Shown in pieces: positions 1-64,000 of a stretch of DNA of 64,000 nucleotides. How positions within the stretch are numbered: position 1 is the stretch's first letter; the number at the start of each line of letters is the position of its first letter. Origin of the DNA: Geobacteraceae bacterium (GTDB lineage Bacteria > Desulfobacterota > Desulfuromonadia > Geobacterales > DSM-12255); contig JACABD010000004.1 of assembly GCA_013377075.1 (NCBI GenBank), positions 1-64,000 on the forward strand, in the 5' to 3' direction. The translations under genes and the position numbers were made by a program. The notes beneath the pieces were generated by a model. That model was given only the letters and a program-made list of their open reading frames with translations, did no database searches and was not told the origin of the DNA.

Positions 1-155
1 AGGATCATCGGCAGCACCTCTTCAATCCGCTCATGGGTGGTAAAGCGGCGTGAACAGGACTCGCACTCGCGACGGCGGCGGATTGCCGAGCTATCCTTGT
101 CCGGCCTGGAATCGATTACTTTTGTATCGGCAAATGAACAGAACGGGCACTTCAT
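1..155 (-). CDS. nrdR: Transcriptional repressor NrdR, N-terminal part (cut by window edge)
   Basis: Only the first 51 codons are in the window; the gene runs off at base 1. The visible protein begins MKCPFC, with a second CESC pair about 28 residues later and the sequence [18 protein letters not shown], which is the zinc-ribbon signature of NrdR. NrdR is an ATP-cone repressor that senses ATP/dATP and controls ribonucleotide reductase genes. Its ATG overlaps the stop of the upstream dCMP deaminase gene by four bases (ATGA), so the two are probably translated as a coupled pair; both concern deoxynucleotide supply. The ATP-cone domain lies outside the window and was not seen. Confidence 0.93.
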
Positions 156-622
156 ACAGCAGCCTCCGCACTGGTTGCGCTTGTAAAGAGATCAACCTCA
201 ATACCGGTTTCGGCAATCATCTCCGCTGCCAGCCCATCGGGATAGCCATGTTCGTAGACAACCCGCTTGATACCTGCGTTGATGATCATCTTCGAGCAGA
301 TGATGCAGGGCATATTGGTGCAGTAAAGGGTTGCTCCATCGATATTCGTGCCATGCTTGGCAGCCTGGATGATGGCATTCTGCTCGGCATGGAGGCCGCG
401 GCAGAGCTCATGGCGCTCGCCGGAGGGGATCCCCATCTTCTCCCGCAGACAGCCGACATCAAGACAGTGGGCAACCCCTGAAGGAGAGCCGTTATAGCCG
501 GTCGCCAGGACATTTTTATCTTTCACCAGCACAGCACCCACCTGCCTGCGAAGGCAGGTGGAACGGCGCGCCACAAGATGGGTAATCTCCATGAAATATT
601 CGTCCCAGGTCGGTCTGGACAT
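152..622 (-). CDS. Deoxycytidylate (dCMP) deaminase
   Basis: 156-residue cytidine/deoxycytidylate deaminase-family zinc enzyme, expected to convert dCMP to dUMP for dTTP synthesis. The zinc site is complete: HAE at residues 78-80 (His78 ligand, Glu80 proton shuttle) and PCIIC with Cys106 and Cys109. The N-terminal RPTWDEYFM and the extra Cys/His-rich stretch around residues 53-74 are typical of the ComEB/dCMP-deaminase group rather than of cytidine deaminase or tRNA deaminase. The length is normal for the family. The start is ATG at 622; the upstream sequence AAGGAGTCC gives a reasonable ribosome binding site. It overlaps nrdR by four bases. Function is assigned from motifs and context; substrate preference (dCMP) is inference. 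Confidence 0.9.
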
Positions 623-641
623 AAAAGGACTCCTTAAAAGG

Positions 642-714
642 CAGGCTGAAGGTTGAAGGCTAAAGGTTTAAAAGCTGTCAGGCTAAAAGCCTTCAGTCTT
701 CAGCCTTCAGCCTG
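642..714. repeat. Imperfect inverted repeat built from GGCTGAA-like heptads
   Basis: Two 25-base arms (642-666 and 690-714) are inverted copies matching at 22 of 25 positions, separated by 23 bases. Each arm is itself made of about three and a half variants of a seven-base unit (GGCTGAA / GGTTGAA / GGCTAAA). The element fills the space between the dCMP deaminase start and the divergent HD-domain gene. A related heptad run sits at 11569-11602. It could fold as a hairpin in either transcript. The dispersed heptad composition looks more like a small repeat family than a gene-specific terminator. Confidence 0.75.
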
Positions 715-770
715 AAAAATGAAGATAGCCGATAACCCTGCCATGGTCAAGAATTCAGGCAGCTCTTGAC

Positions 771-1343
771 ATGACGGGTGAAGAGATGGATACTTGCAGA
801 ATGAATCCTGAAGCGCTTCTTTCAGAACATTTCTCGTCACTGGCTCTGCCGATTATCCTCGAACACAGCCGCTTTGTGGCTAACAAGGCTTTGCAGATTG
901 CCAGGAACGCCCCTTCTGCCGGATCACTGGATCTTGTTTTCATCGAAGAGGCTGCTCTGCTCCACGATATCGGCGTATCTCTCACCGATGCCCCGTCACT
1001 GGACTGCCACGGCCTTGAGCCTTATATCTGTCACGGTGTTCTTGGCAGAGCTCTTCTTGAAAAAGCCGGGCTGCCAAGGCACGCTCTTGTCTGCGAACGC
1101 CATATCGGCGTAGGCCTGACAGTGGAGGACATAATCAGCCAGAATCTGCCGCTGCCACACCGCGACATGCTGCCGCTCGCCCCTGAAGAGAAAATCATTG
1201 CCCTTGCGGATCTCTTCTACTCCAAGAAAAAGCGGAGCCTTTCGACTGAAAAAACTGTCGAGCAGATAAGAGATGATCTGGCAAAATTCTCGGAAAATAA
1301 AGTCAGGATATTTAACGACTGGCTGAATGAGTTTGCAGTTTAA
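771..1343 (+). CDS. HD-domain phosphohydrolase
   Basis: 190-residue protein with a single HD metal-dependent phosphohydrolase domain: His32 in the first helix, the HD pair at residues 65-66 within ALLHDIGV, further histidines in CERHIG, and a late aspartate in ALADLFYS. This is the arrangement of small HDIG proteins related to YfbR/YqeK-type hydrolases acting on nucleotides or similar phosphoesters; the true substrate cannot be read from sequence. The start is uncertain: ATG codons at 771, 786 and 801 are all in frame and none has a convincing Shine-Dalgarno sequence, so the protein may be 5 or 10 residues shorter. Monocistronic; it faces away from the dCMP deaminase. Confidence 0.8.
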   Translation: MTGEEMDTCRMNPEALLSEHFSSLALPIILEHSRFVANKALQIARNAPSAGSLDLVFIEEAALLHDIGVSLTDAPSLDCHGLEPYICHGVLGRALLEKAGLPRHALVCERHIGVGLTVEDIISQNLPLPHRDMLPLAPEEKIIALADLFYSKKKRSLSTEKTVEQIRDDLAKFSENKVRIFNDWLNEFAV

Positions 1344-1388
1344 AAACATTCTGGTACAATTTACCAAATTTAAACAAGGAGGCTGGAA

Positions 1389-1802
1389 ATGAAAACACCA
1401 TTAATCGCACTATTCATATTTATTGCAGCTACACTTACCGCATGCGGCGGTAGCAGCTTCGAGTGGTTCCCGAAGGTTCAGGACACTACACCACCGACAG
1501 TGACAGCAACTATAGGAAGTACAATCTTTACCAACAGTACTACGTATCACAAGACCATACCGCCATCAGTCTCTGTAACCTTGAACGGAACTGATATTGG
1601 TTCTGCACCGGTAACAATCTACTACACAACGAATAATGCCGATCCGACCACCTCTTCAGCCTCTTTCACCACCAGTGGTAGCGTTTCAATTGACAAGAAC
1701 ACTTTACTTACTGATCTCACATCTCCGTGGGTTCTAAAGTTTTTAGGCTATGATACTGTAAGCAACAAATCCTCGATAATTACGATAATGTTTAAGCCAT
1801 GA
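1389..1802 (+). CDS. Small lipoprotein with chitobiase C-terminal-like domain
   Basis: 137 residues. The N-terminus is a lipoprotein signal peptide with Cys19 in the lipobox LTACG, followed by a serine-rich linker. The remainder resembles the beta-sandwich seen at the C-terminus of chitobiases and in many delta-proteobacterial surface proteins: a YYTTN..DPTTSS motif, then a late FLGYDTVSNKS strand. A strong ribosome binding site (AAGGAGG, seven bases before ATG) supports the start. It probably sits in the outer membrane as a structural or carbohydrate-contacting module; no catalytic residues are visible. It converges on the acyl-activating fusion gene with only 20 bases between stops. Confidence 0.75.
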   Translation: MKTPLIALFIFIAATLTACGGSSFEWFPKVQDTTPPTVTATIGSTIFTNSTTYHKTIPPSVSVTLNGTDIGSAPVTIYYTTNNADPTTSSASFTTSGSVSIDKNTLLTDLTSPWVLKFLGYDTVSNKSSIITIMFKP

Positions 1803-1822
1803 TATCTTGAAAGCATTATAGT

Positions 1823-4315
1823 TTAACCGCTTATCAGCTTCCTCACCGCATCTTCAGAACCCCGGACGATTTCGTCCGGGGTTTTTCCTTTAAAATCGAT
1901 TGGATCACCGAAAACCACCCGCACATTACCTGGCACAGGCCAGTTGGCCCCCCTTGGCAGGATCTTCTCCAGGCCGATGATTGCCACCGGCACAACCGGT
2001 ATGCCAAGCTCCTGCACCATGACGCCAAGCCCTTTCTGAAACGGCAAAAGGCCGCTATGTTCCGTCCTCTCCCCTTCCGGGAAGATAAGCAGCGAATTCC
2101 CCCTGTCAACGAGCCTCCCCATATGCTGCATGGTTGCCCGAAAACCGGACGACTGGGGGAGCGGGAATACCCCCATCAGTACGGAACAGTATTGAAAAGC
2201 GACCGTCTTCCAGAGACGCCCCAAAAGTGTGCTGAAATTGACGAAGAAAAACTCTGCCCAGGCGGCAGTTGCGGTTCTGTAGCGGAGTTGTGACGGGATT
2301 GCGCCCATGACCGTCGGCTGATCAAGATAGCTGACATGGTTTGAGATGAACATCACCGGGGTCCCCAAAGCGATTATCCTGTCGGCAGATTCAGGCTTCA
2401 GATTGACATAGATTGCAAAGAGCGGCCTGTGAACAACAGTGTCAACCAGACGGCGAAGCCACTGCACACAGGGGGTGGCGGTCCAGAGCCTTAAGCCCCT
2501 TGGTTTTGGCGACTTTTCCCGTTTGATAATTATGCTGCGCAGATCACAAACCCGTGCCTGGGGACCTATTGCCCCATCATCCAGATCGGTGCGAAACTCC
2601 TGTTCAATGGCATTTGCCAGCTCCAGCCTGGCAATGGAGGTCAGCCCCAGATCAGCCACCAGAAACGACTCCTCCCTGACATCGGACGGCGGACAGCCAA
2701 GAACACGGGCAATCATGCCGCAGAGCTTGTCTGTAACACCTGTAGCGCCACCTGACGGGGCCGCAACCGGCTCAAGCAGCCTCTTTTTGACAATAAACTT
2801 CTGCACTTTCAGGGTGGTTGTCTTTGGCAGTTCAGGATCGGGCCAGATGGAAAATCCGGTGATCCGATGCAGTTCATCCAGGGACTGGTTCACCTCGGCA
2901 ATTATCTCCTCGCAGCGCCTGCCAAAGCCGTCAGGAACGATTACGGCATGAACCTCCTCCCCAGCTCCCCTGTCAAGGCCGATTACACAGGCATCTATCA
3001 GACCGGCTGTTTTCTGGAGGATTGGCTCAAGCTCGTCCGGATAGACATTTATACCGGCACCGGTGACGATTACCTCCTTCGCCCTTCCCTTGATAACCAG
3101 AGCGCCTTCAGCATTATAAACGCCAAGATCTCCAGTCCTGAACCAGCCGTCAGCCGTGAAAGCGTCTCTGGTCGCAGCATCGTTATTGAAATAACCTTTA
3201 AAAACATTATCCCCCCTGGCCTGCACCTCTCCATCCAGAATGCGGATCTCAACCCCCGGCAGCGCCCAGCCGACGGCCCCGCAGGCCTGCTTTTTCATAC
3301 TGTTTGCAACCAGCACCGGAGAGGTTTCGCTGAGCCCGTACCCCTCCAACACCCTGAAACCGAAACTGCTCCAGAAACGGAAGGTATCCGGAGAGAGGGG
3401 CGCACCGCCGGAGACGAACATCCGGAAATTGGAGCCGAATTTCCTCTGGATCGGCAAGAAGAGCTTCTGTCTTGCCTCCAGGGAAAATCCTTGGGCAAAA
3501 GAGCCAAATCTGCAAAAAAGAGAGAGCAGCCCCTTTGCCTCAAGCTCCCGCTCTATGGAGCTTTTCAGGAGCTGCAAAAGCCGCGGCACTGCGATCATGG
3601 CGAAAACATCCTCTTCGGAAAAAGCCTCCATGATCGCCGATGGTTTAAGCGTGCGCAGATAGATTATGGTGCTGCCGAGAGAGAGTGGCACCAGAAAACC
3701 GGCAGTCTGCTCAAACATGTGTGACAAGGGGAGCAGCGAAAGAAAGCAAAAGTTCAAGTCGACCTCGGGGATATGGGCGCAGAGCTGTTTGACATTGGCA
3801 GTCAGATTTCTGTGGGAAAGGGCAACACCCTTGGGCGCACCAGTTGTCCCGGAGGTATAGACAAGCTCGCAGAGATCATCGTCTGCGCTTTTGAAAAGCT
3901 CCAAAACCGGATCACACCCCTTCAGATGCAGTTCCAGATCTTCCATTATAACGGTGCTTATCCCTTTAAGTGGCTCACCTTTAAGTCTACTCTGCACTGC
4001 AAAACGTGCCCCGGAGAGATCGGTAATGCTCTGGGCACGCTCAGCCCCGGACATGAAATCGACTGGTACAGCAACAGCCCCCCGGGCAACAATCCCCCAA
4101 AAGGCAAACGCCCAGCATGGGTGGTTCGGGCCCCAAATGATCACCCGGTCTCCCGGGTTCACCCCTTGCGCAGCCAGAAAAGACGCCATTTTGCAGGCGT
4201 TTAGCCAAAGGTCGTCATAGCTGTAACTGAATCGCCTTATGCCACTGCGATAGACAATTGCGCAGCGGTTGCCATGCTTGCAAAAACCTTGAAGAATCTG
4301 CGGGAGTAGATTCAT
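1823..4315 (-). CDS. Fused acyl-AMP ligase / acyl carrier domain / 1-acylglycerol-phosphate acyltransferase
   Basis: 830-residue fusion of three domains. Residues about 1-515 are an AMP-forming acyl-CoA/acyl-ACP synthetase: P-loop YTSGTTGAPKG at 153-163, GYGLSET at 325-331, GWFRTGDLG near 390-398, and the hinge/lysine region ending KTTTLKVQK. Residues about 525-600 are a phosphopantetheine-binding carrier domain with the attachment serine in DLGLTS (Ser560). Residues about 640-830 are a PlsC-type acyltransferase with NHVSYLD (659-665; H and D catalytic) and FPEGER (745-750). The order suggests that a fatty acid is activated, loaded on the internal carrier and passed to a lysophospholipid or glycerol-phosphate acceptor, much as Aas recycles lysophospholipids. 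The carrier in the middle distinguishes it from Aas, where the acyltransferase comes first. Start ATG at 4315; no strong ribosome binding site. Confidence 0.88.
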   Translation of the reverse strand: MNLLPQILQGFCKHGNRCAIVYRSGIRRFSYSYDDLWLNACKMASFLAAQGVNPGDRVIIWGPNHPCWAFAFWGIVARGAVAVPVDFMSGAERAQSITDLSGARFAVQSRLKGEPLKGISTVIMEDLELHLKGCDPVLELFKSADDDLCELVYTSGTTGAPKGVALSHRNLTANVKQLCAHIPEVDLNFCFLSLLPLSHMFEQTAGFLVPLSLGSTIIYLRTLKPSAIMEAFSEEDVFAMIAVPRLLQLLKSSIERELEAKGLLSLFCRFGSFAQGFSLEARQKLFLPIQRKFGSNFRMFVSGGAPLSPDTFRFWSSFGFRVLEGYGLSETSPVLVANSMKKQACGAVGWALPGVEIRILDGEVQARGDNVFKGYFNNDAATRDAFTADGWFRTGDLGVYNAEGALVIKGRAKEVIVTGAGINVYPDELEPILQKTAGLIDACVIGLDRGAGEEVHAVIVPDGFGRRCEEIIAEVNQSLDELHRITGFSIWPDPELPKTTTLKVQKFIVKKRLLEPVAAPSGGATGVTDKLCGMIARVLGCPPSDVREESFLVADLGLTSIARLELANAIEQEFRTDLDDGAIGPQARVCDLRSIIIKREKSPKPRGLRLWTATPCVQWLRRLVDTVVHRPLFAIYVNLKPESADRIIALGTPVMFISNHVSYLDQPTVMGAIPSQLRYRTATAAWAEFFFVNFSTLLGRLWKTVAFQYCSVLMGVFPLPQSSGFRATMQHMGRLVDRGNSLLIFPEGERTEHSGLLPFQKGLGVMVQELGIPVVPVAIIGLEKILPRGANWPVPGNVRVVFGDPIDFKGKTPDEIVRGSEDAVRKLISG

Positions 4316-4414
4316 TTAAAAACTCGCTAACATATTGTAAATAACCATTTGATACAGTATAAATGTAAATCCTGAAGTAACAATCTCTTACCAGTTTTTG
4401 TACAAGGAACTCTT

Positions 4415-5569
4415 ATGCGGATGAAAGTCGGAAGTATGCTGGTCCAGGAGAGGATCATTACGGAGGCGGAGCTTGAGGAGGCTCTTCGCAATCAGGTCAT
4501 CTTTGGCGGCAAGATCGGCACAAATCTGGTCGAACTGGGTTACATAACCGCAGAGCGCCTCTGTGAAGCCCTCTCCAGACATAATGGTTTCCCCCAGGTC
4601 AACATCTCACATCTCCATTCAGTCCCACCCGATGTAATTGCCCTGATCACCTCAGAAACCGCAAAGAAATATATGGCCATCCCTGTCAGCCTGGAAAAGA
4701 AACGGCTTACGGTTGCCATGGCTGACCCGAACAACCTGGATGCCATAGACAAACTATCATTCATGACCGGGATGTACATAAACCCTGTGGTGATTCCGGA
4801 ACTGCTGCTTTTCATGGCCCTTGAGCGCTACTACAAGATAAGACGCGAAACCCGCTACATCCCTATTGCACAGGATATGAAAAGATTTCCTAGGCAGCTT
4901 GACTCAAGCGGCGAAACAAACGAAATCAAGCCGCCCAAAGCGGTGGAGAAAATAATTGAAGTAAAAGTTGAAGAGGCAGAGGAAGAGTTTATCGAGATTC
5001 CTGAATTTGACGGTTTTGACAAGGTTGAGATACCTGATGCGCCTGAGCCGGTGAAGACGATTGCCCCCCGGGATGAGGCTGCCAACGCCTACAACATGAC
5101 CGACCTCTGTAGCGCGCTGGCAGGTGCAACAGCGAGGGAACAGATCGGTGAAGCGCTGATGGAGTACCTGCGGTCAAGACACTTCCGTAGCGCACTTTTC
5201 CTGCCCAAAGAGCCTGTTCTGACAGGATGGCTGGCAACAGATGAGAAAGGTTATCTGGAAAACTTCTCCGAAGTGAGGGTGGACATGCAGCAGCCGTCAT
5301 CCTTTCTTCAGGTGATCGAGTCAAAAAGCTTCTGCATGGGGCAACTCTTAAGCCCGACAGATTTCAAAATTGCTTCAGTGGTGGGAGCCCATGACAATCC
5401 GGCAATCCTCCTGCCGATAATTCTCATGAACCGTGTCGTGGCAATCCTCTGCGTGATAGACACCCTGGAAAAGCTGACCCGCTCCCTGAACGAACTCCAG
5501 AAGATCGCAGTCAAAAGCGCCATGGCTTTTGAGATTCTTATTATGCGGAACAAGATTCAGATGGTATGA
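4415..5569 (+). CDS. GspE/PilB N-terminal (MshEN-like) domain protein with GAF-like C-terminal domain
   Basis: 384 residues without an ATPase core. Residues 1 to about 145 match the tandem MshEN/T2SSE-N fold found at the N-terminus of type II secretion and type IV pilus ATPases, a fold that binds cyclic-di-GMP in some members: KVGSMLVQERIITEAELEEAL and KIGTNLVELGYITAERL are its two helical motifs, though the first lacks the usual RLG start. An acidic linker (about 150-215) follows, then a predicted GAF-like domain ending LIMRNKIQMV. It may be a regulator or adaptor of pilus/secretion machinery; c-di-GMP binding is only a family-based possibility. Ribosome binding site AAGGAAC before ATG 4415. 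The last ten residues recur in a separate small ORF at 10598-10759. Confidence 0.72.
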   Translation: MRMKVGSMLVQERIITEAELEEALRNQVIFGGKIGTNLVELGYITAERLCEALSRHNGFPQVNISHLHSVPPDVIALITSETAKKYMAIPVSLEKKRLTVAMADPNNLDAIDKLSFMTGMYINPVVIPELLLFMALERYYKIRRETRYIPIAQDMKRFPRQLDSSGETNEIKPPKAVEKIIEVKVEEAEEEFIEIPEFDGFDKVEIPDAPEPVKTIAPRDEAANAYNMTDLCSALAGATAREQIGEALMEYLRSRHFRSALFLPKEPVLTGWLATDEKGYLENFSEVRVDMQQPSSFLQVIESKSFCMGQLLSPTDFKIASVVGAHDNPAILLPIILMNRVVAILCVIDTLEKLTRSLNELQKIAVKSAMAFEILIMRNKIQMV

Positions 5570-5742
5570 TCACCACCGGACAGACTAAAAGAAGGGCGAA
5601 CCGATCGGCTACCCCTTAGACAATAAAAAATTATCAACGATTTAAGCCACCACATTTATGGTATAGCCGATACTTGTTTTTTTAATTGAAACAAGATATA
5701 GATTAAAAATGAGGTATCCATCTAACGAACAAATGAATTCAA

Positions 5743-6072
5743 ATGATAGATAACCACTCGCATCAAAAACATTTTTACTTTCTGGCCACCTTCATTGTCG
5801 CTTTCTGCCTGCTTGTGGCCGGAATGCGAGTGCCAGACCTGTCACGTCCTCATCGGCCCAAGCCGAGTCAGAGGGCCGTCATCGAGAGTCAAGTCAAGAC
5901 CTCTCAGCATATAGTCGATAATTCCATAGATTTTTTTGCCCTCCCAGTAAAACCTCCTCAGATCCAGACAGCGTTTATCTACCAAACTGAGCTTATCTTT
6001 ACGTTCTCCACTTCTGCAGTTCCAACCCTTTTCCCTAACTCATCTCGCGCTCCTCCTGCATTTCTGTCCTGA
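5743..6072 (+). CDS. Hypothetical small protein with one N-terminal membrane segment
   Basis: 109 residues, no recognised family. A hydrophobic stretch at about residues 10-27 can act as a signal anchor or uncleaved signal, followed by a basic proline-rich segment and an aromatic/serine-rich tail ending SSRAPPAFLS. The RAPP-type ending and overall layout recall the short leader-like hypothetical proteins often found ahead of heavy-metal efflux genes, but no efflux gene follows here. A protein of similar build ends SRASPQ at 14907. No good ribosome binding site precedes the ATG, so expression is uncertain. Confidence 0.45.
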   Translation: MIDNHSHQKHFYFLATFIVAFCLLVAGMRVPDLSRPHRPKPSQRAVIESQVKTSQHIVDNSIDFFALPVKPPQIQTAFIYQTELIFTFSTSAVPTLFPNSSRAPPAFLS

Positions 6073-6186
6073 TAAAAGCTGTATTTAAAAGTTAACCCCC
6101 TGTCCCTCAGTGCCAGTGCACTTGCGCTTGCATACATGGTTTGGGGAGCGCTCTATTTATTTATCAACTACATAGGAGAGAACACC

Positions 6187-6795
6187 ATGAAAAGATCTAT
6201 AAATCGGCTTATGCCGATCTTATTTGCGGGATTGTTTTTATATTCAGGTTGCGCTAAACAAGGCGTCGTCAAGAGTGACCCACCAATAGCCCCTGTAGCG
6301 GCGAAACCTGCTGAAACCATAACTGCCAAGCAGACTCAAACTTCTGTAAAGTCACCAGATAAAACAATTGCCACCTCAAATACGAAATCAGCATCTCCAG
6401 TCAATAAGGACCCTATTAAATCAGATAAAACCAGCACTGCTGCATTAACTGCTGATCTACAGAAAAAACTGGAAAAAATATTTTTCGATTTTGACTCCTT
6501 CTCATTGAGCGATAGCGCACGACAAGCTCTAACCAGAAATTTTGCTGTTTTAAAACAAGTTCCAGAGGCTCAAATCCGAATAGAGGGTAATTGTGATGAA
6601 CTCGGCTCAGACGAATACAACCTGGCCCTTGGCGAGCGACGGGCACAAGCGGCAGCCAGCTACCTGACAACTCTGGGTATTTCCGGCAAACGGCTCTCTA
6701 CAATCAGTTACGGCAAGGAAAAGCCTGCTGATCCAGGCCACGATGAAAACGCCCGGGCAAAGAACCGACGGGATGACTTTGTCATAACAAACTAG
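6187..6795 (+). CDS. Pal/OmpA-family peptidoglycan-associated lipoprotein
   Basis: 202 residues from the ATG at 6187, chosen because AGGAGA lies just upstream and the protein then begins with a clean lipoprotein signal (lipobox LYSGC, Cys22); an in-frame start at 6136 would add 17 unlikely residues. Residues about 25-95 are a Lys/Thr/Ser/Pro-rich linker. The C-terminal 110 residues are an OmpA-like domain: FFDFDSFSL, then IEGNCDELGSDEYNLALGERRA with the conserved Asp and Arg that hold diaminopimelate, ending in NRRDDFVITN. It should tether the outer membrane to peptidoglycan, as Pal does in the Tol-Pal system. No tol genes are nearby, so it may be a paralogue. A long hairpin follows the stop. 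Confidence 0.88.
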   Translation: MKRSINRLMPILFAGLFLYSGCAKQGVVKSDPPIAPVAAKPAETITAKQTQTSVKSPDKTIATSNTKSASPVNKDPIKSDKTSTAALTADLQKKLEKIFFDFDSFSLSDSARQALTRNFAVLKQVPEAQIRIEGNCDELGSDEYNLALGERRAQAAASYLTTLGISGKRLSTISYGKEKPADPGHDENARAKNRRDDFVITN

Positions 6796-6804
6796 TGATT
6801 TTGT

Positions 6805-6836
6805 GCAGACGGAGCCGAGTTATCGGCTCCGTCTGC
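6805..6836. terminator. Strong 14-bp hairpin after the Pal-like gene
   Basis: Bases 6805-6818 and 6823-6836 are a perfect 14-base inverted repeat with a four-base loop (GTTA). There is no run of T on either side, so it is not a textbook intrinsic terminator. It may protect the 3' end of the mRNA or act as a weak terminator between the Pal-like gene and the next gene 75 bases downstream. Confidence 0.6.
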
Positions 6837-6910
6837 AAAGAAACCAACTCCAAAAACAGCCCCTGCTTGCACTTGAGTGGGGGACGGGCACCAAGTAATG
6901 GAGGACGATT

Positions 6911-7672
6911 GTGACAGATTCGCATCTATTTTCATCAACAGGTATGAGCGCACTTGCCAGATATGTAAGAACTGACACGCTGTTCGCCTTTAACCTTGAA
7001 AGCATTCTGGCACAGAATATTGCCGAGTATTCTTTAGTCTATATAACTAATCCGGTAAAAGCATCCTTGCAGAGGCTGATGGACGTCGCAAATGTAATGG
7101 TTTTTTCCTGGAGATCACACAACGATGCTCTGGACATTCTCGGATTTGAACCACATCTGCTCACCGGAAATTACGGTACGGCACCGCGTTCGCAGGGAAA
7201 TAGCCGGAACTGGGAAAATGTCAAACTCTGCCTCAAATGGCGAGAACAGATTTATGACATGATCGGGTATATCAAAGGGTTGGAAATTGAGTTTTTTGGT
7301 GAATCAATTTTACTCCGTTTTTGTAAAGCAGATAACCCTGAGCTAGCACTATCGCTTATTAATGCTGCAATTGAGAATCTTAACCCGCAGCCGCGTAAGA
7401 TTTACGGCAAGCTTTTTGTTCATCTGCTTCCAGGTAATACCATCACAAGAGGAGAAAACCTTTTGGCGTCGATGGAGCTTTTTGGTTCGAGGAAAGCAAT
7501 ATATTTTGGCGAAGACGAAGCGGATGAAGAAGTCTTTGGATTAATAGACGTCGATGTTTTCGGTATCCATATTGGCAAAGACGAAAATACGGAGGCGTCC
7601 AGATACATTCAAAGCCAGTCTGATCTTCCGGGACTCATCACTTCGATAGTCGGCATACTGGAAACAGACTGA
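6911..7672 (+). CDS. Trehalose-6-phosphate-phosphatase-like protein with degenerate active site
   Basis: 253 residues from a GTG start with GGAGGA ten bases upstream. The order of motifs follows the OtsB branch of HAD phosphatases: motif I region TLFAFNLESIL (residues 23-33), a VFSWRSHND stretch (64-72, equivalent to the SGR motif), LLTGNYG (84-89, equivalent to the GNHG motif), and a C-terminal YFGEDEADEEVF (198-209) followed by a T.A.RYI segment. In active enzymes motif I reads DFDGTL; here the nucleophile and acid/base aspartates are Asn28 and Glu30. The GDDxTDE motif is changed to GEDEADE and the conserved KG lysine is Arg180. It is therefore probably catalytically dead or altered in chemistry. 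It lies between a Pal-like lipoprotein and a TPR protein. Confidence 0.68.
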   Translation: MTDSHLFSSTGMSALARYVRTDTLFAFNLESILAQNIAEYSLVYITNPVKASLQRLMDVANVMVFSWRSHNDALDILGFEPHLLTGNYGTAPRSQGNSRNWENVKLCLKWREQIYDMIGYIKGLEIEFFGESILLRFCKADNPELALSLINAAIENLNPQPRKIYGKLFVHLLPGNTITRGENLLASMELFGSRKAIYFGEDEADEEVFGLIDVDVFGIHIGKDENTEASRYIQSQSDLPGLITSIVGILETD

Positions 7673-7821
7673 TATAGCAATCGGCTGAACGGCTCTGACA
7701 ACCTGTAGCCAAAAAGTGTAGAAACGATATTTTGCGGGTTCCTCAAATGCCTGCGAGTTCTTATTTTCCGCGTATTTGGCTGCATTGGACAAAATTTTAG
7801 TTCCGCTTTTATCGAGGAATT

Positions 7822-9690
7822 ATGCAGCAGACACACAACAACAAGAAATATGGCCTCGGTCTTTTGGTTATTGCCTTTCTGAACTGCGGTTTCACCTGGG
7901 GATTCGGTACGAAAGACCAATGTGGAGATGCAAGAATAATCGGCGAAACACTTTCTCCGGAAACGTCTGATGCTAAGCGTGTTCAGGCAGAGAAGAGCAT
8001 TCTGAAACTATGTCAGGATGGTGGCGCTGCTTACTACCTGAAAGGACTTTCCCTCGAAGCAGGCAATAACGAAGCTGGCGCAATCGAGGCATACCGGACT
8101 GCCAGCCAGAAAGATCCATTACTGGCCGCCGCTAAAGGGCGACTTGGCTTGTTATTGCTGAAAAAAGGCGCGCAACAAGAAGCCTCGGTTGCTTTATTTG
8201 AAGCGCTACAACTCAAAGCGGACCCTCAATATTCAAGAAAACTGGCTGATATTTTTCTGGAGGGGAAATTGTATGCCCTGGCACTTGATCAATATCAACG
8301 GTCATTGCCGGCATCTGCTTCAGATGCCTGCACGCATATTGGCATTGCCAAGTGTTTCCTCGGTTTAGGGAAAATTACAGCCTCGCGCACTGCTCTGGAG
8401 GAAGCGCTCCGACTGGAACCCGGTAGCGAAATTGCCCACCTGGAGTTGGCCGGAATCTATCGTGAATTGAAACTGTACGACAAGGCTGTGACTGAATTTC
8501 GATCAATCCTTATTACTAATCCGGGAAGCCGTGACACTCATTACGCTCTGGCTAAGCTATTAGAACTCCAGGATAAATCTGAAGAGGCCGATAAAGAATA
8601 TGTTCTTGCCGGTATTGAACGCACTGTCAGCCCGATTGATCATCTCCGTAAGGCAGAAATGTATCTCGCCGCAGGGGGGTTCAGCAAGGAAGCGGCTGAA
8701 TATGAGACTCTGCTGCTCATTCAACAAGACTCTCCGGGCATACGTGAAAAACTTGGCGATGCCAGGTTGAAAGCCGGCCAGGACAGCGAAGCAATTGCTG
8801 TATATGAAGAAGCCCTACGCCGAAACGAGGGCTCTACCAGAATCTGGTACAATCTAGGTACGCTCTACGAACGTAAAGGCGATCTGGACGAGGCAATTCA
8901 CAAATTTTCCGGAGCAATCAGACTCGATTCAGGTAACAGTGATGCCCGGAGACGGCTTGGCGAAATCTATACACTCCGTGGAGACTTTACGGCAGCGATC
9001 AGTGAATATAATGAAATAATTGCCCGGCATGGCGACAATCCTCTGAGCTATTACAAACTGGCCCGTTTGCTGGAAAAAAAGCGAGACTATACGCAAGCCA
9101 CCAGCGCCTACAAAAAAGCGATCAGGCTGGATCCAGACAATATTGAAGCGCACCGTGGCATTGCCCTTCTCTATCTCAAACGGAGAGCCCCCGAGGAAGC
9201 TGAGAAACATCTGCGGGAAGTCTTGAAACTCAACCCGAGAGACAATGAAGCCAGGAACAGCCTGATCTCCATCTATGTGAAGAAAAAACGCTATGAAGAG
9301 ACCACTCAACTGCTCAAAGAAGATGCACTGTTGAATCCTGATATCCCGGATAGCCATTATCGGCTTGGTATCATCTATTCCTATAATGGAAAAAATGACG
9401 ATGCTCTCGCCCAGTTCCAGGAAACTCTTAAATTAAAATCTGACCATGCCAGGGCGCTCAATGCCATGGGCAAAATCTACCTGAAAACCGGCTACAATGA
9501 AAAAGCGAAGGATGCGTTCACGTCTGCACGCAAAGCCGATCCGGAATTACAGGAACCGGTTGAACTTTTGAGCACACTAGTTGTCACTCACCCAAAACAG
9601 CCGAAGGTACCCTCAAAGAAAAAACCGGTAAATACGAGGAAAACAAAACCCGGCAAGACCAAGCCAGCCGTAAAAAAAAGGAGTGATTAA
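7822..9690 (+). CDS. Tetratricopeptide-repeat protein, exported
   Basis: 622 residues. An N-terminal hydrophobic segment (about residues 11-27) probably exports or anchors it. The rest is an almost continuous array of 34-residue TPR helices: repeated A..YR.A....P....A..RLG, for example AISEYNEIIARHGDNPLSYY and AIRLDPDNIEAHRGIALLYL. The C-terminal 35 residues are Lys/Pro/Thr-rich and basic. TPR arrays mediate protein-protein contacts; an envelope assembly or secretion scaffold is likely but the partner is unknown. GAGGAATT precedes the ATG. Its TAA overlaps the next ATG by one base, so it is translationally coupled to the TauE/SafE-like gene. Confidence 0.85.
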   Translation: MQQTHNNKKYGLGLLVIAFLNCGFTWGFGTKDQCGDARIIGETLSPETSDAKRVQAEKSILKLCQDGGAAYYLKGLSLEAGNNEAGAIEAYRTASQKDPLLAAAKGRLGLLLLKKGAQQEASVALFEALQLKADPQYSRKLADIFLEGKLYALALDQYQRSLPASASDACTHIGIAKCFLGLGKITASRTALEEALRLEPGSEIAHLELAGIYRELKLYDKAVTEFRSILITNPGSRDTHYALAKLLELQDKSEEADKEYVLAGIERTVSPIDHLRKAEMYLAAGGFSKEAAEYETLLLIQQDSPGIREKLGDARLKAGQDSEAIAVYEEALRRNEGSTRIWYNLGTLYERKGDLDEAIHKFSGAIRLDSGNSDARRRLGEIYTLRGDFTAAISEYNEIIARHGDNPLSYYKLARLLEKKRDYTQATSAYKKAIRLDPDNIEAHRGIALLYLKRRAPEEAEKHLREVLKLNPRDNEARNSLISIYVKKKRYEETTQLLKEDALLNPDIPDSHYRLGIIYSYNGKNDDALAQFQETLKLKSDHARALNAMGKIYLKTGYNEKAKDAFTSARKADPELQEPVELLSTLVVTHPKQPKVPSKKKPVNTRKTKPGKTKPAVKKRSD

Positions 9691-10052
9691 TGCCAACTTT
9701 CATTGCTCTCATTCTACTTGGTGGACTGGCAGGAGTAACAAGCGGCCTCATCGGCATCGGCGGTGGAATCATTATCGTTCCGGCACTGGTGCTGTTCTTT
9801 GGGTTTTCTCAGCAAATGGCACAAGGGACAACTCTGGCACTGATGGTCCCACCACTGGGGATATTAGCGGCATTGACCTATTACCGACAGGGATATGTAG
9901 ACATTAAAACAGCTGGACTTATTTGCCTGGGATTTCTGCTCGGCAGTGTCCTTGGCGCTGATCTGGCAATTCGGCTTCCGACAGAAATACTGACACGGAC
10001 GTTTGGAGCAGTTTTAGTAGCTATAGGCCTTAAAATGCTACTTTTGGGGTAA
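9690..10052 (+). CDS. Half-size TauE/SafE (TSUP) family membrane protein
   Basis: 120 residues with about four hydrophobic helices and the family hallmark GLIGIGGGIIIVPAL near residues 19-33, followed by GTTLALMVPP. TSUP transporters move sulfite, sulfonates or other organic anions and usually have about 250 residues with two copies of this repeat; this protein contains only one, so it may act as a homodimer like other half-size members. It overlaps the TPR gene by one base and is followed after two bases by a small membrane protein, so the three form a tight operon. The substrate is unknown. Confidence 0.8.
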   Translation: MPTFIALILLGGLAGVTSGLIGIGGGIIIVPALVLFFGFSQQMAQGTTLALMVPPLGILAALTYYRQGYVDIKTAGLICLGFLLGSVLGADLAIRLPTEILTRTFGAVLVAIGLKMLLLG

Positions 10053-10054
10053 AC

Positions 10055-10423
10055 ATGGAGACTGCACGCAAAAAGAAATCAGTTTCTCATAAACCCCGCC
10101 CTGAACCCTCAAGCGAAGCAATTGACGTTGATATCACCATCCATGTTTTTACTGTTTCAGCAACTCTGGTCGGTGTTTGCCTGACGGTCATCGGCATATT
10201 TATTATGAGTCGCCGGCTTGCTCATGTTAAGAGCTTCGGTGAGGTGTTATTGGCAATAGATGCTTTCTTCTTTCTCGGCGCTTGTTTTCTATCCTACTTT
10301 GCCCTGAAGAACAGGCGTAAAGGTCGACGAAATCGACTGGAAAGATTGGCCGAAGAGATATTTTTTGCAGCTCTTGCATTTATGGTTTTCATTTGCGCGT
10401 TCATTATCTATGAGTTGGCATGA
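10055..10423 (+). CDS. Hypothetical membrane protein, three predicted helices
   Basis: 122 residues, no family recognised. The first 30 residues are basic and hydrophilic, then come three hydrophobic segments (about 31-52, 62-83 and 98-120) with an RRKGRRNR basic loop between the second and third. It starts two bases after the TSUP stop and is the last gene of that operon. The layout resembles generic small inner-membrane proteins; position suggests a role linked to the half-size transporter, but nothing in the sequence shows it. Confidence 0.65.
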   Translation: METARKKKSVSHKPRPEPSSEAIDVDITIHVFTVSATLVGVCLTVIGIFIMSRRLAHVKSFGEVLLAIDAFFFLGACFLSYFALKNRRKGRRNRLERLAEEIFFAALAFMVFICAFIIYELA

Positions 10424-10597
10424 CACACTTAACACACAGTAATAATGAATTATTTACTGCGTTCACCTGGGTCTCTTGAACTTTTGCCAGAGAGCAACGC
10501 AACCTGTGTCGGGTAAATGATAAGATTATAATCGTTGTCTTTAAAACACGTAGCATTCGGCAGGTTTGTCCGGGAGACAATTTAACGGAGACTTAAA

Positions 10598-10759
10598 ATG
10601 ATCCCCATACCACTGACTGAATCGCACCCGGTAATCAAGACACATCCTCTCAGCCTTTTTTCTTCCCCAAATGCCTCTGTTAAGAGGCTGGATGGCGAAA
10701 AAAGAGAGCAGTTATCTGGAAAGTTCCTGATTATGAGGAACAAGATTCAGATGGTCTGA
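10598..10759 (+). CDS. 53-residue small ORF sharing its C-terminus with the GspE-N protein
   Basis: ATG at 10598 is preceded by ACGGAGACTTAAA, a usable ribosome binding site. The peptide is rich in Pro, Ser and Lys and ends LIMRNKIQMV, identical to the last ten residues of the 384-residue protein ending at 5569; the DNA of this tail is also nearly identical, including the TGA. The remaining 43 residues do not match that protein. It could be a true small gene, or the 3' scar of a deleted second copy of the GspE-N gene joined to unrelated sequence. A terminator follows directly. Confidence 0.4.
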   Translation: MIPIPLTESHPVIKTHPLSLFSSPNASVKRLDGEKREQLSGKFLIMRNKIQMV

Positions 10760-10773
10760 TTCCGGTAAAAATA

Positions 10774-10801
10774 AAAGGGGCGCAGTCCCCCGCGCCCCTT
10801 T
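10774..10801. terminator. Bidirectional intrinsic terminator
   Basis: A ten-base GC-rich stem (10774-10783 with 10792-10801) and an eight-base loop, flanked by A-rich sequence on the left and T on the right. It lies between the small plus-strand ORF and the convergent DsbC-like gene and can serve both strands. Confidence 0.8.
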
Positions 10802-10824
10802 ACCTTCCTTCATGTCGTTTGAAT

Positions 10825-11544
10825 CTACTTCAAAAGCTCGTTGATCTTCTCCATATCCGCACCTACAACCGACTGACCGTTTATAAAGAATGTCGGCGTA
10901 CCTTCAACGGCCAGTGACCTGGCAAGCTCCATATACTGGGCAGCCTGATCCTTAACCGCTTTACTGAATTCGGTTGCCGTTGCCGGCAGAGGTTTCCCCT
11001 CCATCATCTCGTGATAGGCTTGTTCCTGATCCTTGGAACTGAGAATATAGTGAACCTTCGTAATGGCATTCGGATGAGCAAGCGGTGTCAGAAAAACGTA
11101 ACGGGTAATATCGGTACGTCCCTTCAAAGCTTCTGATGCACGGCGGCAGTACGGACAGTCAGGGTCGGTAAATTCGACCACTTTTTTCGGACCGGTGCCA
11201 ACCTTCACAGCCTTGTCAAGGGGGAGATCCTTCAGCTTTTCAAGGGTCTTTGCCGCCTGTTTCTCCTTGAGATCACGCTTTTTCTCCCCTGTCAGATTCT
11301 GCCCTGCCGATGTGTACATATCGCCGACAAGGAGCAGATCTTTTTCAGGATTGTAGTAGAAAATATTCTGCCCTGAAATAACCTCGTACAGGCCGGGAAT
11401 CTGGCTTGCAGTCATGCTGTCGATCCGGATCTGGGGGAATGCCTTTTTTAGTGCAGCTTCAGGCTTTGCAACCAGCGGAGCCGCATGAAGCGGCGCTACA
11501 GCGAGTGTGACAAGTGCAGCAACAGCAATGAATATTTTCCTCAT
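10825..11544 (-). CDS. DsbC-like periplasmic thiol:disulfide interchange protein
   Basis: 239 residues from the ATG at 11544, which has AAAGGAGAA just upstream; a longer in-frame start at 11565 lacks one. The signal peptide has a probable cut after LHA near residue 21. Residues about 25-90 resemble the DsbC dimerisation domain (IPGLYEVISGQNIFYY..DLLLVGDMY) and the rest is a thioredoxin-fold domain with CPYC at residues 130-133 and the cis-proline strand GTPTFFING. DsbC proteins isomerise wrong disulfides and can assist c-type cytochrome maturation, which fits a genome with cytochromes this rich in cysteine. It is the last gene of a minus-strand cluster beginning with cobO. Confidence 0.9.
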   Translation of the reverse strand: MRKIFIAVAALVTLAVAPLHAAPLVAKPEAALKKAFPQIRIDSMTASQIPGLYEVISGQNIFYYNPEKDLLLVGDMYTSAGQNLTGEKKRDLKEKQAAKTLEKLKDLPLDKAVKVGTGPKKVVEFTDPDCPYCRRASEALKGRTDITRYVFLTPLAHPNAITKVHYILSSKDQEQAYHEMMEGKPLPATATEFSKAVKDQAAQYMELARSLAVEGTPTFFINGQSVVGADMEKINELLK

Positions 11545-11568
11545 AAATTCTCCTTTGTTGTGCAAAAT

Positions 11569-11602
11569 CGGCCTTCGGCCTTCAGCCTTAGACTTTCAAC
11601 CT
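11569..11602. repeat. Heptad repeat run related to the element at 642-714
   Basis: Four to five copies of a seven-base unit read on the plus strand as CCTTCGG, CCTTCAG, CCTTAGA, CTTTCAA. The reverse complement (GGCTGAA-like) matches the units at 642-714. It lies between the L,D-transpeptidase stop and the DsbC-like start. Confidence 0.6.
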
Positions 11603-12455
11603 ATTTTTTATCCCTGTAAACCGGATTCTGACCGATCACTTCGACAACAGGCCCATCCTCAAGTTCTTCCTGATTCCCTGAGTCATCCTCGTACTCATTC
11701 TCCCCGACAGCCCAGGTATAAAGTCTCTGAGAATCGAGCAACACCGGATTATCAGGTGTATCAAACATCCGGTTCTGCATCGCCTCATCAAAAAGCCCTA
11801 TGCAGCCATGGGAAGCAGGTCGTCCCGGCAGGTCTCGGGCATGAAGCCAGTAGGCAACCCCGTCAGTAGCCACATGAAAGCGCATGGCATTGTCCATCGG
11901 GTACTGTTCTTCGTCATTATCGGTTTTATAAAGGGATGAAGTATGATGCCTGTCACGGGCCGTAATCCTGAAGAGACCGGTCGGAGTTTCAAAGCCAGGA
12001 CGGCCTGTTGCAGCAGGGTTGGAGAACTTAAGTTTTCCATACTCATAGGCACCCAGCCACTGCTCGGTCATATTCACCAGAATATATTTTTCATGTCTCT
12101 TGGCAGGCTCATAGAACTGCGGCAGCGGGGTGTAACTTCTGATGTCATCCATGTTGTCAGGAACTTTTATGGTCATTCCCGGATAAACGTGGCGCCTGTC
12201 GATCCTGTTGAAACGGGCTACCAGCTGCCAGTCACTGCCGAACATCGTCTCAAGGGACTCACCGGGTTGAACGAATCTGCTGTGCCATTTCATATTTTTC
12301 TGACTGGGATACTCGACTCTTGAAAGGTCCTCTTTGGCCGCATCAAGCGGGCTTGCACCGGGTTCTGCAGTTAAAGACGGCTTGTAAAGGGTAATTGCAA
12401 AAATCACTGCGAGTGCAAATAAAAGGCTTAAAATCCTGCAGTAGCTCCTGATCAT
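11601..12455 (-). CDS. L,D-transpeptidase (YkuD) with N-terminal LysM-like segment
   Basis: 284 residues. An N-terminal membrane anchor/signal (about residues 8-24) is followed by a LysM-like segment (VQPGESLETMF..DWQLVARFN..YPGMTIKVP, residues 62-99). The YkuD catalytic domain spans about 122-250, with His205 in YWLHARD and the SHGC motif at 215-218 containing the nucleophile Cys218. Such enzymes make 3-3 peptidoglycan cross-links or attach proteins to peptidoglycan in the periplasm. The acidic C-terminal 35 residues are extra. It overlaps the meaB stop by four bases (ATGA), so it is co-translated with a metabolic gene; this looks like genomic convenience rather than a shared pathway. Confidence 0.9.
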   Translation of the reverse strand: MIRSYCRILSLLFALAVIFAITLYKPSLTAEPGASPLDAAKEDLSRVEYPSQKNMKWHSRFVQPGESLETMFGSDWQLVARFNRIDRRHVYPGMTIKVPDNMDDIRSYTPLPQFYEPAKRHEKYILVNMTEQWLGAYEYGKLKFSNPAATGRPGFETPTGLFRITARDRHHTSSLYKTDNDEEQYPMDNAMRFHVATDGVAYWLHARDLPGRPASHGCIGLFDEAMQNRMFDTPDNPVLLDSQRLYTWAVGENEYEDDSGNQEELEDGPVVEVIGQNPVYRDKK

Positions 12456-13414
12456 CGGCTTTGCGGCTGTTCAACCAAAGAAATACCGGACAACACCTTT
12501 TCGACCGCTGAATAGGGATCCACAGCCCTTGTCCCCATACCCTCAACAATTGTCCCCAGCTCTCCGGACTGAACCAGGCGGCCATGCACTTCCGCAAAAA
12601 GCCGCTCTTTGAGCATATCTGCAAATACAGTGCTGTTCTTCTCTGCCAGAAATCTGTTAATAACTCCGGTATCCAGCAACCATGTCTTATGGAGATCAAA
12701 TTCTGCTACAAGGTCATCAATCCCGACACCGCGTGCAGCTTCGGTCTTCATGACCTTGGGCAGCCACTCACCATCCTTGCGTTTTCCCATATCAAGCATC
12801 ATGGAAAGCTCGCGGGCGGTTCTATCGGCACCGTCACGATCAGCCTTGTTCACCACAAATACATCGGCTATTTCGAGGATACCGGCCTTTATGGCCTGGA
12901 TATCATCACCAAGGCCCGGAACCATGACAACAACAGTTGTATGGGCCATCCTGACAATGTCAATCTCATCCTGGCCGACACCGACCGTCTCGATAATGAC
13001 AATATCCATCCCCATGGCATCCATGATATTGACCACATCACCGGTGGATCGGGAGATACCCCCCAGAGCGCCTCGGGTGGCAAGACTGCGGATAAAAACA
13101 CCCTCGTCATCGGCGTGACGGTTCATCCTGATCCTGTCTCCAAGGATTGCGCCGCCGGTAAATGGGCTGGTTGGATCAATTGCCACAATGCCGACCCTTT
13201 TGCCCTGGGCGCGAAAGGCAGCGGTAATCTGGTCGGTAAGAGTGGATTTGCCTGCCCCCGGAGGGCCGGTAATGCCGATTATCCAGGCATTGCCGGTATA
13301 GGGGTAGAGGATTTTCAACTCTTCAAGGGCAGAAGAAAAACCATCATCAACATCCCGCATCAGGCGGGCAGCGGCGCGGATCTCGCCAGCCATTATTCTT
13401 TCTGCAAGAGCCAT
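12452..13414 (-). CDS. meaB: MeaB/ArgK-type GTPase, methylmalonyl-CoA mutase chaperone
   Basis: 320-residue G3E-family GTPase. Walker A is GPPGAGKST (residues 51-59 region), an IIETVGVGQDEID switch region follows and NKAD provides guanine specificity. MeaB proteins gate adenosylcobalamin loading into methylmalonyl-CoA mutase and protect it from inactivation. The neighbours support this: a B12-binding mutase subunit lies four bases upstream and a cobalamin adenosyltransferase lies beyond it. No catalytic mutase subunit is in the window. Start ATG at 13414; no strong Shine-Dalgarno sequence, consistent with coupling to the upstream stop. Confidence 0.93.
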   Translation of the reverse strand: MALAERIMAGEIRAAARLMRDVDDGFSSALEELKILYPYTGNAWIIGITGPPGAGKSTLTDQITAAFRAQGKRVGIVAIDPTSPFTGGAILGDRIRMNRHADDEGVFIRSLATRGALGGISRSTGDVVNIMDAMGMDIVIIETVGVGQDEIDIVRMAHTTVVVMVPGLGDDIQAIKAGILEIADVFVVNKADRDGADRTARELSMMLDMGKRKDGEWLPKVMKTEAARGVGIDDLVAEFDLHKTWLLDTGVINRFLAEKNSTVFADMLKERLFAEVHGRLVQSGELGTIVEGMGTRAVDPYSAVEKVLSGISLVEQPQSR

Positions 13415-13418
13415 TGTT

Positions 13419-13823
13419 TCAGCAGCCTACGTTGGCTTTCACCCAGGCAACAATATCCTCGGTGGATGTTCCCGGAGTAAAAACCTCTTTGAGACCGGCA
13501 AGTTTGAGGCCTGGAATGTCATCTTCAGGAATGACTCCACCGCAAAAGACAGTAATGTCATCGGCCTTTTTCTCCTTGAGAAGATCGCAGACCCGGGGCA
13601 GGAGTGTATTATGGGCACCTGACAGAATAGAGAGGCCGATACAGTCGACATCTTCCTGAATAGCCGCAGAGACTATCTGCTCAGGGGTCTGGTGGAGACC
13701 TGTGTAGATAACTTCAAGACCGGCATCACGAAATGCCCTTGCAACAACCTTCGCACCCCTGTCATGCCCGTCAAGACCCGGCTTGCCAACAAGAATTCTC
13801 AATTTTCTTTCAGCCATGTGCAC
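13419..13823 (-). CDS. Stand-alone B12-binding subunit of methylmalonyl-CoA mutase type
   Basis: 134 residues made up of one cobalamin-binding Rossmann domain. The DxHxxG motif is DGHDRG (residues 18-23; His20 is the expected lower cobalt ligand), followed by GLSILSGAH and the FCGGVIP strand. It matches the C-terminal domain of methylmalonyl-CoA mutase, here encoded separately as in two-subunit acyl-CoA mutases. It would pair with a catalytic alpha subunit encoded elsewhere. AAGGAGATGTGCAC precedes the ATG. It sits between cobO and meaB, giving a compact set for making and delivering adenosylcobalamin to the mutase. Confidence 0.92.
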
Positions 13824-13832
13824 ATCTCCTTG

Positions 13833-14363
13833 TTATTTCTCAATTCCAATTCTGGAAGGGATTCCAGCCTTGTAGTAATGCTTTATCTCCATCATTTCTG
13901 TTACAAGATCAGCAGCCTCAATGACTCTCGGATCGGCACCGCGGCCGGTCAGAACCAGCTCCACATGTGCAGGACGCTGCCTGATCAGCTCAAGAATGTC
14001 TTCGACACTTATCAGTCCGAAGCCGACAGCGCCGTTAGCCTCGTCGAGAATGACGATATCGTAATCGCCGCTGATGAGCTTCTCACGCCCCAGGGTAAGA
14101 GCTGCCTGAGCCAGGTCGATATCCTCTTTGGCTGGATTGTCCTTATTGACCCAACCCTCCCTACCGGTCGGGATTATTGTCAAAAGTGGTGCAAACTTCT
14201 CGGCGGCAAGATGCTCGCCGTAGGGTCCGCCACCTTTCATGAACTGAATCATGATTACTTTAAGACCGCGCCCCACGGCACGGAACGCCAGTCCCAAAGC
14301 CGCTGTAGTCTTCCCCTTGCAGTTGCCTGTATAAACCTGGACACATCCACGCTCAAGCTTCAT
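13833..14363 (-). CDS. cobO: Cob(I)yrinic acid a,c-diamide adenosyltransferase (CobO/BtuR/CobA type)
   Basis: 176 residues. The N-terminal P-loop GNCKGKTT (residues 13-20) is in the unusual BtuR/CobO form, followed by the conserved IQFMKG strand, ILDEANGAV and LTGRGADP. The enzyme transfers the adenosyl group of ATP to cob(I)alamin, making the cofactor used by the mutase subunit encoded nine bases downstream. Length is standard for the family (about 175-200). Start ATG at 14363 with CGGAGCGG upstream. First gene of the minus-strand cluster; I saw no convincing cobalamin riboswitch in the 220 bases before it. Confidence 0.93.
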   Translation of the reverse strand: MKLERGCVQVYTGNCKGKTTAALGLAFRAVGRGLKVIMIQFMKGGGPYGEHLAAEKFAPLLTIIPTGREGWVNKDNPAKEDIDLAQAALTLGREKLISGDYDIVILDEANGAVGFGLISVEDILELIRQRPAHVELVLTGRGADPRVIEAADLVTEMMEIKHYYKAGIPSRIGIEK

Positions 14364-14452
14364 GACCGCTCCGATCCTCTACAAATACTTATCAAAAAAG
14401 GTTTTGCATAATAACAACATGCACATTCTTACGTCAAGGTGAAAGCCGCGTC

Positions 14453-14510
14453 ATATTTGCAAAAGCATTGCCATGCTGACAGAGCCTCCGTCAGCACATT
14501 ACGCAAATAT
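14453..14510. promoter_or_regulatory. Nested inverted repeat in the cobO / small-ORF divergent region
   Basis: Outer arms ATATTTGC (14453-14460) and GCAAATAT (14503-14510) enclose inner arms TGCTGAC (14474-14480) and GTCAGCA (14490-14496). All arms match exactly. The element lies between divergent genes and may be an operator or a folded leader; no known binding-site family was recognised. Confidence 0.45.
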
Positions 14511-14589
14511 AATTATTAAATTCTACAAATAGGTACTTTTATTGCTCAATAGATATTTCAGTTAGAATATCTCGAATATTGTGGCTGCC

Positions 14590-14907
14590 ATGAAAACAAT
14601 AAAACTTACATCCTGGCTGTTGTTGGCCTGCACTTTTTTCACATTTTCCCTGGCGCTGTTTTCAGCTGTTTGCGATTCCCATGCCTGCAACTACAACAAC
14701 CAACCTGCCTCCCTTAGCAGCTCTGATGACCCACTGGAAGACTCTGACGATACATTTCACCTCCATTTCAATTACCATATCCATGAAAACATCTCCATTT
14801 CACATCTCGACACCACACCAATAAAGTTCTCATTAAACTTAAAAACAGAAGCTTCCGTCATTAGACCGGTAACTTCAAACCTGCTCTCAAGGGCCTCTCC
14901 ACAGTAA
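14590..14907 (+). CDS. Hypothetical small exported protein
   Basis: 105 residues from the ATG at 14590; an upstream in-frame GTG at 14581 would add three residues, and neither has a clear ribosome binding site. A signal-like hydrophobic segment covers residues about 7-25. The mature part is Asp/Ser/His-rich (HLHFNYHIHEN) with two cysteines near the cut site. The tail SNLLSRASPQ resembles the end of the protein at 5743-6072 (SSRAPPAFLS). Histidine and acidic clusters could bind metal but that is speculation. It lies 116 bases ahead of the multihaem cytochrome gene. Confidence 0.45.
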   Translation: MKTIKLTSWLLLACTFFTFSLALFSAVCDSHACNYNNQPASLSSSDDPLEDSDDTFHLHFNYHIHENISISHLDTTPIKFSLNLKTEASVIRPVTSNLLSRASPQ

Positions 14908-15023
14908 AATATACATAGCTTAATTTACGTCATATAACGAAATCGCCAGCTATTTAACACATTGTTTCATTAATTGTTGACAATCTTGCCCACAATTATT
15001 GCCTTCCAAATTGGAGGTCCAGC

Positions 15024-18000
15024 TTGAAGCGTCTAATTATTTTATCTCGTCTGATTCCATTACTGCTTATCTGCCCTCTGATTTTAGCAACTTACGGCAC
15101 TCTTCATGCTGCTGCACAGTGTTATGACTGTCACGGCAGCAAGAGCGGGCAAGACTATCGTCCTCTTGATGACGCCTTCAGAAACAGATCTTCAGGCGGC
15201 TTTCAAGGCAACCATCGAACCCATCTGCAGTCTTCTGCACGGGCAGCAGATTGTGCGCCCTGCCACCCCGGGAGTTCAGGCTACAACTCCTCGCACCGAA
15301 ACGGAGTCATAGAACTTTCAAACAGGATCAACTCCTCTCCTCTGGCAGCCGGCTATAGAAGCGGCATGACAGCCATCCCACAGACTACTACCCCTGCTTT
15401 AGGTAACTGCAGCAATGTCAACTGTCACTTTGAATCAGATACCCTGACATGGGGGAGCCTACCTCTGTCCAGGAATTCATGCTCAAGTTGTCACCAAACG
15501 CCGCCAACCGATGGAGCTCACGGCAAGAAGCATGGCCTTTACTATGGCACTGATCAGGCTAGCTGTACAAAATGCCATCCCGACCATCAGTCAAATCTGG
15601 ACCATGCGTTAGAGTCCGGCAAACGGCCACTCAATGTCCAGTTCAGCGGGACTAACATGCAAGGCCGCTACACAAGCGGCAGCACAGGCTATCCAAATTA
15701 TCTGCCCAGTCAGAATCCTGCGCGAAACGGAACCTGCACCGCCATCTACTGCCATAGTGACGGTCGTGGCGGCCCGCCGACCATAGCGCCGAGATGGTCA
15801 GACCCCAACAGTACAAAGTGTTTCTCCTGCCACAAAGGTGCTTCCGGCGACAGCACCCAGGCCAACTGTGTCTCAATCCAGGGGGCCTGGAGCAGTGCCC
15901 GTAACATCTGTACTCCTGACGTCACCATGTCCAGCAACGGCCACCATCGCCTGGTCGGGCCGCAATGGATCAGGAAATACCCTTGCACCTATTGCCATAA
16001 CCAGTCAGTTGCCGAAGTTTTCGATGCAAACGGAAAGATTACCGGAGATGGCGGAATCCGCTTTGTAAATTTTTCGACAAGGCATGTAAACGGTACTGTA
16101 AATGTGGCAATCGCCTCACAGTGGAACGTAGTGGGTCTGCCTCCGGCAAGCTTTAACAGCACAACAAAAGCATGCACAAACCTCTACTGCCACAGCGACG
16201 GCACGGCAATTCCTGAAGATATCAGACAGATAGGCTGGTCTGAGAAGACGGACTGCAACTCCTGTCACGGCCATCCACGCGGAACCTGCAACACAGTTTT
16301 GTGTCACGACGGCAGAACCGACAGCAATGGCAAAACCTGGGCAGTATTAACAGGCTGGCCCGCAGGGAGTGAGTGGATGGGGGCCATGCCGATGTTCCTC
16401 AATGAGGGACAGGGGACAGCTCATGCAAACTCCCATGCACGCCATATCCAGACCAATATGACGTGCGATAACTGCCATGCGAAGACCGTTGTCAATGGCA
16501 CATGTACAGTCTGTCACACTACCGGTATTCCAAGCGGTACAATGTCCGAAGTTGCCCATGTAAATCCGGAAAAACATGTTAACAAAAGGAAAGATGTCGA
16601 TTTCAAGGATGGCGGAACCTATGACGAAAACACCAAAAAGTGCAGCAGTACCGCCTGCCATATCGGTGTAGATCCGGTTTGGGGAGGATCGGTCAACACT
16701 ATCATAATCTGCATCTCATGCCATAAGACGACAACCGCAACCGGAGGGGATGTTGACAGCTACGGTTTTGCTGCCAATACGACCCGGGCAAAAATCAACC
16801 TTGATGAATGGTCATTCAGCGGCCATGGTCGCTATTCATCGGCGGCTCTAACCGGAAAATATCCGGTGTCAGGCAATCCGGCAGCAGGGTTTCCCATCGA
16901 CAACCCGTGTTGGTACTGTCATGACAACAGCGTCCTTCATAATGACGCAACAAACCCGTTCCGCCTGCGCCAGCATGACCAGTTCAGCAAGCGTTTTGAC
17001 AAGGAGTGCGTATACTGCCACATGCAGGGCTACGACAGCGAATGTCTCGGCTGCCACAACTCGGTTGAATCACTATCTCCGCAGCTTAAATCATCAATCG
17101 TGATTACAAAACATAGCGGCGTCACCTATCTCAGTGGCTGTACTGTTTCAAGCTGCCACGACAGCGACGCAAAGATGCATAAATCAGGTGTTACAAGTTT
17201 CTGGACAGCCGATCAGAAGACCGATGTAAAAAACCAGTATGTCATGATGGGGGTCTGCCTTAAATGCCATGACGATGACTCTGCCAACCAGTGTAATGGC
17301 TGCCATGATTACAGTCTTCCCAAATATCAGCTTGGTTTTGATCCTGGCACCGGCTTCAGAAAACCGAAAAAAGCCCGCGCCTCTTCCGCTCACTTCGGCA
17401 TGAAGCATTACGCCGGATTTCTTTCATCAGGCGGCTGGGAGCTGGATTCAAACGGCCATACAAAGGGAATCTGGCGCGGCGGCAAGTTCTGCTGGGACTG
17501 CCATGATCCCCATGGCGACAGCAACATCTACATGATCCACGACAAGGTCGCTACAACCACTGACGGCAAGTTCGGCATTCCGCTGACCAGGGCAACCGTC
17601 GTCTTCACCAAAAAGCAGAGCGGCTCAGATTATGCCAACTCTGATCCGTTCAAGCCGTATAACGGCATCTGCAATGTCTGCCATACTGCTGCCAGCAGGC
17701 ACTATACGGCGACCAGAGGTGACGGGCATAACTCCGGCAGAATCTGTACTGACTGCCATCAGCACCGTTTTGCTGACAGCCATGCCAATGGCAATCCGTG
17801 CAACAGCTGCCACGCCAACAGCAAGCCAGTGCCGAAACATGCGGCATTCGGCCTGCCCCAGGACTGCACCAAATGCCACAGCGGCATCATCAACAAGCGC
17901 ATGGATATCATGGGGCAGTTTAACGGCAACTCCCACCATATTCAGGGTGTAGCCGTAACAAACAAGCAGTGCTACAAATGTCACTGGGAGGCCACGGCAG

Positions 18001-19601
18001 AGGGCTTTATCGATCGCAAATATCATGAGGGATATGACTATAAAGTCTATACTTCTGTACCGAATGCAAAGGTCGACCTGGTAATCTGGCAGGCTGGCGT
18101 GCGGCCTACTTTTTACAGTTCGACTACTGCAGTGCAGTTTCTTGCTAAAAATGTTGGTACATCCGGAGAACGGGCAGAGGCGGCCAAGGTCACCAACCAC
18201 TGCCTTGGTTGTCACAGCGACCAGAACAACAACACCGATCCTTTTGGTGACTGCAAAACCCCGCGTCAGTATGCCTGGGACTTCCAGAGCGTTGCTGCAC
18301 GCTATTCCCAGATCGGCACAACCCAGTGGGGCAAGGTCAATTCAACTGCATACCCAAATGCCAACCAGAAAGACACTGTCACCAAGGCATTCTCTGCCCA
18401 CGGCAATGCTGCCAATAACCAGGGTGGCTACAGCCTGACAAGCGGCACAGACAGCAGCATCCCGAATCTGCGCGGCAGCCAGAACGTCCAGTGCTACGAC
18501 TGCCACAGCTCCCACGGCTCCAAGGTGACCGGCGTGACATCAAGCTATATGACTTTCAACGGCACCTACAACGGTGCAAACCTGAAAGAGACCCAGGCAG
18601 GCAAGGGTGGTTACGGCATGAGCTACAGAGCCTCTGCCAACACGACTTCAGGGGCAATCAACCCGTATAATGCCGGAGCCGGCCAGTGCTTCGACTGCCA
18701 TAACAGCCAGAACAGCGGCACAACACCATGGGGATACCAGTCGACATTCGGTGCAACCGCACCGGTAAGCGGCTACAACGACTCGCTCCGCTTCGGTGTC
18801 ACTGGCAGCAGTCCGAGCCAGTACGCCTACAAGCGGAACAGACCGGCTGTCGGCGGCCATATGAAAGCCGAGAGTTTCCTCAACAGGACTACCTCTGCAC
18901 AAAACAAGATAAACGGGCTCTGCACACCCTGCCATGATCCACACGGTGTCAGCCCGACACTGGGGAGCAAGCAGGCCTATGCAATTCCGCTATTGAAAGG
19001 GACCTGGATGACCTCGCCATATCGTGAAGATGCGGCAATGCCTGTCAATGGCGGCTACGTAGGCCCGCCAAATCTCGACCCTGCACCACTGGCGTTCACG
19101 GATCAGCGTTCATTCGATGGCAACAGGATTTCCCAGAGCGACAGCCAGTTTGCCGGGCTATGCCTGCGCTGTCACAACAAAAGCACTCTTACAAAAGACG
19201 CCTGCTCCAACCCTGCATTCAATAACAACAGCTCCCAATGCAAGTCCAGCGGCGCAACCTGGCGACCAAACTCCTGGAAGAGCAAGGACAGGGTTCACGA
19301 ATCGGTCAGGGACTGGAAAAGTTCAAACAATAAAATCCAGCACTCCTACACCTGCTCAAAGTGTCATGCACCCCACTCCGGCAATATGCCGCGGCTGCTG
19401 GTAACGAACTGCTTTGACTGGAAGCACCGTGGTCAGCAACAGTCGGGCGGGTCGTACCCGGCAGATGGAAACAGCAATTATTGGGATCCAGGCGGGCCGG
19501 ATGGTTCAGAAAACGGCCCGGGTAGTGGCGGGGGTCAGATGCCCGACTGCCATCCCGGAGCCTGGCCTGACAACTCATGGAACGTGGTGACGCCATGGTA
19601 A
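15024..19601 (+). CDS. Giant multihaem c-type cytochrome (33 CXnCH motifs)
   Basis: 1,525 residues from a TTG start with GGAGG seven bases upstream. A Sec signal peptide (about residues 1-30) is followed by 33 haem-type motifs by my reading: 27 CX2CH and 6 CX4CH. All six CX4CH motifs (for example CSNVNCH, CTAIYCH, CTNLYCH) lie in the N-terminal half; motifs in the second half are all CX2CH. This mixed pattern is the Geobacter CX4CH/CX2CH family. Such proteins are secreted or surface-attached and take part in electron transfer across or outside the outer membrane. Whether CX4CH sites carry haem is not certain. The last 100 residues are Gly/Ser/Asn-rich with no further CXnCH motif. A giant propeller/FN3 gene starts 44 bases after the stop, probably the same operon. 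Confidence 0.93.
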   Translation: MKRLIILSRLIPLLLICPLILATYGTLHAAAQCYDCHGSKSGQDYRPLDDAFRNRSSGGFQGNHRTHLQSSARAADCAPCHPGSSGYNSSHRNGVIELSNRINSSPLAAGYRSGMTAIPQTTTPALGNCSNVNCHFESDTLTWGSLPLSRNSCSSCHQTPPTDGAHGKKHGLYYGTDQASCTKCHPDHQSNLDHALESGKRPLNVQFSGTNMQGRYTSGSTGYPNYLPSQNPARNGTCTAIYCHSDGRGGPPTIAPRWSDPNSTKCFSCHKGASGDSTQANCVSIQGAWSSARNICTPDVTMSSNGHHRLVGPQWIRKYPCTYCHNQSVAEVFDANGKITGDGGIRFVNFSTRHVNGTVNVAIASQWNVVGLPPASFNSTTKACTNLYCHSDGTAIPEDIRQIGWSEKTDCNSCHGHPRGTCNTVLCHDGRTDSNGKTWAVLTGWPAGSEWMGAMPMFLNEGQGTAHANSHARHIQTNMTCDNCHAKTVVNGTCTVCHTTGIPSGTMSEVAHVNPEKHVNKRKDVDFKDGGTYDENTKKCSSTACHIGVDPVWGGSVNTIIICISCHKTTTATGGDVDSYGFAANTTRAKINLDEWSFSGHGRYSSAALTGKYPVSGNPAAGFPIDNPCWYCHDNSVLHNDATNPFRLRQHDQFSKRFDKECVYCHMQGYDSECLGCHNSVESLSPQLKSSIVITKHSGVTYLSGCTVSSCHDSDAKMHKSGVTSFWTADQKTDVKNQYVMMGVCLKCHDDDSANQCNGCHDYSLPKYQLGFDPGTGFRKPKKARASSAHFGMKHYAGFLSSGGWELDSNGHTKGIWRGGKFCWDCHDPHGDSNIYMIHDKVATTTDGKFGIPLTRATVVFTKKQSGSDYANSDPFKPYNGICNVCHTAASRHYTATRGDGHNSGRICTDCHQHRFADSHANGNPCNSCHANSKPVPKHAAFGLPQDCTKCHSGIINKRMDIMGQFNGNSHHIQGVAVTNKQCYKCHWEATAEGFIDRKYHEGYDYKVYTSVPNAKVDLVIWQAGVRPTFYSSTTAVQFLAKNVGTSGERAEAAKVTNHCLGCHSDQNNNTDPFGDCKTPRQYAWDFQSVAARYSQIGTTQWGKVNSTAYPNANQKDTVTKAFSAHGNAANNQGGYSLTSGTDSSIPNLRGSQNVQCYDCHSSHGSKVTGVTSSYMTFNGTYNGANLKETQAGKGGYGMSYRASANTTSGAINPYNAGAGQCFDCHNSQNSGTTPWGYQSTFGATAPVSGYNDSLRFGVTGSSPSQYAYKRNRPAVGGHMKAESFLNRTTSAQNKINGLCTPCHDPHGVSPTLGSKQAYAIPLLKGTWMTSPYREDAAMPVNGGYVGPPNLDPAPLAFTDQRSFDGNRISQSDSQFAGLCLRCHNKSTLTKDACSNPAFNNNSSQCKSSGATWRPNSWKSKDRVHESVRDWKSSNNKIQHSYTCSKCHAPHSGNMPRLLVTNCFDWKHRGQQQSGGSYPADGNSNYWDPGGPDGSENGPGSGGGQMPDCHPGAWPDNSWNVVTPW

Positions 19602-19645
19602 AAACATATGGAATATCCGAATTAATGAAAAGCAGGGGAGTTCTA

Positions 19646-22600
19646 ATGATACAGAGAACCTCTAAATTCAGAAGATTAGCTGACAGGCTACTCCTTTTTG
19701 TCATGGCGCTACTGTTTGTGGCCGGAACCGTGCAACAGACCTTTGCCGCCGGAGGCGCCATCATCTGGCAGGCTGGCGACGGCCAGAGCGGCAAACAGAT
19801 AGCCAAGTCCTCGGCAAGCGACAGCCAGGGTAGCGTAATCGTCACCGGCTATCAGAACCTTGGCAGCTATGACAGTTATATGACCACCAAATTCAAGGCA
19901 GACGGCAGCGGCGTGGCATGGCGTGCCACCTTTGCCCGGGCAAACGGTAACTGCCAGGCAACAGCCGTCGCAATTGACAGTAGCGACAACGTCATAGTCA
20001 CAGGCTATGCCTGGAACGGCGTCAACAACGACATCCAGACCATCAAATACAGCGGCAGTGACGGCACAGTCCTCTGGCAGCACACCTGGAACGGCGCTGC
20101 CAACGGCAATGACCGGGCCGCTGCAGTTGCAATCGACAATCTCAACAACATCTATGTCGGCGGCTCAACGCAAGGGACTTCCGGCGCCGATGACCTCGTC
20201 ATCATCAAATACCTCGCCACCGGCCCCTTAAACAACCTCCCTGCCTGGCAGGTCAGCTACAACGGCCCGGCAAACGGCATGGACAATCTCTATGACCTGA
20301 CCGCCGGAGCAAGCGGCATAGCCGCCACCGGCTGGTCCTATAACGGCAGCAGCTTTGACATGCTCACCATCAAATACGACCTCTCCGGCAACAAGCTCTG
20401 GGAGAGCCGCTACCAGTCAGTTGGCGGCGCAATGGGTAAAAAAGTAAAAATGGATGCCAGCGGCAACGTCATAGTCACCGGCTATGCAGCAGATGCCGTA
20501 TCAAAAAACATCTACACCGCCAAATACAAAAGCAGTGACGGCAGCAAACTCTGGGAGAGAACCTACTCAAGCTCCGATGGCAGCGACGAAGAGGCCAATG
20601 ACCTCTACGTTGACACAACCGGTGAAGTCTTTCTAACCGGCTACACCTTCCTCAACGCCGGACTGAACAAAGTCTTCTACACCGCCAGATACAGCGGCAC
20701 CGCAGGAGCTCTCCTCTGGGATGCCACCTCCAATTCCGGCGGAGATGCCGACGAAGCAGTCGCCATCACCGTTGATGGCAGCGGCGACGTCTATGTAACC
20801 GGCTACACAGTCTCCGGCGGCAACTACGACTTCCTCACCATCAAATACCAGCGTGACAGCGGCCTTGAGAGATGGTTATTCCCCTTTAACGGCGCAGCCA
20901 GCTTGAATGACCGTCCCGTCGGCATCAGCATGTCGCCAATCGGAGAAGTCCTTCTTGGTGGCTGGTCCGAAGCCGGAAACAACAATCCTGACTTTTACGC
21001 CCTCAAGCTCGACCCTGAACAGCTGCCAAGACCGACCGCCCTTGTTGCCACCACCCTTTCCAACAGCAGCATCCAGCTGACCTGGGCAGATAACTCCAGC
21101 AGTGAAGAGAGCTTCAGCGTAGAGCGCAAACTTGGCGAAAACGGAAGTTACAGCACCGTTGCCACCCTTGACCCGGGCAGCACCAGCTACAGCGACATCG
21201 GCCTCAGCATCAACAACACCTACTACTACCGGGTAAGGGCCTACAACACAGCCCAGGGGTTCTCCCACTACAGCAACGAAGCCCACGCCCTCACCGCCAC
21301 CTACAACAACATCGCCTTTGCCAGAACAGCCATCTACACCAGCCCCGACAACCTTAATGACACCCCGACCGCCCTTGCAATGGGCCCGGACGAGAACCCG
21401 GTAATGACCGGCTACAGCCAGACCGCAGCATTTGGCAACAACTACCTCACCCTGAAACTGAACCGGTCCGACCTGAGCACAATCTGGAACGCCCAGTACG
21501 ACGACCCTGACAGCGGCACTGACGAAGCTCTCTGCATGGTAGTGGACTCAAACAACAGCACCATGGTCTCCGGCCATGCGAACCTTTACTACAGCCTTGT
21601 CGGCAAGAACATCCCCTCCATTCTCACCCTGAAATACCCGTCATACGGCCCACCGGAGAGCTGGACCAAGCAGTATAACGGTCCAGGAGGGATAGATGAC
21701 CGCCCCAGAGCCGTAGCTGCCTCAATTGACTCAGCAAACAGTGTCGCAGTTGTCGGCTATGGCCTGAACAGCGCTGAAAACATCGACATCTACGTCCTCA
21801 AATACACAAAAACAGGCGCACTTGCCTGGGCTGCACCCCCCTTTGACGGTCCCGGACATGGTCATGACATCCCCAGTGGCGCCGCATTCGGCCCGGACGG
21901 CAGCATCTATGTAACCGGTTACAGCGAAACAGCAACCGCTAGCGGCAGATACAACCTCTTCACCGCAAAATACAACGGCAGCAGCGGCGCCCTCATCTGG
22001 TCAGATCTTTACACCCCCCAAGTAAACGGCGACAACCGCAGCAACGCAATCGTCGTTGATGCCGCAGGCGACGTCTACATCACCGGCCGCGCCACAAATG
22101 CATCGGGCAACAGCGACATATACACCATCAAATACAGCGGCAGCAGCAGTATCCCCCAGCGTCTCTGGGAACACTCATTTGACGGCACAGGCCACGGCGA
22201 TGACAACGGTGTCAGCATCAAGTTAGACCCCTATGACGGCGCACTAGTCGTTGCCGGCACAACCCTGACCGGCAGCGGTAACAACGACTTCGCCGCCCTG
22301 CGCTACAGTCCGGCCGGAGATCCCCTCTGGCAAAAAACAGTACTTCGCCCCAATAACGACGACACCCTCACCGGCATGGCAATAGATCCATCCGGCACCA
22401 TCTACCTCGCCGGAGACACCAGTAGCGGCATGAGCGTCGATATCCTTTCCGTCATACTTGACCCTACAGGAAACATCCTTGCCTACTCGACTTTTGATGG
22501 CAGCGGTCACAGTTTCGATCAGGCAATCGGCGTTGTTACCGACAGCAAAGGCGAAGCATTCATCGGCGGCTCAACAGTGAAGGCAGATGGCAACTCCAGC

Positions 22601-25600
22601 TATATCATCCTGAAACAGTCCAGCAGCAACTACATCATCCCGATCCCCACCCCCTTTGCCGCAACCCAGCAGGCCGACTACAGCAAGATCAGCCTTGCCT
22701 GGAGCAACAACCTGCCAGGCAGCAGCTTCCGGATCGAAAGGACCCCCGGGCCTGTCAGCTCAGGCAGCACCTGGACTCTCATCAACACAGCAGGCCCCGG
22801 AAGTACCGGCTACACAGACAACGGCCTCAACCCCGGGACAAACTACTGCTACCGGATAGAAGCGTTCAGCGGCAGCTTCTTCTCCAAACAGCTCATCAGC
22901 TGCGCCACCACAACCCTCCCCCAGCCCGTGATGTCATTAAGCCTTGTTTCGGCAACAGCAATCGACATCAGCTGGACAAATATTCCCGGCAACAGCGGCT
23001 ACAAACTTGAGCGGAGCACCGACAACATCACCTGGAGCCAGCTTGGCGCCAACCTCCCGGTCGATACAACCATCTTTCATGACAGCAGCCTTACTGCAGG
23101 CCAGGTCTACTACTACCGGGTCAGCACCCTGAGTGCATTCGGCCCCTCCCTGACAACAGTCCAGACAGCCCCCGTCCTTACAAGCGCAACAGCTGTCTCC
23201 AGTAGTGAAATAGATCTCGCCTGGCCATCTGTCAGCGGTGCAACAGCCTATCTTCTTGAGAACAGCATTGACAATGCAACCTGGAACCAGATTGCCTCAC
23301 AGCTGACAACCACCTATCAAAACCCCCTACTTCCACCGGGAGTAACCTACTACTACCGTCTCAAAGTCGTTACCAATGCAGGCACATCAATACCCAGCCT
23401 CGTCCGTTCGGCCCAGAGCTGGCCAGTGGCACCTGTTCTGAATTCGGTGACAGCCATAGCACCCAATCAGGTCAGCCTCTCCTGGGCCGGCAGCGCCGGT
23501 GCAACCGGCTACACAATCTGGGAGTCAACCTGCAGCAATAGCTGGGTCAGCTTTACCGGCTACAACAACGCCCAGTCAGTCTGGGTTCCGGTCGCTGTTT
23601 CACCCAATAACTGTGACCTTTATCCCCAGTACATAAGCTGGAGTAATCCAACTCAGGTTGGAACAGTCAGTGGGCATGATTCAACTGTATTTACCCGAAA
23701 CGGTGCACCGATCGGAGCCCGCAGCAGCTACTACGTCGTGGCAACAGCATCTTCAAGCGCTTCACCCGCCAGCAATACCCTCAAAACATGGACCCCTCCC
23801 CAGGCTACAACCTTGAGCGCAACCGTCACCGACACCTCAGTGAATGTGAGCTGGTCCACTGCGAACGTCACCACCAGTAATATCCTTGAAAGGAGCCTGA
23901 ACGGAACCAACGGCTGGACAACCATCTACACCAGCACCGGCAATGTCTATCCGACCAGTTACGGCTATAACGACACAGGGCGCTCACCTGCAACCACATA
24001 CTACTACCGGGTAACAAGCAGCGGAGTGGTTACACCCCAGGCTCTCAGCACGGTTCTGCCAGCGACCACCCTCTCAGGCGGCCCGGCAATAACGACACTT
24101 TCCCTTGCCGGTAACCAGATAACAGTAAACTGGAGCAACGTTGCCGGTAACCTTGGCTATAATGTCAAAAGATTGCACAGCTCAGAAGCCACGCCAACCT
24201 ACTGGTATGATGACGGCTATGTTTCAACCATGGTCGCCCAGGACGCAGTCTCTTTTATTGACAGCACCATTTCAGCCGGAAACGCCTACAAATATCAGGT
24301 GCAGGTGAAGTTTCCCGGCCCAGCGTTATCCGGTTGGGGGAGCGATTCAGGGCTCTGGAAGCGGATGGCGCCTGCCACTCCGACAAACGCATACACAAAC
24401 GGAATGTACCTTTCCTGGTACCAGAGCCCCGGCGCCACACTCTACACGATTCAGTACATGCAGCCGACAGGAAGCGACTGCTCCAGCGGAACCGCATGGA
24501 GTCAACTGACAACAACAACTTCGACCTCATACAATCCTGGCCTGTCAAATACAGGCTCATGGTGCTTCAAAGTTGCAGCCAGCAATGAATCAGGAGCTTC
24601 CAATTTCGGCACAGCCGCCATCTACCTGCCTCCGCCGACAACATTTACCCTCGGCACATCCACAGTCTCAACCATCCCCCTCTCCTGGAGCACTGTCCCC
24701 GGCAACAACGGCTACCAGATCGAGCGCTACCCATCCTACTATGGCTGCTGGAACCCCTATCCGATCTGGGGGACCTGCGGCCCGATCTGGAGCACGGTAA
24801 ACAACACCATAGCAGGAGCTACCAGTTATACCGATAGCGGTCTGGTCTCCAACACCGCCTACCAGTACCGGATCTCCACCAGAGTTCAAAATGGCGGCAG
24901 TAGTGGCCTGTCAGTCTCCAAACTGAGCTCTCCCACAAGCAAATCAACCCTGGCCCTTGGGAATATGACCCTGACCGGACTGACGGTGGACTCTTCATCC
25001 CAGATCACGGTTATCTGGTCCGATGTGACAGGCAACAACGGGTACAAACTCCAGCGAAGCCCTGATAACTATACCTGGACAGATGTTGTTACCACCGATC
25101 CTGGGGTTACAAGCTACAGCAACTCAGGACTGAGCAGCGGCACAAAATATTACTATCGCGGGCAGGCAAAGGACGGTGCAGGTACCTTCACCGCATTCAG
25201 CAATGTACTGAACGCCACAACACCCCTGCCGACCCCGGCCATAGCATCAGCAACCACCGCATCTGAATCCGCAATCAATCTATCCTGGCAGGTAGTTACC
25301 GGTGCAACAAATTACAAACTCTTCCGCTCCATAGGCGCAAGCGGCCCATGGACCCAGGTCACGAACCAGGCAGTTGCCTACTCAAGCAAATACTGCGGCC
25401 TCTACTCAACACCAAGCATGGATTGCAGCACACTCGTCCCGGTATTTACCAACTACGCCGATACCGGTCTGACGGAAAACACCAACTACTGCTACCAGGT
25501 CAAAGCCTGGAACTCGGTCATTGGTGACTCATCTCCAAGCAGCACCGTATGTGCTAACACCCTCTCCGTTGGCGGGCCGGTTCTAAGCACAGTCACAGCA

Positions 25601-25900
25601 TCACCGGTCACACGCTCGATTCAGCTTGGCTGGACATACAACCCTGCGACCTGCACCCCGATCCCATGCGCACCGGTACCGGACGGTTTCGAGATCTGGC
25701 GACTGGCCATGAATGGAGAGTGGGCGCTGCTGGCAACAACGGCGAATGTAACTACATTTACAGACAAGACGAATATAGAGCCGCTTAAAAACTACAGCTA
25801 CAAGGTGCGGGCGTTCAAGGGAACGGCAACTTCCAACTACAGTAATGTTCTGGGGAGTACGACGGCGTCATTCAATCCGAATGCCGGAACCTGCCCGTAA
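19646..25900 (+). CDS. Giant secreted protein: two beta-propeller arrays plus about twelve fibronectin type III domains
   Basis: 2,084 residues from the ATG at 19646, chosen because GGGGAG lies seven bases upstream and the product then starts with a normal signal peptide (QTFAAGG cut region); an in-frame ATG at 19577 overlaps the cytochrome gene. Residues about 30-455 hold eight repeats of the form VIVTGY..(D)I.TIKY (SBBP-type propeller). One FN3 domain follows, then a second set of eight such repeats (to about residue 1000), and then about eleven more FN3 domains, recognisable by I.LSW..V.G..GYKLERS and TYYYRV. No membrane anchor, PEP-CTERM or LPXTG-like sorting signal is visible. It likely acts as an extracellular scaffold or adhesin; its position after the cytochrome suggests a shared surface structure. 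Codon use strongly favours GGC and AAC. Confidence 0.88.
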   Translation: MIQRTSKFRRLADRLLLFVMALLFVAGTVQQTFAAGGAIIWQAGDGQSGKQIAKSSASDSQGSVIVTGYQNLGSYDSYMTTKFKADGSGVAWRATFARANGNCQATAVAIDSSDNVIVTGYAWNGVNNDIQTIKYSGSDGTVLWQHTWNGAANGNDRAAAVAIDNLNNIYVGGSTQGTSGADDLVIIKYLATGPLNNLPAWQVSYNGPANGMDNLYDLTAGASGIAATGWSYNGSSFDMLTIKYDLSGNKLWESRYQSVGGAMGKKVKMDASGNVIVTGYAADAVSKNIYTAKYKSSDGSKLWERTYSSSDGSDEEANDLYVDTTGEVFLTGYTFLNAGLNKVFYTARYSGTAGALLWDATSNSGGDADEAVAITVDGSGDVYVTGYTVSGGNYDFLTIKYQRDSGLERWLFPFNGAASLNDRPVGISMSPIGEVLLGGWSEAGNNNPDFYALKLDPEQLPRPTALVATTLSNSSIQLTWADNSSSEESFSVERKLGENGSYSTVATLDPGSTSYSDIGLSINNTYYYRVRAYNTAQGFSHYSNEAHALTATYNNIAFARTAIYTSPDNLNDTPTALAMGPDENPVMTGYSQTAAFGNNYLTLKLNRSDLSTIWNAQYDDPDSGTDEALCMVVDSNNSTMVSGHANLYYSLVGKNIPSILTLKYPSYGPPESWTKQYNGPGGIDDRPRAVAASIDSANSVAVVGYGLNSAENIDIYVLKYTKTGALAWAAPPFDGPGHGHDIPSGAAFGPDGSIYVTGYSETATASGRYNLFTAKYNGSSGALIWSDLYTPQVNGDNRSNAIVVDAAGDVYITGRATNASGNSDIYTIKYSGSSSIPQRLWEHSFDGTGHGDDNGVSIKLDPYDGALVVAGTTLTGSGNNDFAALRYSPAGDPLWQKTVLRPNNDDTLTGMAIDPSGTIYLAGDTSSGMSVDILSVILDPTGNILAYSTFDGSGHSFDQAIGVVTDSKGEAFIGGSTVKADGNSSYIILKQSSSNYIIPIPTPFAATQQADYSKISLAWSNNLPGSSFRIERTPGPVSSGSTWTLINTAGPGSTGYTDNGLNPGTNYCYRIEAFSGSFFSKQLISCATTTLPQPVMSLSLVSATAIDISWTNIPGNSGYKLERSTDNITWSQLGANLPVDTTIFHDSSLTAGQVYYYRVSTLSAFGPSLTTVQTAPVLTSATAVSSSEIDLAWPSVSGATAYLLENSIDNATWNQIASQLTTTYQNPLLPPGVTYYYRLKVVTNAGTSIPSLVRSAQSWPVAPVLNSVTAIAPNQVSLSWAGSAGATGYTIWESTCSNSWVSFTGYNNAQSVWVPVAVSPNNCDLYPQYISWSNPTQVGTVSGHDSTVFTRNGAPIGARSSYYVVATASSSASPASNTLKTWTPPQATTLSATVTDTSVNVSWSTANVTTSNILERSLNGTNGWTTIYTSTGNVYPTSYGYNDTGRSPATTYYYRVTSSGVVTPQALSTVLPATTLSGGPAITTLSLAGNQITVNWSNVAGNLGYNVKRLHSSEATPTYWYDDGYVSTMVAQDAVSFIDSTISAGNAYKYQVQVKFPGPALSGWGSDSGLWKRMAPATPTNAYTNGMYLSWYQSPGATLYTIQYMQPTGSDCSSGTAWSQLTTTTSTSYNPGLSNTGSWCFKVAASNESGASNFGTAAIYLPPPTTFTLGTSTVSTIPLSWSTVPGNNGYQIERYPSYYGCWNPYPIWGTCGPIWSTVNNTIAGATSYTDSGLVSNTAYQYRISTRVQNGGSSGLSVSKLSSPTSKSTLALGNMTLTGLTVDSSSQITVIWSDVTGNNGYKLQRSPDNYTWTDVVTTDPGVTSYSNSGLSSGTKYYYRGQAKDGAGTFTAFSNVLNATTPLPTPAIASATTASESAINLSWQVVTGATNYKLFRSIGASGPWTQVTNQAVAYSSKYCGLYSTPSMDCSTLVPVFTNYADTGLTENTNYCYQVKAWNSVIGDSSPSSTVCANTLSVGGPVLSTVTASPVTRSIQLGWTYNPATCTPIPCAPVPDGFEIWRLAMNGEWALLATTANVTTFTDKTNIEPLKNYSYKVRAFKGTATSNYSNVLGSTTASFNPNAGTCP

Positions 25901-26044
25901 ATTGCGTAAGATGAAAGCTACTTGAGGAGAGTCTTGAATTGGCCCAGATCAAAGACGGGATGGTACTTTTGCGGCACCGAAAGAACATGTAAAATAGATT
26001 GTGTAAATGGCCAAAATCGGTTGAAATCCCCAACTGGAGGAACC

Positions 26045-26770
26045 GATAGCCACACGACCGACGAATTGCTTGATAAACTGATGAAGGACTACAAGAAACC
26101 CGTGGACTTGATTGTCGAAAACGGGTTTCTAAAACAATTCACTAAACGCCTTCTAAAACAGGCAATGCAGGCTGAGATGACTGATCATCGTGGCTATGAG
26201 AAACATGCCCCCGCAGGTAAAAGAGTGGCAACTCCCGTAACGGCAGGTATCAGAAAACCGTCAAGGGTGAGTTTGACAAACTCTCCGTATCCGTCCTCAA
26301 AGACCGGAACGCTACCTTTGATCCGGTGATTCTTCCCAAAAGAGAAAGCTGCTTTACCGGTTTCAATGACAAGATCATTTCCATGTATGCCCGATTGTCT
26401 ACCTCGATGCAGTCTGGAACAAGGTGCGACATAACGGCCACGTCATAATCAAGATCGCCTATCTAGCTATTGCCTTCACCATGGAAGGGGTCAAGGAAGT
26501 CCTTGGCATGTGGGCAGCCGAGACAGAAGTCGCAAAGTTTTGGCTTCAGGTTGTCTCTGAGCTGAAAAACCGTGGTGTGAAGGACATCTTCATCGCCGGT
26601 ATGGACGGCCTCAAGGACTTTCCAGAGGCAATAGAGACGGTCTTTCCAAACACTCAAATTCAACTCTGCATCGTGCACATAGTACGGCACAGCCTTAATT
26701 ATGTATCCTGGAAGCAGCGCAAAGAAGTTACCGCTGATCTCAAAACGATATATGACTGGAAGTCAGCATT
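26045..26770 (+). pseudogene. IS256-family (Mutator) transposase remnant
   Basis: The piece TTDELLDKLMKDYKKP..LKQAMQAEMTDHRGYEKHAP matches the IS256-family N-terminus. The reading frame is lost near 26222 and continues in another frame (NSRNGRYQKTVKG, then FNDKIISMYA). At about 26390 about 60-70 residues are missing: SMYA is joined directly to PIVYLDAVWNK in a third frame. The catalytic core then runs to FIAGMDGLKDFPEAI and LCIVHIVRHSLNYVSWKQRKEV but stops soon after DLKTIYDWK, so the third catalytic residue (Glu) and the C-terminus are absent. TGTGTAAATGGCC at 25999 may be a left-end remnant; I found no right end. It cannot move by itself. Confidence 0.88.
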
Positions 26771-26891
26771 TAATCAATTCAGCATCAGATTTGAGGATAG
26801 ATTGATAAAATACTGAAAGCTGATATTATGTCAATTAAAGCGCTATAATGTCAATGCAGTCACATGTAAAATCACAGGGATAAGAGGTCAT

Positions 26892-29800
26892 ATGACCCCG
26901 GAAGACAATTTGCTCCAGAAGCCTCAAACTGGCGGAATACATGTGAATGCTGATATTATAAGGCTTGCCCTCATAGGTCTGGCCTATTTTGCCACCAATA
27001 AGATTGCTTTGCTGTTTCCTGATGCTGAAAGAGTCCTCGCCGCTGTGTGGCCCGCCGCCGGGGTGGGTTTGGCTGCATTACTCCTTTCGCCACGCACATC
27101 TTGGTCGCGTGTGCTGGCCGTCATATTCATGGCGGGCAACATCGCCAACCTTATCACAGGTCGTCCCCTCCTCAACAGCCTCTGCTTTATGACTGCAAAC
27201 TGCCTTGAATCCTATGGTAGCGCCTGGCTGATCACCAGATGGTGCGGCGAGAATGTCCGATTCAACAAAACACGAGAAATGTCTGCTCTGGTGTGTGCCG
27301 CCACCCTTGCGAACGCAGCCTCGGCCACTGTCAGCAGCACTTTTGCCTTTATGATCGGGATTGGAGCTTTTAAAACATACTGGCTGACTTGGTGGGTTGC
27401 TGACGGGCTTGGCCTCTTGATTGTCACACCGGTTATCGTATCATGGTGCTTAACGGGTAGTATTCCGAAACAATTCCGATTCGGCCAGTTTATCGAAACA
27501 GTGTGCTTCTATGGTGTAATGATCCTATGTGCATTTTTCATTTTTCACACTGATTTTGGCACTTTATATATCGGCTTATACCCGTTTCTGCTGTTTGCCG
27601 TGATTTCATGGGGTGCATTACGGTTAAACGTAACCACAATTGCAAGCAGTACTCTGATTCTGGCGATAATTGCCGTTACCGGGGAAAACGTAAGTGCGGG
27701 GCCACTTCTTTGGGGCGGGGATACTCCACAGGAGCGGTTGCTGATTGCGCAGCTGTTTATCAGCATCCTGGCTGCTACAGGGATGTTTCTTTCTGCAAGC
27801 CTCACAGAGACAAGAAATGCCGCCAAAACTATCAAGGATAGCGAGGAGCGCTTCCGTGCCCTGATCGAACAGGCGCCGGAGGCCATCGTTGTTTTCGATG
27901 CAGACTTGGGAAAGATAGTTACCGCCAACCCTGCTGCGGAACGGTTATTTGGTTGCAGCCAAGACGAACTACTTATTGGAGGCCCCCAGCGTTTCTATAC
28001 TCAGTCCCAGCCTGATGGCCACGCAGTCGAAGATTCAATGGCCGAAAATAACCAGCGAATGCTTGCCGGTGAAATAGTGAAAACAGAGCGGAGCATCCGA
28101 ACCGCTGACGGCAGAGATCTTATATGCGAACTCCATCTTGTCAGACTCCCTTCAGAAAGTGGGAGGTTGGTTCGGGGGAGTTTCCTGGACATTACTGAAC
28201 GAAGAGAGTCAGAAAAAAAGATTGAGGAAACAGCATGGCGTCTGGAACTGGCAACCGCCTCGGCAAGTCTTGGTGTATGGGACTGGAACGTCAAAGACAA
28301 TGTTATGATCTGGGACGACCAGATGATGGCACTCTATGGGCATACTCGGCAAACATTTTCTGGTGGGATCGAAGCATGGCAAAATTGCCTCCACCCCGAC
28401 GAACTGGAAGCTACCTGGGAGGATTGTCAATCGGCACTGCGCGGCGAATCTGACTGGAACTATGAATTCCGAATTATACGCCCTGATGGAGTGGTTCGCT
28501 GGATCAAAGCGAACGGAGAGGTCTTATGGGGCCAAGATGGATCGCCTATAAGGATGCTTGGCATAAACCGGGATGTAACGGATAGCAAAGAAACCGAAAA
28601 ACTGCTCAAGGAGAAAGAATTCTTGTTCAGGGAATCGCAACAGGCGGCGATGATAGGCTCATACAAGTGTGACTTCATTGCAGGGAAGTGGGAATCAACT
28701 GAAGTCCTCGATACCATTTTTGGAATTGACGCTGATTATGACCGGAGTATTCAAGGGTGGCTGAGAATAGTGCATCCTGATGACAGGGACACGATGGACA
28801 GGTACCTGATGGAAGAGGTCATTTCCAACCACAAAACATTCTCCAAGGAATACCGAATCATTCGCCAGAATGACGGCGAGATACTATGGTTAGATGGTAG
28901 AGGTAAAGCTGAATTCGACAACGATGGCACCATACTGTCTTTATTAGGTACTATTCAAGACATAACCGAGCGTAAGAAGGCTGAAAACGAAAAAGCCAAA
29001 CTGGAAGCTCAACTTCACCAGGCCCAAAAAATGGAGTCCATTGGTAGTCTTGCGGGTGGAGTAGCTCATGACTTCAACAATAAATTGAGTGTCATCCTCG
29101 GTTATGCACAACTGGCGCAAATGGTGGCAGGCTCGGGATCTAATATTCACAGCCATCTTCAAGAAATTTGTAAAGCAGCCGAGAGTTCCGCTGATCTTAC
29201 CCGTCAACTGCTTGCCTTTGCTCGCCAGCAGACCATAACACCCAAAATTCTGGATCTGAACAAGACTGTTACCGGCATGTTCAAAATGCTGAATCGACTC
29301 ATTGGTGAAAACATCCATCTTGACTGGCAGACGAAATCCGACCTGTGGCCCATCAAATTCGACCCGTCCCAGATTGACCAAATACTTGCCAACCTGTGCG
29401 TAAATGCAAGAGACTCAATATCTGAAAATGGCAAGATCTCAATCGAAACAGAAAACAGCACTATCGACGAAAGCTATATCACCCGTTACCCGGATGTACT
29501 GACGGGAGATTATGTGAAGATTGCACTAAGCGACAATGGATGTGGAATGGACAAGGATACGATTGATCGCATATTCGAGCCGTTCTTCACGACCAAAGAG
29601 GAAGGCAAAGGCACCGGCCTGGGACTGGCTACGGTATTTGGAATCGTCAAGCAGAACAATGGAATCATCAACGTCTACAGTGAACCGGGAGTCGGTACGA
29701 CATTCACCATCTATCTACCCCGTTACAGGGGAAAGTTTGAAGAGATCGAGCCTGAAAGGGCAACAATTCCGACACCACGTGGGCTGGAAACAATTCTGCT

Positions 29801-30152
29801 GGTGGAGGACGAACTGGCAATCCTGAATATGGCTGCAATGACACTTACCAGACAGGGCTACACAGTATTATCAGCAAACTCTTCAACGGAAGCCTTGCGC
29901 CTGGCTCAAGAATACGCCGGAAGAATTAATCTTCTCATCACAGACTTGATCATGCCAGAAATGAATGGCAAGAAACTGTCTCACGCCCTACAGTCACTGA
30001 ATCCGCAACTCAAGAGCATATTTATGTCCGGATATACGGCAGATGTAATATCTCAGCATGGTGTGCTTGAAGAAGGGGTGAACTTTATCCAGAAGCCGTT
30101 CTTATTACCAGATCTTGCGTTTAAAGTGAGAAAAGCACTTGATTGTACTTGA
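26892..30152 (+). CDS. Hybrid sensor histidine kinase: MASE1, PAS domains, HisKA, HATPase, receiver
   Basis: 1,086 residues. Residues about 18-305 are a MASE1-type membrane sensor with eight or so helices. At least three PAS domains follow (about 315-435, 440-565, 575-700), each with the PAC-type ending DITER or NRDVTDSKE. The kinase core has the phospho-acceptor His726 in VAHDFNN, the N box NARDSI, and the [11 protein letters not shown] lid. The C-terminal receiver carries the acceptor Asp1018 in [11 protein letters not shown] and a conserved late Lys in FIQKPF. AAGAGGTCAT precedes the ATG. There is no adjacent response regulator or phosphotransfer protein, so the output partner is unknown. 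It lies just after the IS remnant. Confidence 0.92.
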
Positions 30153-30304
30153 GTTATTAACCGATTAGACATTTACATAAAAGACTGAATAAGTCCCACC
30201 GAAAGGGTAGATCCCTTTTCTACCGCGATATATCCACTCATTATTCCACTCTCCGCTTACGATTTTTGTTATGCCTGAAACTCAATCAGTAATATAAAGA
30301 TGAA

Positions 30305-30340
30305 AAGCCCACCAAATGTCTCGGTGGGCTTCTTTGTATT
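30305..30340 (+). terminator. Intrinsic terminator
   Basis: Nine-base stem AAGCCCACC (30305-30313) with GGTGGGCTT (30323-30331), nine-base loop, then CTTTGTATTT. It lies 150 bases after the MASE1 kinase gene and probably ends its transcript. Confidence 0.75.
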
Positions 30341-30728
30341 TAAACTTCTTGGCATACCTTTTCAAGGTCTGTTCCGGCCCTACCTACCTCCGGAGTAATA
30401 CTGCACAATCAGTATTAAAACTACATTTACCTCTCAGGCGGAGTATCCTCCATGTGAAAACTATTCCTCCTTTTGAGCAGATTGAACAACTACCTTGTTA
30501 CGGGTTAATCACAAGCTTACTTCGGTTGACTGCGCCTTACATCCAATCTGTGAAATTACACCTGTCAAACAACTACTTTACTTCTGTTAAACTGATACTT
30601 ACTTCTGTTCGTCAACCTCTTTGCTTCCAATCAACTGCCTTACTACTGATTCAAATATATCCCACTAAAATTAAAAAAACAGTCTATTTTTAATTTTTTT
30701 ATCGGAGTATAGTTTTGAAGTTACACTA
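30341..30728. other. AT-rich stretch without a supported gene
   Basis: An open frame of 125 codons crosses 30316-30693 on the plus strand, but it begins inside the terminator loop, has no ribosome binding site and a composition (many Leu, Thr, Tyr and Ser, no domain pattern) like untranslated AT-rich DNA. A partly repeated ACTTCTGTT motif occurs at about 30580 and 30602. I see nothing else. Confidence 0.5.
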
Positions 30729-30857
30729 TTATTCATCATCCGTTGTCAGCATTGAATAGCCAAACAGCTTGTATTTTTCCAACTTACTGATTGTCTTTCT
30801 GGATGATTTCAAACCTCCGCTTTTGATACGCCTCAATGTATCCTCTGTAACAGCCAA
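30729..30857 (-). pseudogene. Remnant of a small helix-turn-helix-type regulator
   Basis: The minus strand reads 42 codons ending at TAA 30729-30731: LAVTEDTLRRIKSGG, then SSRKTISKLEKYKLFGYS. This resembles the C-terminal half of an XRE-type DNA-binding domain (TLRRI..G, TI.KLEKYKLFG). It begins just after an in-frame stop and only a TTG could start it, so it looks like the surviving 3' end of a gene whose 5' part was replaced by the rhomboid gene's upstream region. It could also be a very small real gene. Confidence 0.5.
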
Positions 30858-30902
30858 TATCTAAGTAAGATAAAAACAGATTCTACCGGAGCTAATAAAT
30901 CT

Positions 30903-31706
30903 ATGGCACGTGCAACTCTCTGCCCTCGCTGCAGACAACTGATAGGAAGTGAAGAAACCGTCTGCTCATGGTGTGGCACATCGCGTTCTGCTTCATTCTG
31001 GAAAGTCCTCAGTTGGTCAAAAAGCATCATGGCAACTGATGGGCTCATAAACGCGATCATAACCCTCAATATTATTTACTATGGGATTTCGATTTTAATC
31101 TCCCCACCTGTTGGACTATTATCCCCAAGCCATTACAGCATGATGATCCTCGGGGCTACTGGCACAACCCCCATAAATAACTATGGCAATTACTGGTCAC
31201 TGCTCACCGCCAACTATCTTCATGGCGGCATTATTCACTTAATTTTCAACCTGATGGCTTTTCGACAGATCGCCCCTTTGGCAATTAACGAGTACGGTGC
31301 ATCGAGAGTCATTACAATTTACACCGTGGGGGGCGCCTTTGGCTTTCTGGTGTCTTATTTTGCGGGAGTACCCTTTACCATAGGCGCTTCTGCAGCAATA
31401 TGCAGCCTTGTAGGGGCGCTTCTCTATTACGGCAAGAGTAGAGGTGGATCCTATGGAAGTTCCATTTATAACGAACTAAAAGGATGGGTAATCAGTATTT
31501 TCATTTTCGGACTAGTGTTCCCCGGAATCAATAACTGGGGTCATGGTGGTGGACTCATCGGCGGGATGCTGCTTGGCATGGTCCTGGGATATTCAGAAAA
31601 AAGACGGGAAAAGATCTACGATCATGCTCTTGCTGTTATATGCGTTGTGGCTACAATCGCATCTCTTGTTTTTGCGCTTTCAGGCATAATTTTCAGACAA
31701 GCTTAA
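30903..31706 (+). CDS. Rhomboid-family intramembrane serine protease with N-terminal zinc ribbon
   Basis: 267 residues. The N-terminus is a short zinc ribbon: CPRC (Cys7, Cys10) and CSWC (Cys21, Cys24). Then follow about six to seven membrane helices with the rhomboid signatures HGGIIHLIFN (His and Asn of the second helix), GASAAI with the nucleophile Ser163, and NWGHGGG with the catalytic His214. All catalytic residues are present, so it should cleave transmembrane substrates within the inner membrane. The ribbon may bind a substrate or regulator. ATG 30903 has CCGGAGCTAATAAATCT upstream. Monocistronic; the substrate is unknown. Confidence 0.9.
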   Translation: MARATLCPRCRQLIGSEETVCSWCGTSRSASFWKVLSWSKSIMATDGLINAIITLNIIYYGISILISPPVGLLSPSHYSMMILGATGTTPINNYGNYWSLLTANYLHGGIIHLIFNLMAFRQIAPLAINEYGASRVITIYTVGGAFGFLVSYFAGVPFTIGASAAICSLVGALLYYGKSRGGSYGSSIYNELKGWVISIFIFGLVFPGINNWGHGGGLIGGMLLGMVLGYSEKRREKIYDHALAVICVVATIASLVFALSGIIFRQA

Positions 31707-32271
31707 GTATTTCCCCTAAACGCGCACCAGTAAATTGATCATTTTCATACAAAAAGTGCGAGGTTTAGAAGATGCTTCTTGTTAACCGAATAATCTGTTG
31801 TGTCACATCGTCAAATCTCTTTGTGTGGAGAAAGATGGTCGACCTAAACAGGTCTTCCTTTCTAATAATGAGTGTTGATTTCTGTAGAATTGCCTTGAAC
31901 TTCTGAAGAGTTATCCACTTTTTGCCAGTTGATTTCCTCTAGTCCACAGCTCCACACTTAATTAAATACTGCATACACCTAATATTTAGTATTGACACGC
32001 AATTACAGCAACTTAGCGGCCATGCTTAAAAAGCGTGCAAAGCGTAAAAACTGCTATGTATACGTTACATTTTCAAAACTAATCCACAGGATAACGGCAC
32101 TTATCCACAGCCTCCTGTAGATAACTTCAACTTTAATTATTGATTACAAATTATATTTTGCTTCTGTGTGTAATTGACCATCAAGACCCACCTCCTTAGG
32201 TATCAAGAAAATGGATTGTAAAGCTAATTTGGTGTCACCCCCATGAGTCTCAGCCATGGCAACCTTATTTT
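31707..32271. other. Intergenic region with a cluster of DnaA-box-like sites
   Basis: No gene is supported here. Between 31824 and 32124 there are five nine-base sites equal to, or one base from, TTATCCACA: 31824-31832 (minus), 31911-31919 (plus), 32080-32088 (plus), 32101-32109 (plus, exact) and 32116-32124 (minus). A weaker site is at 31940. AT-rich sequence follows at 32127-32165. This is the make-up of a replication-initiation or DnaA-titration region, but no dnaA, dnaN, parAB or rep gene is near. Confidence 0.45.
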
Positions 32272-32412
32272 TTAGCCCTCATATTCTTGATCTTTGTAAG
32301 CAATTCATCCCTTGAAAGAATAACCCTTCTCCCCGGGGGGTTAAATGAACCATTATTTTCAAACAGCAAGCTTTACTGCCAATTATTCAATTGAAACGAC
32401 CTCTTCTTTTCC
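32272..32412 (-). repeat. Diverged second copy of a small-gene cassette
   Basis: Read on the minus strand, 32412-32387 encodes EEVVSIE and 32340-32272 encodes RRVILSRDELLTKIKNMRAKK followed by a stop. Related sequences lie in the same order at 33203-33181 (GEEVVSIE) and 32958-32886 (KKVILSKAE, then with one frameshift KIKCMTGK). The first pair matches at 19 of 21 bases. In this copy the zinc-ribbon gene found between the two motifs in the other copy is missing. Confidence 0.55.
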
Positions 32413-32428
32413 AAGCTTATCAGCCACG

Positions 32429-32875
32429 TTATCGTCCTGTCTTTCTGAGCTGTTCATTCTCTACTATAAGGCGATAGACTTCTTCTTTGAGAAGAATATT
32501 CTCGTCTTTCAACTGTTCGCAGTAACTTTTGTGTGACTGAATTTCAGGTGCTGCCTTATTAATATCAACCTGGTCTTTAGCTTTGACCTGTTCTACCGGT
32601 GCAACAGGAGGGGTCTTGACGTCAACATTTTCAACAATTCCAATCTTTGTGCATTTATCCGTAGATGTATACTTCTTCAATTCTTTTCGAGTTGCAAAGC
32701 ATGCATTTGGGTTAAAGACATAATTTAATCCGCTGCAGCTACTTGTCTCCTCTGCTTTCAGGGACTTTTCATCCTGGATACATTTGTCAAATTCATTACC
32801 AGCGCGAACATTTCCTGACATCAAAAGTAAGACCGGTAGAACTACTGACAGAACGCAAATCTGGCTTATGTTCAT
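32429..32875 (-). CDS. Hypothetical periplasmic protein with C-terminal coiled coil
   Basis: 148 residues, family not recognised. A Sec signal peptide (cut predicted after VRA, near residue 25) leads a mature protein with five cysteines in its first half and one near the coil, and a proline/valine-rich linker. The last 30 residues (YCEQLKDENILLKEEVYRL, then VENEQLRK) form a short coiled coil with Leu/Ile/Val heptads. AGGAGGATAATC before the ATG is an excellent ribosome binding site. It follows the small zinc-ribbon gene and the short VILSKAE peptide on the same strand, so it may share their transcript. A lipid-free periplasmic oligomeric protein is the most that can be said. Confidence 0.65.
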   Translation of the reverse strand: MNISQICVLSVVLPVLLLMSGNVRAGNEFDKCIQDEKSLKAEETSSCSGLNYVFNPNACFATRKELKKYTSTDKCTKIGIVENVDVKTPPVAPVEQVKAKDQVDINKAAPEIQSHKSYCEQLKDENILLKEEVYRLIVENEQLRKTGR

Positions 32876-32904
32876 GATTATCCTCCTACTTCCCCGTCAT
32901 GCAC

Positions 32905-32958
32905 TTAATCTTTTCTAAGCATTTCTGCCTTGGAAAGAATGACCTTCTTCTCCGCCAT
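32905..32958 (-). CDS. Very short or frameshifted ORF coupled to the zinc-ribbon gene
   Basis: An ATG at 32958 overlaps the stop of the zinc-ribbon gene (TAATG) and reads 17 codons, MAEKKVILSKAEMLRKD. Shifting one base after KAE continues KCLEKIKCMTGK to a stop at 32886. The longer form matches the motif at 32340-32272, so this is probably a decayed copy of a roughly 25-residue basic peptide or of a gene's 3' end. Confidence 0.35.
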   Translation of the reverse strand: MAEKKVILSKAEMLRKD

Positions 32959-33167
32959 TATTCTGTACTTTGCTTGTCAGGAAAGCATACGTTATGTGGT
33001 TTGTTAGCTTTTGCACCGCATTTCAAACATTGAATTTTAGGGCTGTTCGATAAATGATAAACTTCAGCCAATAGCCCCATATTAGTCAGCCAACAAATAT
33101 GGCCTTTGTGCAATTCACCACAGGTGCATACCATTCCCTCATATCGGTTAATATCTTGTTGCGGCAT
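32958..33167 (-). CDS. Small zinc-ribbon-like protein
   Basis: 69 residues with six cysteines and two histidines arranged CTC-GELHKGHIC (Cys14, Cys16, His20, His23, Cys25) and CLKC (Cys47, Cys50) plus Cys61. This suggests one or two structural zinc sites. GAAGGAGATTAT before the ATG is a good ribosome binding site, which supports a real gene despite its size. No family recognised. Small zinc ribbons often bind nucleic acid or protein partners; function is unknown. Its stop overlaps a tiny ORF downstream. Confidence 0.6.
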   Translation of the reverse strand: MPQQDINRYEGMVCTCGELHKGHICWLTNMGLLAEVYHLSNSPKIQCLKCGAKANKPHNVCFPDKQSTE

Positions 33168-33363
33168 ATAATCTCCTTCTTCAATCGAAACAACCTCTTC
33201 TCCAGCCTGCAGTAATCAAGAGTTTATCTGTCAAAAGAAAACTCTTAGAAAAATCATGCCCAGGTTTTTAATGTAACTCAGAGATTTAATTATATACAGC
33301 AATACCAATAAAATAGCCCCGACTATTGCCGAGGCTTTCATGTTTTAGTTTATCAGGATCAAT

Positions 33364-33520
33364 CTACTTTTTGGCTTGCTTTGCTGTTACCTGATTCTTA
33401 ATCTTCTCAAAACTTCAGTGGGAACAATCTTCTTGAGAAGAAGCTGGTCTTTCTTGGCATATGGTCTGCCCGCAAAAATTTTCCTGGAATAAGCATCGCC
33501 AATACCAGAAATTGATGCAG
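33364..33520 (-). pseudogene. Decayed ComEA-like helix-hairpin-helix protein, 3' part
   Basis: The minus strand reads ISGIGDAYSRKIFAGRPYAKKDQLLLKKIVPTEV, the helix-hairpin-helix core (GIGDAYSxKIxAGRPY) of small ComEA-related proteins common in Geobacter. One base is then missing or extra: in another frame the normal ending EKIKNQVTAKQAKK follows to TAG at 33364-33366. The 5' part with the usual signal peptide and DINxA motif is absent, because sequence upstream of about 33520 leads into the tRNA terminator. Confidence 0.72.
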
Positions 33521-33531
33521 ACAAACAAAAA

Positions 33532-33556
33532 GCCATAACTATCAAATAGTTATGGC
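33532..33556 (-). terminator. Intrinsic terminator of the tRNA-Leu transcript
   Basis: A perfect 11-base stem GCCATAACTAT/ATAGTTATGGC with a three-base loop. Read on the minus strand it is followed by TTTTTGTTTGTC. It lies 16 bases after the tRNA 3' end. Confidence 0.85.
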
Positions 33557-33572
33557 CATGTAAAATTAAAGT

Positions 33573-33657
33573 TGGTGCGAGAGAGGAGACTTGAACTCCT
33601 ATACCCTTCGGTGCCAGATCCTAAGTCTGGTGCGTCTGCCAATTCCGCCACTCTCGC
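33573..33657 (-). tRNA. tRNA-Leu (anticodon UAG)
   Basis: An 85-base cloverleaf including an encoded CCA end. The acceptor stem GCGAGAG pairs with CTCTCGC, with discriminator A. The anticodon stem CCAGA/TCTGG holds the loop CTTAGGA, anticodon TAG. The long variable arm typical of leucine tRNAs and a GTTCAAGTC T-loop are present. A promoter-like sequence lies upstream and an intrinsic terminator downstream. Confidence 0.95.
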
Positions 33658-33696
33658 GTCTTGTTTCTACAACTGTTTCACAAAATCTGAACGGAA

Positions 33697-33726
33697 CTTA
33701 TACCACACGAAGCGGACTTGTTGCAA
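33697..33726 (-). promoter_or_regulatory. Probable promoter of tRNA-Leu
   Basis: On the minus strand TTGCAA (33726-33721) and TATAAG (33702-33697) are separated by 18 bases, ending 40 bases before the mature tRNA 5' end. Confidence 0.5.
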
Positions 33727-33782
33727 GGATCAATTTTGCTTCTGACAATATTACTTCCCCCTTATCAAATGATCCTTTCCCC

Positions 33783-33812
33783 TTGACATAAACCGCTGTT
33801 TTCGTGTAATTT
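33783..33812 (+). promoter_or_regulatory. Possible promoter of glyQS
   Basis: A perfect -35 TTGACA (33783-33788) is followed by TGTAAT (16-base spacing) or TAATTT (18-base spacing). It lies 66-90 bases before the glyQ start. Confidence 0.45.
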
Positions 33813-33877
33813 TGCCGCCTAACTCATTGGATTTTTTCATTTTCAATACAGTCCACTACTAATCCGGAGGTATTTTC

Positions 33878-34755
<878 letters not shown>

Positions 34756-34756
<1 letters not shown>

Positions 34757-36819
34757 TGAGCAGCAAAGAACTTTTTCTTGAAATAGGCACCGAGGAGATT
34801 CCGGCTGGATTCCTCCCCAAAGCAATGGCCGAAATGGAAACTCTCATAGCCAAAGAGCTTGGGAGCGCCCGGTTGACATACGACAGCATAAAAACCCTTG
34901 CCACCCCGCGACGTCTGGTTCTCCACGTAACCGGCATACCGGCATTGCAACCCGATGCAGAAACAACCGCCATGGGTCCGGCAAAATCCATCGCCTTTGG
35001 TGCCGAAGGCAAGCCTTCAAAGGCAGCAGAAGGGTTTGCCCGCGGCCAGGGTGTTGATGTCAGCCAGTTGACCGTCATTACGACAGACAAAGGCGAATAT
35101 GTGGCTGCTGTCAAAATGGAAACCGGCAGACCGACCCACCAGCTCCTCTCAGAAATTCTGCCGCGGCTTATGGGGAACATCTCCTTCAAAAAATCGATGC
35201 GCTGGGGTGATTTCGATGTCCGTTTTGCAAGGCCGATCCACTGGATCGTCGCCCTCTTCGACGGCATAGTCGTCCCCTTCAGCTTTGGCCCCATAGAGAG
35301 TGGCACCATCTCCCGCGGTCACCGCTTCATGGGCAACACAACCTTCCCGGTGCGTGATTTTGCCAGTTATCTTGATGAGTGCGAGCGTCATTTCGTCATA
35401 GTCGACCCAGAAAAGCGCAAGGAGATCATCCGCCGCGAAATCCACCGCACTGCCGAAGCGGCAGGCGGACGGTTGCTTCCTGATGAGGCACTGCTTGAAG
35501 AGGTTACTTTCCTCTGTGAATACCCGAGCGCAGTTCACGGCACATTCTCTGCTGACTTCCTCGAAGTTCCCAAAGAGGTACTGATAACATCCATGAAGAG
35601 CCACCAGCGCTATTTCTCGGTACTGGACAAGGATGGCAAGCTCCTCAACTGTTTTATCACCATCAACAACACCCTCACCGACGACCCTTCAGTCGTGGTC
35701 AAGGGGAACGAGCGGGTTCTCAGGGCCAGGCTCTCGGACGCCCGCTTCTTCTTCGAGGAAGACAAGAAGGTAAAACTCGACGACCGTGTGGAAGCCCTGA
35801 AAAAGGTCGTCTACCAGCAGAAACTCGGCACATCATATGAGAAAATGGAGCGTTTCAGGGCTCTTGCTGAAGGGTTGTCTGCAAAGCTGAATCCAGCTGT
35901 AAAAGTACAGACGGCAAGGGCTGCCACCCTTTGCAAGGCTGATCTTGTTTCCGGAATGGTCTGCGAGTTCCCGGAAGTCCAGGGTATCATGGGACGCGAA
36001 TATGCACTGCTTGAGGGTGAACCTGCTGAAGTTGCCAATGCAATTGCCGAACACTACATGCCGACCCAGGCAGGCGGAGAGCTTCCGGCCTCGGACATCG
36101 GTGCATTTGTTTCAATAGCCGACAAGATCGACACCATCTGCGGCTGCTTCGGCGTCGGCCTTATTCCGACCGGATCGGCAGACCCATATGCCCTGCGCCG
36201 CTCTGCCCTTGGCATCATCAACATCATTATTGAAAAAGAGTACAAGCTCTCCCTATCAACACTGATTGATGAGTCGCTGACGCTGCTTGCAGCTAAACTA
36301 GTCAGACCAGCAGCTGAAGTAAAAGCCGACCTGCTCGATTTTTTCCGCGGCCGCTTTGTCAATCTCATGTCCGACCGCTACCCGTCAGACGCCGTTGATG
36401 CTGCGGTTGCAGTATCATTTGATGACCTGCCCGATGCCGTCTCACGGATTGCCGCCCTTGCAGCATTTAAATCCAGACCGGATTTCGGCGAACTTGCCGT
36501 GACCTTCAAGAGGGTCGGCAATATTGTTAAAGAAGGTGTTCAGGGGAAAGTCAGCAAGGATCTTTTTGAAAATCCTGCTGAAAATGCCCTGGCCGCTTCT
36601 GTGAATAATGTCGAAATGACAGTGGCAGCCGCAATCGGCGTGCAGAACTATGTTACTGCCTTTACGGAGATTGCCTCACTACGCGGTGATGTTGATGAGT
36701 TTTTCGACAAGGTCATGGTCATGGCAGAGGATGAGAAAGTTCGGCAGAACAGACTAACCCTGCTCACCTCCATATCACGGCTTTTCGCAGGGATTGCCGA
36801 TTTCGGCAGGCTAAACTAG
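34756..36819 (+). CDS. glyS: Glycyl-tRNA synthetase beta subunit
   Basis: 687 residues, standard length. Begins LFLEIGTEEIPAGFLP, the hallmark GlyS N-terminus, with MGPAKSIAFGAEGKPSKAAEGFARGQG and the HD-like DIGAFVSIADKIDTICGCF region further on, followed by a C-terminal anticodon-binding/DALR-like domain (FFDKVMVMAEDEKVRQNRLTLL). The beta subunit recognises tRNA-Gly for the alpha subunit. It overlaps glyQ by one base and is followed by an intrinsic terminator 27 bases after the stop, so glyQS is a two-gene operon. Confidence 0.98.
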
Positions 36820-36845
36820 AAAGATGAAACATCATTGAAAAAGAC

Positions 36846-36876
36846 AAGGGGATGCAATTTCAGCATCCCCTTTTTC
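36846..36876 (+). terminator. Intrinsic terminator of glyQS
   Basis: Ten-base stem AAGGGGATGC (36846-36855) with GCATCCCCTT (36863-36872), seven-base loop, then TTTCTTT. Confidence 0.9.
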
Positions 36877-36976
36877 TTTACACTTTTTGATAACAGGTTA
36901 TTATTACTAAACGCAACTAATAATCAAGCAGATATACTTTCTACAAAAACAGTGTGCCAGGGAGTGGAATAATCAA

Positions 36977-39616
36977 ATGTTCAGACTCTTTTCACTGACG
37001 GTTCGCAAACAGATAATTATCCTGATTGCCGTTATGACGATCGTACCGGTAGGGATAATTCTGTTTTCGTCGTACAACCAGCGCTTGAGCGACGTACGGG
37101 AGGCTCGGCAGTTCGTCGAGCGAATTGCCGAGGATTTTTGTGACGACCAGAAAGTCCTTGTCTCTGGTGCTGAGCAACTTTTAAGTACCCTTTCCCATAT
37201 CCAGACCGTACAGAAACATGAAATAAAGTCAGTAAACTCTCTCCTTGAGGAACTTGTCAATAAGAATCCCCAGTATGCCAATCTGATCATAGCAGATAGT
37301 AACGGAATCCAGTGGGCGGCGGCAACTCCGGCATCAGACCTGGCATCACTTGCCGACAGGCGTTATTTTCAGAATGCGATTACCTCTGGACAATTCTCTT
37401 CCGGAGAGTACATCATCGGAAGAAATCTGAAAAAGCCGGTTATGAATTTTGCTTACCCCATAAAGGACGCTACGGGCAAAGTTACGGATGTTGCTATCGC
37501 AGTTTTTACCCTGGATAGATACCAGCAAAGGTACAAATCCACAAACTTCCCCCCCCAAACCTCACTATTTCTGACCGACCACAAAGGTGTAACCCTGTTC
37601 AGTTTAACCGTCCCGGAATTCGCCGGGAAAAGGGACAGGGATGACCTCTTCCGGCGGATGTCTGAAGGAGGCGATAAAGGGATTTTTGAGGCTGTAGGCA
37701 ACTTTGGGGTCAATCGTTATTATGCCTACCAGAAAATCAGACTTAAAGGTGAATCAACCCCATACATGTATGTACGAGTCGGCATACCGGTTGAAACCGT
37801 TTTAGCCAAAACCAGATCCAGATTTATATTCGAAATGGGAATAATGTTGATCCTGTTACTTATTACTACCGGGGGAGCCTATTACTTCAGTAAAAAAGGG
37901 ATACTTGAAAAAATCGCCATTCTGAAAGACAGCACCGGCAAAATTGCCGGTGGAAACCTGAACATTCGGGTTTCTGACCTTGTTTCAGGGGGGGAACTCG
38001 GCGAGTTGGGCAGTTCGTTCGATGAAATGACCGCTGAACTGCTCAAAAAAGAGAAATCATTACAGAAAAGCGAAGACATCTTTCGCTACTACGTAGAAAA
38101 TGCCACAGACATCACCTTCTCGCTCTCGAAAGAGGGAGTTTTCACCTATGTATCGCCAAACTGGCAGGAGGCTTTCGGATATGAAATTTCCGAAACTATC
38201 GGTCAACCGTTTGCCCCGTATGTGCACCCCGATGACATCCAGAGCTGCCTTAACTTCCTTCAGCTGGTAATTACTACCGGCGAAAAACAGCGGGATGTGG
38301 AATATCGCGTACTCACAAAGGACGGACGCTATGTCTGGTATTCAGCCAATGGCTCACTCCTTCGCAACCCGGAGAGCAATGACTTTTCATTTCTTGGGAT
38401 AGGCCGGGACATCAGCAGACAGAAGAGCGCAGAAGAGGCAATGCTTCAGGCAATGGCAGCAGCCGAATCCGCCAACAGAGCCAAGAGCAATTTCCTCGCC
38501 AACATGAGCCACGAAATCCGTACACCTATGAACGGTTTGATTGGCATGGTTGAGCTGTTGGAATCCACCAGTCTTACCGATGAACAGCAAAAATACCTTG
38601 AAGTGATCAGAATCTCCTCCGGGAATCTCCTCTCACTCATCTCCGAGATCCTTGATCTCTCAAAGATCGAGTCTTCCATGATGGAGCTGGAGCAGCTGAT
38701 GTTCAGTCTGCGGGAGAGCGTTTCAACTATTGTCAAATCCCAGATATTTCTGGCTCAAAACAAGGGGCTCTCCCTGGAAATAGAGTTTGCGGAAAATCTG
38801 CCTGATATTGTGACCGGCGACCAGCTGCGACTCAAACAGGTTCTTCTCAACCTGATCGGCAATGCCATCAAATTTACCGATCAGGGGGGCATTACAATAT
38901 CGGTTGTGCTGCAAAAGCGGGATGGTGACACTGGATTTTTCCGGTTTAATGTTGCTGATACCGGCATAGGCATCAAATCAGATGCAATAAACAACATATT
39001 CGACCCTTTCAGCCAGGCTGACAGCTCAACCACAAGAAAATACGGCGGAACTGGGCTGGGACTCACCATATGCAAGAAACTGACTGAACTAATGGGGGGA
39101 GAAGTAAGTGTCGAAAGCGTTGAAGGCAAAGGGAGCACGTTCCATATATCCATTCCTTTTATTGTCAACGAAAATGAAACAATTTCTACCGAACGGATCC
39201 CCATCCATGATCAGGCAGTACCTGAAACAGGGCCGCTACATATTCTTTTGGCAGAAGACAATGAAATCAACAGGGATCTTTTCACTATCATACTGAAGCA
39301 GGCCGGGCACTCTCTGGTCATTGCCACCAATGGAATGGAGGCAGTCGAGCAGTGGGAAAAGGGTGGCCAGGATATTATCATTATGGATGTCCAGATGCCT
39401 GGTATGGATGGCGTTGAAGCCACCAGAATCATCAGGCAAAAAGAGGCTGGCAGTCACATACCGATAATCGCTCTGACAGCCCATGCCATGAGCGCAGACA
39501 GAGAGAAGTTTTTGCAACTCGGGTTTGACGGATACGTTTCCAAACCGTTCAATTCGTCCAGGCTTAAAGAAGAGATCGCCCGCTGCGTCAAGGATCAGAA
39601 TATAGATTTATCCTGA
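36977..39616 (+). CDS. Hybrid sensor histidine kinase: Cache, HAMP, PAS, HisKA, HATPase, receiver
   Basis: 879 residues. A first membrane helix (about 12-32) and a second (about 280-298) bracket a periplasmic double-Cache domain (LIIADSNGIQWAAA, DRRYFQNAITSG, AYPIKDATGKV) that should bind a small ligand. HAMP (about 300-352), PAS (365-480), HisKA with His512 in NMSHEIRTPMNG, HATPase with LIGNAIKFT and GGTGLGLTICKKL, then a receiver (about 750-875) with Asp804 in IIIMDVQMPGMDG and the late Lys in YVSKPF. No HPt or response-regulator gene is adjacent. AGGGAGTGG lies upstream of the ATG. Signal and output are unknown. Confidence 0.93.
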   Translation: MFRLFSLTVRKQIIILIAVMTIVPVGIILFSSYNQRLSDVREARQFVERIAEDFCDDQKVLVSGAEQLLSTLSHIQTVQKHEIKSVNSLLEELVNKNPQYANLIIADSNGIQWAAATPASDLASLADRRYFQNAITSGQFSSGEYIIGRNLKKPVMNFAYPIKDATGKVTDVAIAVFTLDRYQQRYKSTNFPPQTSLFLTDHKGVTLFSLTVPEFAGKRDRDDLFRRMSEGGDKGIFEAVGNFGVNRYYAYQKIRLKGESTPYMYVRVGIPVETVLAKTRSRFIFEMGIMLILLLITTGGAYYFSKKGILEKIAILKDSTGKIAGGNLNIRVSDLVSGGELGELGSSFDEMTAELLKKEKSLQKSEDIFRYYVENATDITFSLSKEGVFTYVSPNWQEAFGYEISETIGQPFAPYVHPDDIQSCLNFLQLVITTGEKQRDVEYRVLTKDGRYVWYSANGSLLRNPESNDFSFLGIGRDISRQKSAEEAMLQAMAAAESANRAKSNFLANMSHEIRTPMNGLIGMVELLESTSLTDEQQKYLEVIRISSGNLLSLISEILDLSKIESSMMELEQLMFSLRESVSTIVKSQIFLAQNKGLSLEIEFAENLPDIVTGDQLRLKQVLLNLIGNAIKFTDQGGITISVVLQKRDGDTGFFRFNVADTGIGIKSDAINNIFDPFSQADSSTTRKYGGTGLGLTICKKLTELMGGEVSVESVEGKGSTFHISIPFIVNENETISTERIPIHDQAVPETGPLHILLAEDNEINRDLFTIILKQAGHSLVIATNGMEAVEQWEKGGQDIIIMDVQMPGMDGVEATRIIRQKEAGSHIPIIALTAHAMSADREKFLQLGFDGYVSKPFNSSRLKEEIARCVKDQNIDLS

Positions 39617-39763
39617 CAAAACATAAGCGCCTCAACACTTCCCGGTCCAGCTACACCTCACCAACCAAATCATATCAATATCAGAACCAGGTAAACTACC
39701 CCTGAATTCCGCTGACTAACGTGTCATTCGTGGACCTAATGGTTTGATCAAGTAATTATTTCA

Positions 39764-39814
39764 TTGCTTGTAACGGAATGTTTTGTATAGAATTAATTTG
39801 CATACAAATTAATT
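39764..39814 (+). promoter_or_regulatory. Promoter and perfect palindrome upstream of the MarR-SulP pair
   Basis: TTGCTT (39764-39769) and TATAGA (39786-39791) are spaced 16 bases. Immediately downstream AATTAATTTG (39791-39800) and CAAATTAATT (39805-39814) form a perfect ten-base inverted repeat around CATA, overlapping the -10 end and the likely transcription start. This is the position and symmetry expected for a MarR-family autoregulatory operator. Confidence 0.7.
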
Positions 39815-39829
39815 TTGGGAGTATTGCCA

Positions 39830-40345
39830 GTGCCTAAGCCAAAGCCGGATGTCATGGTTGCCGAAATAATGGACAACATCAGAAGAGTCTTTCAGGTTGT
39901 AAATGAGCAGTCAAAACAGGTTGAGCGTGAAACCGGCCTGACCGGCCCCCAGGTCTGGGGAATCAAGGTCATTGCCGAGCATGGCACTATCCGGGTTTCT
40001 GACCTTGCCAAGAAAATGTACCTCCACCCGACTACCGTGGTTGGCATACTTGATCGCCTTGAAAAAAGAGGCCTCGTTTGCCGGATCCGCTCCCGGGAAG
40101 ACCGGCGCGTTGTTGATGTGGCACTGACTGAAGAGGGGTGCAGACTGGTAGAAAAATCGCCTGAAGTCGCCTCCAACAAGATCACCCACGGGCTGGAATC
40201 CCTCTCCATGCCTGAGCTGACAATTATCTACCACGGCCTTGACCGACTTGCTGGCATTCTTGAGGCAACAGATATGCCACCCACCCTGATCGGCACTTCC
40301 GAAGTAAACCTCCCCAAAAACAAAAAAGCGGGTAAAAAATCATGA
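39830..40345 (+). CDS. MarR-family transcriptional regulator
   Basis: 171 residues from GTG 39830, favoured because GGGAG lies just upstream; a TTG at 39815 would add five residues. The winged helix-turn-helix is clear: LTGPQVWGIKVIAEHG, IRVSDLAKKMYLHPTTVVGILDRLEKRGLV, and the wing RIRSREDRRVVDVALTEEG. MarR dimers bind palindromes and release on ligand binding. The perfect palindrome at 39791-39814 is its probable operator. The C-terminus ends in a basic tail. The gene overlaps the SulP gene by four bases (ATGA), so regulator and transporter are made together; the inducer is unknown. Confidence 0.92.
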   Translation: MPKPKPDVMVAEIMDNIRRVFQVVNEQSKQVERETGLTGPQVWGIKVIAEHGTIRVSDLAKKMYLHPTTVVGILDRLEKRGLVCRIRSREDRRVVDVALTEEGCRLVEKSPEVASNKITHGLESLSMPELTIIYHGLDRLAGILEATDMPPTLIGTSEVNLPKNKKAGKKS

Positions 40346-42057
40346 TCTCCTTATCAAAGTTGCAAGCATGGCTGCCAAAATCCGTAGAAGCCCTGTCAAA
40401 CTACAGCAAAAAGGATTTCAGCGCCGACCTCATTGCCGGCCTGACTGTTGGCCTTGTGGCGCTGCCGCTGGCAATGGCCTTTGGCATCTCTTCCGGCGTC
40501 ACACCACAGGCCGGGATCTACACCGCCGTCATTGCCGGCTTTCTCATCTCGGCCCTTGGCGGTTCCAGAACCCAGATCGGCGGACCAACCGGCGCATTTG
40601 TCGTCGTTATAGCCGCAATCATTGCCAAGCATGGCCTGTCAGGTCTTATGATGGTGACCATGATGGCCGGAGCAATCCTCCTCTTTTTGGGACTCACCGG
40701 CCTTGGCAGTGCGGTCAAATTCATCCCGAGACCGGTAATTATCGGCTTTACCAACGGCATAGCGGTTCTCATCGCCTCTACCCAGATCAAGGATTTTCTC
40801 GGCATCAACGCAACGGGGAGTGTCCCGAGTGAGTTTCTCCATCGAATGCACTATCTGTGGGATAACATCTCCTCGGCGCAGCCGATAACTATAATCCTTG
40901 CGTCCTCTTCGCTTCTGGTGATCCTGCTGACACCACGTCTGACAAAAAGAGTTCCCGGCTCAATCATCGCCCTCCTCGTGGCAACATCATGCATTCCTCT
41001 TTTCAACATTCCCGTTGAAACCATCGGCTCACGGTTTGGTGGCATTCCCACAGGACTGCCCCAGTTCCAGATGCCGCAGTTTCGCCTCGACCTGGTCATT
41101 CCGCTTATCCCCTCGGCTATTACCGTAGCCCTTCTTGCCGCAATAGAGAGTCTCCTCTCAGCCGTTGTTGCCGACTCCATGAGCGGCGACCGCCATAACT
41201 CCAATGTTGAGCTGGTTGCCCAGGGGATTGCAAATCTTACGGTGCCACTCTTTGGAGGTATTCCGGTAACAGGAGCAATTGCCAGGACAGCAACCAACAT
41301 CAGAAGCGGCGCAAGAACGCCGATGTCAGGGATTATTCATGCCCTGACTCTCCTTTTAATCATCCTCTTTGCAGCCCCCCTTGCCAGATTCATCCCCCTT
41401 GGCACCCTTGCGGCAGTCCTCTTCGTGGTTGCCTACAACATGGGAGAATGGCGGGAAATCCCGATGATCATAAGGCAGGAACCAAAAGATATCGCTGTCT
41501 GGTTTCTTACCTTTGCACTTACCGTGCTTGCGGATCTGACCATTGCAGTTGAAGTGGGGATGACCCTGGCTGCCCTGCTTTATATCTATCAGGTCTCAAA
41601 GACCACCGTCGTCGCCCCCCTTACAATCGAAGCCATTGAAAAGGCCCGCGCACACAGGGTTCAGGACCACACCATACCCCACTACGTGAGCATCTATCAT
41701 ATTCAGGGGCCGTTTCTATTCGGTGTAGCTGAGAAGCTTAATAATGCCACGATGGAAGGTCTAAACGAAATTGTCATACTTCGCCTGCGCTATATGACCG
41801 CCATAGACGCAACCGGACTTTACGCAATAGAGCAGTTCCATCAACGCGTCCATGACTCGGGAAAGACGCTGCTCCTCTGCGGCGCAAGAAGTCAGCCCAA
41901 AAGGCTGATCTACACATCTTCGCTCCCCAAAATGATCGGCGCAAGGAACATCCTGCCGAACATAACCTCGGCCCTGAGCCGCGCAGCTGTTGTTCACGAA
42001 CGTTTTGGAGGGGTTGGAGAAGAGGCGGCAACCGGGCTGATTGAAGCGCCGGTGTAG
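40342..42057 (+). CDS. SulP-family anion transporter with STAS domain
   Basis: 571 residues. The SulP membrane domain has about 12-14 helices with the family motif DLIAGLTVGLVALPLAMAFGI near residues 29-49, GPTGAFVVV and the GGIPVTGAIARTATNIRSGARTP segment. A C-terminal STAS domain covers about 445-555, with YMTAIDATGLYAIEQ as its core. Family members carry sulfate, bicarbonate, molybdate or dicarboxylates; the substrate cannot be told. Co-translation with a MarR regulator suggests inducible expression. A terminator-like hairpin lies 110 bases after the stop. Confidence 0.92.
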   Translation: MISLSKLQAWLPKSVEALSNYSKKDFSADLIAGLTVGLVALPLAMAFGISSGVTPQAGIYTAVIAGFLISALGGSRTQIGGPTGAFVVVIAAIIAKHGLSGLMMVTMMAGAILLFLGLTGLGSAVKFIPRPVIIGFTNGIAVLIASTQIKDFLGINATGSVPSEFLHRMHYLWDNISSAQPITIILASSSLLVILLTPRLTKRVPGSIIALLVATSCIPLFNIPVETIGSRFGGIPTGLPQFQMPQFRLDLVIPLIPSAITVALLAAIESLLSAVVADSMSGDRHNSNVELVAQGIANLTVPLFGGIPVTGAIARTATNIRSGARTPMSGIIHALTLLLIILFAAPLARFIPLGTLAAVLFVVAYNMGEWREIPMIIRQEPKDIAVWFLTFALTVLADLTIAVEVGMTLAALLYIYQVSKTTVVAPLTIEAIEKARAHRVQDHTIPHYVSIYHIQGPFLFGVAEKLNNATMEGLNEIVILRLRYMTAIDATGLYAIEQFHQRVHDSGKTLLLCGARSQPKRLIYTSSLPKMIGARNILPNITSALSRAAVVHERFGGVGEEAATGLIEAPV

Positions 42058-42165
42058 CCCCTTTTCATCCCGGCTAATGAGATATAAATGTATATTGTAA
42101 TTGCGCTAAAACGGACGTATCATCCCACTTGAAGCAACCAGTCTGTACTGGAGGCAAAGCATGTT

Positions 42166-42218
42166 AAACAGCCCATTCCCGGAGATCAGAAACTTTCCCG
42201 GCAATGGGCTGTTTTCGT
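42166..42218 (+). terminator. Terminator-like long hairpin after the SulP gene
   Basis: A 12-base stem (42166-42177 with 42203-42214) encloses a 25-base loop and is followed by TTCG. It separates the SulP gene from the sigma-factor operon; the downstream T run is short. Confidence 0.65.
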
Positions 42219-42276
42219 ATCAGTGGAAAAACAGATCGCGTCGGGAACATTTGTGCCACTTCGGTTGTCAAATATC

Positions 42277-42885
42277 ATGAGTGAGCTGAAAACCCAAATT
42301 ACCGATGAAGATGCCAGCCTGGTTGCATCCTGGCGAAGCGGGGATCCGGCCTCTTTTGAGGCACTGGTTCGAAAACACCAGAAACGGATGCTGAATATTG
42401 CCTTTCGGATTAGCGGCAATTACGAAGATGCCTGCGAAATAACCCAGGACGCCTTTGTGGCAGCATACCGGGAGATCGGCTCATTTCGGGGCACAGCACG
42501 TTTTACCACCTGGTTGACCAGCATTGTCATTAATCTGGCCCGAAACCGCAGACAGCAGGTTCAGTCACGGCAGCAGCACGAAGCATGGTCCATGAATGAA
42601 ACCGCTTCTGACAATAGCAGCAGAACCGGTCGGGAGCTGCCATCCCCTTCTCTTTCAGCCCATGACCGGCTGGAGAGGCTCGATCTGCACGAAAAACTCC
42701 AGGATTGCATCAACGGCCTTGGGGAGGAGTTTCGCGAAACCATCGTCTTGCGCGATCTACAGGATTCTTCCTATGGGGAGATCGGCGCCATTCTCAAGGT
42801 GAAGGAAGGAACCGTCAAGTCAAGGCTGTTCCGTGCCAGGGAGATGGTCAAGGACTGCCTGAAACAGGCAGTGGGAGAGCTCTGA
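42277..42885 (+). CDS. ECF-type RNA polymerase sigma factor
   Basis: 202 residues from ATG 42277; a GTG at 42223 would add 18 residues but lies directly after the hairpin. Region 2 spans about residues 26-93 (FEALVRKHQKRMLNIAFRI, EITQDAFVAAYREIGSFRG, FTTWLTSIVINLARN) and region 4 about 145-197 (LGEEFRETIVLRDLQDSSYGEIGAILKVKEGTVKSRLFRAR). This is the RpoE-like group. It should direct transcription of an envelope-related regulon, probably including its own operon. The stop overlaps the anti-sigma ATG by one base, the classic sigma/anti-sigma coupling. Confidence 0.95.
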   Translation: MSELKTQITDEDASLVASWRSGDPASFEALVRKHQKRMLNIAFRISGNYEDACEITQDAFVAAYREIGSFRGTARFTTWLTSIVINLARNRRQQVQSRQQHEAWSMNETASDNSSRTGRELPSPSLSAHDRLERLDLHEKLQDCINGLGEEFRETIVLRDLQDSSYGEIGAILKVKEGTVKSRLFRAREMVKDCLKQAVGEL

Positions 42886-43943
42886 TGGAGCATACTGAAG
42901 TACGCCGCAACCTGTCCGCCTACATTGATGACGCCGTTGATCCGGCCACCAGAGAGACCATAAACGGGCATCTTGCAGGCTGCGCCAGCTGTAGCCGGGC
43001 ACTGCACGAGCTTGAACAGACCCTGGCCCATCTCAAAGAGCTGCCCGAGGTCGAACCGCCCCCATGGCTGACGACCAGAATCATGGCAACGGTGCGGGAA
43101 GAGGCAGGTCAGAAGCGGAGTTTCTGGCAGAAACTGCTGCTGCCACTGCATATCAAGCTCCCCCTGGAAGCGCTGGCGCTGCTCTGCATCTGCGTTACCG
43201 GATTCTATCTGGCTCGCATGAATGAATCACCGGTTGCACCGACAGAGGTTCCAGTGCAATCGCCGCAGGCACAACCGGAGCTGAAACAGCAGCCTGCCGC
43301 CATTCCGCAGACATCGCCAGAGCCTCAAGCAGCTAAAAAGGCTGTTCCACAGAAACCGGATGACAGAAAAGCAGAATATGCACCACCGCCGCCACAATCA
43401 ACGGCTGCGCCAATCCATCCCCCCCCTGCCGAGCCCCGGATCACGGCACCTCAGGCTCCTCCAGCCGCAAAAGATTGGAACCAGCCCGACTACGGAATGC
43501 AGCAACGGGACGCAGCCCGTAGGTATGTCACAGAAATGGAGGCCATGCAAAAGTCGGAAGGGCACAAAGCCGCCCGTAGTATGAAGAAGAGCCCATCCCC
43601 TGCTGCCACAATGGGTAATGACGGGACATTTCAGACCTACCGTCAGGAGAAAGCCGAAGCCTCCCGACCAGGCGCAGCAGATGGGTTCTCTGGCAAGGCT
43701 GTCAGCCTCACAGTTGCCGATCCGTTAAAAGCAGTCGAATCAATTGAAAGAGCGGTCACCGATCTTGGCGGAAGGATCATCCGCCGCAGTTACGCCGATG
43801 ATGGTCATCTTCTCGTTGTACAACTGGAGATGGGTGCCCTGCCTGAGCTGACAGGCCGTCTGGAGCGAATCGGCAGGTTGACAACCAGACCCGACCTCAG
43901 CAGCTCAGTTAATGGCAAGATCAACCTGACAATCCGCTGGTAA
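42885..43943 (+). CDS. Zinc-type transmembrane anti-sigma factor
   Basis: 352 residues, starting at the ATG that overlaps the sigma stop. The cytoplasmic N-terminus has the ZAS zinc motif H-x3-C-x2-C (His29, Cys33, Cys36 in HLAGCASC), followed by one membrane helix at about 92-110 (LPLEALALLCICVTGFYLA). The periplasmic part is Pro/Gln/Ala-rich for 150 residues and ends in an 80-residue folded domain (SLTVADPLKAVESIERAVTD to NLTIRW) resembling the C-terminal domain of other Geobacter anti-sigma proteins. It should hold the sigma factor at the membrane until an envelope or redox signal releases it. No obvious regulated-proteolysis protease gene is adjacent. Confidence 0.9.
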   Translation: MEHTEVRRNLSAYIDDAVDPATRETINGHLAGCASCSRALHELEQTLAHLKELPEVEPPPWLTTRIMATVREEAGQKRSFWQKLLLPLHIKLPLEALALLCICVTGFYLARMNESPVAPTEVPVQSPQAQPELKQQPAAIPQTSPEPQAAKKAVPQKPDDRKAEYAPPPPQSTAAPIHPPPAEPRITAPQAPPAAKDWNQPDYGMQQRDAARRYVTEMEAMQKSEGHKAARSMKKSPSPAATMGNDGTFQTYRQEKAEASRPGAADGFSGKAVSLTVADPLKAVESIERAVTDLGGRIIRRSYADDGHLLVVQLEMGALPELTGRLERIGRLTTRPDLSSSVNGKINLTIRW

Positions 43944-44031
43944 AATATTTTCAGATTTTCGGGAACTTTTTCCTCACCCCTCTTGTCTAACCGGTTAAAG
44001 CAGATAATTTTCGGCAAAACAGGGGGAAGAG

Positions 44032-44820
44032 ATGAAAACTTTTTGGGTAACAGTGGCACTGCTGGCAATGACCGCTTCAGCATGGGGGAGCTACAGAAAC
44101 GATGCCGTCGAGGTGCAGATAAAAACCGATCAAGGGAGAGAGCTCCCCTTCTATCCGGCAAAAGGGGATGGCAGGCAGCAGACCAGACTTTATGCGGAAG
44201 CTGTCAAGGGGGATAACTACCGGATCTTCATCCACAACAAGACTGGGCGGCGCGTCGGCGTGGTAGTTGCCGTGGATGGTCGCAACATCATCTCCGGCCA
44301 AAAATCCTGGCTGAAAAGTAACGAACAGATGTACATTCTCGAACCGTACGGATCAGGCGAGTTCACCGGCTGGCGCAGCGGCGACGACAAGGTCAACCGT
44401 TTCTACTTTACAACAGCTGACGACTCCTATGCAGCGGCCTTCAACGATGAATCGGCCCTTGGGGTGATCGCAGTTGCCGCCTTTCCTGAGGTACGACGCG
44501 TTGATCCACCGGTTGAGTTCTACCGGGAGCAGTCGTGGCGTGGGGCAGGTGCAGCGGCACCTTCCATGGCAAAACAGGCCAAAAAAGCCGAAAGCATGGC
44601 TGACAGCGCCGGCACCGGCTATGGCCACGAAGAGTATTCGCCGGTCACCAGGGTTGAATTCGAGGCAGAGAAGACGGCAATGCAGAAGGTCCTCATCAAG
44701 TACGAATGGCGCGAAACCCTCTGCCAAAACGGCATAATCTCATGTAGAACCCCGAAACATCCGGGCAACCGACTCTGGGACAATGGCGGCTATGCACCGC
44801 CACCACCGGGGAGAGGTTGA
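44032..44820 (+). CDS. Exported protein of unknown function (sigma operon)
   Basis: 262 residues with a Sec signal peptide (cut near SAWG-SY, about residue 19). GGGGGAAGAG precedes the ATG. The mature N-terminal 120 residues read as a beta-rich domain (DNYRIFIHNKTGRRVGVVVAVDGRNIISG; MYILEPYGSGEFTGWR), the centre has an Ala/Lys-rich region, and the C-terminus contains the pair CQNG..SCRT and ends in Pro/Gly. The GRNIISG and W..GEF..GWR features resemble periplasmic proteins of uncertain role found near sigma factors. No family named. Third gene of the likely sigma operon. Confidence 0.7.
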   Translation: MKTFWVTVALLAMTASAWGSYRNDAVEVQIKTDQGRELPFYPAKGDGRQQTRLYAEAVKGDNYRIFIHNKTGRRVGVVVAVDGRNIISGQKSWLKSNEQMYILEPYGSGEFTGWRSGDDKVNRFYFTTADDSYAAAFNDESALGVIAVAAFPEVRRVDPPVEFYREQSWRGAGAAAPSMAKQAKKAESMADSAGTGYGHEEYSPVTRVEFEAEKTAMQKVLIKYEWRETLCQNGIISCRTPKHPGNRLWDNGGYAPPPPGRG

Positions 44821-44840
44821 ACGGTTTCAAAGGAACAGAC

Positions 44841-45809
44841 ATGTCATCTCACTTCCCAAAACCTTATGTAGCAAGTTTCCTTATGGCAAGTAACGCCTAC
44901 GAAGCGGCGATTGACGACCGGATCCATGCTGCACGGGAAGACCGGACTGATTCCGCTATCCTGCCGGGGCCGCCGAACAGGGCATATTTCCTTGACAGTT
45001 TCTTCACTCAGTTGCGCCATCTTCCCTTTGCCATGGAGATAACCACCCCGGAGCCGGAATTTGAGGAGATGATCATTGGTTACGAAGATGGCAGACCCGA
45101 CCCGACCGATCCGGCAAAAAAATGGCGGGCGTTTTCGCTCTCCCTGCGGATGGATCTGGGCGGCACCCAGGACGCCACCCTGCTGCTGCGTGAATCACCG
45201 TGCGAATCGTTGACCATGGCCAGTCTCGTCTTTGCCGCTGACACCGATGAGAGTGCTGCCCATGCTGAACCATCGGCAAAACGTTATCTTTTCAGGGAGT
45301 TTCTCTGCACGCTGATAAACAGCTATCCTGTGATCTGCGGCACCATTGGACTCGACATTGTAGCAATTGAAGCAGGTCTTCCTCACGACGAATTCAGACT
45401 GGATAACGGCAGGTGGCTACAGCAGTTTATTGAGAAATTACGCCTGTCAGGACGTGAAGATGACCTTTTTTGCGTTTATATCAACGGCTCGCCGTGGCAA
45501 TTCGACAGACCGTTTATTTACGACAACATCGAGCCACACGACAGCCATCTTGACACCTGGGCAGGCAGACGCTTCTTTGACCTGCACAAGATAAAGGAGA
45601 TCCGCATCCATGTTGAAAAGGGAGAACTTGCATATGCCCGGATGTATGAATCCGGTTATCCAAAGGACGACCGGGATGATGCCCTCATGTCTCTGGCAAA
45701 GGCGATCAGCATGGCAAATGAGCTGGGGCTTGAACAGGAAGCGGCCAGATTAAAAGCGCAGTCTGAGCATATCAATGCCGTATTTAACTCCCAGTTCCGC
45801 TGGAGATAA
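44841..45809 (+). CDS. Hypothetical protein, probably cytoplasmic (sigma operon)
   Basis: 322 residues from ATG 44841, with AAAGGAAC upstream; a TTG at 44817 would overlap the previous stop. No signal peptide or membrane helix. The sequence is acidic, with RAYFLDSFFTQLRHLPFAMEI near the start, a long central alpha/beta region and a C-terminal helical end (ALMSLAKAISMANELGLEQEAARLKAQ). It is not recognised. It is the one member of the operon that seems to remain in the cytoplasm, so it may process or regulate the exported proteins encoded around it. Confidence 0.65.
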   Translation: MSSHFPKPYVASFLMASNAYEAAIDDRIHAAREDRTDSAILPGPPNRAYFLDSFFTQLRHLPFAMEITTPEPEFEEMIIGYEDGRPDPTDPAKKWRAFSLSLRMDLGGTQDATLLLRESPCESLTMASLVFAADTDESAAHAEPSAKRYLFREFLCTLINSYPVICGTIGLDIVAIEAGLPHDEFRLDNGRWLQQFIEKLRLSGREDDLFCVYINGSPWQFDRPFIYDNIEPHDSHLDTWAGRRFFDLHKIKEIRIHVEKGELAYARMYESGYPKDDRDDALMSLAKAISMANELGLEQEAARLKAQSEHINAVFNSQFRWR

Positions 45810-45833
45810 ATCAAGTCGGCCAAGAGGATCACA

Positions 45834-46622
45834 ATGAAACAGTTTCGCAGACAGACGCTCTGGACGGGCATTATCCTCACCCTACTCTGCTGCACCCAGG
45901 CAGTTGCTCTCGACAAGCACGAGGTCGTACGAAAGGCAACCGCTGCCTATTACAGTCTTGAACGGCAAGGGCTTACATCCTTTAACTGCACGGTAGTGCC
46001 CGACTGGCAGGAGTTTTTCGAGCAGCAGCTGGAGGGTTATGACGATCCGGCCACCCGCAGCCGAATCGGGAAGATCCGATTTTCCGTCTCTCTCGATCAA
46101 TCCGGCATGCTTGACCTGACGCCTTACCGTGAAGGGGGCGGTACAATCAGCGGCAGCAGCGCCTACATGGCCAACAAGCTGGGTGAGCTTTTGTCCGGCT
46201 TTTTCCAGATGGTCCAGATGAATGTCATCAAGACACCATTTTCGATTCTGGAAAATGATTTCACCCTGACAGATAAAAAGGAAGAGTATTTGATTACCAT
46301 GGATGATTCCGAAGCCACGTCTGAAATAACGATGACCAGGGACTATCTGATCACGGAAATACTGATCCGCATCAAAAATCCGCAAACTGCTGAAACGATT
46401 TTCTGGCCCAAGTTCGACAGCACCGGCCAGGGGCTGCTCCTGTCGAGGTTGACCACAATACGTAATGACGGCCAGTTCATGTCAACCTGGGATCTCAAAT
46501 ACAGCAAAACTGGCGGGCTGCAACTTCCGGCCAGCGTTGTCATAAAAAACACCGAAAAGGGCAAAACTGTCCGGCTTAAAGTTGATTTCGACAACTGCAA
46601 GGCTGCTCAGAAACAGAAATAA
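45834..46622 (+). CDS. Exported protein of unknown function (sigma operon)
   Basis: 262 residues. Signal peptide with probable cut after QAVA, about residue 25. AGAGGATCACA lies upstream of the ATG. The mature protein mixes helices at the start (HEVVRKATAAYYSLERQG) with a long series of beta strands (KEEYLITMDDSEATSEITMTRD, WDLKYSKTGGLQLP), loosely like a LolA/LppX lipid-carrier fold, but no motif proves this. One cysteine pair (Cys52 region and Cys256). Follows the cytoplasmic protein by 24 bases. Confidence 0.65.
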   Translation: MKQFRRQTLWTGIILTLLCCTQAVALDKHEVVRKATAAYYSLERQGLTSFNCTVVPDWQEFFEQQLEGYDDPATRSRIGKIRFSVSLDQSGMLDLTPYREGGGTISGSSAYMANKLGELLSGFFQMVQMNVIKTPFSILENDFTLTDKKEEYLITMDDSEATSEITMTRDYLITEILIRIKNPQTAETIFWPKFDSTGQGLLLSRLTTIRNDGQFMSTWDLKYSKTGGLQLPASVVIKNTEKGKTVRLKVDFDNCKAAQKQK

Positions 46623-46634
46623 GGGGGTCCCACC

Positions 46635-47204
46635 ATGTTTAAAAGACTGCAAAACGCCATCATCTTTTCAGTTGCTGTTCTGGTTTTTATCTTCCCGGCA
46701 GCTCTGTCAGCCAAGGAACTGCCTCTCATGGCAGATCTATCAAAGCTGCGGCTGAAAATTATCGAGACAACTACCGTGGAAAAGCTACCAGGCTACATGC
46801 AATCCATGGCAGCCACCCCTGACGAAGAGAGTGAGAGCAGCTCCTATTACAGGGCTCCTGAAGGCAAGAAGATCGTTGTTGTCACGCTCAAGGGGAGCAT
46901 CCCCTCCCCCTGTCGACTCACCTATGATTCAGCAGAATTCGTCGCCCTCTATGACCAGTCTGTCACGAGCAGCACCGGGGTAAAGAAAATCAGAACCGTA
47001 TCGAGCCATGCTGCCGGTGTCACTACTACTGACAGCTGGCAGATTTCCACTGAAGGGGTCAGCACCAATTCCATAGAGGTTTACGCTGCTTCTCCCCTTA
47101 TTCTTCGGATCGCCTTTTATCTGCCCAAAGAAGTGGAAAGCTTTGATCTGCGCTATCCGACTGCCATTGCAAAAAAGGCCACTATCTCGAACAGAGGGAA
47201 ATGA
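46635..47204 (+). CDS. Exported protein of unknown function (sigma operon)
   Basis: 189 residues. Signal peptide (cut near LSA-KE, about residue 26) and AAGGGGGTCCCACC before the ATG. The mature part is beta-rich: KIVVVTLKGSIPSPCRLTYD, WQISTEGVSTNSIEVYAA, LRIAFYLPKEVESFDLRYP, suggesting a compact beta-sandwich. A single cysteine. Not recognised. It starts 12 bases after the previous stop and overlaps the next gene by four bases, so it is part of the same transcript. Confidence 0.65.
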   Translation: MFKRLQNAIIFSVAVLVFIFPAALSAKELPLMADLSKLRLKIIETTTVEKLPGYMQSMAATPDEESESSSYYRAPEGKKIVVVTLKGSIPSPCRLTYDSAEFVALYDQSVTSSTGVKKIRTVSSHAAGVTTTDSWQISTEGVSTNSIEVYAASPLILRIAFYLPKEVESFDLRYPTAIAKKATISNRGK

Positions 47205-47911
47205 TCATGTTCAATCGCCAAGTAACAGTGTCAACCGGTCTGACGGCTCTCTTTTTAGTGGCGACAGTCGGCAGCGCCAGCTGTTCCGGCCTGACGTCCA
47301 TGGTCGAGCAGATGCGCAGCGGCAAGGTAAAACTTGCCGAAGTGAACGCCGAGAAAGAGAACCTTACTGCCCAGAACGAGCGGGATTTGAAGGAGTACAC
47401 CGCTTACAGCGAGAGCTTCGGCCAGCTTGCCGCAAAGAAACAATCTATGGTGGATAATTTCAAGAAAGACATAGCCGCAAGGATCGGCTCGGCAAATGCC
47501 ATGGTTGAAGCATGGAACGCCAGATGTGACGCAAATCGTGTCGGTGAACTGCCGGAACCGGCCTTCAAAAGCTGTCAGGCAGAAAAGGCACGTCTGGAGC
47601 CGACAGTAACCGCTATTGTCAGTGCCGTCGACCGAGACACCGAATCTTTTGAAAAAAATCAGCTTGCCCCCATGGAAGACATTTTTAAAAGACAAAAAAC
47701 CGCCATGGACGGGCTTGATACGCGGATAAAGGGAAGATTTGAAAAATGGCTGAAGGTGAAAGAATTGAGTGACGAAATGACCGCCAGACTTGCAAACCTC
47801 CGCTCGGCGCTAGTCGAGGCTTGCAGTACGGCAACTACCATTGAAAGCATCAAACACTGCAATGCCATCGGCTGGGACGGGGCACGAATGGACCTGCCGC
47901 CACTTCAGTAA
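47201..47911 (+). CDS. Exported coiled-coil protein of unknown function (sigma operon)
   Basis: 236 residues. The ATG at 47201 overlaps the previous stop (ATGA); ATG 47207 is an alternative two codons on. The signal peptide is followed by a mostly helical mature protein rich in Lys, Glu and Ala (MRSGKVKLAEVNAEKENLTAQ; RFEKWLKVKELSDEMTARL), predicted as long antiparallel coiled coils, with five or six cysteines spaced along it that may form disulfides across helices. Not recognised. Resembles periplasmic adaptor or chaperone-like helical proteins only in general shape. Confidence 0.65.
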   Translation: MIMFNRQVTVSTGLTALFLVATVGSASCSGLTSMVEQMRSGKVKLAEVNAEKENLTAQNERDLKEYTAYSESFGQLAAKKQSMVDNFKKDIAARIGSANAMVEAWNARCDANRVGELPEPAFKSCQAEKARLEPTVTAIVSAVDRDTESFEKNQLAPMEDIFKRQKTAMDGLDTRIKGRFEKWLKVKELSDEMTARLANLRSALVEACSTATTIESIKHCNAIGWDGARMDLPPLQ

Positions 47912-47952
47912 GTTATGAAAAAGCAGCCATTCAATTAAAACAGGAGATAATC

Positions 47953-48291
47953 ATGGGAAATCTGTCAAGCCAGGTCAAAACCGAGCTCAGGCTGCTGCCT
48001 TACATGCTGGCTAAACTGCTTGGCGGGATCATGGCTATCTTCGGCTTTGCTGCTGCGATCGTCACCTTGACGAGGAAGGACGGCAATTCCTTGGCAGATA
48101 TCCTTCTGTCAGGCATGGTCTGCATCCTTGGCATCATCATCTTTTTATTATCTTCAAGGATGCAGAAACGACGTCAACCACCGACCCAGATAGACATAGA
48201 TATGCAAACAAGTCCATGTCTGCTTCCATGGATAATTCTGTTAATGCTGGCAGCCGCGTTTCTCTTATGTACCTATTTCATAACAAGGTAG
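47953..48291 (+). CDS. Small inner-membrane protein (sigma operon)
   Basis: 112 residues with three hydrophobic segments (about 19-38, 48-66 and 91-109). AGGAGATAATC precedes the ATG. No conserved motif recognised. Last gene of the sigma operon; a 157-base gap then precedes ppdK, which has its own ribosome binding site and probably its own promoter. Confidence 0.65.
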   Translation: MGNLSSQVKTELRLLPYMLAKLLGGIMAIFGFAAAIVTLTRKDGNSLADILLSGMVCILGIIIFLLSSRMQKRRQPPTQIDIDMQTSPCLLPWIILLMLAAAFLLCTYFITR

Positions 48292-48448
48292 CATTGCATG
48301 GCTTTTCACCCCGCCTTAAACTCATTTACCATTAGTAAAATTAACTACTTACGGCGCAATAAGGGTTGCTATTACTCGTTCTAGAGTGTATATATACCCG
48401 CAAAATTGAATTTCAAGGTTCAAACACTCAAAACTAAAGGAGCAACAG

Positions 48449-51106
48449 ATGTCATCAAAGTACGTCTATTTTTTCGGAAACGGCAAAGCTGAAGGCGATG
48501 CAAAGATGAAAAATCTTCTCGGTGGCAAGGGGGCCAATCTGGCCGAAATGACCAGTATCGGTCTTCCCGTCCCCCCCGGTTTCACTATTTCGACTGAAGT
48601 CTGCACCTACTACTATGCCAACGGTGACACCTACCCCCAGAGCCTTGAAAATGAAGTAAATACCAACCTGAGCGAAGTCGAGAAGATCATGGGGAGAACC
48701 TTCGGCGACCCGAAAAACCCGCTTCTGGTCTCTGTCCGCTCCGGTGCCCGTGCATCAATGCCCGGCATGATGGATACCATCCTCAATCTCGGCCTCAACG
48801 ACATCACAGTTCAGGGGATCATCGCCCAGAGCGGTGACGAGCGCTTCGCCTATGATGCCTACCGCCGTTTTGTGCAGATGTACTCTGACGTTGTCATGGG
48901 AATGGACAAGCATGTTCTTGAGCACCAGCTTGAGATGAAGAAAGAGGAGAAAGGGGTTCACCTCGATACCGAACTGACCGCTGCCGACTGGAAAGAGCTT
49001 GTTGCCTCCTTTAAACTGGCCATCAGAGAGCATCTCGGCCAGGAGTTCCCGGAAGATCCGAAGGACCAGCTCTGGGGTGCAGTTGGCGCAGTATTCGGCT
49101 CATGGATGAACCAGCGGGCAATTACCTACCGCAGACTGAACAGCATCCCTTCAGAATGGGGAACAGCTGTCAACGTCCAGTCCATGGTATTCGGCAACAT
49201 GGGTGACGACTGCGCCACCGGCGTTGCCTTTACCCGCGATCCGTCAACCGGCGAAAACTATTTCTACGGCGAATACCTTGTCAACGCCCAGGGGGAGGAT
49301 GTTGTTGCCGGTATCCGCACCCCTCAACCGCTAAATCTTTTTCAGAAAAAAGAGGGGGATCTCCCCTCCATGGAAGAGGTGTTGCCCGAATGTTACAGGC
49401 AGCTTGCCGATATCCGTTCCAGCCTTGAAAAACATTACAAAGACATGCAGGACATCGAGTTCACCATTGAAAAAGGTAAGCTCTTCATGCTCCAGACCCG
49501 TAACGGCAAGCGTACCGCCAAGGCCGCCATCAAGACTGCTGTCGACATGGTAAGAGAGGGGCTGATCGACGAAAAGACTGCTGTTCTCAGGGTTGCCCCT
49601 TCCCAGCTCGACCAGCTTCTCCACCCGTCCCTTGATCCGAAGGCGCCGAAAAAAGTCATTGCCAAAGGGCTTCCCGCCTCTCCCGGCGCAGCTTCAGGTG
49701 CCGTTGTCTTTACTGCTGATGAAGCAGAAGCAGAAGCCAAGGTCGGCAAGCGGGTCATACTCGTCAGGATCGAGACAAGCCCGGAAGATATTCACGGCAT
49801 GCACGCAGCCCAGGGGATCCTTACTGCCCGCGGTGGCATGACCTCCCACGCAGCCGTCGTTGCCCGCGGCATGGGAAAATGCTGCGTTGCCGGTTGCGGC
49901 GACATCAAGGTTGATTATGCCAATGAAAAGTTCATGGCCAGAAACGGTCAGATGGTCAGCAAAGGTGACATTATCACCCTGGACGGCTCCACCGGCGAAG
50001 TGATGCTTGGTGAGGTCCCGACCGTATCCCCCGAGATGACCGGTGACTTCGGCACACTCATGGGGTGGGTTGACAGCTTTAGAACGCTCAAAGTCCGCAC
50101 CAATGCCGACACCCCTTACGACTCCAAGGTTGCCCGTCAGTTTGGCGCAGAAGGGATCGGCCTCTGCCGTACCGAGCATATGTTCTTCGATGCCGAAAGA
50201 ATCTCCGCAGTGCGTGAGATGATCCTCTCGGAAGATCTGGAAGGGCGTCAGAAGGCCCTTGCCAAGATTCTCCCCATGCAGAAAGGGGATTTTATCGGTA
50301 TCTTCCGCGAAATGAAGGGGCTGCCGGTCACCATCCGCCTCCTTGATCCGCCGCTCCACGAGTTCCTCCCCCAGGAGGATAAGGATATCGAAGCACTTGC
50401 CAAGTCGCTGAGCGTATCAACCCAGCAGCTGCGCCACAAGGTTGAGTTCCTCCACGAATTCAACCCGATGCTCGGCCACCGGGGCTGCCGTCTCGGCCTC
50501 ACCTACCCTGAAATCTATGACATGCAGGTTCAGGCCATCATGGAGGCTGCCTGCGAACTGGTGAAAAACGAAGGGTTCGCCATTGTCCCGGAAATCATGA
50601 TCCCGCTGATTGCAACCGTGTCCGAACTGAAAGAGCTCAGAGCCAACGCCATCAGGGTCTGTGAAGAGGTTATCGCCAGATACGGCGTCAAAGTCGAGTA
50701 CCTGATCGGCACCATGATAGAGCTGCCACGGGCCGCCCTGACAGCCGACGAGATCGCCACAGAGGCCGAATTCTTCTCCTTCGGCACCAACGATCTTACC
50801 CAGACCACATTCGGCCTCTCCCGCGATGATGCCGGCAAGTTCCTCCCCTTCTATGTGGAAAACGGCCTCCTCCCTGAAGATCCGTTTGTCTCCCTCGATC
50901 AGGGCGGAGTCGGCAAGCTTGTAAAGATGGCCTGCGAGCTTGGCCGCGCTGCACGACCGGGCATCAAGCTCGGCATCTGCGGCGAGCATGGTGGTGATCC
51001 GGCCTCGGTCATCTTCTGCCACAACGCCGGTCTCGACTATGTCTCCTGCTCACCGTTCAGGGTGCCGATCGCCCGCCTCGCCGCCGCCCATGCGGCTCTG
51101 GCTTAA
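48449..51106 (+). CDS. ppdK: Pyruvate, phosphate dikinase
   Basis: 885 residues, full family length. Domains in order: ATP-grasp nucleotide-binding domain ([12 protein letters not shown] near the start, then [21 protein letters not shown]), phosphohistidine domain with His467 in [13 protein letters not shown], and the PEP/pyruvate barrel ending with the catalytic Cys844 in [11 protein letters not shown]. It interconverts pyruvate + ATP + Pi and PEP + AMP + PPi, allowing gluconeogenesis from acetate-derived pyruvate. AAAGGAGCAACAG precedes the ATG and a strong terminator follows. Monocistronic. PpdK is usually controlled by a bifunctional kinase/phosphorylase, not found here. Confidence 0.97.
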
Positions 51107-51113
51107 AAATATC

Positions 51114-51142
51114 AGGGGGTGCTTTTTGCACCCCCTTTTCTT
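51114..51142 (+). terminator. Intrinsic terminator of ppdK
   Basis: Nine-base stem AGGGGGTGC/GCACCCCCT with a five-T loop, then TTTCTT. It ends directly against the ATG (51143) of the next gene, which makes that gene's expression unusual. Confidence 0.9.
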
Positions 51143-51964
51143 ATGCCAATATCAACAAATCACTACAACCGCACAGGCCTGACAGAAGCCATTCTGACAG
51201 CCCTCACCTCTTCAGGTAAAGATCTCTCCAGCATCACCACCCACGACCTTGCCCCCATAGACGAGCTCCATGTCCGCGGTCGCAAGGCAACTATGGAACT
51301 TGCCGGGAAACTCCCGTTGCAACCGGGCCTGCGGGTTCTCGACATCGGCTCCGGCCTTGGTGGTGCAGCACGCTATCTTGCCGGGACTTCTGGCTGTAAC
51401 GTTACCGGCATCGACCTGACCTACGACTACTGCCATGGTGCAAAGCGACTCGGCGAACTGACCTCCCTTGAAGGCAGAACCACCTTTGTCCAGGGAGACG
51501 CCACCACCCTCCCCTTCCCGGACAGCTGTTTCGACATGGTCTGGACCATCCACACTGCCATGAATATTCCGGACAAAGCGGGTCTTTATCGCGAGATCAG
51601 CAGGGTACTCAAACCGGGCGGAACCCTGGCGCTCTACGATATCCTCAAAGGTGAAGGGGGCGAGATTCACACACCTGTGCCATGGGCAATGACGGCACAG
51701 CAGAGCCATCTGGCCACGCCAGCGGAACTGACAGCGCTTCTTGAGGGATCTGGGTTTTCCATCACATTATGGAATGACCTGACCGATGAAGGGAGAATCT
51801 GGTTCAAACATCTGGCAGAGAGGACAGCATCCGGCACGCCACACCCCCTGGGAGTTCATCTTCTTTTCGGCAGCGACTTTCCGCAAATGGCGAGGAATCA
51901 GGTGCGGAATCTGGAAGAGAACAGGATAGTTCTGCTGGAGTGCCTTGCCACCCGGCAAGGCTGA
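51143..51964 (+). CDS. SAM-dependent methyltransferase
   Basis: 273 residues from ATG 51143. Class I methyltransferase with motif I VLDIGSGLGGAARYLA, acidic motif II VTGIDLT, GDATTLPFPDSCFDMVW and RVLKPGGTLALYDI, close to UbiE/sarcosine-dimethylglycine methyltransferase types acting on small molecules or quinones. The substrate is unknown. The start sits directly after the ppdK terminator and there is no Shine-Dalgarno sequence; an in-frame GTG at 51119 falls inside the terminator stem. It may rely on read-through, or a start further in may be used, but residues 1-60 look coherent. Confidence 0.85.
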   Translation: MPISTNHYNRTGLTEAILTALTSSGKDLSSITTHDLAPIDELHVRGRKATMELAGKLPLQPGLRVLDIGSGLGGAARYLAGTSGCNVTGIDLTYDYCHGAKRLGELTSLEGRTTFVQGDATTLPFPDSCFDMVWTIHTAMNIPDKAGLYREISRVLKPGGTLALYDILKGEGGEIHTPVPWAMTAQQSHLATPAELTALLEGSGFSITLWNDLTDEGRIWFKHLAERTASGTPHPLGVHLLFGSDFPQMARNQVRNLEENRIVLLECLATRQG

Positions 51965-52307
51965 ACAGGCCCATAAACACTCCCTTTACAGCCCCCCTCA
52001 AGTCACTTCGCAACAAGATCCCATTTCAGTTTTTTAATTTACATACTCAAAGAGCTTGCGTATATTTTCGATCACGAATCGGCTGATTTCCACTCTGAGA
52101 AATGGTCATGTTTTTAAAACCATTGAATGATTGATCCCTCAACAGCCCACGAAAAGCATATATCTGTAGATGGATTGGACAAGCAGCAAAACCGGCAAAA
52201 GCATCTACTGGTATATACACCGGTCTAACCGGTCAATTACGCGTTGCATTTTCCGACAGCATTCCTTACCCTTTTCTTTATTCTGCAACCTATTTATGGA
52301 GGGAGCT
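51965..52307. other. Intergenic region, no gene seen
   Basis: AT-rich spacer upstream of the DUF4124 gene. The only structure noted is ACCGGT repeated at 52219-52224 and 52228-52233, each itself a palindrome, which may be part of an operator. Confidence 0.4.
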
Positions 52308-52826
52308 ATGACAAAGCGCTTAATGACACTCCGCAGCCTGGCAACAGCACTTTTATTCATATTGCCCATTACCAATATTCAGGCAGAAACATATCGCTGG
52401 ATCGATGACAGCGGTGGTGTCAACTTTAGCGACGACCTTGGCAAAATACCCGTCCGTTACCGGCAGAATGCGACAATTGATAATGTGAATTCCAATCTGA
52501 ATATCATGCCGGGAAGAGCGCCTGCGGAAAGCGTGAAAGGCAATTCTAAAGCTGCCGAAAGCCCGCTGACTAACTTGTCGTCAGGTTCGGCAGCCAAAAA
52601 AGTGAAAAAGAGCAAACATCATACTCCGGAGAAAAAAAAGCAGCGGAGGGCGTTTAGCAATGCTCCGGGTGAGGCCAATACAGCCCGACAGCAACAAAAC
52701 CTGAATGAGGAAAAGATACGGCAGGATCGTCAGAAACTCGATGGTGCCCAGAACCCTGCCCGTCAATCAATAAACCAGGCAGATGAACAGATCAAAAAAG
52801 CGCGGGAAAAGACGATGGGGCATTAA
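52308..52826 (+). CDS. DUF4124 exported protein
   Basis: 172 residues from ATG 52308, chosen for GGAGGGAGCT directly upstream; an open frame reaches back to 52170 but those residues are implausible. A signal peptide (cut after IQA, residue 26) is followed by a DUF4124-type module, ETYRWIDDSGGVNFSDDL, then a low-complexity Lys/Gln/Asn/Arg-rich tail with helical propensity. DUF4124 modules are common in periplasmic proteins of proteobacteria and have no established function. Converges with the flavoprotein gene. Confidence 0.8.
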   Translation: MTKRLMTLRSLATALLFILPITNIQAETYRWIDDSGGVNFSDDLGKIPVRYRQNATIDNVNSNLNIMPGRAPAESVKGNSKAAESPLTNLSSGSAAKKVKKSKHHTPEKKKQRRAFSNAPGEANTARQQQNLNEEKIRQDRQKLDGAQNPARQSINQADEQIKKAREKTMGH

Positions 52827-52869
52827 TTTCTGATCGGCAAAAGGGGACACAAGGGCGCAGACACTGTCA

Positions 52870-54372
52870 TCACGGAACGGTTGTTACAAAGTCTATTCTA
52901 TTCTGTTTACAGAGAAGCTGGACGACATTCCGGGCCGACAGGGCTGCAGAAGGGACACCGCCGCCGGGTAGAGCCCAATGTCCGGCCATGAAGAAGTTTT
53001 TGAGATGGGGCAACCTGTTCATGGCGCGCAGCAATCCGGTTTGGGGGGTGATCATCCACCCCTGGTGAGATCCCTGCCAATTCCCCGTATAACGGACATA
53101 TGTAAGCGGCGTGGCCATGTCGCGCATTTCAATCAAGTCGCCAAAACCGGGAAAACGCTGGTCCATTATTGAAACCACCTGGTCAATGATCTGTTCCTTC
53201 TGAGCCCGGTATTGTTGTTCATCTTTACTGAAAGGCTCCCAGTAGGTCATATTTGACGGGAACAGGACCTTAACCAGGGTTTTACCGGAAGGAGCCGAGC
53301 CGGGATCGAAACTGCTGACACGTATACCCATCCGGGTTATCTTTTCACCGGCGATGATTAACGGTTCTTTCAGCGGAAAGTTTAAACCGGTAGAACTTCC
53401 CAGAGCAAGGTCGAAGGGCTGCTTGAGTCCCAACGATATGTAGATCAGGGGCGGAAAGATGGGCTTGCCGCCATAAAAACTCCGGATCTTCTTGTTCAGA
53501 AATCTGCCTTCCAGCATCTTGAAGATCGTCGTATGTCCGTCAGCGGCTGAGACTACATAGTCCGCACGATGTTCGGTCCCGTCCTCCAGCTTGATTCCCA
53601 CAGCGAGTCCGTCTTCGACCAGTATTCTGGAAACAGTTGCCCCGTAGTTGCATTCCCCTCCCAGACCAAGGTAACGCTGTTCAATTGACCTGGAGAATTC
53701 AAACGAACCTCCCAGAGGATAGCCGGATATCTTTTGGTGCATCATGGCAAGGGACATCATGAAGAAGTAGAGCGGCGTCTCCGGAAACCACAACTCCGCA
53801 AACATCTCACGGAGCAGGATGCTCTTGAAGCGAGTGGAAAAGTCCCGCATGGATACTGGAAACCACTTCCGGAAAGTCATGAGATGGGGGAGCAGATTGA
53901 AAAGAATACGCAGGCCTTCAATCGGGCCGTATAGTTCCGGGGCCTTGATAATCGGCGGATTGAACCCGAGGCAACGACGCACCCCTTTGATGAATTCCCT
54001 GATCAGCGCGCTGTCTTCCGGCGCAAGAGCCAGCAAGTGTTCTTCCAGTTTGTCGATATCAGAATAGAGCGTGACGAACCTGCCATCCGTCCCCTCAAAA
54101 CAGATAAAGTCTTCATAGGTTTCAAAGCGCCGTCCCTGTAAAGCGCCCAGTTCCTGCCAGATCTGAAAAAAGGCGGATTGTTCCGCACAACCAAGCAGTG
54201 TGTGGACGCCACCGTTGATATTGTAACCGCTGCGCTGCCATGAGGTGCAGAGCCCACCAGGTCGTGTGTCCATCTCGAAAATACGGGTCGAGAAGCCGTT
54301 CATCTGGGCATAGCATCCTGCAGCCAGGCCAGCGATGCCTGCACCGATGATAATCACCGTTTTTTCTTTCAC
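52870..54372 (-). CDS. FAD-dependent oxidoreductase, phytoene desaturase/carotene isomerase-like
   Basis: 500 residues from GTG 54372 (AGGCGG upstream); the upstream in-frame TTG at 54426 has no ribosome binding site. The N-terminal dinucleotide fold is VIIIGAGIAGLAAG with the acidic strand end RIFEMD and RPGGLCTSW. The C-terminus has the flavoprotein signature (FMAGHWALPGGGVPSAALSARN). This is the CrtI/CrtH/NAD(P)-binding Rossmann-domain family of desaturases, isomerases and retinol-saturase-like enzymes. No carotenoid genes are adjacent and the substrate is unknown. It converges with the DUF4124 gene and is monocistronic. Confidence 0.87.
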   Translation of the reverse strand: MKEKTVIIIGAGIAGLAAGCYAQMNGFSTRIFEMDTRPGGLCTSWQRSGYNINGGVHTLLGCAEQSAFFQIWQELGALQGRRFETYEDFICFEGTDGRFVTLYSDIDKLEEHLLALAPEDSALIREFIKGVRRCLGFNPPIIKAPELYGPIEGLRILFNLLPHLMTFRKWFPVSMRDFSTRFKSILLREMFAELWFPETPLYFFMMSLAMMHQKISGYPLGGSFEFSRSIEQRYLGLGGECNYGATVSRILVEDGLAVGIKLEDGTEHRADYVVSAADGHTTIFKMLEGRFLNKKIRSFYGGKPIFPPLIYISLGLKQPFDLALGSSTGLNFPLKEPLIIAGEKITRMGIRVSSFDPGSAPSGKTLVKVLFPSNMTYWEPFSKDEQQYRAQKEQIIDQVVSIMDQRFPGFGDLIEMRDMATPLTYVRYTGNWQGSHQGWMITPQTGLLRAMNRLPHLKNFFMAGHWALPGGGVPSAALSARNVVQLLCKQNRIDFVTTVP

Positions 54373-54859
54373 TCTACACCGCCTGTATGCATTCCATCTC
54401 CCGGATCGATCATTGGATTGAGACAATCAGCTATTTCTTTGGTGGCGGATAAAAAAACTGTAGCGGAACACTGAGGGTGGCGTGGTCCAAAGCCGATCGG
54501 CCATGTGCCACAGGCGATTCTTTATTCGAAAGGAATTTGCTTATTCGGCACGGAAGATATACCACCTGGGAAGAGACAACGTCAACGGATATCACGGTAT
54601 TTTCGGGAGCACATTGACGTCTGGATAGTCAGCAGTATGATAATCAGGAAGTGCTGATTGCCTGGTACACTAGTAATTTGCGTGACACTCCTGCCTGTGT
54701 TATGCGTATGGAGCACTGGGAAGCAGCGTGCAAATAATGCAAGAGACAACAATTCACCACAATCTCGGCAAAAACTCATAACACCTCGTCCCCCTCTTAA
54801 TCTGTATGCGGAAAAACTAAAAAAAATCCCCTTAAGACGTTAACCAAAGGGAGGTTCAA
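54373..54859. other. Intergenic region, no gene seen
   Basis: Divergent spacer between the flavoprotein and the NTF2-like gene. No ORF with a ribosome binding site, no repeat and no RNA gene was recognised. Confidence 0.45.
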
Positions 54860-55321
54860 ATGAACGAAAACCAGAAACTCGTCGAAAAGTTCTATGCAGC
54901 CTTCCGGAAACTGGATGGCAAAGCCATGACCGAGTGTTACCACCCGGAGGCGCATTTTTCCGATGCCGTATTCATCGATCTCAACGGTGCTGAAATCGGC
55001 CGGATGTGGCGAATGCTCTGTGCCAAAGGAGCCGGTTTGCGTATCGAACTGTCCAACGTCCAGGCAACCGGAAGCGGTGTAACTGCCCACTGGGATGTCT
55101 ATTACAACTTCAGCGCAACCGGTCGGCCGGTTCATAACAGCATCGATGCCCGTTTTGAATTCAGGGACAGGCTGATCTATCGCCATCACGACGAGTTCAG
55201 CTTCTATCGCTGGGCACGGCAGGCACTGGGGCCGGTCGGCATGCTCCTCGGCTGGACGCCGCTCATCAGAAACAAGGTGCGCAGGACCGCCGCCAGTAAC
55301 CTGGCCGGATTCACCGGTTAG
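54860..55321 (+). CDS. NTF2/SnoaL-like fold protein
   Basis: 153 residues. The N-terminal helix LVEKFYAAFRKLDGKAMTECYHPEAHFSD followed by strands (VTAHWDVYYNFSATGRPVHN, ARFEFRDRLIYRHHDEFSF) is the cone-shaped NTF2-like fold used by SnoaL-type cyclases, ketosteroid isomerases and many ligand-binding proteins. The C-terminal 30 residues extend past the core. GGGAGGTTCAA precedes the ATG. It may bind or isomerise a small hydrophobic molecule; the substrate is unknown. Divergent from the flavoprotein gene. Confidence 0.85.
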   Translation: MNENQKLVEKFYAAFRKLDGKAMTECYHPEAHFSDAVFIDLNGAEIGRMWRMLCAKGAGLRIELSNVQATGSGVTAHWDVYYNFSATGRPVHNSIDARFEFRDRLIYRHHDEFSFYRWARQALGPVGMLLGWTPLIRNKVRRTAASNLAGFTG

Positions 55322-55515
55322 AGCGCCAAAGGAACACTGCTGCCGATTTTACAAGTATCGTGATTTAAAATATCTCTATAATTCCCGCCTACACTCACCT
55401 CCCAAGGCCAACCCACATTAATTTCTTCCAACTAGTTGAATTTCTTCATTTTTAGAGTTATTATCCCATTTCTGACTGTTTACATAACTATTTTATTACG
55501 GAAAAGGAGTTCAGG

Positions 55516-56961
55516 ATGAATCAGAACAAATCCGACCAGCACCTGAGAGTGTGGCAACATCAGGAGGAGCTGGCCGAAAAGATGCTGCCGAAAATCGGCC
55601 GTCTTTACCGGGACAACAATGTCGTTATCACCGTTTATGGCCGCTCGCTGGTACACAGCACCGTAATCGATATCCTCAAGGCGCACCGCTTTGCCAGACT
55701 GATCCTCGATGGCGAGTTGACCGTTGAGCAGACATATCCGCTATTGGAAGCAATCAGCAAGCTTAACCTCGCTCCGGCACGTATCGACCTCGGCAGGTTG
55801 ACTGCACTCTATGAGGCAAACGGCAACAACTCGTCCGTAGAGGAGTTCCTCAACAGTGAGCTGGCAGAGTTCCTCACCGGCCGCACCGCACTCCTTGCAG
55901 AACCCCGTGACATCGTCCTCTACGGTTTCGGTCGTATCGGCCGACTGTTGGCGCGAATCCTTGTTGAAAAGGCAGGAAGCGGCGAGAAGATGCGTCTCAG
56001 GGCTGCAGTTGTTCGTAAGGGGAGCTCTGATGACCTGATCAAGAGGGCAAGTCTGCTGCGCCGCGACTCGGTCCATGGCCATTTTGACGGTATCATCACC
56101 GTTGATGAAGAGGAAAACGCCATCATCGCCAACGGCAACATGATCCGGATCATCTACTCTGACGCTCCGGAAACCGTGGACTACGAGCAGTACGGCATCC
56201 ACAACGCCATCCTTATCGACAACACCGGCAAGTGGCGCGACCGTGACGGTCTCGGCAGACACCTCAAAGCAAAGGGGATTTCCAAGGTCATCCTCACCGC
56301 ACCTGGCAAAGGGGATATCCCCAACGTAGTGGCCGGGATCAACAACGAACTGATTACCGAGAGTGAGACTATCTTCTCGGCAGCAAGCTGTACCACCAAC
56401 GCCATCGTACCGGTCATGAAGGCGATCAACGACCGCTTCGGCATCGTTCATGGCCACATGGAGACCTGCCACTCCTACACCAACGACCAGAACCTGATCG
56501 ACAACTACCACAAGGCGTCGCGGCGCGGACGCAGCGCCCCTTTGAACATGGTCATCACCGAGACCGGAGCTGCCAAGGCCGTTGCCAAGGTCATTCCCGA
56601 CCTGGCAGGGAAGCTGACCGGCAACGCCATCCGCGTGCCGACCCCCAACGTCTCACTGGCAATCCTCAATCTTGAGCTGGCGCAAAAGGTCACGGTTGCC
56701 GACATCAACGGCTATCTGCGCGGTATCTCCCTCAACTCGCCGCTGCAGAACCAGATCGACTACACCAACTCGCCGGAGGTTGTTTCCAGTGACTTCGTCG
56801 GTTCACGCCATGCAGGCGTAGTTGATTCCCTGGCAACAATTGCCGAAGGGAACCGCTGCGTTCTCTATGTCTGGTACGACAACGAATTCGGTTACAGCTG
56901 CCAGGTAGTGAGGATGCTGCAAAAGATGGCCGGGCTTGAACTGCCGGTGATACCGGGCTGA
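55516..56961 (+). CDS. gap: Glyceraldehyde-3-phosphate dehydrogenase, long form
   Basis: 481 residues, about 140 longer than classical GAPDH because of an N-terminal helical extension. The NAD(P)-binding fold begins IVLYGFGRIGRLLARIL near residue 137, and the catalytic Cys292 lies in SAASCTTNAIVPVMK. The ending YDNEFGYSCQVVRML is canonical. This long class occurs in several proteobacteria beside or instead of the normal enzyme; cofactor preference and whether it works mainly in gluconeogenesis are open. AAAAGGAGTTCAGG precedes the ATG; an intrinsic terminator follows. Monocistronic. Confidence 0.95.
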   Translation: MNQNKSDQHLRVWQHQEELAEKMLPKIGRLYRDNNVVITVYGRSLVHSTVIDILKAHRFARLILDGELTVEQTYPLLEAISKLNLAPARIDLGRLTALYEANGNNSSVEEFLNSELAEFLTGRTALLAEPRDIVLYGFGRIGRLLARILVEKAGSGEKMRLRAAVVRKGSSDDLIKRASLLRRDSVHGHFDGIITVDEEENAIIANGNMIRIIYSDAPETVDYEQYGIHNAILIDNTGKWRDRDGLGRHLKAKGISKVILTAPGKGDIPNVVAGINNELITESETIFSAASCTTNAIVPVMKAINDRFGIVHGHMETCHSYTNDQNLIDNYHKASRRGRSAPLNMVITETGAAKAVAKVIPDLAGKLTGNAIRVPTPNVSLAILNLELAQKVTVADINGYLRGISLNSPLQNQIDYTNSPEVVSSDFVGSRHAGVVDSLATIAEGNRCVLYVWYDNEFGYSCQVVRMLQKMAGLELPVIPG

Positions 56962-56987
56962 CAGGTTGCTTCAGCATAAACAAGAAG

Positions 56988-57021
56988 AGCCCTTGAGATG
57001 ACTGTCTCAAGGGCTTTTTTG
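56988..57021 (+). terminator. Intrinsic terminator of gap
   Basis: Eleven-base stem AGCCCTTGAGA (56988-56998) with TCTCAAGGGCT (57005-57015), six-base loop, then TTTTTG. Confidence 0.92.
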
Positions 57022-57103
57022 TGCGATACGGCTGAGCAAACCGGTTCCCGGCACCATAGGACTGAAAAAGATGTGCTTTAAAAGTGCTGCTGAAGATCAG
57101 AGC

Positions 57104-58033
57104 TTAACCGATAGGGGATGTTTTCGGACATTGAGCGGCACACTCGGGGCATCCCCCGGGGCAAGGCTCGATATGAACCAGAATGATGCTATGGGGGAGA
57201 CGTATCCCGATATCTGCCATAATCTGGTGACTGAGTGAGTGCCCGTCCTCAACGGTCATCTGTTTCGGCACGACCAGATGCATGTCAATATGCCTGATAT
57301 GCCCTGATTTGCGGGTTCGCAGCTTGTGGTATTCGATGAAGCGACCGTTATAATTCATCATGACATCATGAATCTGCGCCTCTTCGTCATCGGGAAGTTT
57401 GACGTCGAGGATGTGGAAGAATGCCGATTTGGTAAGATCCCAGGCAGCCTTGATGATCATCAGCGCCACGGCAATGGCTATGAGCGGGTCAAGCAGGGTA
57501 ACTCCCGTGAGTTTGATGGCAATCAGACCGCCTAAAACACCGATCGAGGTGTAGACATCCGTTCTCAGGTGCAGCGCATCCGCCTCAAGGGCCACTGAAT
57601 CTGTCTCTACAGCAACATTAAGCAGATGTCTGGACACAAGGTAATTGATGATGGCCGAACAAGCCATGACAGCCGCACCCAGACCGAGTTTTTCAACTTC
57701 CACAACTCCAGTACGCAGCTTGTGTACCGCTTCCCAGATAATGTAAAAGGCAGCGCCAAAAATCAGTACGGCCTCGACTGTCCCGGCAACATTTTCGATC
57801 TTGCCATGGCCGAAGTGATGGTCGTCGTCAGCCGGCTTGCCGGATATCCGCACCGAGTACCAGGCAATCCCCGCAGCCACCAGATCTATGGCGGAGTGAA
57901 CAGCCTCAGACATTATAGATACGGAGCCGGACAGAAGCCCGACCACCAGCTTGGCTACCACCAGTATCGAATTTGAGCATACCGAAAGACGGGCTGCCCC
58001 CCGCTTTAACTTGTCATGTTCTGCTGAAATCAT
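57104..58033 (-). CDS. Cation diffusion facilitator (CDF) family metal transporter
   Basis: 309 residues from ATG 58033 with AAGGGAAACAG upstream; an in-frame start at 58084 is less likely. Six membrane helices with the metal site pattern S.AVHSAID in helix 2 and ALHLRTD in helix 5, the HFGHGKIEN loop between helices 2 and 3, and a cytoplasmic C-terminal domain (HDVMMNYNGRFIEYHKLRTRKSG). CDF proteins export Zn, Fe, Mn, Co or Ni in exchange for protons. The last 20 residues carry four cysteines (CPGGCPECAAQC), an unusual tail that may bind metal. The metal cannot be stated. Confidence 0.9.
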   Translation of the reverse strand: MISAEHDKLKRGAARLSVCSNSILVVAKLVVGLLSGSVSIMSEAVHSAIDLVAAGIAWYSVRISGKPADDDHHFGHGKIENVAGTVEAVLIFGAAFYIIWEAVHKLRTGVVEVEKLGLGAAVMACSAIINYLVSRHLLNVAVETDSVALEADALHLRTDVYTSIGVLGGLIAIKLTGVTLLDPLIAIAVALMIIKAAWDLTKSAFFHILDVKLPDDEEAQIHDVMMNYNGRFIEYHKLRTRKSGHIRHIDMHLVVPKQMTVEDGHSLSHQIMADIGIRLPHSIILVHIEPCPGGCPECAAQCPKTSPIG

Positions 58034-58195
58034 TCTGTTTCCCTTGAGCTGAAATCGGCCAGAGAGTAACACACATGGCGTCATAATGTCTATTCAAGCG
58101 TAAGTTCACGATGCAACAGGCAGGGTATTCATCGGCAGTGAAAGCGGTGTCATGAAAGCAGTGGAAACGGCCATGGCGGCTGGAACCATGGGCGA

Positions 58196-58711
58196 TTAAA
58201 GCACGTCGTTCGATGCTGCCAGAGTCACCCGTGTTGAGAGTGCATTCAGGGCAATCAAGTGAATCATTTCCGATACGGTTGTGCAGCAGTCAGCCAGAAC
58301 TGTCACCACATACTTTTCAGCCGATTTTGAAATGGCGGTGTGGGTCACGCAGTTCTGGGTCATCATGCCGCAGACCAGCAGCTCTGTCGTTCCAAGCCTG
58401 GCAAGAGTCTCCTCAAGTGTTGTTTTCAAAAAGCTGTCGGCATACTCCTTTACAACAACCGGCGCATCCGGCGCTGCCTCAAGAATACGGGGGTGCACAT
58501 CCGCTCCCGTTGTCCCCTCGTTGAAAAACGGCGCGATCCCCTTGCTGCTGTTGGCAATATGCTGAATGATGATGACCGGGATCTTCTTGCTGTTGGCCAT
58601 TTCAATGGCGCTCACACAGTTTTTTAGTGCCCCCTCGTCGTTCCAGAGCGGAAATCTGCCCTCCTGAAAATAGTCGTTTTGCAGGTCAATAACCAGTAGC
58701 GCCTTGCTCAT
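58196..58711 (-). CDS. Isochorismatase-family cysteine hydrolase
   Basis: 171 residues from ATG 58711 with AAGGAGACTAAT upstream; an ATG at 58750 would add 13 residues. The catalytic triad is complete: Asp9 in LVIDLQNDYF, Lys88 in VVKEYADSF and Cys121 in TQNCVTHTA. The family includes nicotinamidases, N-carbamoylsarcosine amidases and isochorismatases; the GMMTQNCV form is frequent in uncharacterised amidase-like members. Function beyond amide or ester hydrolysis of a small molecule is not clear. Same strand as the CDF gene, with 160 bases between them. Confidence 0.88.
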   Translation of the reverse strand: MSKALLVIDLQNDYFQEGRFPLWNDEGALKNCVSAIEMANSKKIPVIIIQHIANSSKGIAPFFNEGTTGADVHPRILEAAPDAPVVVKEYADSFLKTTLEETLARLGTTELLVCGMMTQNCVTHTAISKSAEKYVVTVLADCCTTVSEMIHLIALNALSTRVTLAASNDVL

Positions 58712-59172
58712 ATTAGTCTCCTTGTCAATGGTGATTGTCAGGCATCGCACAGCCGCACGCTGCGGTCAGATGCCTGTTGGACGATTTCAGTATCTAACAC
58801 TCTCTGCTTGACTGAAAGAGGCCTTTTTGAACCAGAGTTTGATGCTCTCCCAGAGGCTGCTGGAAACCACCGCTCTAACGCTCTAACGCTCTAACGCTCT
58901 ACCGCTCTACCGGTCGACCGGATCGCTGAGCAGGCCGGATTCGGCTCAGAAGTCTCTTTGAGGCATCACTTCGCAATGATAATGTGACAGACAGAAAGGC
59001 AATAATTCGCAAGTCAGCATTTTACCTTAAGTCTCTGGAATTCGACATGCTAATTATTAAAATGACTGATATAATAACAACGTTGGTGCACTATATTACT
59101 TGCACAAAACCCCTTTATCGGGTTTCTGGTTAATTCCACCTTAATCTACAATGTTTAAGATGGGAGGATATC
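58712..59172. other. Intergenic region holding a tandem repeat
   Basis: No gene is supported. Apart from the eight-base tandem repeat at 58871-58918, there is AT-rich DNA and a weak stem (AAACCC/GGGTTT, about 59107-59124) before the lipoprotein gene. Confidence 0.5.
58871..58918. repeat. Eight-base tandem repeat CGCTCTAA
   Basis: Three exact copies of CGCTCTAA, two of CGCTCTAC and one diverged CGGTCGAC lie head to tail in 48 bases. It is non-coding. Such short arrays change length by slippage and can affect transcription of nearby genes. Confidence 0.85.
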
Positions 59173-60252
59173 ATGCAACTACTATGCATGCTTCGCCATA
59201 TAAGCAGATACAGCATTATATTAGTCACCTTAACCACTATGCTAATATATGGTTGCGGTGGCAGCGGCTCTTCTCCTCCTCCTGCTCCAAATATCGAGTG
59301 GGCACAGGTCACTTCTATTTCAACCTCAACAACTACAGCGAGCTTACAAGGAACCTCATGGGTTTCCAATAGCTATTATGCCTCCCACTGTATCGGCTTG
59401 GCATGCTTTATTGATACCACACGAACGAATGATTATCCCGGCGTCGATGTTACCTATGTCAACCTGACAACAGGCGTAACCGGCCATGCAATAAGCTACT
59501 ATGGACCGGGAACAAACTGGGTGCACAAGTGGTCTGCAGATGTGCCTGTTGTTGGCGGCAGCAACACAATTCAAATTTCAGCCTATGACCCTGGTGGCAA
59601 AGGAGGCACTATGACATTTGAAGTTATACCGCCACCACCGTTAACCGTATTGTCAACCACACCTCTGTCGGGCGCTACAGGAGTGCTTTTAAATACGACT
59701 ATTGCCGCACAGTTAAGCGACACTATTCACACTGGTTCTTATTCCTTTCTAGTTAATGGCCCGACTGGAGCCGTTGCCGGCACCCGTACGGTCAATGAAT
59801 CGACCGTGACCTTCACGCCCGCCAGCCAGCTTTCCTATAATACAACCTATACAGTTACCATCCCAACCAGCCTGAGATCCCTTTCCGGCTCTTCGCTAAT
59901 GTCGGATTATACCTGGTCCTTTACAACTATGGCGTTCCCGGTGTTTGGCGTGCTCACAACCTACCCGTCATCGGGAGCGACAAATGTGCCCACGAATCAG
60001 ACTGTTTCAGCTATGTTCAATGGTGAAATTGACCCTGCATCAATTGCGCCTTCTTCATTTTTTGTGAGCGACCTATCAGGAGTTCGCTGGAGCTACTATT
60101 ACAATGTATACGGCTCAACAGTATCTGTTAATGGTTATAGCCCATTACAAGCGAATACCACGTATACAGCAACTCTCACCACTGCAATACGGGATAAAAG
60201 TGGTCATTCGCTCCCCTTCGACTATGTATGGACTTTTAAATCAGGCAATTGA
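59173..60252 (+). CDS. Lipoprotein with bacterial Ig-like domains
   Basis: 359 residues. The signal peptide ends in a lipobox (LIYGC, Cys28) followed by a Gly/Ser/Pro linker. Residues about 40-150 are a beta-rich domain of unknown type. Two Ig-like modules of the Big_5/SbsA class follow, each beginning TTPLSGATGV or TYPSSGATNV and ending YTWSFTT or YVWTFKS. GGGAGG lies upstream of the ATG. Likely an outer-membrane-anchored surface protein; the Ig modules may serve adhesion or spacing. A remnant toxin-antitoxin gene pair lies downstream. Confidence 0.85.
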   Translation: MQLLCMLRHISRYSIILVTLTTMLIYGCGGSGSSPPPAPNIEWAQVTSISTSTTTASLQGTSWVSNSYYASHCIGLACFIDTTRTNDYPGVDVTYVNLTTGVTGHAISYYGPGTNWVHKWSADVPVVGGSNTIQISAYDPGGKGGTMTFEVIPPPPLTVLSTTPLSGATGVLLNTTIAAQLSDTIHTGSYSFLVNGPTGAVAGTRTVNESTVTFTPASQLSYNTTYTVTIPTSLRSLSGSSLMSDYTWSFTTMAFPVFGVLTTYPSSGATNVPTNQTVSAMFNGEIDPASIAPSSFFVSDLSGVRWSYYYNVYGSTVSVNGYSPLQANTTYTATLTTAIRDKSGHSLPFDYVWTFKSGN

Positions 60253-60462
60253 ATCTCTATAAAACAGTATCGATTCCAACTAGGTATTCTCAATTAGAAT
60301 CCCGCATATCCAGAGGGGAATTCTGGGGAGAGCAGACCAACTAATTTTCTACCATCAAAATCAAACTTCCAGACGGAATACCCAATAAATTGTATCTGTA
60401 AATTGACAGGTTACAGCCTGAACTGTCCCTTTGATAAAAACTACCGCCATAAAAAGGTTTAA

Positions 60463-60612
60463 GGATTGTTTGAGACCAGCTCAAAGGCAGGAATTCAGGC
60501 GAGTCCTGCTGACCGGCTCCGCGTTCAGCTCACCCGGAATGATGATGCAATCACTCCACAGGATATGAATGCTCCCGAATGGCTAAAGCGGCGTAGAAAG
60601 GCAACCATATGA
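60463..60612 (+). pseudogene. HigB-type toxin remnant with adjoining HigA start
   Basis: This frame reads GLFETSSKAGIQASPADRLR, VQLTRNDDAITPQDMNAPEW, then KRRRKATI and a stop. The first part matches the RelE/ParE-superfamily HigB toxin (SKAGI..A.RL...L...A..P.DMN.P.W), but the RNase core that should follow is missing. The stop overlaps ATG 60609 (ATGA), which starts MKRTLTTPLSCR and then ends at 60647, inside the 3' end of the citrate synthase gene. This is what a higBA pair looks like after deletion of the middle and of the antitoxin. Not functional. Confidence 0.65.
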
Positions 60613-60635
60613 AACGAACCCTGACTACTCCCCTT

Positions 60636-61856
60636 TCATGCCGTTAATGCCTGAACAGCCAATCCAGCAATCTCATTTTTTGCAGGAATGGCTCCGGTAT
60701 ATTTCGCTCGTGGGCGGATCGGCTGATTTTCCGCATATTGTTCCATAATATGAGCCACCAATCCTGCCAGCCTGCCGAGGTAGAAGAGGAATGACCCTGA
60801 ACGCTCTGGCAATGACAACTCCTTCTCCATGACGACCAGCGCAAAGTCTACTGTCGGGTATGAAAGTCCCGGCAATTTTTCTAAAGCTTCAAAGGTCTGT
60901 GCCATGTAGCCCCTGGTATCCGGAATCCTTGACAGCAGAAAACGTGACCTCGGATCTTCATCATAGAGCTTGTGCCCGAAACCAGGGAGAGCCTCTCCCC
61001 GTTTCATGCGAGATTTAATAGCCTCATACAGACTCCCTTTCCCATATGCCTCATCAAACAGGCCCCGAATCCGTTCCGTGTTCCCGCCGTGCCTGCGTCC
61101 CCAAAAAGCATGTGTTGCCGCAGCTACCGCTGCATAAGGGGAACAGCCTGCCGAGGCGGTGCAGCGTGCGGTAAATGTTGAAATATTCAGTTCATGGTCA
61201 GCCACCAGGATTAATGCACTGTCAATCAATTGTGCCAAAGAGTGATCTAGCTGCCACACTTCTGTAAGCTGTTCTGCGATCCTGCGAGCAGACCATCTGC
61301 CGGTCAAAATGCGCAAGAAGCTGCTGATCATCATAACTCCGGCACTAATTGTAGACTCCCTGGAGAAACTGTATGTTCTTACATCCGCATGATTTAACTG
61401 TGCCAAAACATGCAGGAAGAGATCTACAGTAGAATTACCGCTCCTCTGTTTCAGGGCGTTGTCAGCGATTCTTTGCAGTGAAGAGTCTGGCACTGTCGGC
61501 TGCTTGTCCGATTTCCCCCAGAGTATGGTCAACACCTCCTCAAAACTCTGCTCTAGCGCCAAAACCGGTACGCAATGGCCACGATAATAAAAGGTTTCGG
61601 TGTCTATCATGGTGATTGCCGACTCCATAATAGGGACTCCCCAGGCTGTTGAGCCTTGCAAAGCTTTTGCAGGTGTTTTGTACAGACCACTGTTCGTGAC
61701 CATGCGATCAACATCAAGTGCATGATACTTGCAAGTTTTCGATTTGGGAGCTGTTGGTTCTGAGCGGATCAGTCCCCTGCTGACATACGAGTAAAGTGTA
61801 TTACGAGAAACCCCAAGCCGTTCACTGGCTTCATTGGCTGAATAATATCGAGTCAT
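60636..61856 (-). CDS. Citrate synthase-family enzyme with N-terminal helix-turn-helix domain
   Basis: 406 residues. Residues 1 to about 55 are a MerR/excisionase-type DNA-binding domain (YYSANEASERLGVSRNTLYSYVSRGLI). The remainder is a citrate synthase fold with all three catalytic residues: His221 in ADHELNISTF, His295 in PGFGHKLY and Asp337 in PTVDFALV, plus HGGN at 257-260 region. It could therefore still make citrate or a 2-methylcitrate-like product, or use the fold to sense acyl-CoA or oxaloacetate and regulate transcription. GAGAGGCGGAC precedes the ATG. It faces a VOC-family gene across a short region with two palindromes, the likely operator. Confidence 0.9.
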   Translation of the reverse strand: MTRYYSANEASERLGVSRNTLYSYVSRGLIRSEPTAPKSKTCKYHALDVDRMVTNSGLYKTPAKALQGSTAWGVPIMESAITMIDTETFYYRGHCVPVLALEQSFEEVLTILWGKSDKQPTVPDSSLQRIADNALKQRSGNSTVDLFLHVLAQLNHADVRTYSFSRESTISAGVMMISSFLRILTGRWSARRIAEQLTEVWQLDHSLAQLIDSALILVADHELNISTFTARCTASAGCSPYAAVAAATHAFWGRRHGGNTERIRGLFDEAYGKGSLYEAIKSRMKRGEALPGFGHKLYDEDPRSRFLLSRIPDTRGYMAQTFEALEKLPGLSYPTVDFALVVMEKELSLPERSGSFLFYLGRLAGLVAHIMEQYAENQPIRPRAKYTGAIPAKNEIAGLAVQALTA

Positions 61857-61872
61857 GTCCGCCTCTCTTATG

Positions 61873-61904
61873 TTGATTTCGCAATCAAGATTGACATCAT
61901 GTCA
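61873..61904. promoter_or_regulatory. Two palindromes between the HTH-citrate synthase and VOC genes
   Basis: TTGATT(TCGC)AATCAA at 61873-61888 and TGACAT(C)ATGTCA at 61892-61904 are perfect inverted repeats in a 92-base divergent spacer. They are well placed to be operators for the DNA-binding domain encoded at the left; this is inference from position and symmetry. Confidence 0.55.
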
Positions 61905-61918
61905 GCTATTTTAGATGA

Positions 61919-62326
<408 letters not shown>

Positions 62327-62433
62327 TCGTCAAGGTCAGCGGCTGTTATGGGGTAATGACTGAAGAGAGTATCCCTGAAGCGGACAGGGCTATTGTTGCT
62401 GCAAAGCAAAAGGCCATTACAGAGAAAGGATGA

Positions 62434-62471
62434 TTTCAAGGGCCATGGAGAGTAGACCATGGCCCTTGAAA
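62434..62471. terminator. Perfect 15-bp hairpin between convergent genes
   Basis: TTTCAAGGGCCATGG (62434-62448) and CCATGGCCCTTGAAA (62457-62471) pair perfectly around an eight-base loop. It lies between the VOC gene and the convergent CoA-disulfide reductase gene and can end both transcripts, though no long T run is present. Confidence 0.75.
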
Positions 62472-62473
62472 CG

Positions 62474-64000
62474 TTACTCCGCAGTTGCCAGCCTCCAGGT
62501 GTCATAGCCACCGGAGAGGTTATGGCAATCGTTGAAACCGTGTGCAGCCAGAATGCGTGCGGTAATGTAGCCTCTGATACCGACTTTGCAGATTACGGCA
62601 ATCGGTTTGTCATTCGGGATCTCGGTGACTCTTTCACGGAGATTATCTACCGGGATGTTGACAGAGCCTTTGATGCAACCATCAGCGAACTCACCAGGAG
62701 TACGGACATCCAGCAGATAAAAGTCCGCCAGCCCCTGCTGAAGCTGATCCCAGCTGATGGAGCGGACTTTGCCGTCGAGAACGTTTTGAGCGACAAAACC
62801 TGCCATATTGACCGGGTCTTTTGCCGAGGAGTATGGCGGGGCGTAGGCATGCTCGATTTCGGTCAGGTCGTCAACGGTCATCTTCCCCATGATCGCCGTG
62901 GCGATAACATCAATCCGCTTGTCAACTCCGCCAAAGCCGACCCCCTGTGCACCCAGAACCCGCCTGGTCTCAGGGGAGTAGACCAGCTTCAGGGTGAAGC
63001 CGGATGCGCCGGGGTAGTAACCGGCATGGTCTATGGGGTGGAGAACGACGGATCCACAGGGGATCCCTTCAGCCCTGCAGAGCTTTTCCGTCAAACCGGT
63101 GACACCGACATCAAGGTCGCAGACCTTGGCGATGGCTGTCCCCATGGTTCCGTTGTAACTGCGCATGGTTTCGCCATGCATGTTGTCGGCAGCAATCCGC
63201 CCCTGCTTGTTGGCCGGCCCTGCCAGGGGAATGGCCGTCTGCTTGGCGGTAAGCGGATTGAGGACTTCGATGGCATCTCCGGCGGCAAAGATGTCAGCCC
63301 TTGACGTAAGAAGGTGGTCGTCAACGAGGATATGACCCCGCCTGCCAAGGGCGATGCCGCTATCCTGGAGAAATTCGGTATTCGGCTTGACGCCGATGGA
63401 GAGGAGTACCAGATCTGCGGCCAGACTGCTGCCACTTGTCAGCTGCGCAGTTACTCCGCCATTTTCACTGTTTGTGAATGACGTTATCCCATCCTTAAGA
63501 CGCAGCTCGATTCCTTTCATCCGCAGCTCATTATGGACAATTGCTGCCATCTCGTAATCGATGACGCTCAACGCCTGATCGGCCATCTCAACAACTGTCA
63601 CATGAATACCGCGGGCATGGAGGTTTTCCGCCATTTCAAGGCCGATGAAACCGGCGCCGACTACAAGGGCAGAGCGTATAGCGCCGCCATCAACGAGGGT
63701 TCGCAGACTGTCGGTATCGGGGATAGTCCAGAGCGTGTGGATTGCCGGATGATCGGAGCCGGGGATAGCCGGTTTCACCGGGGAGCCGCCGGGCGCAAGC
63801 AGGAGCTTATCAAAACCTTCTTCATAAACTTTGCCGGTTTTTGTGTCGCGGATGCGAACGCTCTTTGCTTCCGGATCGGCACTGGTTACTTCGCTGTTGA
63901 TCCGCACCTCAACATTGAACCGTTTCTTGAAGGATGCCGGTGTCTGCAAAAGCAGCGCGTCCCGCTTGGTAATGACATCGCCGACGTAATACGGCAGGCC
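62474..64000 (-). CDS. CoA-disulfide reductase/rhodanese fusion (NADH-dependent), N-terminus outside the window
   Basis: The frame is open to base 64000, so about 508 residues are visible and the start, with the FAD-binding motif and active-site Cys (expected just before GLPYYVGD), lies beyond the window. Visible parts: the NADH-binding fold ALVVGAGFIGLEMAENL, the second FAD motif DIFAAGDAIE and the dimerisation domain with YYPGASGFTLKLVYSPE. A C-terminal rhodanese domain (about the last 100 residues) has its active Cys in VICKVGIRGY. This matches CoADR-Rhd fusions, which reduce CoA polysulfides or disulfides with NADH and may link to sulfur metabolism. Polysulfide reduction as the natural role is inferred from the family. 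Confidence 0.9.
   Translation of the reverse strand, partial: GLPYYVGDVITKRDALLLQTPASFKKRFNVEVRINSEVTSADPEAKSVRIRDTKTGKVYEEGFDKLLLAPGGSPVKPAIPGSDHPAIHTLWTIPDTDSLRTLVDGGAIRSALVVGAGFIGLEMAENLHARGIHVTVVEMADQALSVIDYEMAAIVHNELRMKGIELRLKDGITSFTNSENGGVTAQLTSGSSLAADLVLLSIGVKPNTEFLQDSGIALGRRGHILVDDHLLTSRADIFAAGDAIEVLNPLTAKQTAIPLAGPANKQGRIAADNMHGETMRSYNGTMGTAIAKVCDLDVGVTGLTEKLCRAEGIPCGSVVLHPIDHAGYYPGASGFTLKLVYSPETRRVLGAQGVGFGGVDKRIDVIATAIMGKMTVDDLTEIEHAYAPPYSSAKDPVNMAGFVAQNVLDGKVRSISWDQLQQGLADFYLLDVRTPGEFADGCIKGSVNIPVDNLRERVTEIPNDKPIAVICKVGIRGYITARILAAHGFNDCHNLSGGYDTWRLATAE

Follow-up and report, generated by a model that had tools for sequence, protein, structure and literature searches.

The window analyzed here, a stretch of 64,000 nucleotides from a Geobacteraceae bacterium (order Geobacterales, class Desulfuromonadia, phylum Desulfobacterota), raises the question of what role is played by a tight group of DnaA boxes lying in non-coding DNA. 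An earlier note, made from the sequence alone, had reported five such sites with no replication gene nearby, and had proposed the trace of an integrated replicon, a datA-like site or an unusual chromosomal origin as explanations. The five sites, each within one mismatch of TTATCCACA, are present as described, at 31824 (-), 31911 (+), 32080 (+), 32101 (+, exact) and 32116 (-), and the region surrounding them is both non-coding and AT-rich (GC 0.385). The answer favored below is that the group belongs to a dispersed, derived copy of an element that resembles the DnaA-reactivating sites (DARS) of E. coli.

The box cluster and its surroundings

The 64-kb window as a whole holds 20 box-like sites against a shuffle mean of 12.4, and at least 20 were obtained in 5 of 100 shuffles; hence, it is the clustering of the sites, as opposed to their total, that is remarkable. 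Across the genome, 877 sites within one mismatch of TTATCCACA were counted in 3,706,357 bases, or about 0.07 per 300 bp. In a control set composed of the window and 20 stretches of 20 kb from the same genome (464 kb with 109 sites in all), a 300-bp interval with at least three sites was seen at two places only, namely at the cluster itself (five) and in the gap between dnaA and dnaN (three, G000:C35:29095), and the density in 126 AT-rich 300-bp control intervals (GC of 0.42 or less) averaged 0.10 sites, with a maximum of three. The number of clusters of five expected per genome, computed by arithmetic from the genome and control rates, is well under 0.01. A chance cluster, for which only the mild excess of sites over the window as a whole can be adduced, may thus be set aside with near certainty, given that 464 kb contain no further cluster except the one at dnaA-dnaN and that other genera carry homologous elements of identical span.

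The features of the locus are listed below. The R1 and mazG forms they refer to are described in the following sections, and box numbers follow the DARS nomenclature.

26424-26816 (+): Mutator-family transposase remnant, left of the accessory segment (PF00872, E 1.2e-33, positions 173-286 of 379)
31824-31832 (-): DnaA-box-like site TTCTCCACA, one mismatch, outside the aligned family core
31911-31919 (+): DnaA-box-like site TTATCCACT within GAGTTATCCACTT, with similarly placed counterparts in some of the other copies
31982-32129 (+): dispersed-element core, about 150 bp (matched by model R1 in the search of the genome with 92.6 bits and E 4.3e-26, the window sequence being among the 14 used to build R1)
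31990-32014 (+): Block 1, TATTGACAC..ATTACAG, where conservation within the dispersed form is highest and which may be a bent or IHF-type site
32023-32039 (+): Block 2, TGCTTAAAAAGCGTGCA, counterpart of the mazG-form palindrome TGCCTAAAAAATAGGCA
32080-32088 (+): DnaA box TAATCCACA, followed by the exact box at a distance of 21 bp
32101-32109 (+): DnaA box TTATCCACA without mismatch, corresponding to DARS box II
32116-32124 (-): DnaA box TTATCTACA in opposed orientation, corresponding to DARS box I and separated from box II by 15 bp, where 14 is usual
33573-33657 (-): tRNA-Leu between the element and glyQ

The Mutator-family remnant bears out the description of the surroundings as an accessory zone with an IS remnant. 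On one side of the cluster lies a rhomboid-family gene (30903-31706) and on the other a reading frame of 148 aa for which Pfam gave no match, and the tRNA was the sole match of an Rfam search at the locus. The segment holding the cluster is missing before glyQ in all nine relatives examined, where 2.3 to 5.1 kb were read and neither the element nor the rhomboid gene, a kinase gene, the 148-aa frame or any tRNA was found. The right-hand limit of the acquired segment can be placed at window 33573-33840, given that these relatives also lack, before glyQ, the tRNA-Leu and the sequence reaching to about 33.84 kb. To the left of the accessory segment, window positions 15024-25900 hold two very large frames, identified by eye as a 1525-aa CxxCH-rich protein and a 2107-aa repeat protein.

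A family of dispersed copies, some of them in mobile units

A DNA search of 13 genomes of the family recovered the window region at two places in another genus. The three copies shared one exact layout, in which 72 bp separate TTGACAC..ATTACAG from a DnaA box that is itself followed, at 21 bp, by another, and a scan for this exact pattern across one genome per species (84,980 species) returned 16 loci. Thirteen of these, all with a span of 97 nt, belong to records named Geobacteraceae, Geobacter, Desulfuromonadales or Deltaproteobacteria; the three loci with another span (Flavobacterium, Apibacter and an uncultured RUG bacterium) were left out of alignment A1, as were two repeats (L031, L034). 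A pattern scan of viral contigs gave five loci, all read as chance because the rest of the element was missing, and plasmid and phage records yielded one weak match each, covering 20% and 10% of the query, which were dismissed.

A sequence model of the dispersed form, R1, built from 14 copies, matched 123 of the 141 genomes of the order and 148 of the 277 genomes of the class in all, the matches outside the order being weak only. A sensitive R1 search found matches in 18 of 19 selected genomes, with one to six in each, mazG form included. The element, of about 150 bp, occurs across the order in one to six instances per genome, mostly standing alone. No dispersed-type match was found in some genomes of the order (for example, G039), which indicates that the dispersed copies are not essential. 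From 88 R1 matches, 72 distinct dispersed copies were retained after dropping nine repeats of the same place and seven weak or overlapping matches. Among the 51 copies of this set that could be scored, 49 present a pair of facing boxes at 14 bp; the 15 bp of the window copy is a value unique to it. The upstream box lies at 21 bp in 39 of the 72, and the IHF consensus occurs with at most one mismatch, at a constant offset, in 24 of the 57 copies having TTGACAC. The genome of the window harbors a second strong dispersed copy at C116:4742-4883.

The genes neighboring the dispersed copies vary, as do their directions. Eight of the 72 copies, however, lie within a unit encoded on one strand, in the order tyrosine integrase (PF00589), RadC (PF04002), element, usually a 115-aa protein, and an ArdC-type protein (PF08401 with PF18818), with Pfam assignments made on the set of L094. 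Five further copies are accompanied by a partial set, and 59, including the window copy, show no trace of the unit in flanks that for many copies amount to about 1.5 kb. No replication gene was recognized in the units that were read, and the DNA up to 12 kb from the window copy yielded no remnant of an integrase, RadC or ArdC. As observed in L094 (2989-6910), L101, L102, L107, L115 and L117, the recurrent integrative unit of the Geobacterales comprises an integrase, a 109-aa protein, RadC, the element, the 115-aa protein, which lacks a Pfam match, and ArdC, followed by a variable cargo, examples of which were named by reading as a serine recombinase, a response regulator and an XRE regulator.

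The form of the element beside mazG

Weak R1 matches converge on one chromosomal place, between mazG and either ogt or murJ; gene names at this locus were assigned by reading of the proteins and then by homology searches. Thirteen aligned copies from this place present up to four DnaA boxes, the TGCCTAAAAAATAGGCA palindrome (block 2, alignment A3 columns 34-50), which is kept beside the boxes, and an IHF-like motif. Using the consensus TAAnnnnTTGATW (PMC10380432, as given in an excerpt), the motif was found with at most one mismatch in a single alignment column in 13 of 13 copies, the chance expectation being about 0.002 per position. Six genes of the IHF/HU type are present in the genome of the window, which carries its own mazG form at C54:6271-6407.

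A second model, R2, was built from the 13 copies picked at this place, and the position of mazG was not used in searching with it. R2 matched 253 of the 277 genomes of the class, and 179 of the 187 with a completeness of 90% or more and a contamination of 5% or less. In 50 loci that were read (the 30 best and 20 chosen), mazG adjoins the element in 48, the exceptions being a shortened contig and a locus where a different gene occupies this position; mazG was present in all 13 loci from outside the order. In a sample of the phylum, R2 matched 165 of 395 genomes. Twenty loci chosen from outside the class comprise five with mazG, element and murJ together, one with mazG 1.3 kb away and 14 with neither gene close by, and 14 of the 20 present the facing pair at 14 bp. 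The mazG-linked form is vertically inherited and ancestral-looking within the family.

The layout of this form is nearly invariant. Among the 49 copies that could be scored (one of the 50 was not), all have the facing boxes at 14 bp and the third box at 11 bp, 44 have a fourth box at 23 bp when up to four mismatches are allowed, 38 have the IHF motif within one mismatch, and in 37 its distance is 109 bp, although the spacing counts are partly circular, since the copies were found with a model that penalizes gaps. The neighboring gene ends converge at most of the mazG loci read by eye, and therefore the site is not a promoter there. A promoter of neighboring genes was dropped as an explanation of the element on this ground and on that of the variable neighbors and directions of the dispersed copies.

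Comparison with known DnaA-binding systems and alternative explanations

Sites that recharge DnaA have been worked out in E. coli. In the excerpts of the literature used here, the DARS core is defined by three boxes with equal spacing at both sites and with box I opposite to boxes II and III (PMC5742627), and the face-to-face placement of boxes I and II is given as characteristic and essential (PMC10380432). DARS1 (between bioD and uvrB) and DARS2 (before mutH) of E. coli K-12 were located by eye from the deletion-primer text of PMC4585315, and both present box spacings of 14 and 12. The mazG form resembles them in being non-coding, in having three boxes, the first of which is oriented against the other two (II and III) in all 49 scoreable copies, and in its I-II distance of 14 bp; like DARS2, it has an IHF-type site at a distance, as judged by motif match. 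It departs from both in the second spacing, which is off by one (11 versus 12), in its fourth box at 23 bp, in the additional palindrome and in its location beside mazG. In addition, its distance to dnaA varied between 0.16 and 0.49 of the genome among 13 genomes, whereas DARS positions are described as conserved within the species E. coli (passages of PMC4585315), and the element family differs from the E. coli sites in having dispersed paralogues in mobile units. A search of 103 kb with R2 picked out DARS1 (E 0.0096) with its three boxes aligned and left DARS2 and datA unmatched. The window copy is matched by R2 in 103 kb (E 1.6e-7) as well as by R1. Its box orientation fits that of DARS, but its spacings are 15 and 21, and it therefore falls outside the strict DARS class. 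Moreover, its box I carries one mismatch and its IHF-like stretch two, as determined by reading.

The explanation that we favor, with a probability of roughly 0.6, is that the class Desulfuromonadia possesses a DARS-like, DnaA-reactivating element with dispersed paralogues, and that the cluster in the window is a dispersed and derived copy of it. In the most likely mechanism, ADP-DnaA would dock on the opposed boxes, IHF would bend the DNA of the element and the facing DnaA molecules would lose their ADP, such that recharged ATP-DnaA could depart and start replication. Mobile elements would have scattered the dispersed copies, the window copy among them, and these may supply extra DnaA binding, be it for titration or for reactivation. 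The best reading of the window copy itself is that of a derived paralogue of the putative DARS-like family, which may be decaying or acting as a DnaA sink only.

Explanations invoking an origin of replication fare less well. AT-rich DNA does adjoin the DnaA boxes, but an unusual chromosomal origin, as the earlier note had suggested, is exceedingly improbable. In the same genome, dnaA is found on contig C35 (G000:C35:28072), preceded by a region of ribosomal-protein/RNase P type and followed by dnaN (names other than dnaA by reading), and TTATCAACA boxes lie both before and after it. The GC skew of two complete relatives changes sign near dnaA and on the opposite side, and not at copies of the element: in G050, 8 of 10 sampled stretches are positive from 0.06 to 2.40 Mb, 9 of 9 are negative from 2.66 to 4.60 Mb and the last (4.99 Mb) is about zero, and in G125, 6 of 10 are positive from 0.06 to 1.86 Mb and 8 of 10 negative from 2.06 to 3.76 Mb. 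The trace of an integrated replicon stands in part, in that some relatives carry the element within integrase-RadC-ArdC units and none of the 9 relatives examined has, before glyQ, the segment holding the window copy; the lack of unit remnants within 12 kb of the window copy, and of recognized replication genes in the units read, does not agree with it. In such a case, an integrative mobile element could, once excised, replicate from the dispersed form with the help of the DnaA and IHF of the host, and the window copy would be its last trace. The eight copies between RadC and ArdC with an adjoining tyrosine integrase, the five partial ones and the AT-rich DNA beside the boxes agree with this proposal, which we nonetheless regard as unlikely, because 59 of the 72 copies have no trace of a unit in flanks that for many span about 1.5 kb, because no replication protein was recognized in the units read and because the same architecture is fixed class-wide beside mazG, where the skew in two genomes excludes an origin.

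If the boxes merely titrated DnaA, without nucleotide exchange, the element would be a sink of the datA or B. subtilis type. The boxes are clustered outside the origin in several copies per genome, the case for titration on the chromosome has been made in E. coli (PMC12371093) and B. subtilis and Streptomyces are described as having clusters that are analogous to datA and restrain initiation (PMC5742627), in both cases according to passages of these papers. Titration requires neither rigid spacing nor facing boxes, yet both are fixed here, and this leaves a pure sink an improbable explanation. The B. subtilis and Streptomyces clusters are not known to have an extended sequence or a rigid layout in common, and the conserved 140-bp architecture of the element sets it apart from them. 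A datA-like site comes closest of the three readings in the earlier note, inasmuch as the family consists of conserved, non-coding DnaA-box clusters outside oriC with an IHF-like motif. The essential boxes of datA, though, are described as sharing one direction with the IHF site between them (passages of PMC5742627), whereas the boxes here face each other, as in DARS, and the IHF-like site lies to one side of the array. The last two boxes could also pair into a hairpin, with DnaA boxes in its stem, and the element of the mobile units is flanked by the anti-restriction genes ArdC and RadC, as might be expected of a single-strand initiation site or a single-stranded promoter for DNA transfer. 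DnaA is able to act on single-strand hairpins. Covariation in the stem is nevertheless weak, with 38 C-G, 3 A-T and 7 mismatched pairs in the 48 of 72 dispersed copies presenting the pattern and a double change in one pair only, and the mazG form has the same layout with no transfer genes nearby; such a role is hence very unlikely. A structured RNA was dropped as well, with ten weak pairs and a double change in one of them.

If the preferred reading of a DARS-like element is correct, a mazG-linked site fixed throughout the class and present in some other classes of the phylum would make DNA-driven recharging of DnaA old and widespread, and the reuse of the site in mobile elements would be a new route by which acquired DNA touches host replication. 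The conservation of DARS2 is described, in passages of PMC5742627 and PMC4245941, for beta- or gamma-proteobacteria proximal to E. coli, and Fis is stated to be confined to E. coli-related gamma-proteobacteria (PMC4245941); a mazG-form DARS of the Desulfobacterota would thus lie far outside the groups of stated conservation, although DARS-like sequences are mentioned for many proteobacterial species (excerpt of PMC10380432). More speculatively, integrative elements of the Geobacterales may have captured a DARS-like site of their host, whose mazG form would be the DARS of the Desulfobacterota, and spread it, altering the charging or titration of host DnaA, with one dispersed copy in the window; we put this forward as a tentative and rather doubtful extension. 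In the open-licence part of PubMed Central, no report was found of a DnaA-reactivating site in Geobacter or Deltaproteobacteria, of a link between mazG, a DnaA box and an intergenic site, or of conserved DnaA-reactivating sites in alphaproteobacterial genomes. Curation of the genomes of G. metallireducens, G. bemidjiensis and P. carbinolicus has yielded hundreds of conserved intergenic features (PMC2700814, PMC2996986, PMC3543383); the multicopy intergenic sequences of these curated genomes, which are compared here by description and may overlap the element, are in the text passages of those papers not linked to DnaA. The mazG element provides a defined 140-bp target for deletion in Geobacter.

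Some minor observations concern the placement of the copies. The 22% of the chromosome most distant from dnaA holds 11 of the 14 strong dispersed copies, a count that ignores kinship and covers the complete or near-complete genomes G025, G050, G046, G125, G045, G037, G030, G019 and G122. A role at the replication terminus or as dif was considered and dropped, since the mazG copies, unlike most of the strong dispersed ones, do not lie in this distant part, and the G. sulfurreducens dif printed in an excerpt of PMC2731167 is unlike the element when compared by eye. Dispersed copies also occur in pairs on the same contig (L124, L125, L126, L127), with 1.4 to 20 kb between the two and, in some pairs, inverted orientation. 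Lastly, the palindrome TGCCTAAAAAATAGGCA of the mazG form may be bound by some protein.

Follow-up and report, generated by a model that had tools for sequence, protein, structure and literature searches.

A cluster of eight genes on the forward strand of the window, by which we mean the whole 64,000-nucleotide stretch of Geobacteraceae DNA that was analyzed, probably contains a dedicated, autoregulated ECF envelope-response module. Its core consists of an ECF sigma factor (sig, 202 aa, 42277..42885, +), a class I membrane anti-sigma factor (asf, 42885..43943, +), and an exported protein of 262 aa (A, 44032..44820, +) that is the constant partner of sig and asf. Five further genes, B to F, follow on the same strand, and the ORF positions agree with the list of eight genes given in an earlier note on this DNA. 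That note had read the cluster as a self-contained envelope system with its own ECF regulator, a reading that synteny, co-occurrence, and promoter sequences uphold for sig, asf, and A but that does not extend to the eight genes as a conserved unit. The earlier interpretation is thus partly supported, and the observation behind it is confirmed.

The main evidence that sig controls its own gene and A is a promoter motif. An RpoE-like element, GGGAACTTTTT-N-TGTCTAA, lies upstream of both genes, where it forms the predicted ECF promoter of sig-asf at 42244..42272 (+; GGAACATTTGTGCCACTTCGGTTGTCAAA), an exact match to the motif conserved in relatives, and the predicted ECF promoter of A at 43962..43990 (+; GGAACTTTTTCCTCACCCCTCTTGTCTAA), the second exact site in the genome. 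The element is 29 nt long and comprises GGGAAC(T/A)TTT(T), 13 free bases, and TGTC(T/A)(A)A. It fits the -35 (GGAACTT) and -10 (TCAAA) boxes of E. coli sigma-E (PMC2893595). ECFs are usually autoregulated and usually have an AAC -35 (PMC8103513). An ECF-type promoter with an AAC -35 and a GTC -10 had been anticipated upstream of 42277, and the site at 42244-42272 answers to that description. The single simple transcript envisaged in the earlier note was not borne out, as A has its own predicted copy of the same promoter. The note had counted an internal promoter against its own reading; the one found before A does split the cluster in two, but it is of the same sigma type and therefore strengthens the link between A and the regulator. 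We conclude that the cluster probably forms two transcription units under one dedicated, autoregulated sigma factor.

Only exact sites of the motif were used as evidence. The 3.7-Mb genome to which the window belongs contains just two exact copies, both at the sig/A locus (42244 and 43962), where we estimate from the fixed letters that about 0.4 would be expected by chance. Eight other genomes that carry the module have 17 exact sites among them, of which 13 are located at sig or A; in eight genomes that lack the module, the total is one. A stricter pattern yielded 30 sites over 28 genomes and none when reversed, and nearly all of these sites are 5' of A or sig or of a small number of other proteins, most of them exported. 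Dozens of relatives have the motif 5' of sig, A, or both, among them three genomes (G220, G243, and G244) in which sig and A occupy separate contigs and each has its own copy. When two mismatches were allowed, no enrichment was observed inside the 64-kb window. Sites with one mismatch in the window's genome were considered as regulon members and rejected, as their count did not exceed that of a reversed control and most lie inside ORFs. An exact site common to G028 and G036 was likewise set aside; in both genomes it falls at the beginning of one conserved gene, and it was taken as shared coding sequence.

The position of the first element also bears on translation of sig. In the window, as in most other lineages, the motif ends 4 nt ahead of the sig ATG; in a few lineages the distance is 3 or 6 nt. 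This places the ATG where transcription is expected to start, and we therefore predict that the sig mRNA is leaderless. A purine-rich, Shine-Dalgarno-like sequence is found 5' of most genes in the cluster, sig excepted. The A start is mostly 25-53 nt past the motif, with a Shine-Dalgarno sequence in most cases. At three Syntrophia loci, the leaderless position holds no start codon.

The motif, or a sig-asf pair, was also observed beside other genes. At L179 and L180 (G205 and G206), the motif is directly 5' of radical-SAM/SPASM peptide maturases, for which the nearest models (CefB, PapB, and geopeptide) all score under cut-off. Elsewhere it is 5' of VWA-domain lipoproteins (L177, L178, and L183), a MuiA (DUF4139) protein (L165), and an exported serpin (L170). 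A Thiothrix locus (L102) encodes a VWA-like protein near A, and at L025 (G005:C82) a locus of the sig-asf type is followed by radical-SAM and two unknown genes in place of A.

The genes behind A are closely packed. B (330 aa, 44817..45809, +), which has a TTG start with an alternative ATG at 44841, overlaps A by 4 nt, or follows it by approximately 20 nt if the alternative start is used. C (262 aa, 45834..46622, +) begins 24 nt after B, D (189 aa, 46635..47204, +) 12 nt after C, E (236 aa with five cysteines, 47201..47911, +) overlaps D by 4 nt, and F (112 aa, 47953..48291, +) lies 41 nt beyond E and 157 nt ahead of ppdK. Upstream, sig and asf join in a TGATG overlap, and approximately 90 nt separate asf from A. 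Hydropathy supports the earlier description of four proteins with signals, one without, and one three-helix membrane protein: hydrophobic, signal-like N-termini are present in A, C, D, and E and absent from B, and F is a small protein with three hydrophobic segments. E, with its five cysteines, would be the cysteine-bearing coiled coil of the earlier note. Codon use favors the annotated frame over the other two for A to E; F, for which it gives no such clear preference, is a less certain gene and the weakest member of the cluster. None of A to F belongs to a Pfam or NCBIfam family above cut-off, in keeping with the note's failure to recognize any of the six, and none has a PADLOC or PHROGs match that would mark it as anti-phage defence or phage cargo. 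A search for Rfam elements found none. At 15024-25900, the window also contains two consecutive, very long ORFs of 1525 and 2107 aa, the second of which has an unusually high GC content at the second codon position.

B to F look like lineage-specific accessory cargo, in place of which other lineages attach different exported proteins. C, D, and E each have no homologue in 277 genomes of the class. B has two full-length homologues there (48% and 33%), and the wider phylum added one match, which is short and partial. Both full-length homologues adjoin other exported proteins, one a TPR protein and the other a long, apparently exported protein, with no sigma factor. Neither B nor C was found on plasmids, and the structure model of B is of low confidence (pLDDT 56). 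The TPR protein next to B at L147 is similar to a TPR protein of the L044 and L208 cargo, where the latter comes after A and a third copy of the promoter; we treat this likeness as a hint only, as TPR similarity can be general. The neighborhood conservation that the note had asked about thus holds for sig, asf, and A, but not for the full set of eight genes. Because B to F have almost no relatives, spacing is what places them in the regulon, and we infer their membership from that tight spacing, the shared strand, and the absence of a further promoter of the same kind. Alternatively, B to F could be independent genes that follow A by chance and lie outside the regulon, as might be supposed from the lack of relatives of C, D, and E in the 277 class genomes and from the occurrence of B elsewhere without sig or asf. 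This alternative seems rather unlikely to us, given that the genes overlap or are separated by no more than 41 nt, that codon use in B to E is host-like, that no promoter-like or terminator-like site rises above chance, and that exported cargo is found directly downstream of A in other lineages too, with L026, L044, and L046 sharing a common cargo of their own at that position.

In contrast to the full cluster, sig, asf, and A recur as neighbors in Geobacterales, Syntrophia, and Holophagaceae, in the order sig-asf-A in Geobacterales and Holophagaceae loci and as A-sig-asf or divergently in Syntrophia loci. Cultured bacteria that have the core include Trichlorobacter thiogenes, Geomobilimonas luticola, and Geobacter sp. 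AOG1. Among 38 related genomes, a close asf (E<1e-30) was found in nine, namely the window's own genome, G005, G009, G014, G017, G023, G024, G035, and G036, and A is present in the same nine and, beyond these, in G027 only. In G027 (locus L103), A is in pieces with a stop codon and the adjoining asf is a fragment, although the promoter is retained; this is joint decay of the module. A search with a single A sequence returned no match, whereas a seven-sequence alignment returned 63 loci. An A gene was called at 59 loci. At 28 of these, sig or asf lies within three genes of A, and at the remainder A is alone or close to a contig end. A is better conserved than asf, with identities to the window protein of mostly 50-63% compared to 23-42%. 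The distribution of A covers Geobacterales, Syntrophia, Holophagaceae, one member of Methylomirabilota, and gammaproteobacteria, with distant relatives in Burkholderia at 30%. The gammaproteobacterial copies have neither a neighboring sig or asf nor the motif. Because many genomes encode A without an adjacent sig or asf, A can work outside the sig regulon.

A represents a conserved, exported family that is in none of the family libraries searched (Pfam, NCBIfam, PHROGs, and PADLOC). An AlphaFold2 model of A (pLDDT 77) features an Ig-like beta-sandwich, an Ala/Pro-rich stretch modelled at low confidence, and a C-terminal segment that is conserved; three of the proteins had been described as beta-rich, and the model bears this out for A. 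Foldseek returned no match to this model at E<=0.001, and the best matches, to PapD-like/MSP Ig-like domains, are weak, with TM below 0.5, so we used the structure for the general fold only. From sequence comparisons, A would be the exported, constant output of the sig/asf module. A different role is suggested by the E. coli RpoE-RseA-RseB system, which shares with this locus the promoter motif, autoregulation, and the order of sigma factor, membrane anti-sigma factor, and exported protein. There, rseB lies behind rpoE-rseA, which is the position that A occupies here, and A might correspondingly be a periplasmic co-regulator that binds the periplasmic domain of asf and tunes the release of sig, rather than an effector. 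The constancy of A as a partner of sig-asf, its co-occurrence with asf, and a modelled beta-sandwich of a kind often used in protein binding all fit such a role. We nevertheless judge it unlikely, because A has a separate, predicted inducible promoter, because many genomes, including those of gammaproteobacteria, encode A without sig or asf as neighbors, and because A has no RseB-type Pfam or NCBIfam match. Asf correspondingly has no RseA-type match in Pfam or NCBIfam, and the regulon here is tiny, which further separates the locus from RpoE-RseA-RseB.

The assignment of asf as an anti-sigma factor is based on its domains. From the N-terminus, the protein comprises an H-x3-C-x2-C domain, one TM segment, a Pro-rich linker, and a DUF4349-like C-terminal domain. 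The zf-HC2 domain scores above cut-off and its H-x3-C-x2-C motif is N-terminal, as in class I anti-sigma factors; the motif residues H29, C33, and C36 are unchanged across 26 homologues, which corroborates the H-x3-C-x2-C membrane anti-sigma factor recognized earlier. DUF2275 also scores above cut-off (53.5 bits against 24.6) and is matched by 25 of the 26 homologues. The C-terminal DUF4349 match is weak in asf itself (13.8 bits against a cut-off of 27.7), and 18 of the 26 homologues match at E<=0.1, the best at 5.4e-7. In addition, an asf profile matches the RsiW structure 5wuq at 7e-13. Like SigW-RsiW of Bacillus subtilis, the locus pairs an ECF sigma factor with a one-TM zf-HC2 anti-sigma factor that by analogy is a likely target of proteolysis. 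It differs from that system in its motif, which is RpoE-like (GGAACTT...TGTC) and not of the SigW type, and in its regulon of few genes, the SigW regulon being large. The invariant H-x3-C-x2-C, together with weak matches to the RsrA and ChrR models, could point to asf as a thiol-oxidation switch, with the zinc finger as sensor, instead of an envelope switch. That possibility is improbable, since asf is membrane-bound with a conserved domain past the membrane, the RsrA and ChrR scores are far below cut-off, and RsiW, like other anti-sigma factors that are not redox switches, has the same motif.

Sig contains sigma70 regions 2 and 4 (Sigma70_r2, 1.4e-14; Sigma70_r4_2, 6.5e-13) and lacks region 3, as is characteristic of ECF (group 4) sigma factors. 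It scores 94.6 bits with TIGR02937 (cut-off 42.9), and it has the co-encoded anti-sigma factor and, from sequence, the autoregulated AAC/GTC-type promoter of an ECF. That the locus regulates outer-membrane biogenesis through a broad regulon like that of E. coli sigma-E is highly improbable despite the RpoE-like motif and sigma factor, given two exact sites in the genome, one-mismatch sites no commoner than the reversed pattern, and a score with the RpoE equivalog TIGR02939 of 121.6 bits against a cut-off of 236.15.

DUF2275 anti-sigma factors include fused forms, which have been mentioned in connection with group ECF36 (PMC8999054). The asf protein shares DUF2275 with these factors and the window's genome also encodes a fused protein, but sig and asf are two separate proteins. 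The fused protein is a single ORF (L036:6998-8527, G000:C68) that combines an ECF sigma factor and a zf-HC2 anti-sigma factor with a TM segment and a DUF4349-like end. Such an ORF is also found at L033, L035, and L037, and hence in all four searched genomes of the genus, and it adjoins a 4Fe-4S ferredoxin-type oxidoreductase subunit at L036 and L033. The remaining three species of the genus carry the fused ORF but lack sig-asf-A.

We propose the following sequence of events for a dedicated envelope-response module. In the resting state, asf would hold sig at the inner membrane through its N-terminal, RsiW-like domain, as expected from its family. A periplasmic disturbance may then be perceived through the C-terminal domain of asf that weakly matches DUF4349, and asf would be lost, probably by regulated proteolysis as for RsiW and RseA. 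Freed sig would initiate transcription at the two GGGAAC-N-TGTC promoters, which are known as sequences. The promoter before sig-asf would provide positive feedback, probably through a leaderless mRNA, and the promoter before A would lead to A being made and exported as the constant output. Transcription from the A promoter would extend through B to F, whose mostly exported products are specific to the lineage, as the spacing of these genes suggests. What the module produces most likely serves to protect or remodel the cell envelope. More tentatively, we suggest that the unnamed, widespread A family may be dedicated to a one-purpose sigma/anti-sigma switch, as its output or as its periplasmic partner, with lineage-swapped exported cargo behind it and a leaderless sigma message.

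Taken together, these results turn an anonymous cluster into a testable regulatory circuit, in which both predicted promoters match the motif exactly, the inhibitor is named, and a single secreted protein is conserved. The motif is specific enough for the regulon to be read straight from genomes, and it ties in further poorly known proteins, including VWA lipoproteins, MuiA, a serpin, TPR proteins, and radical-SAM peptide maturases.
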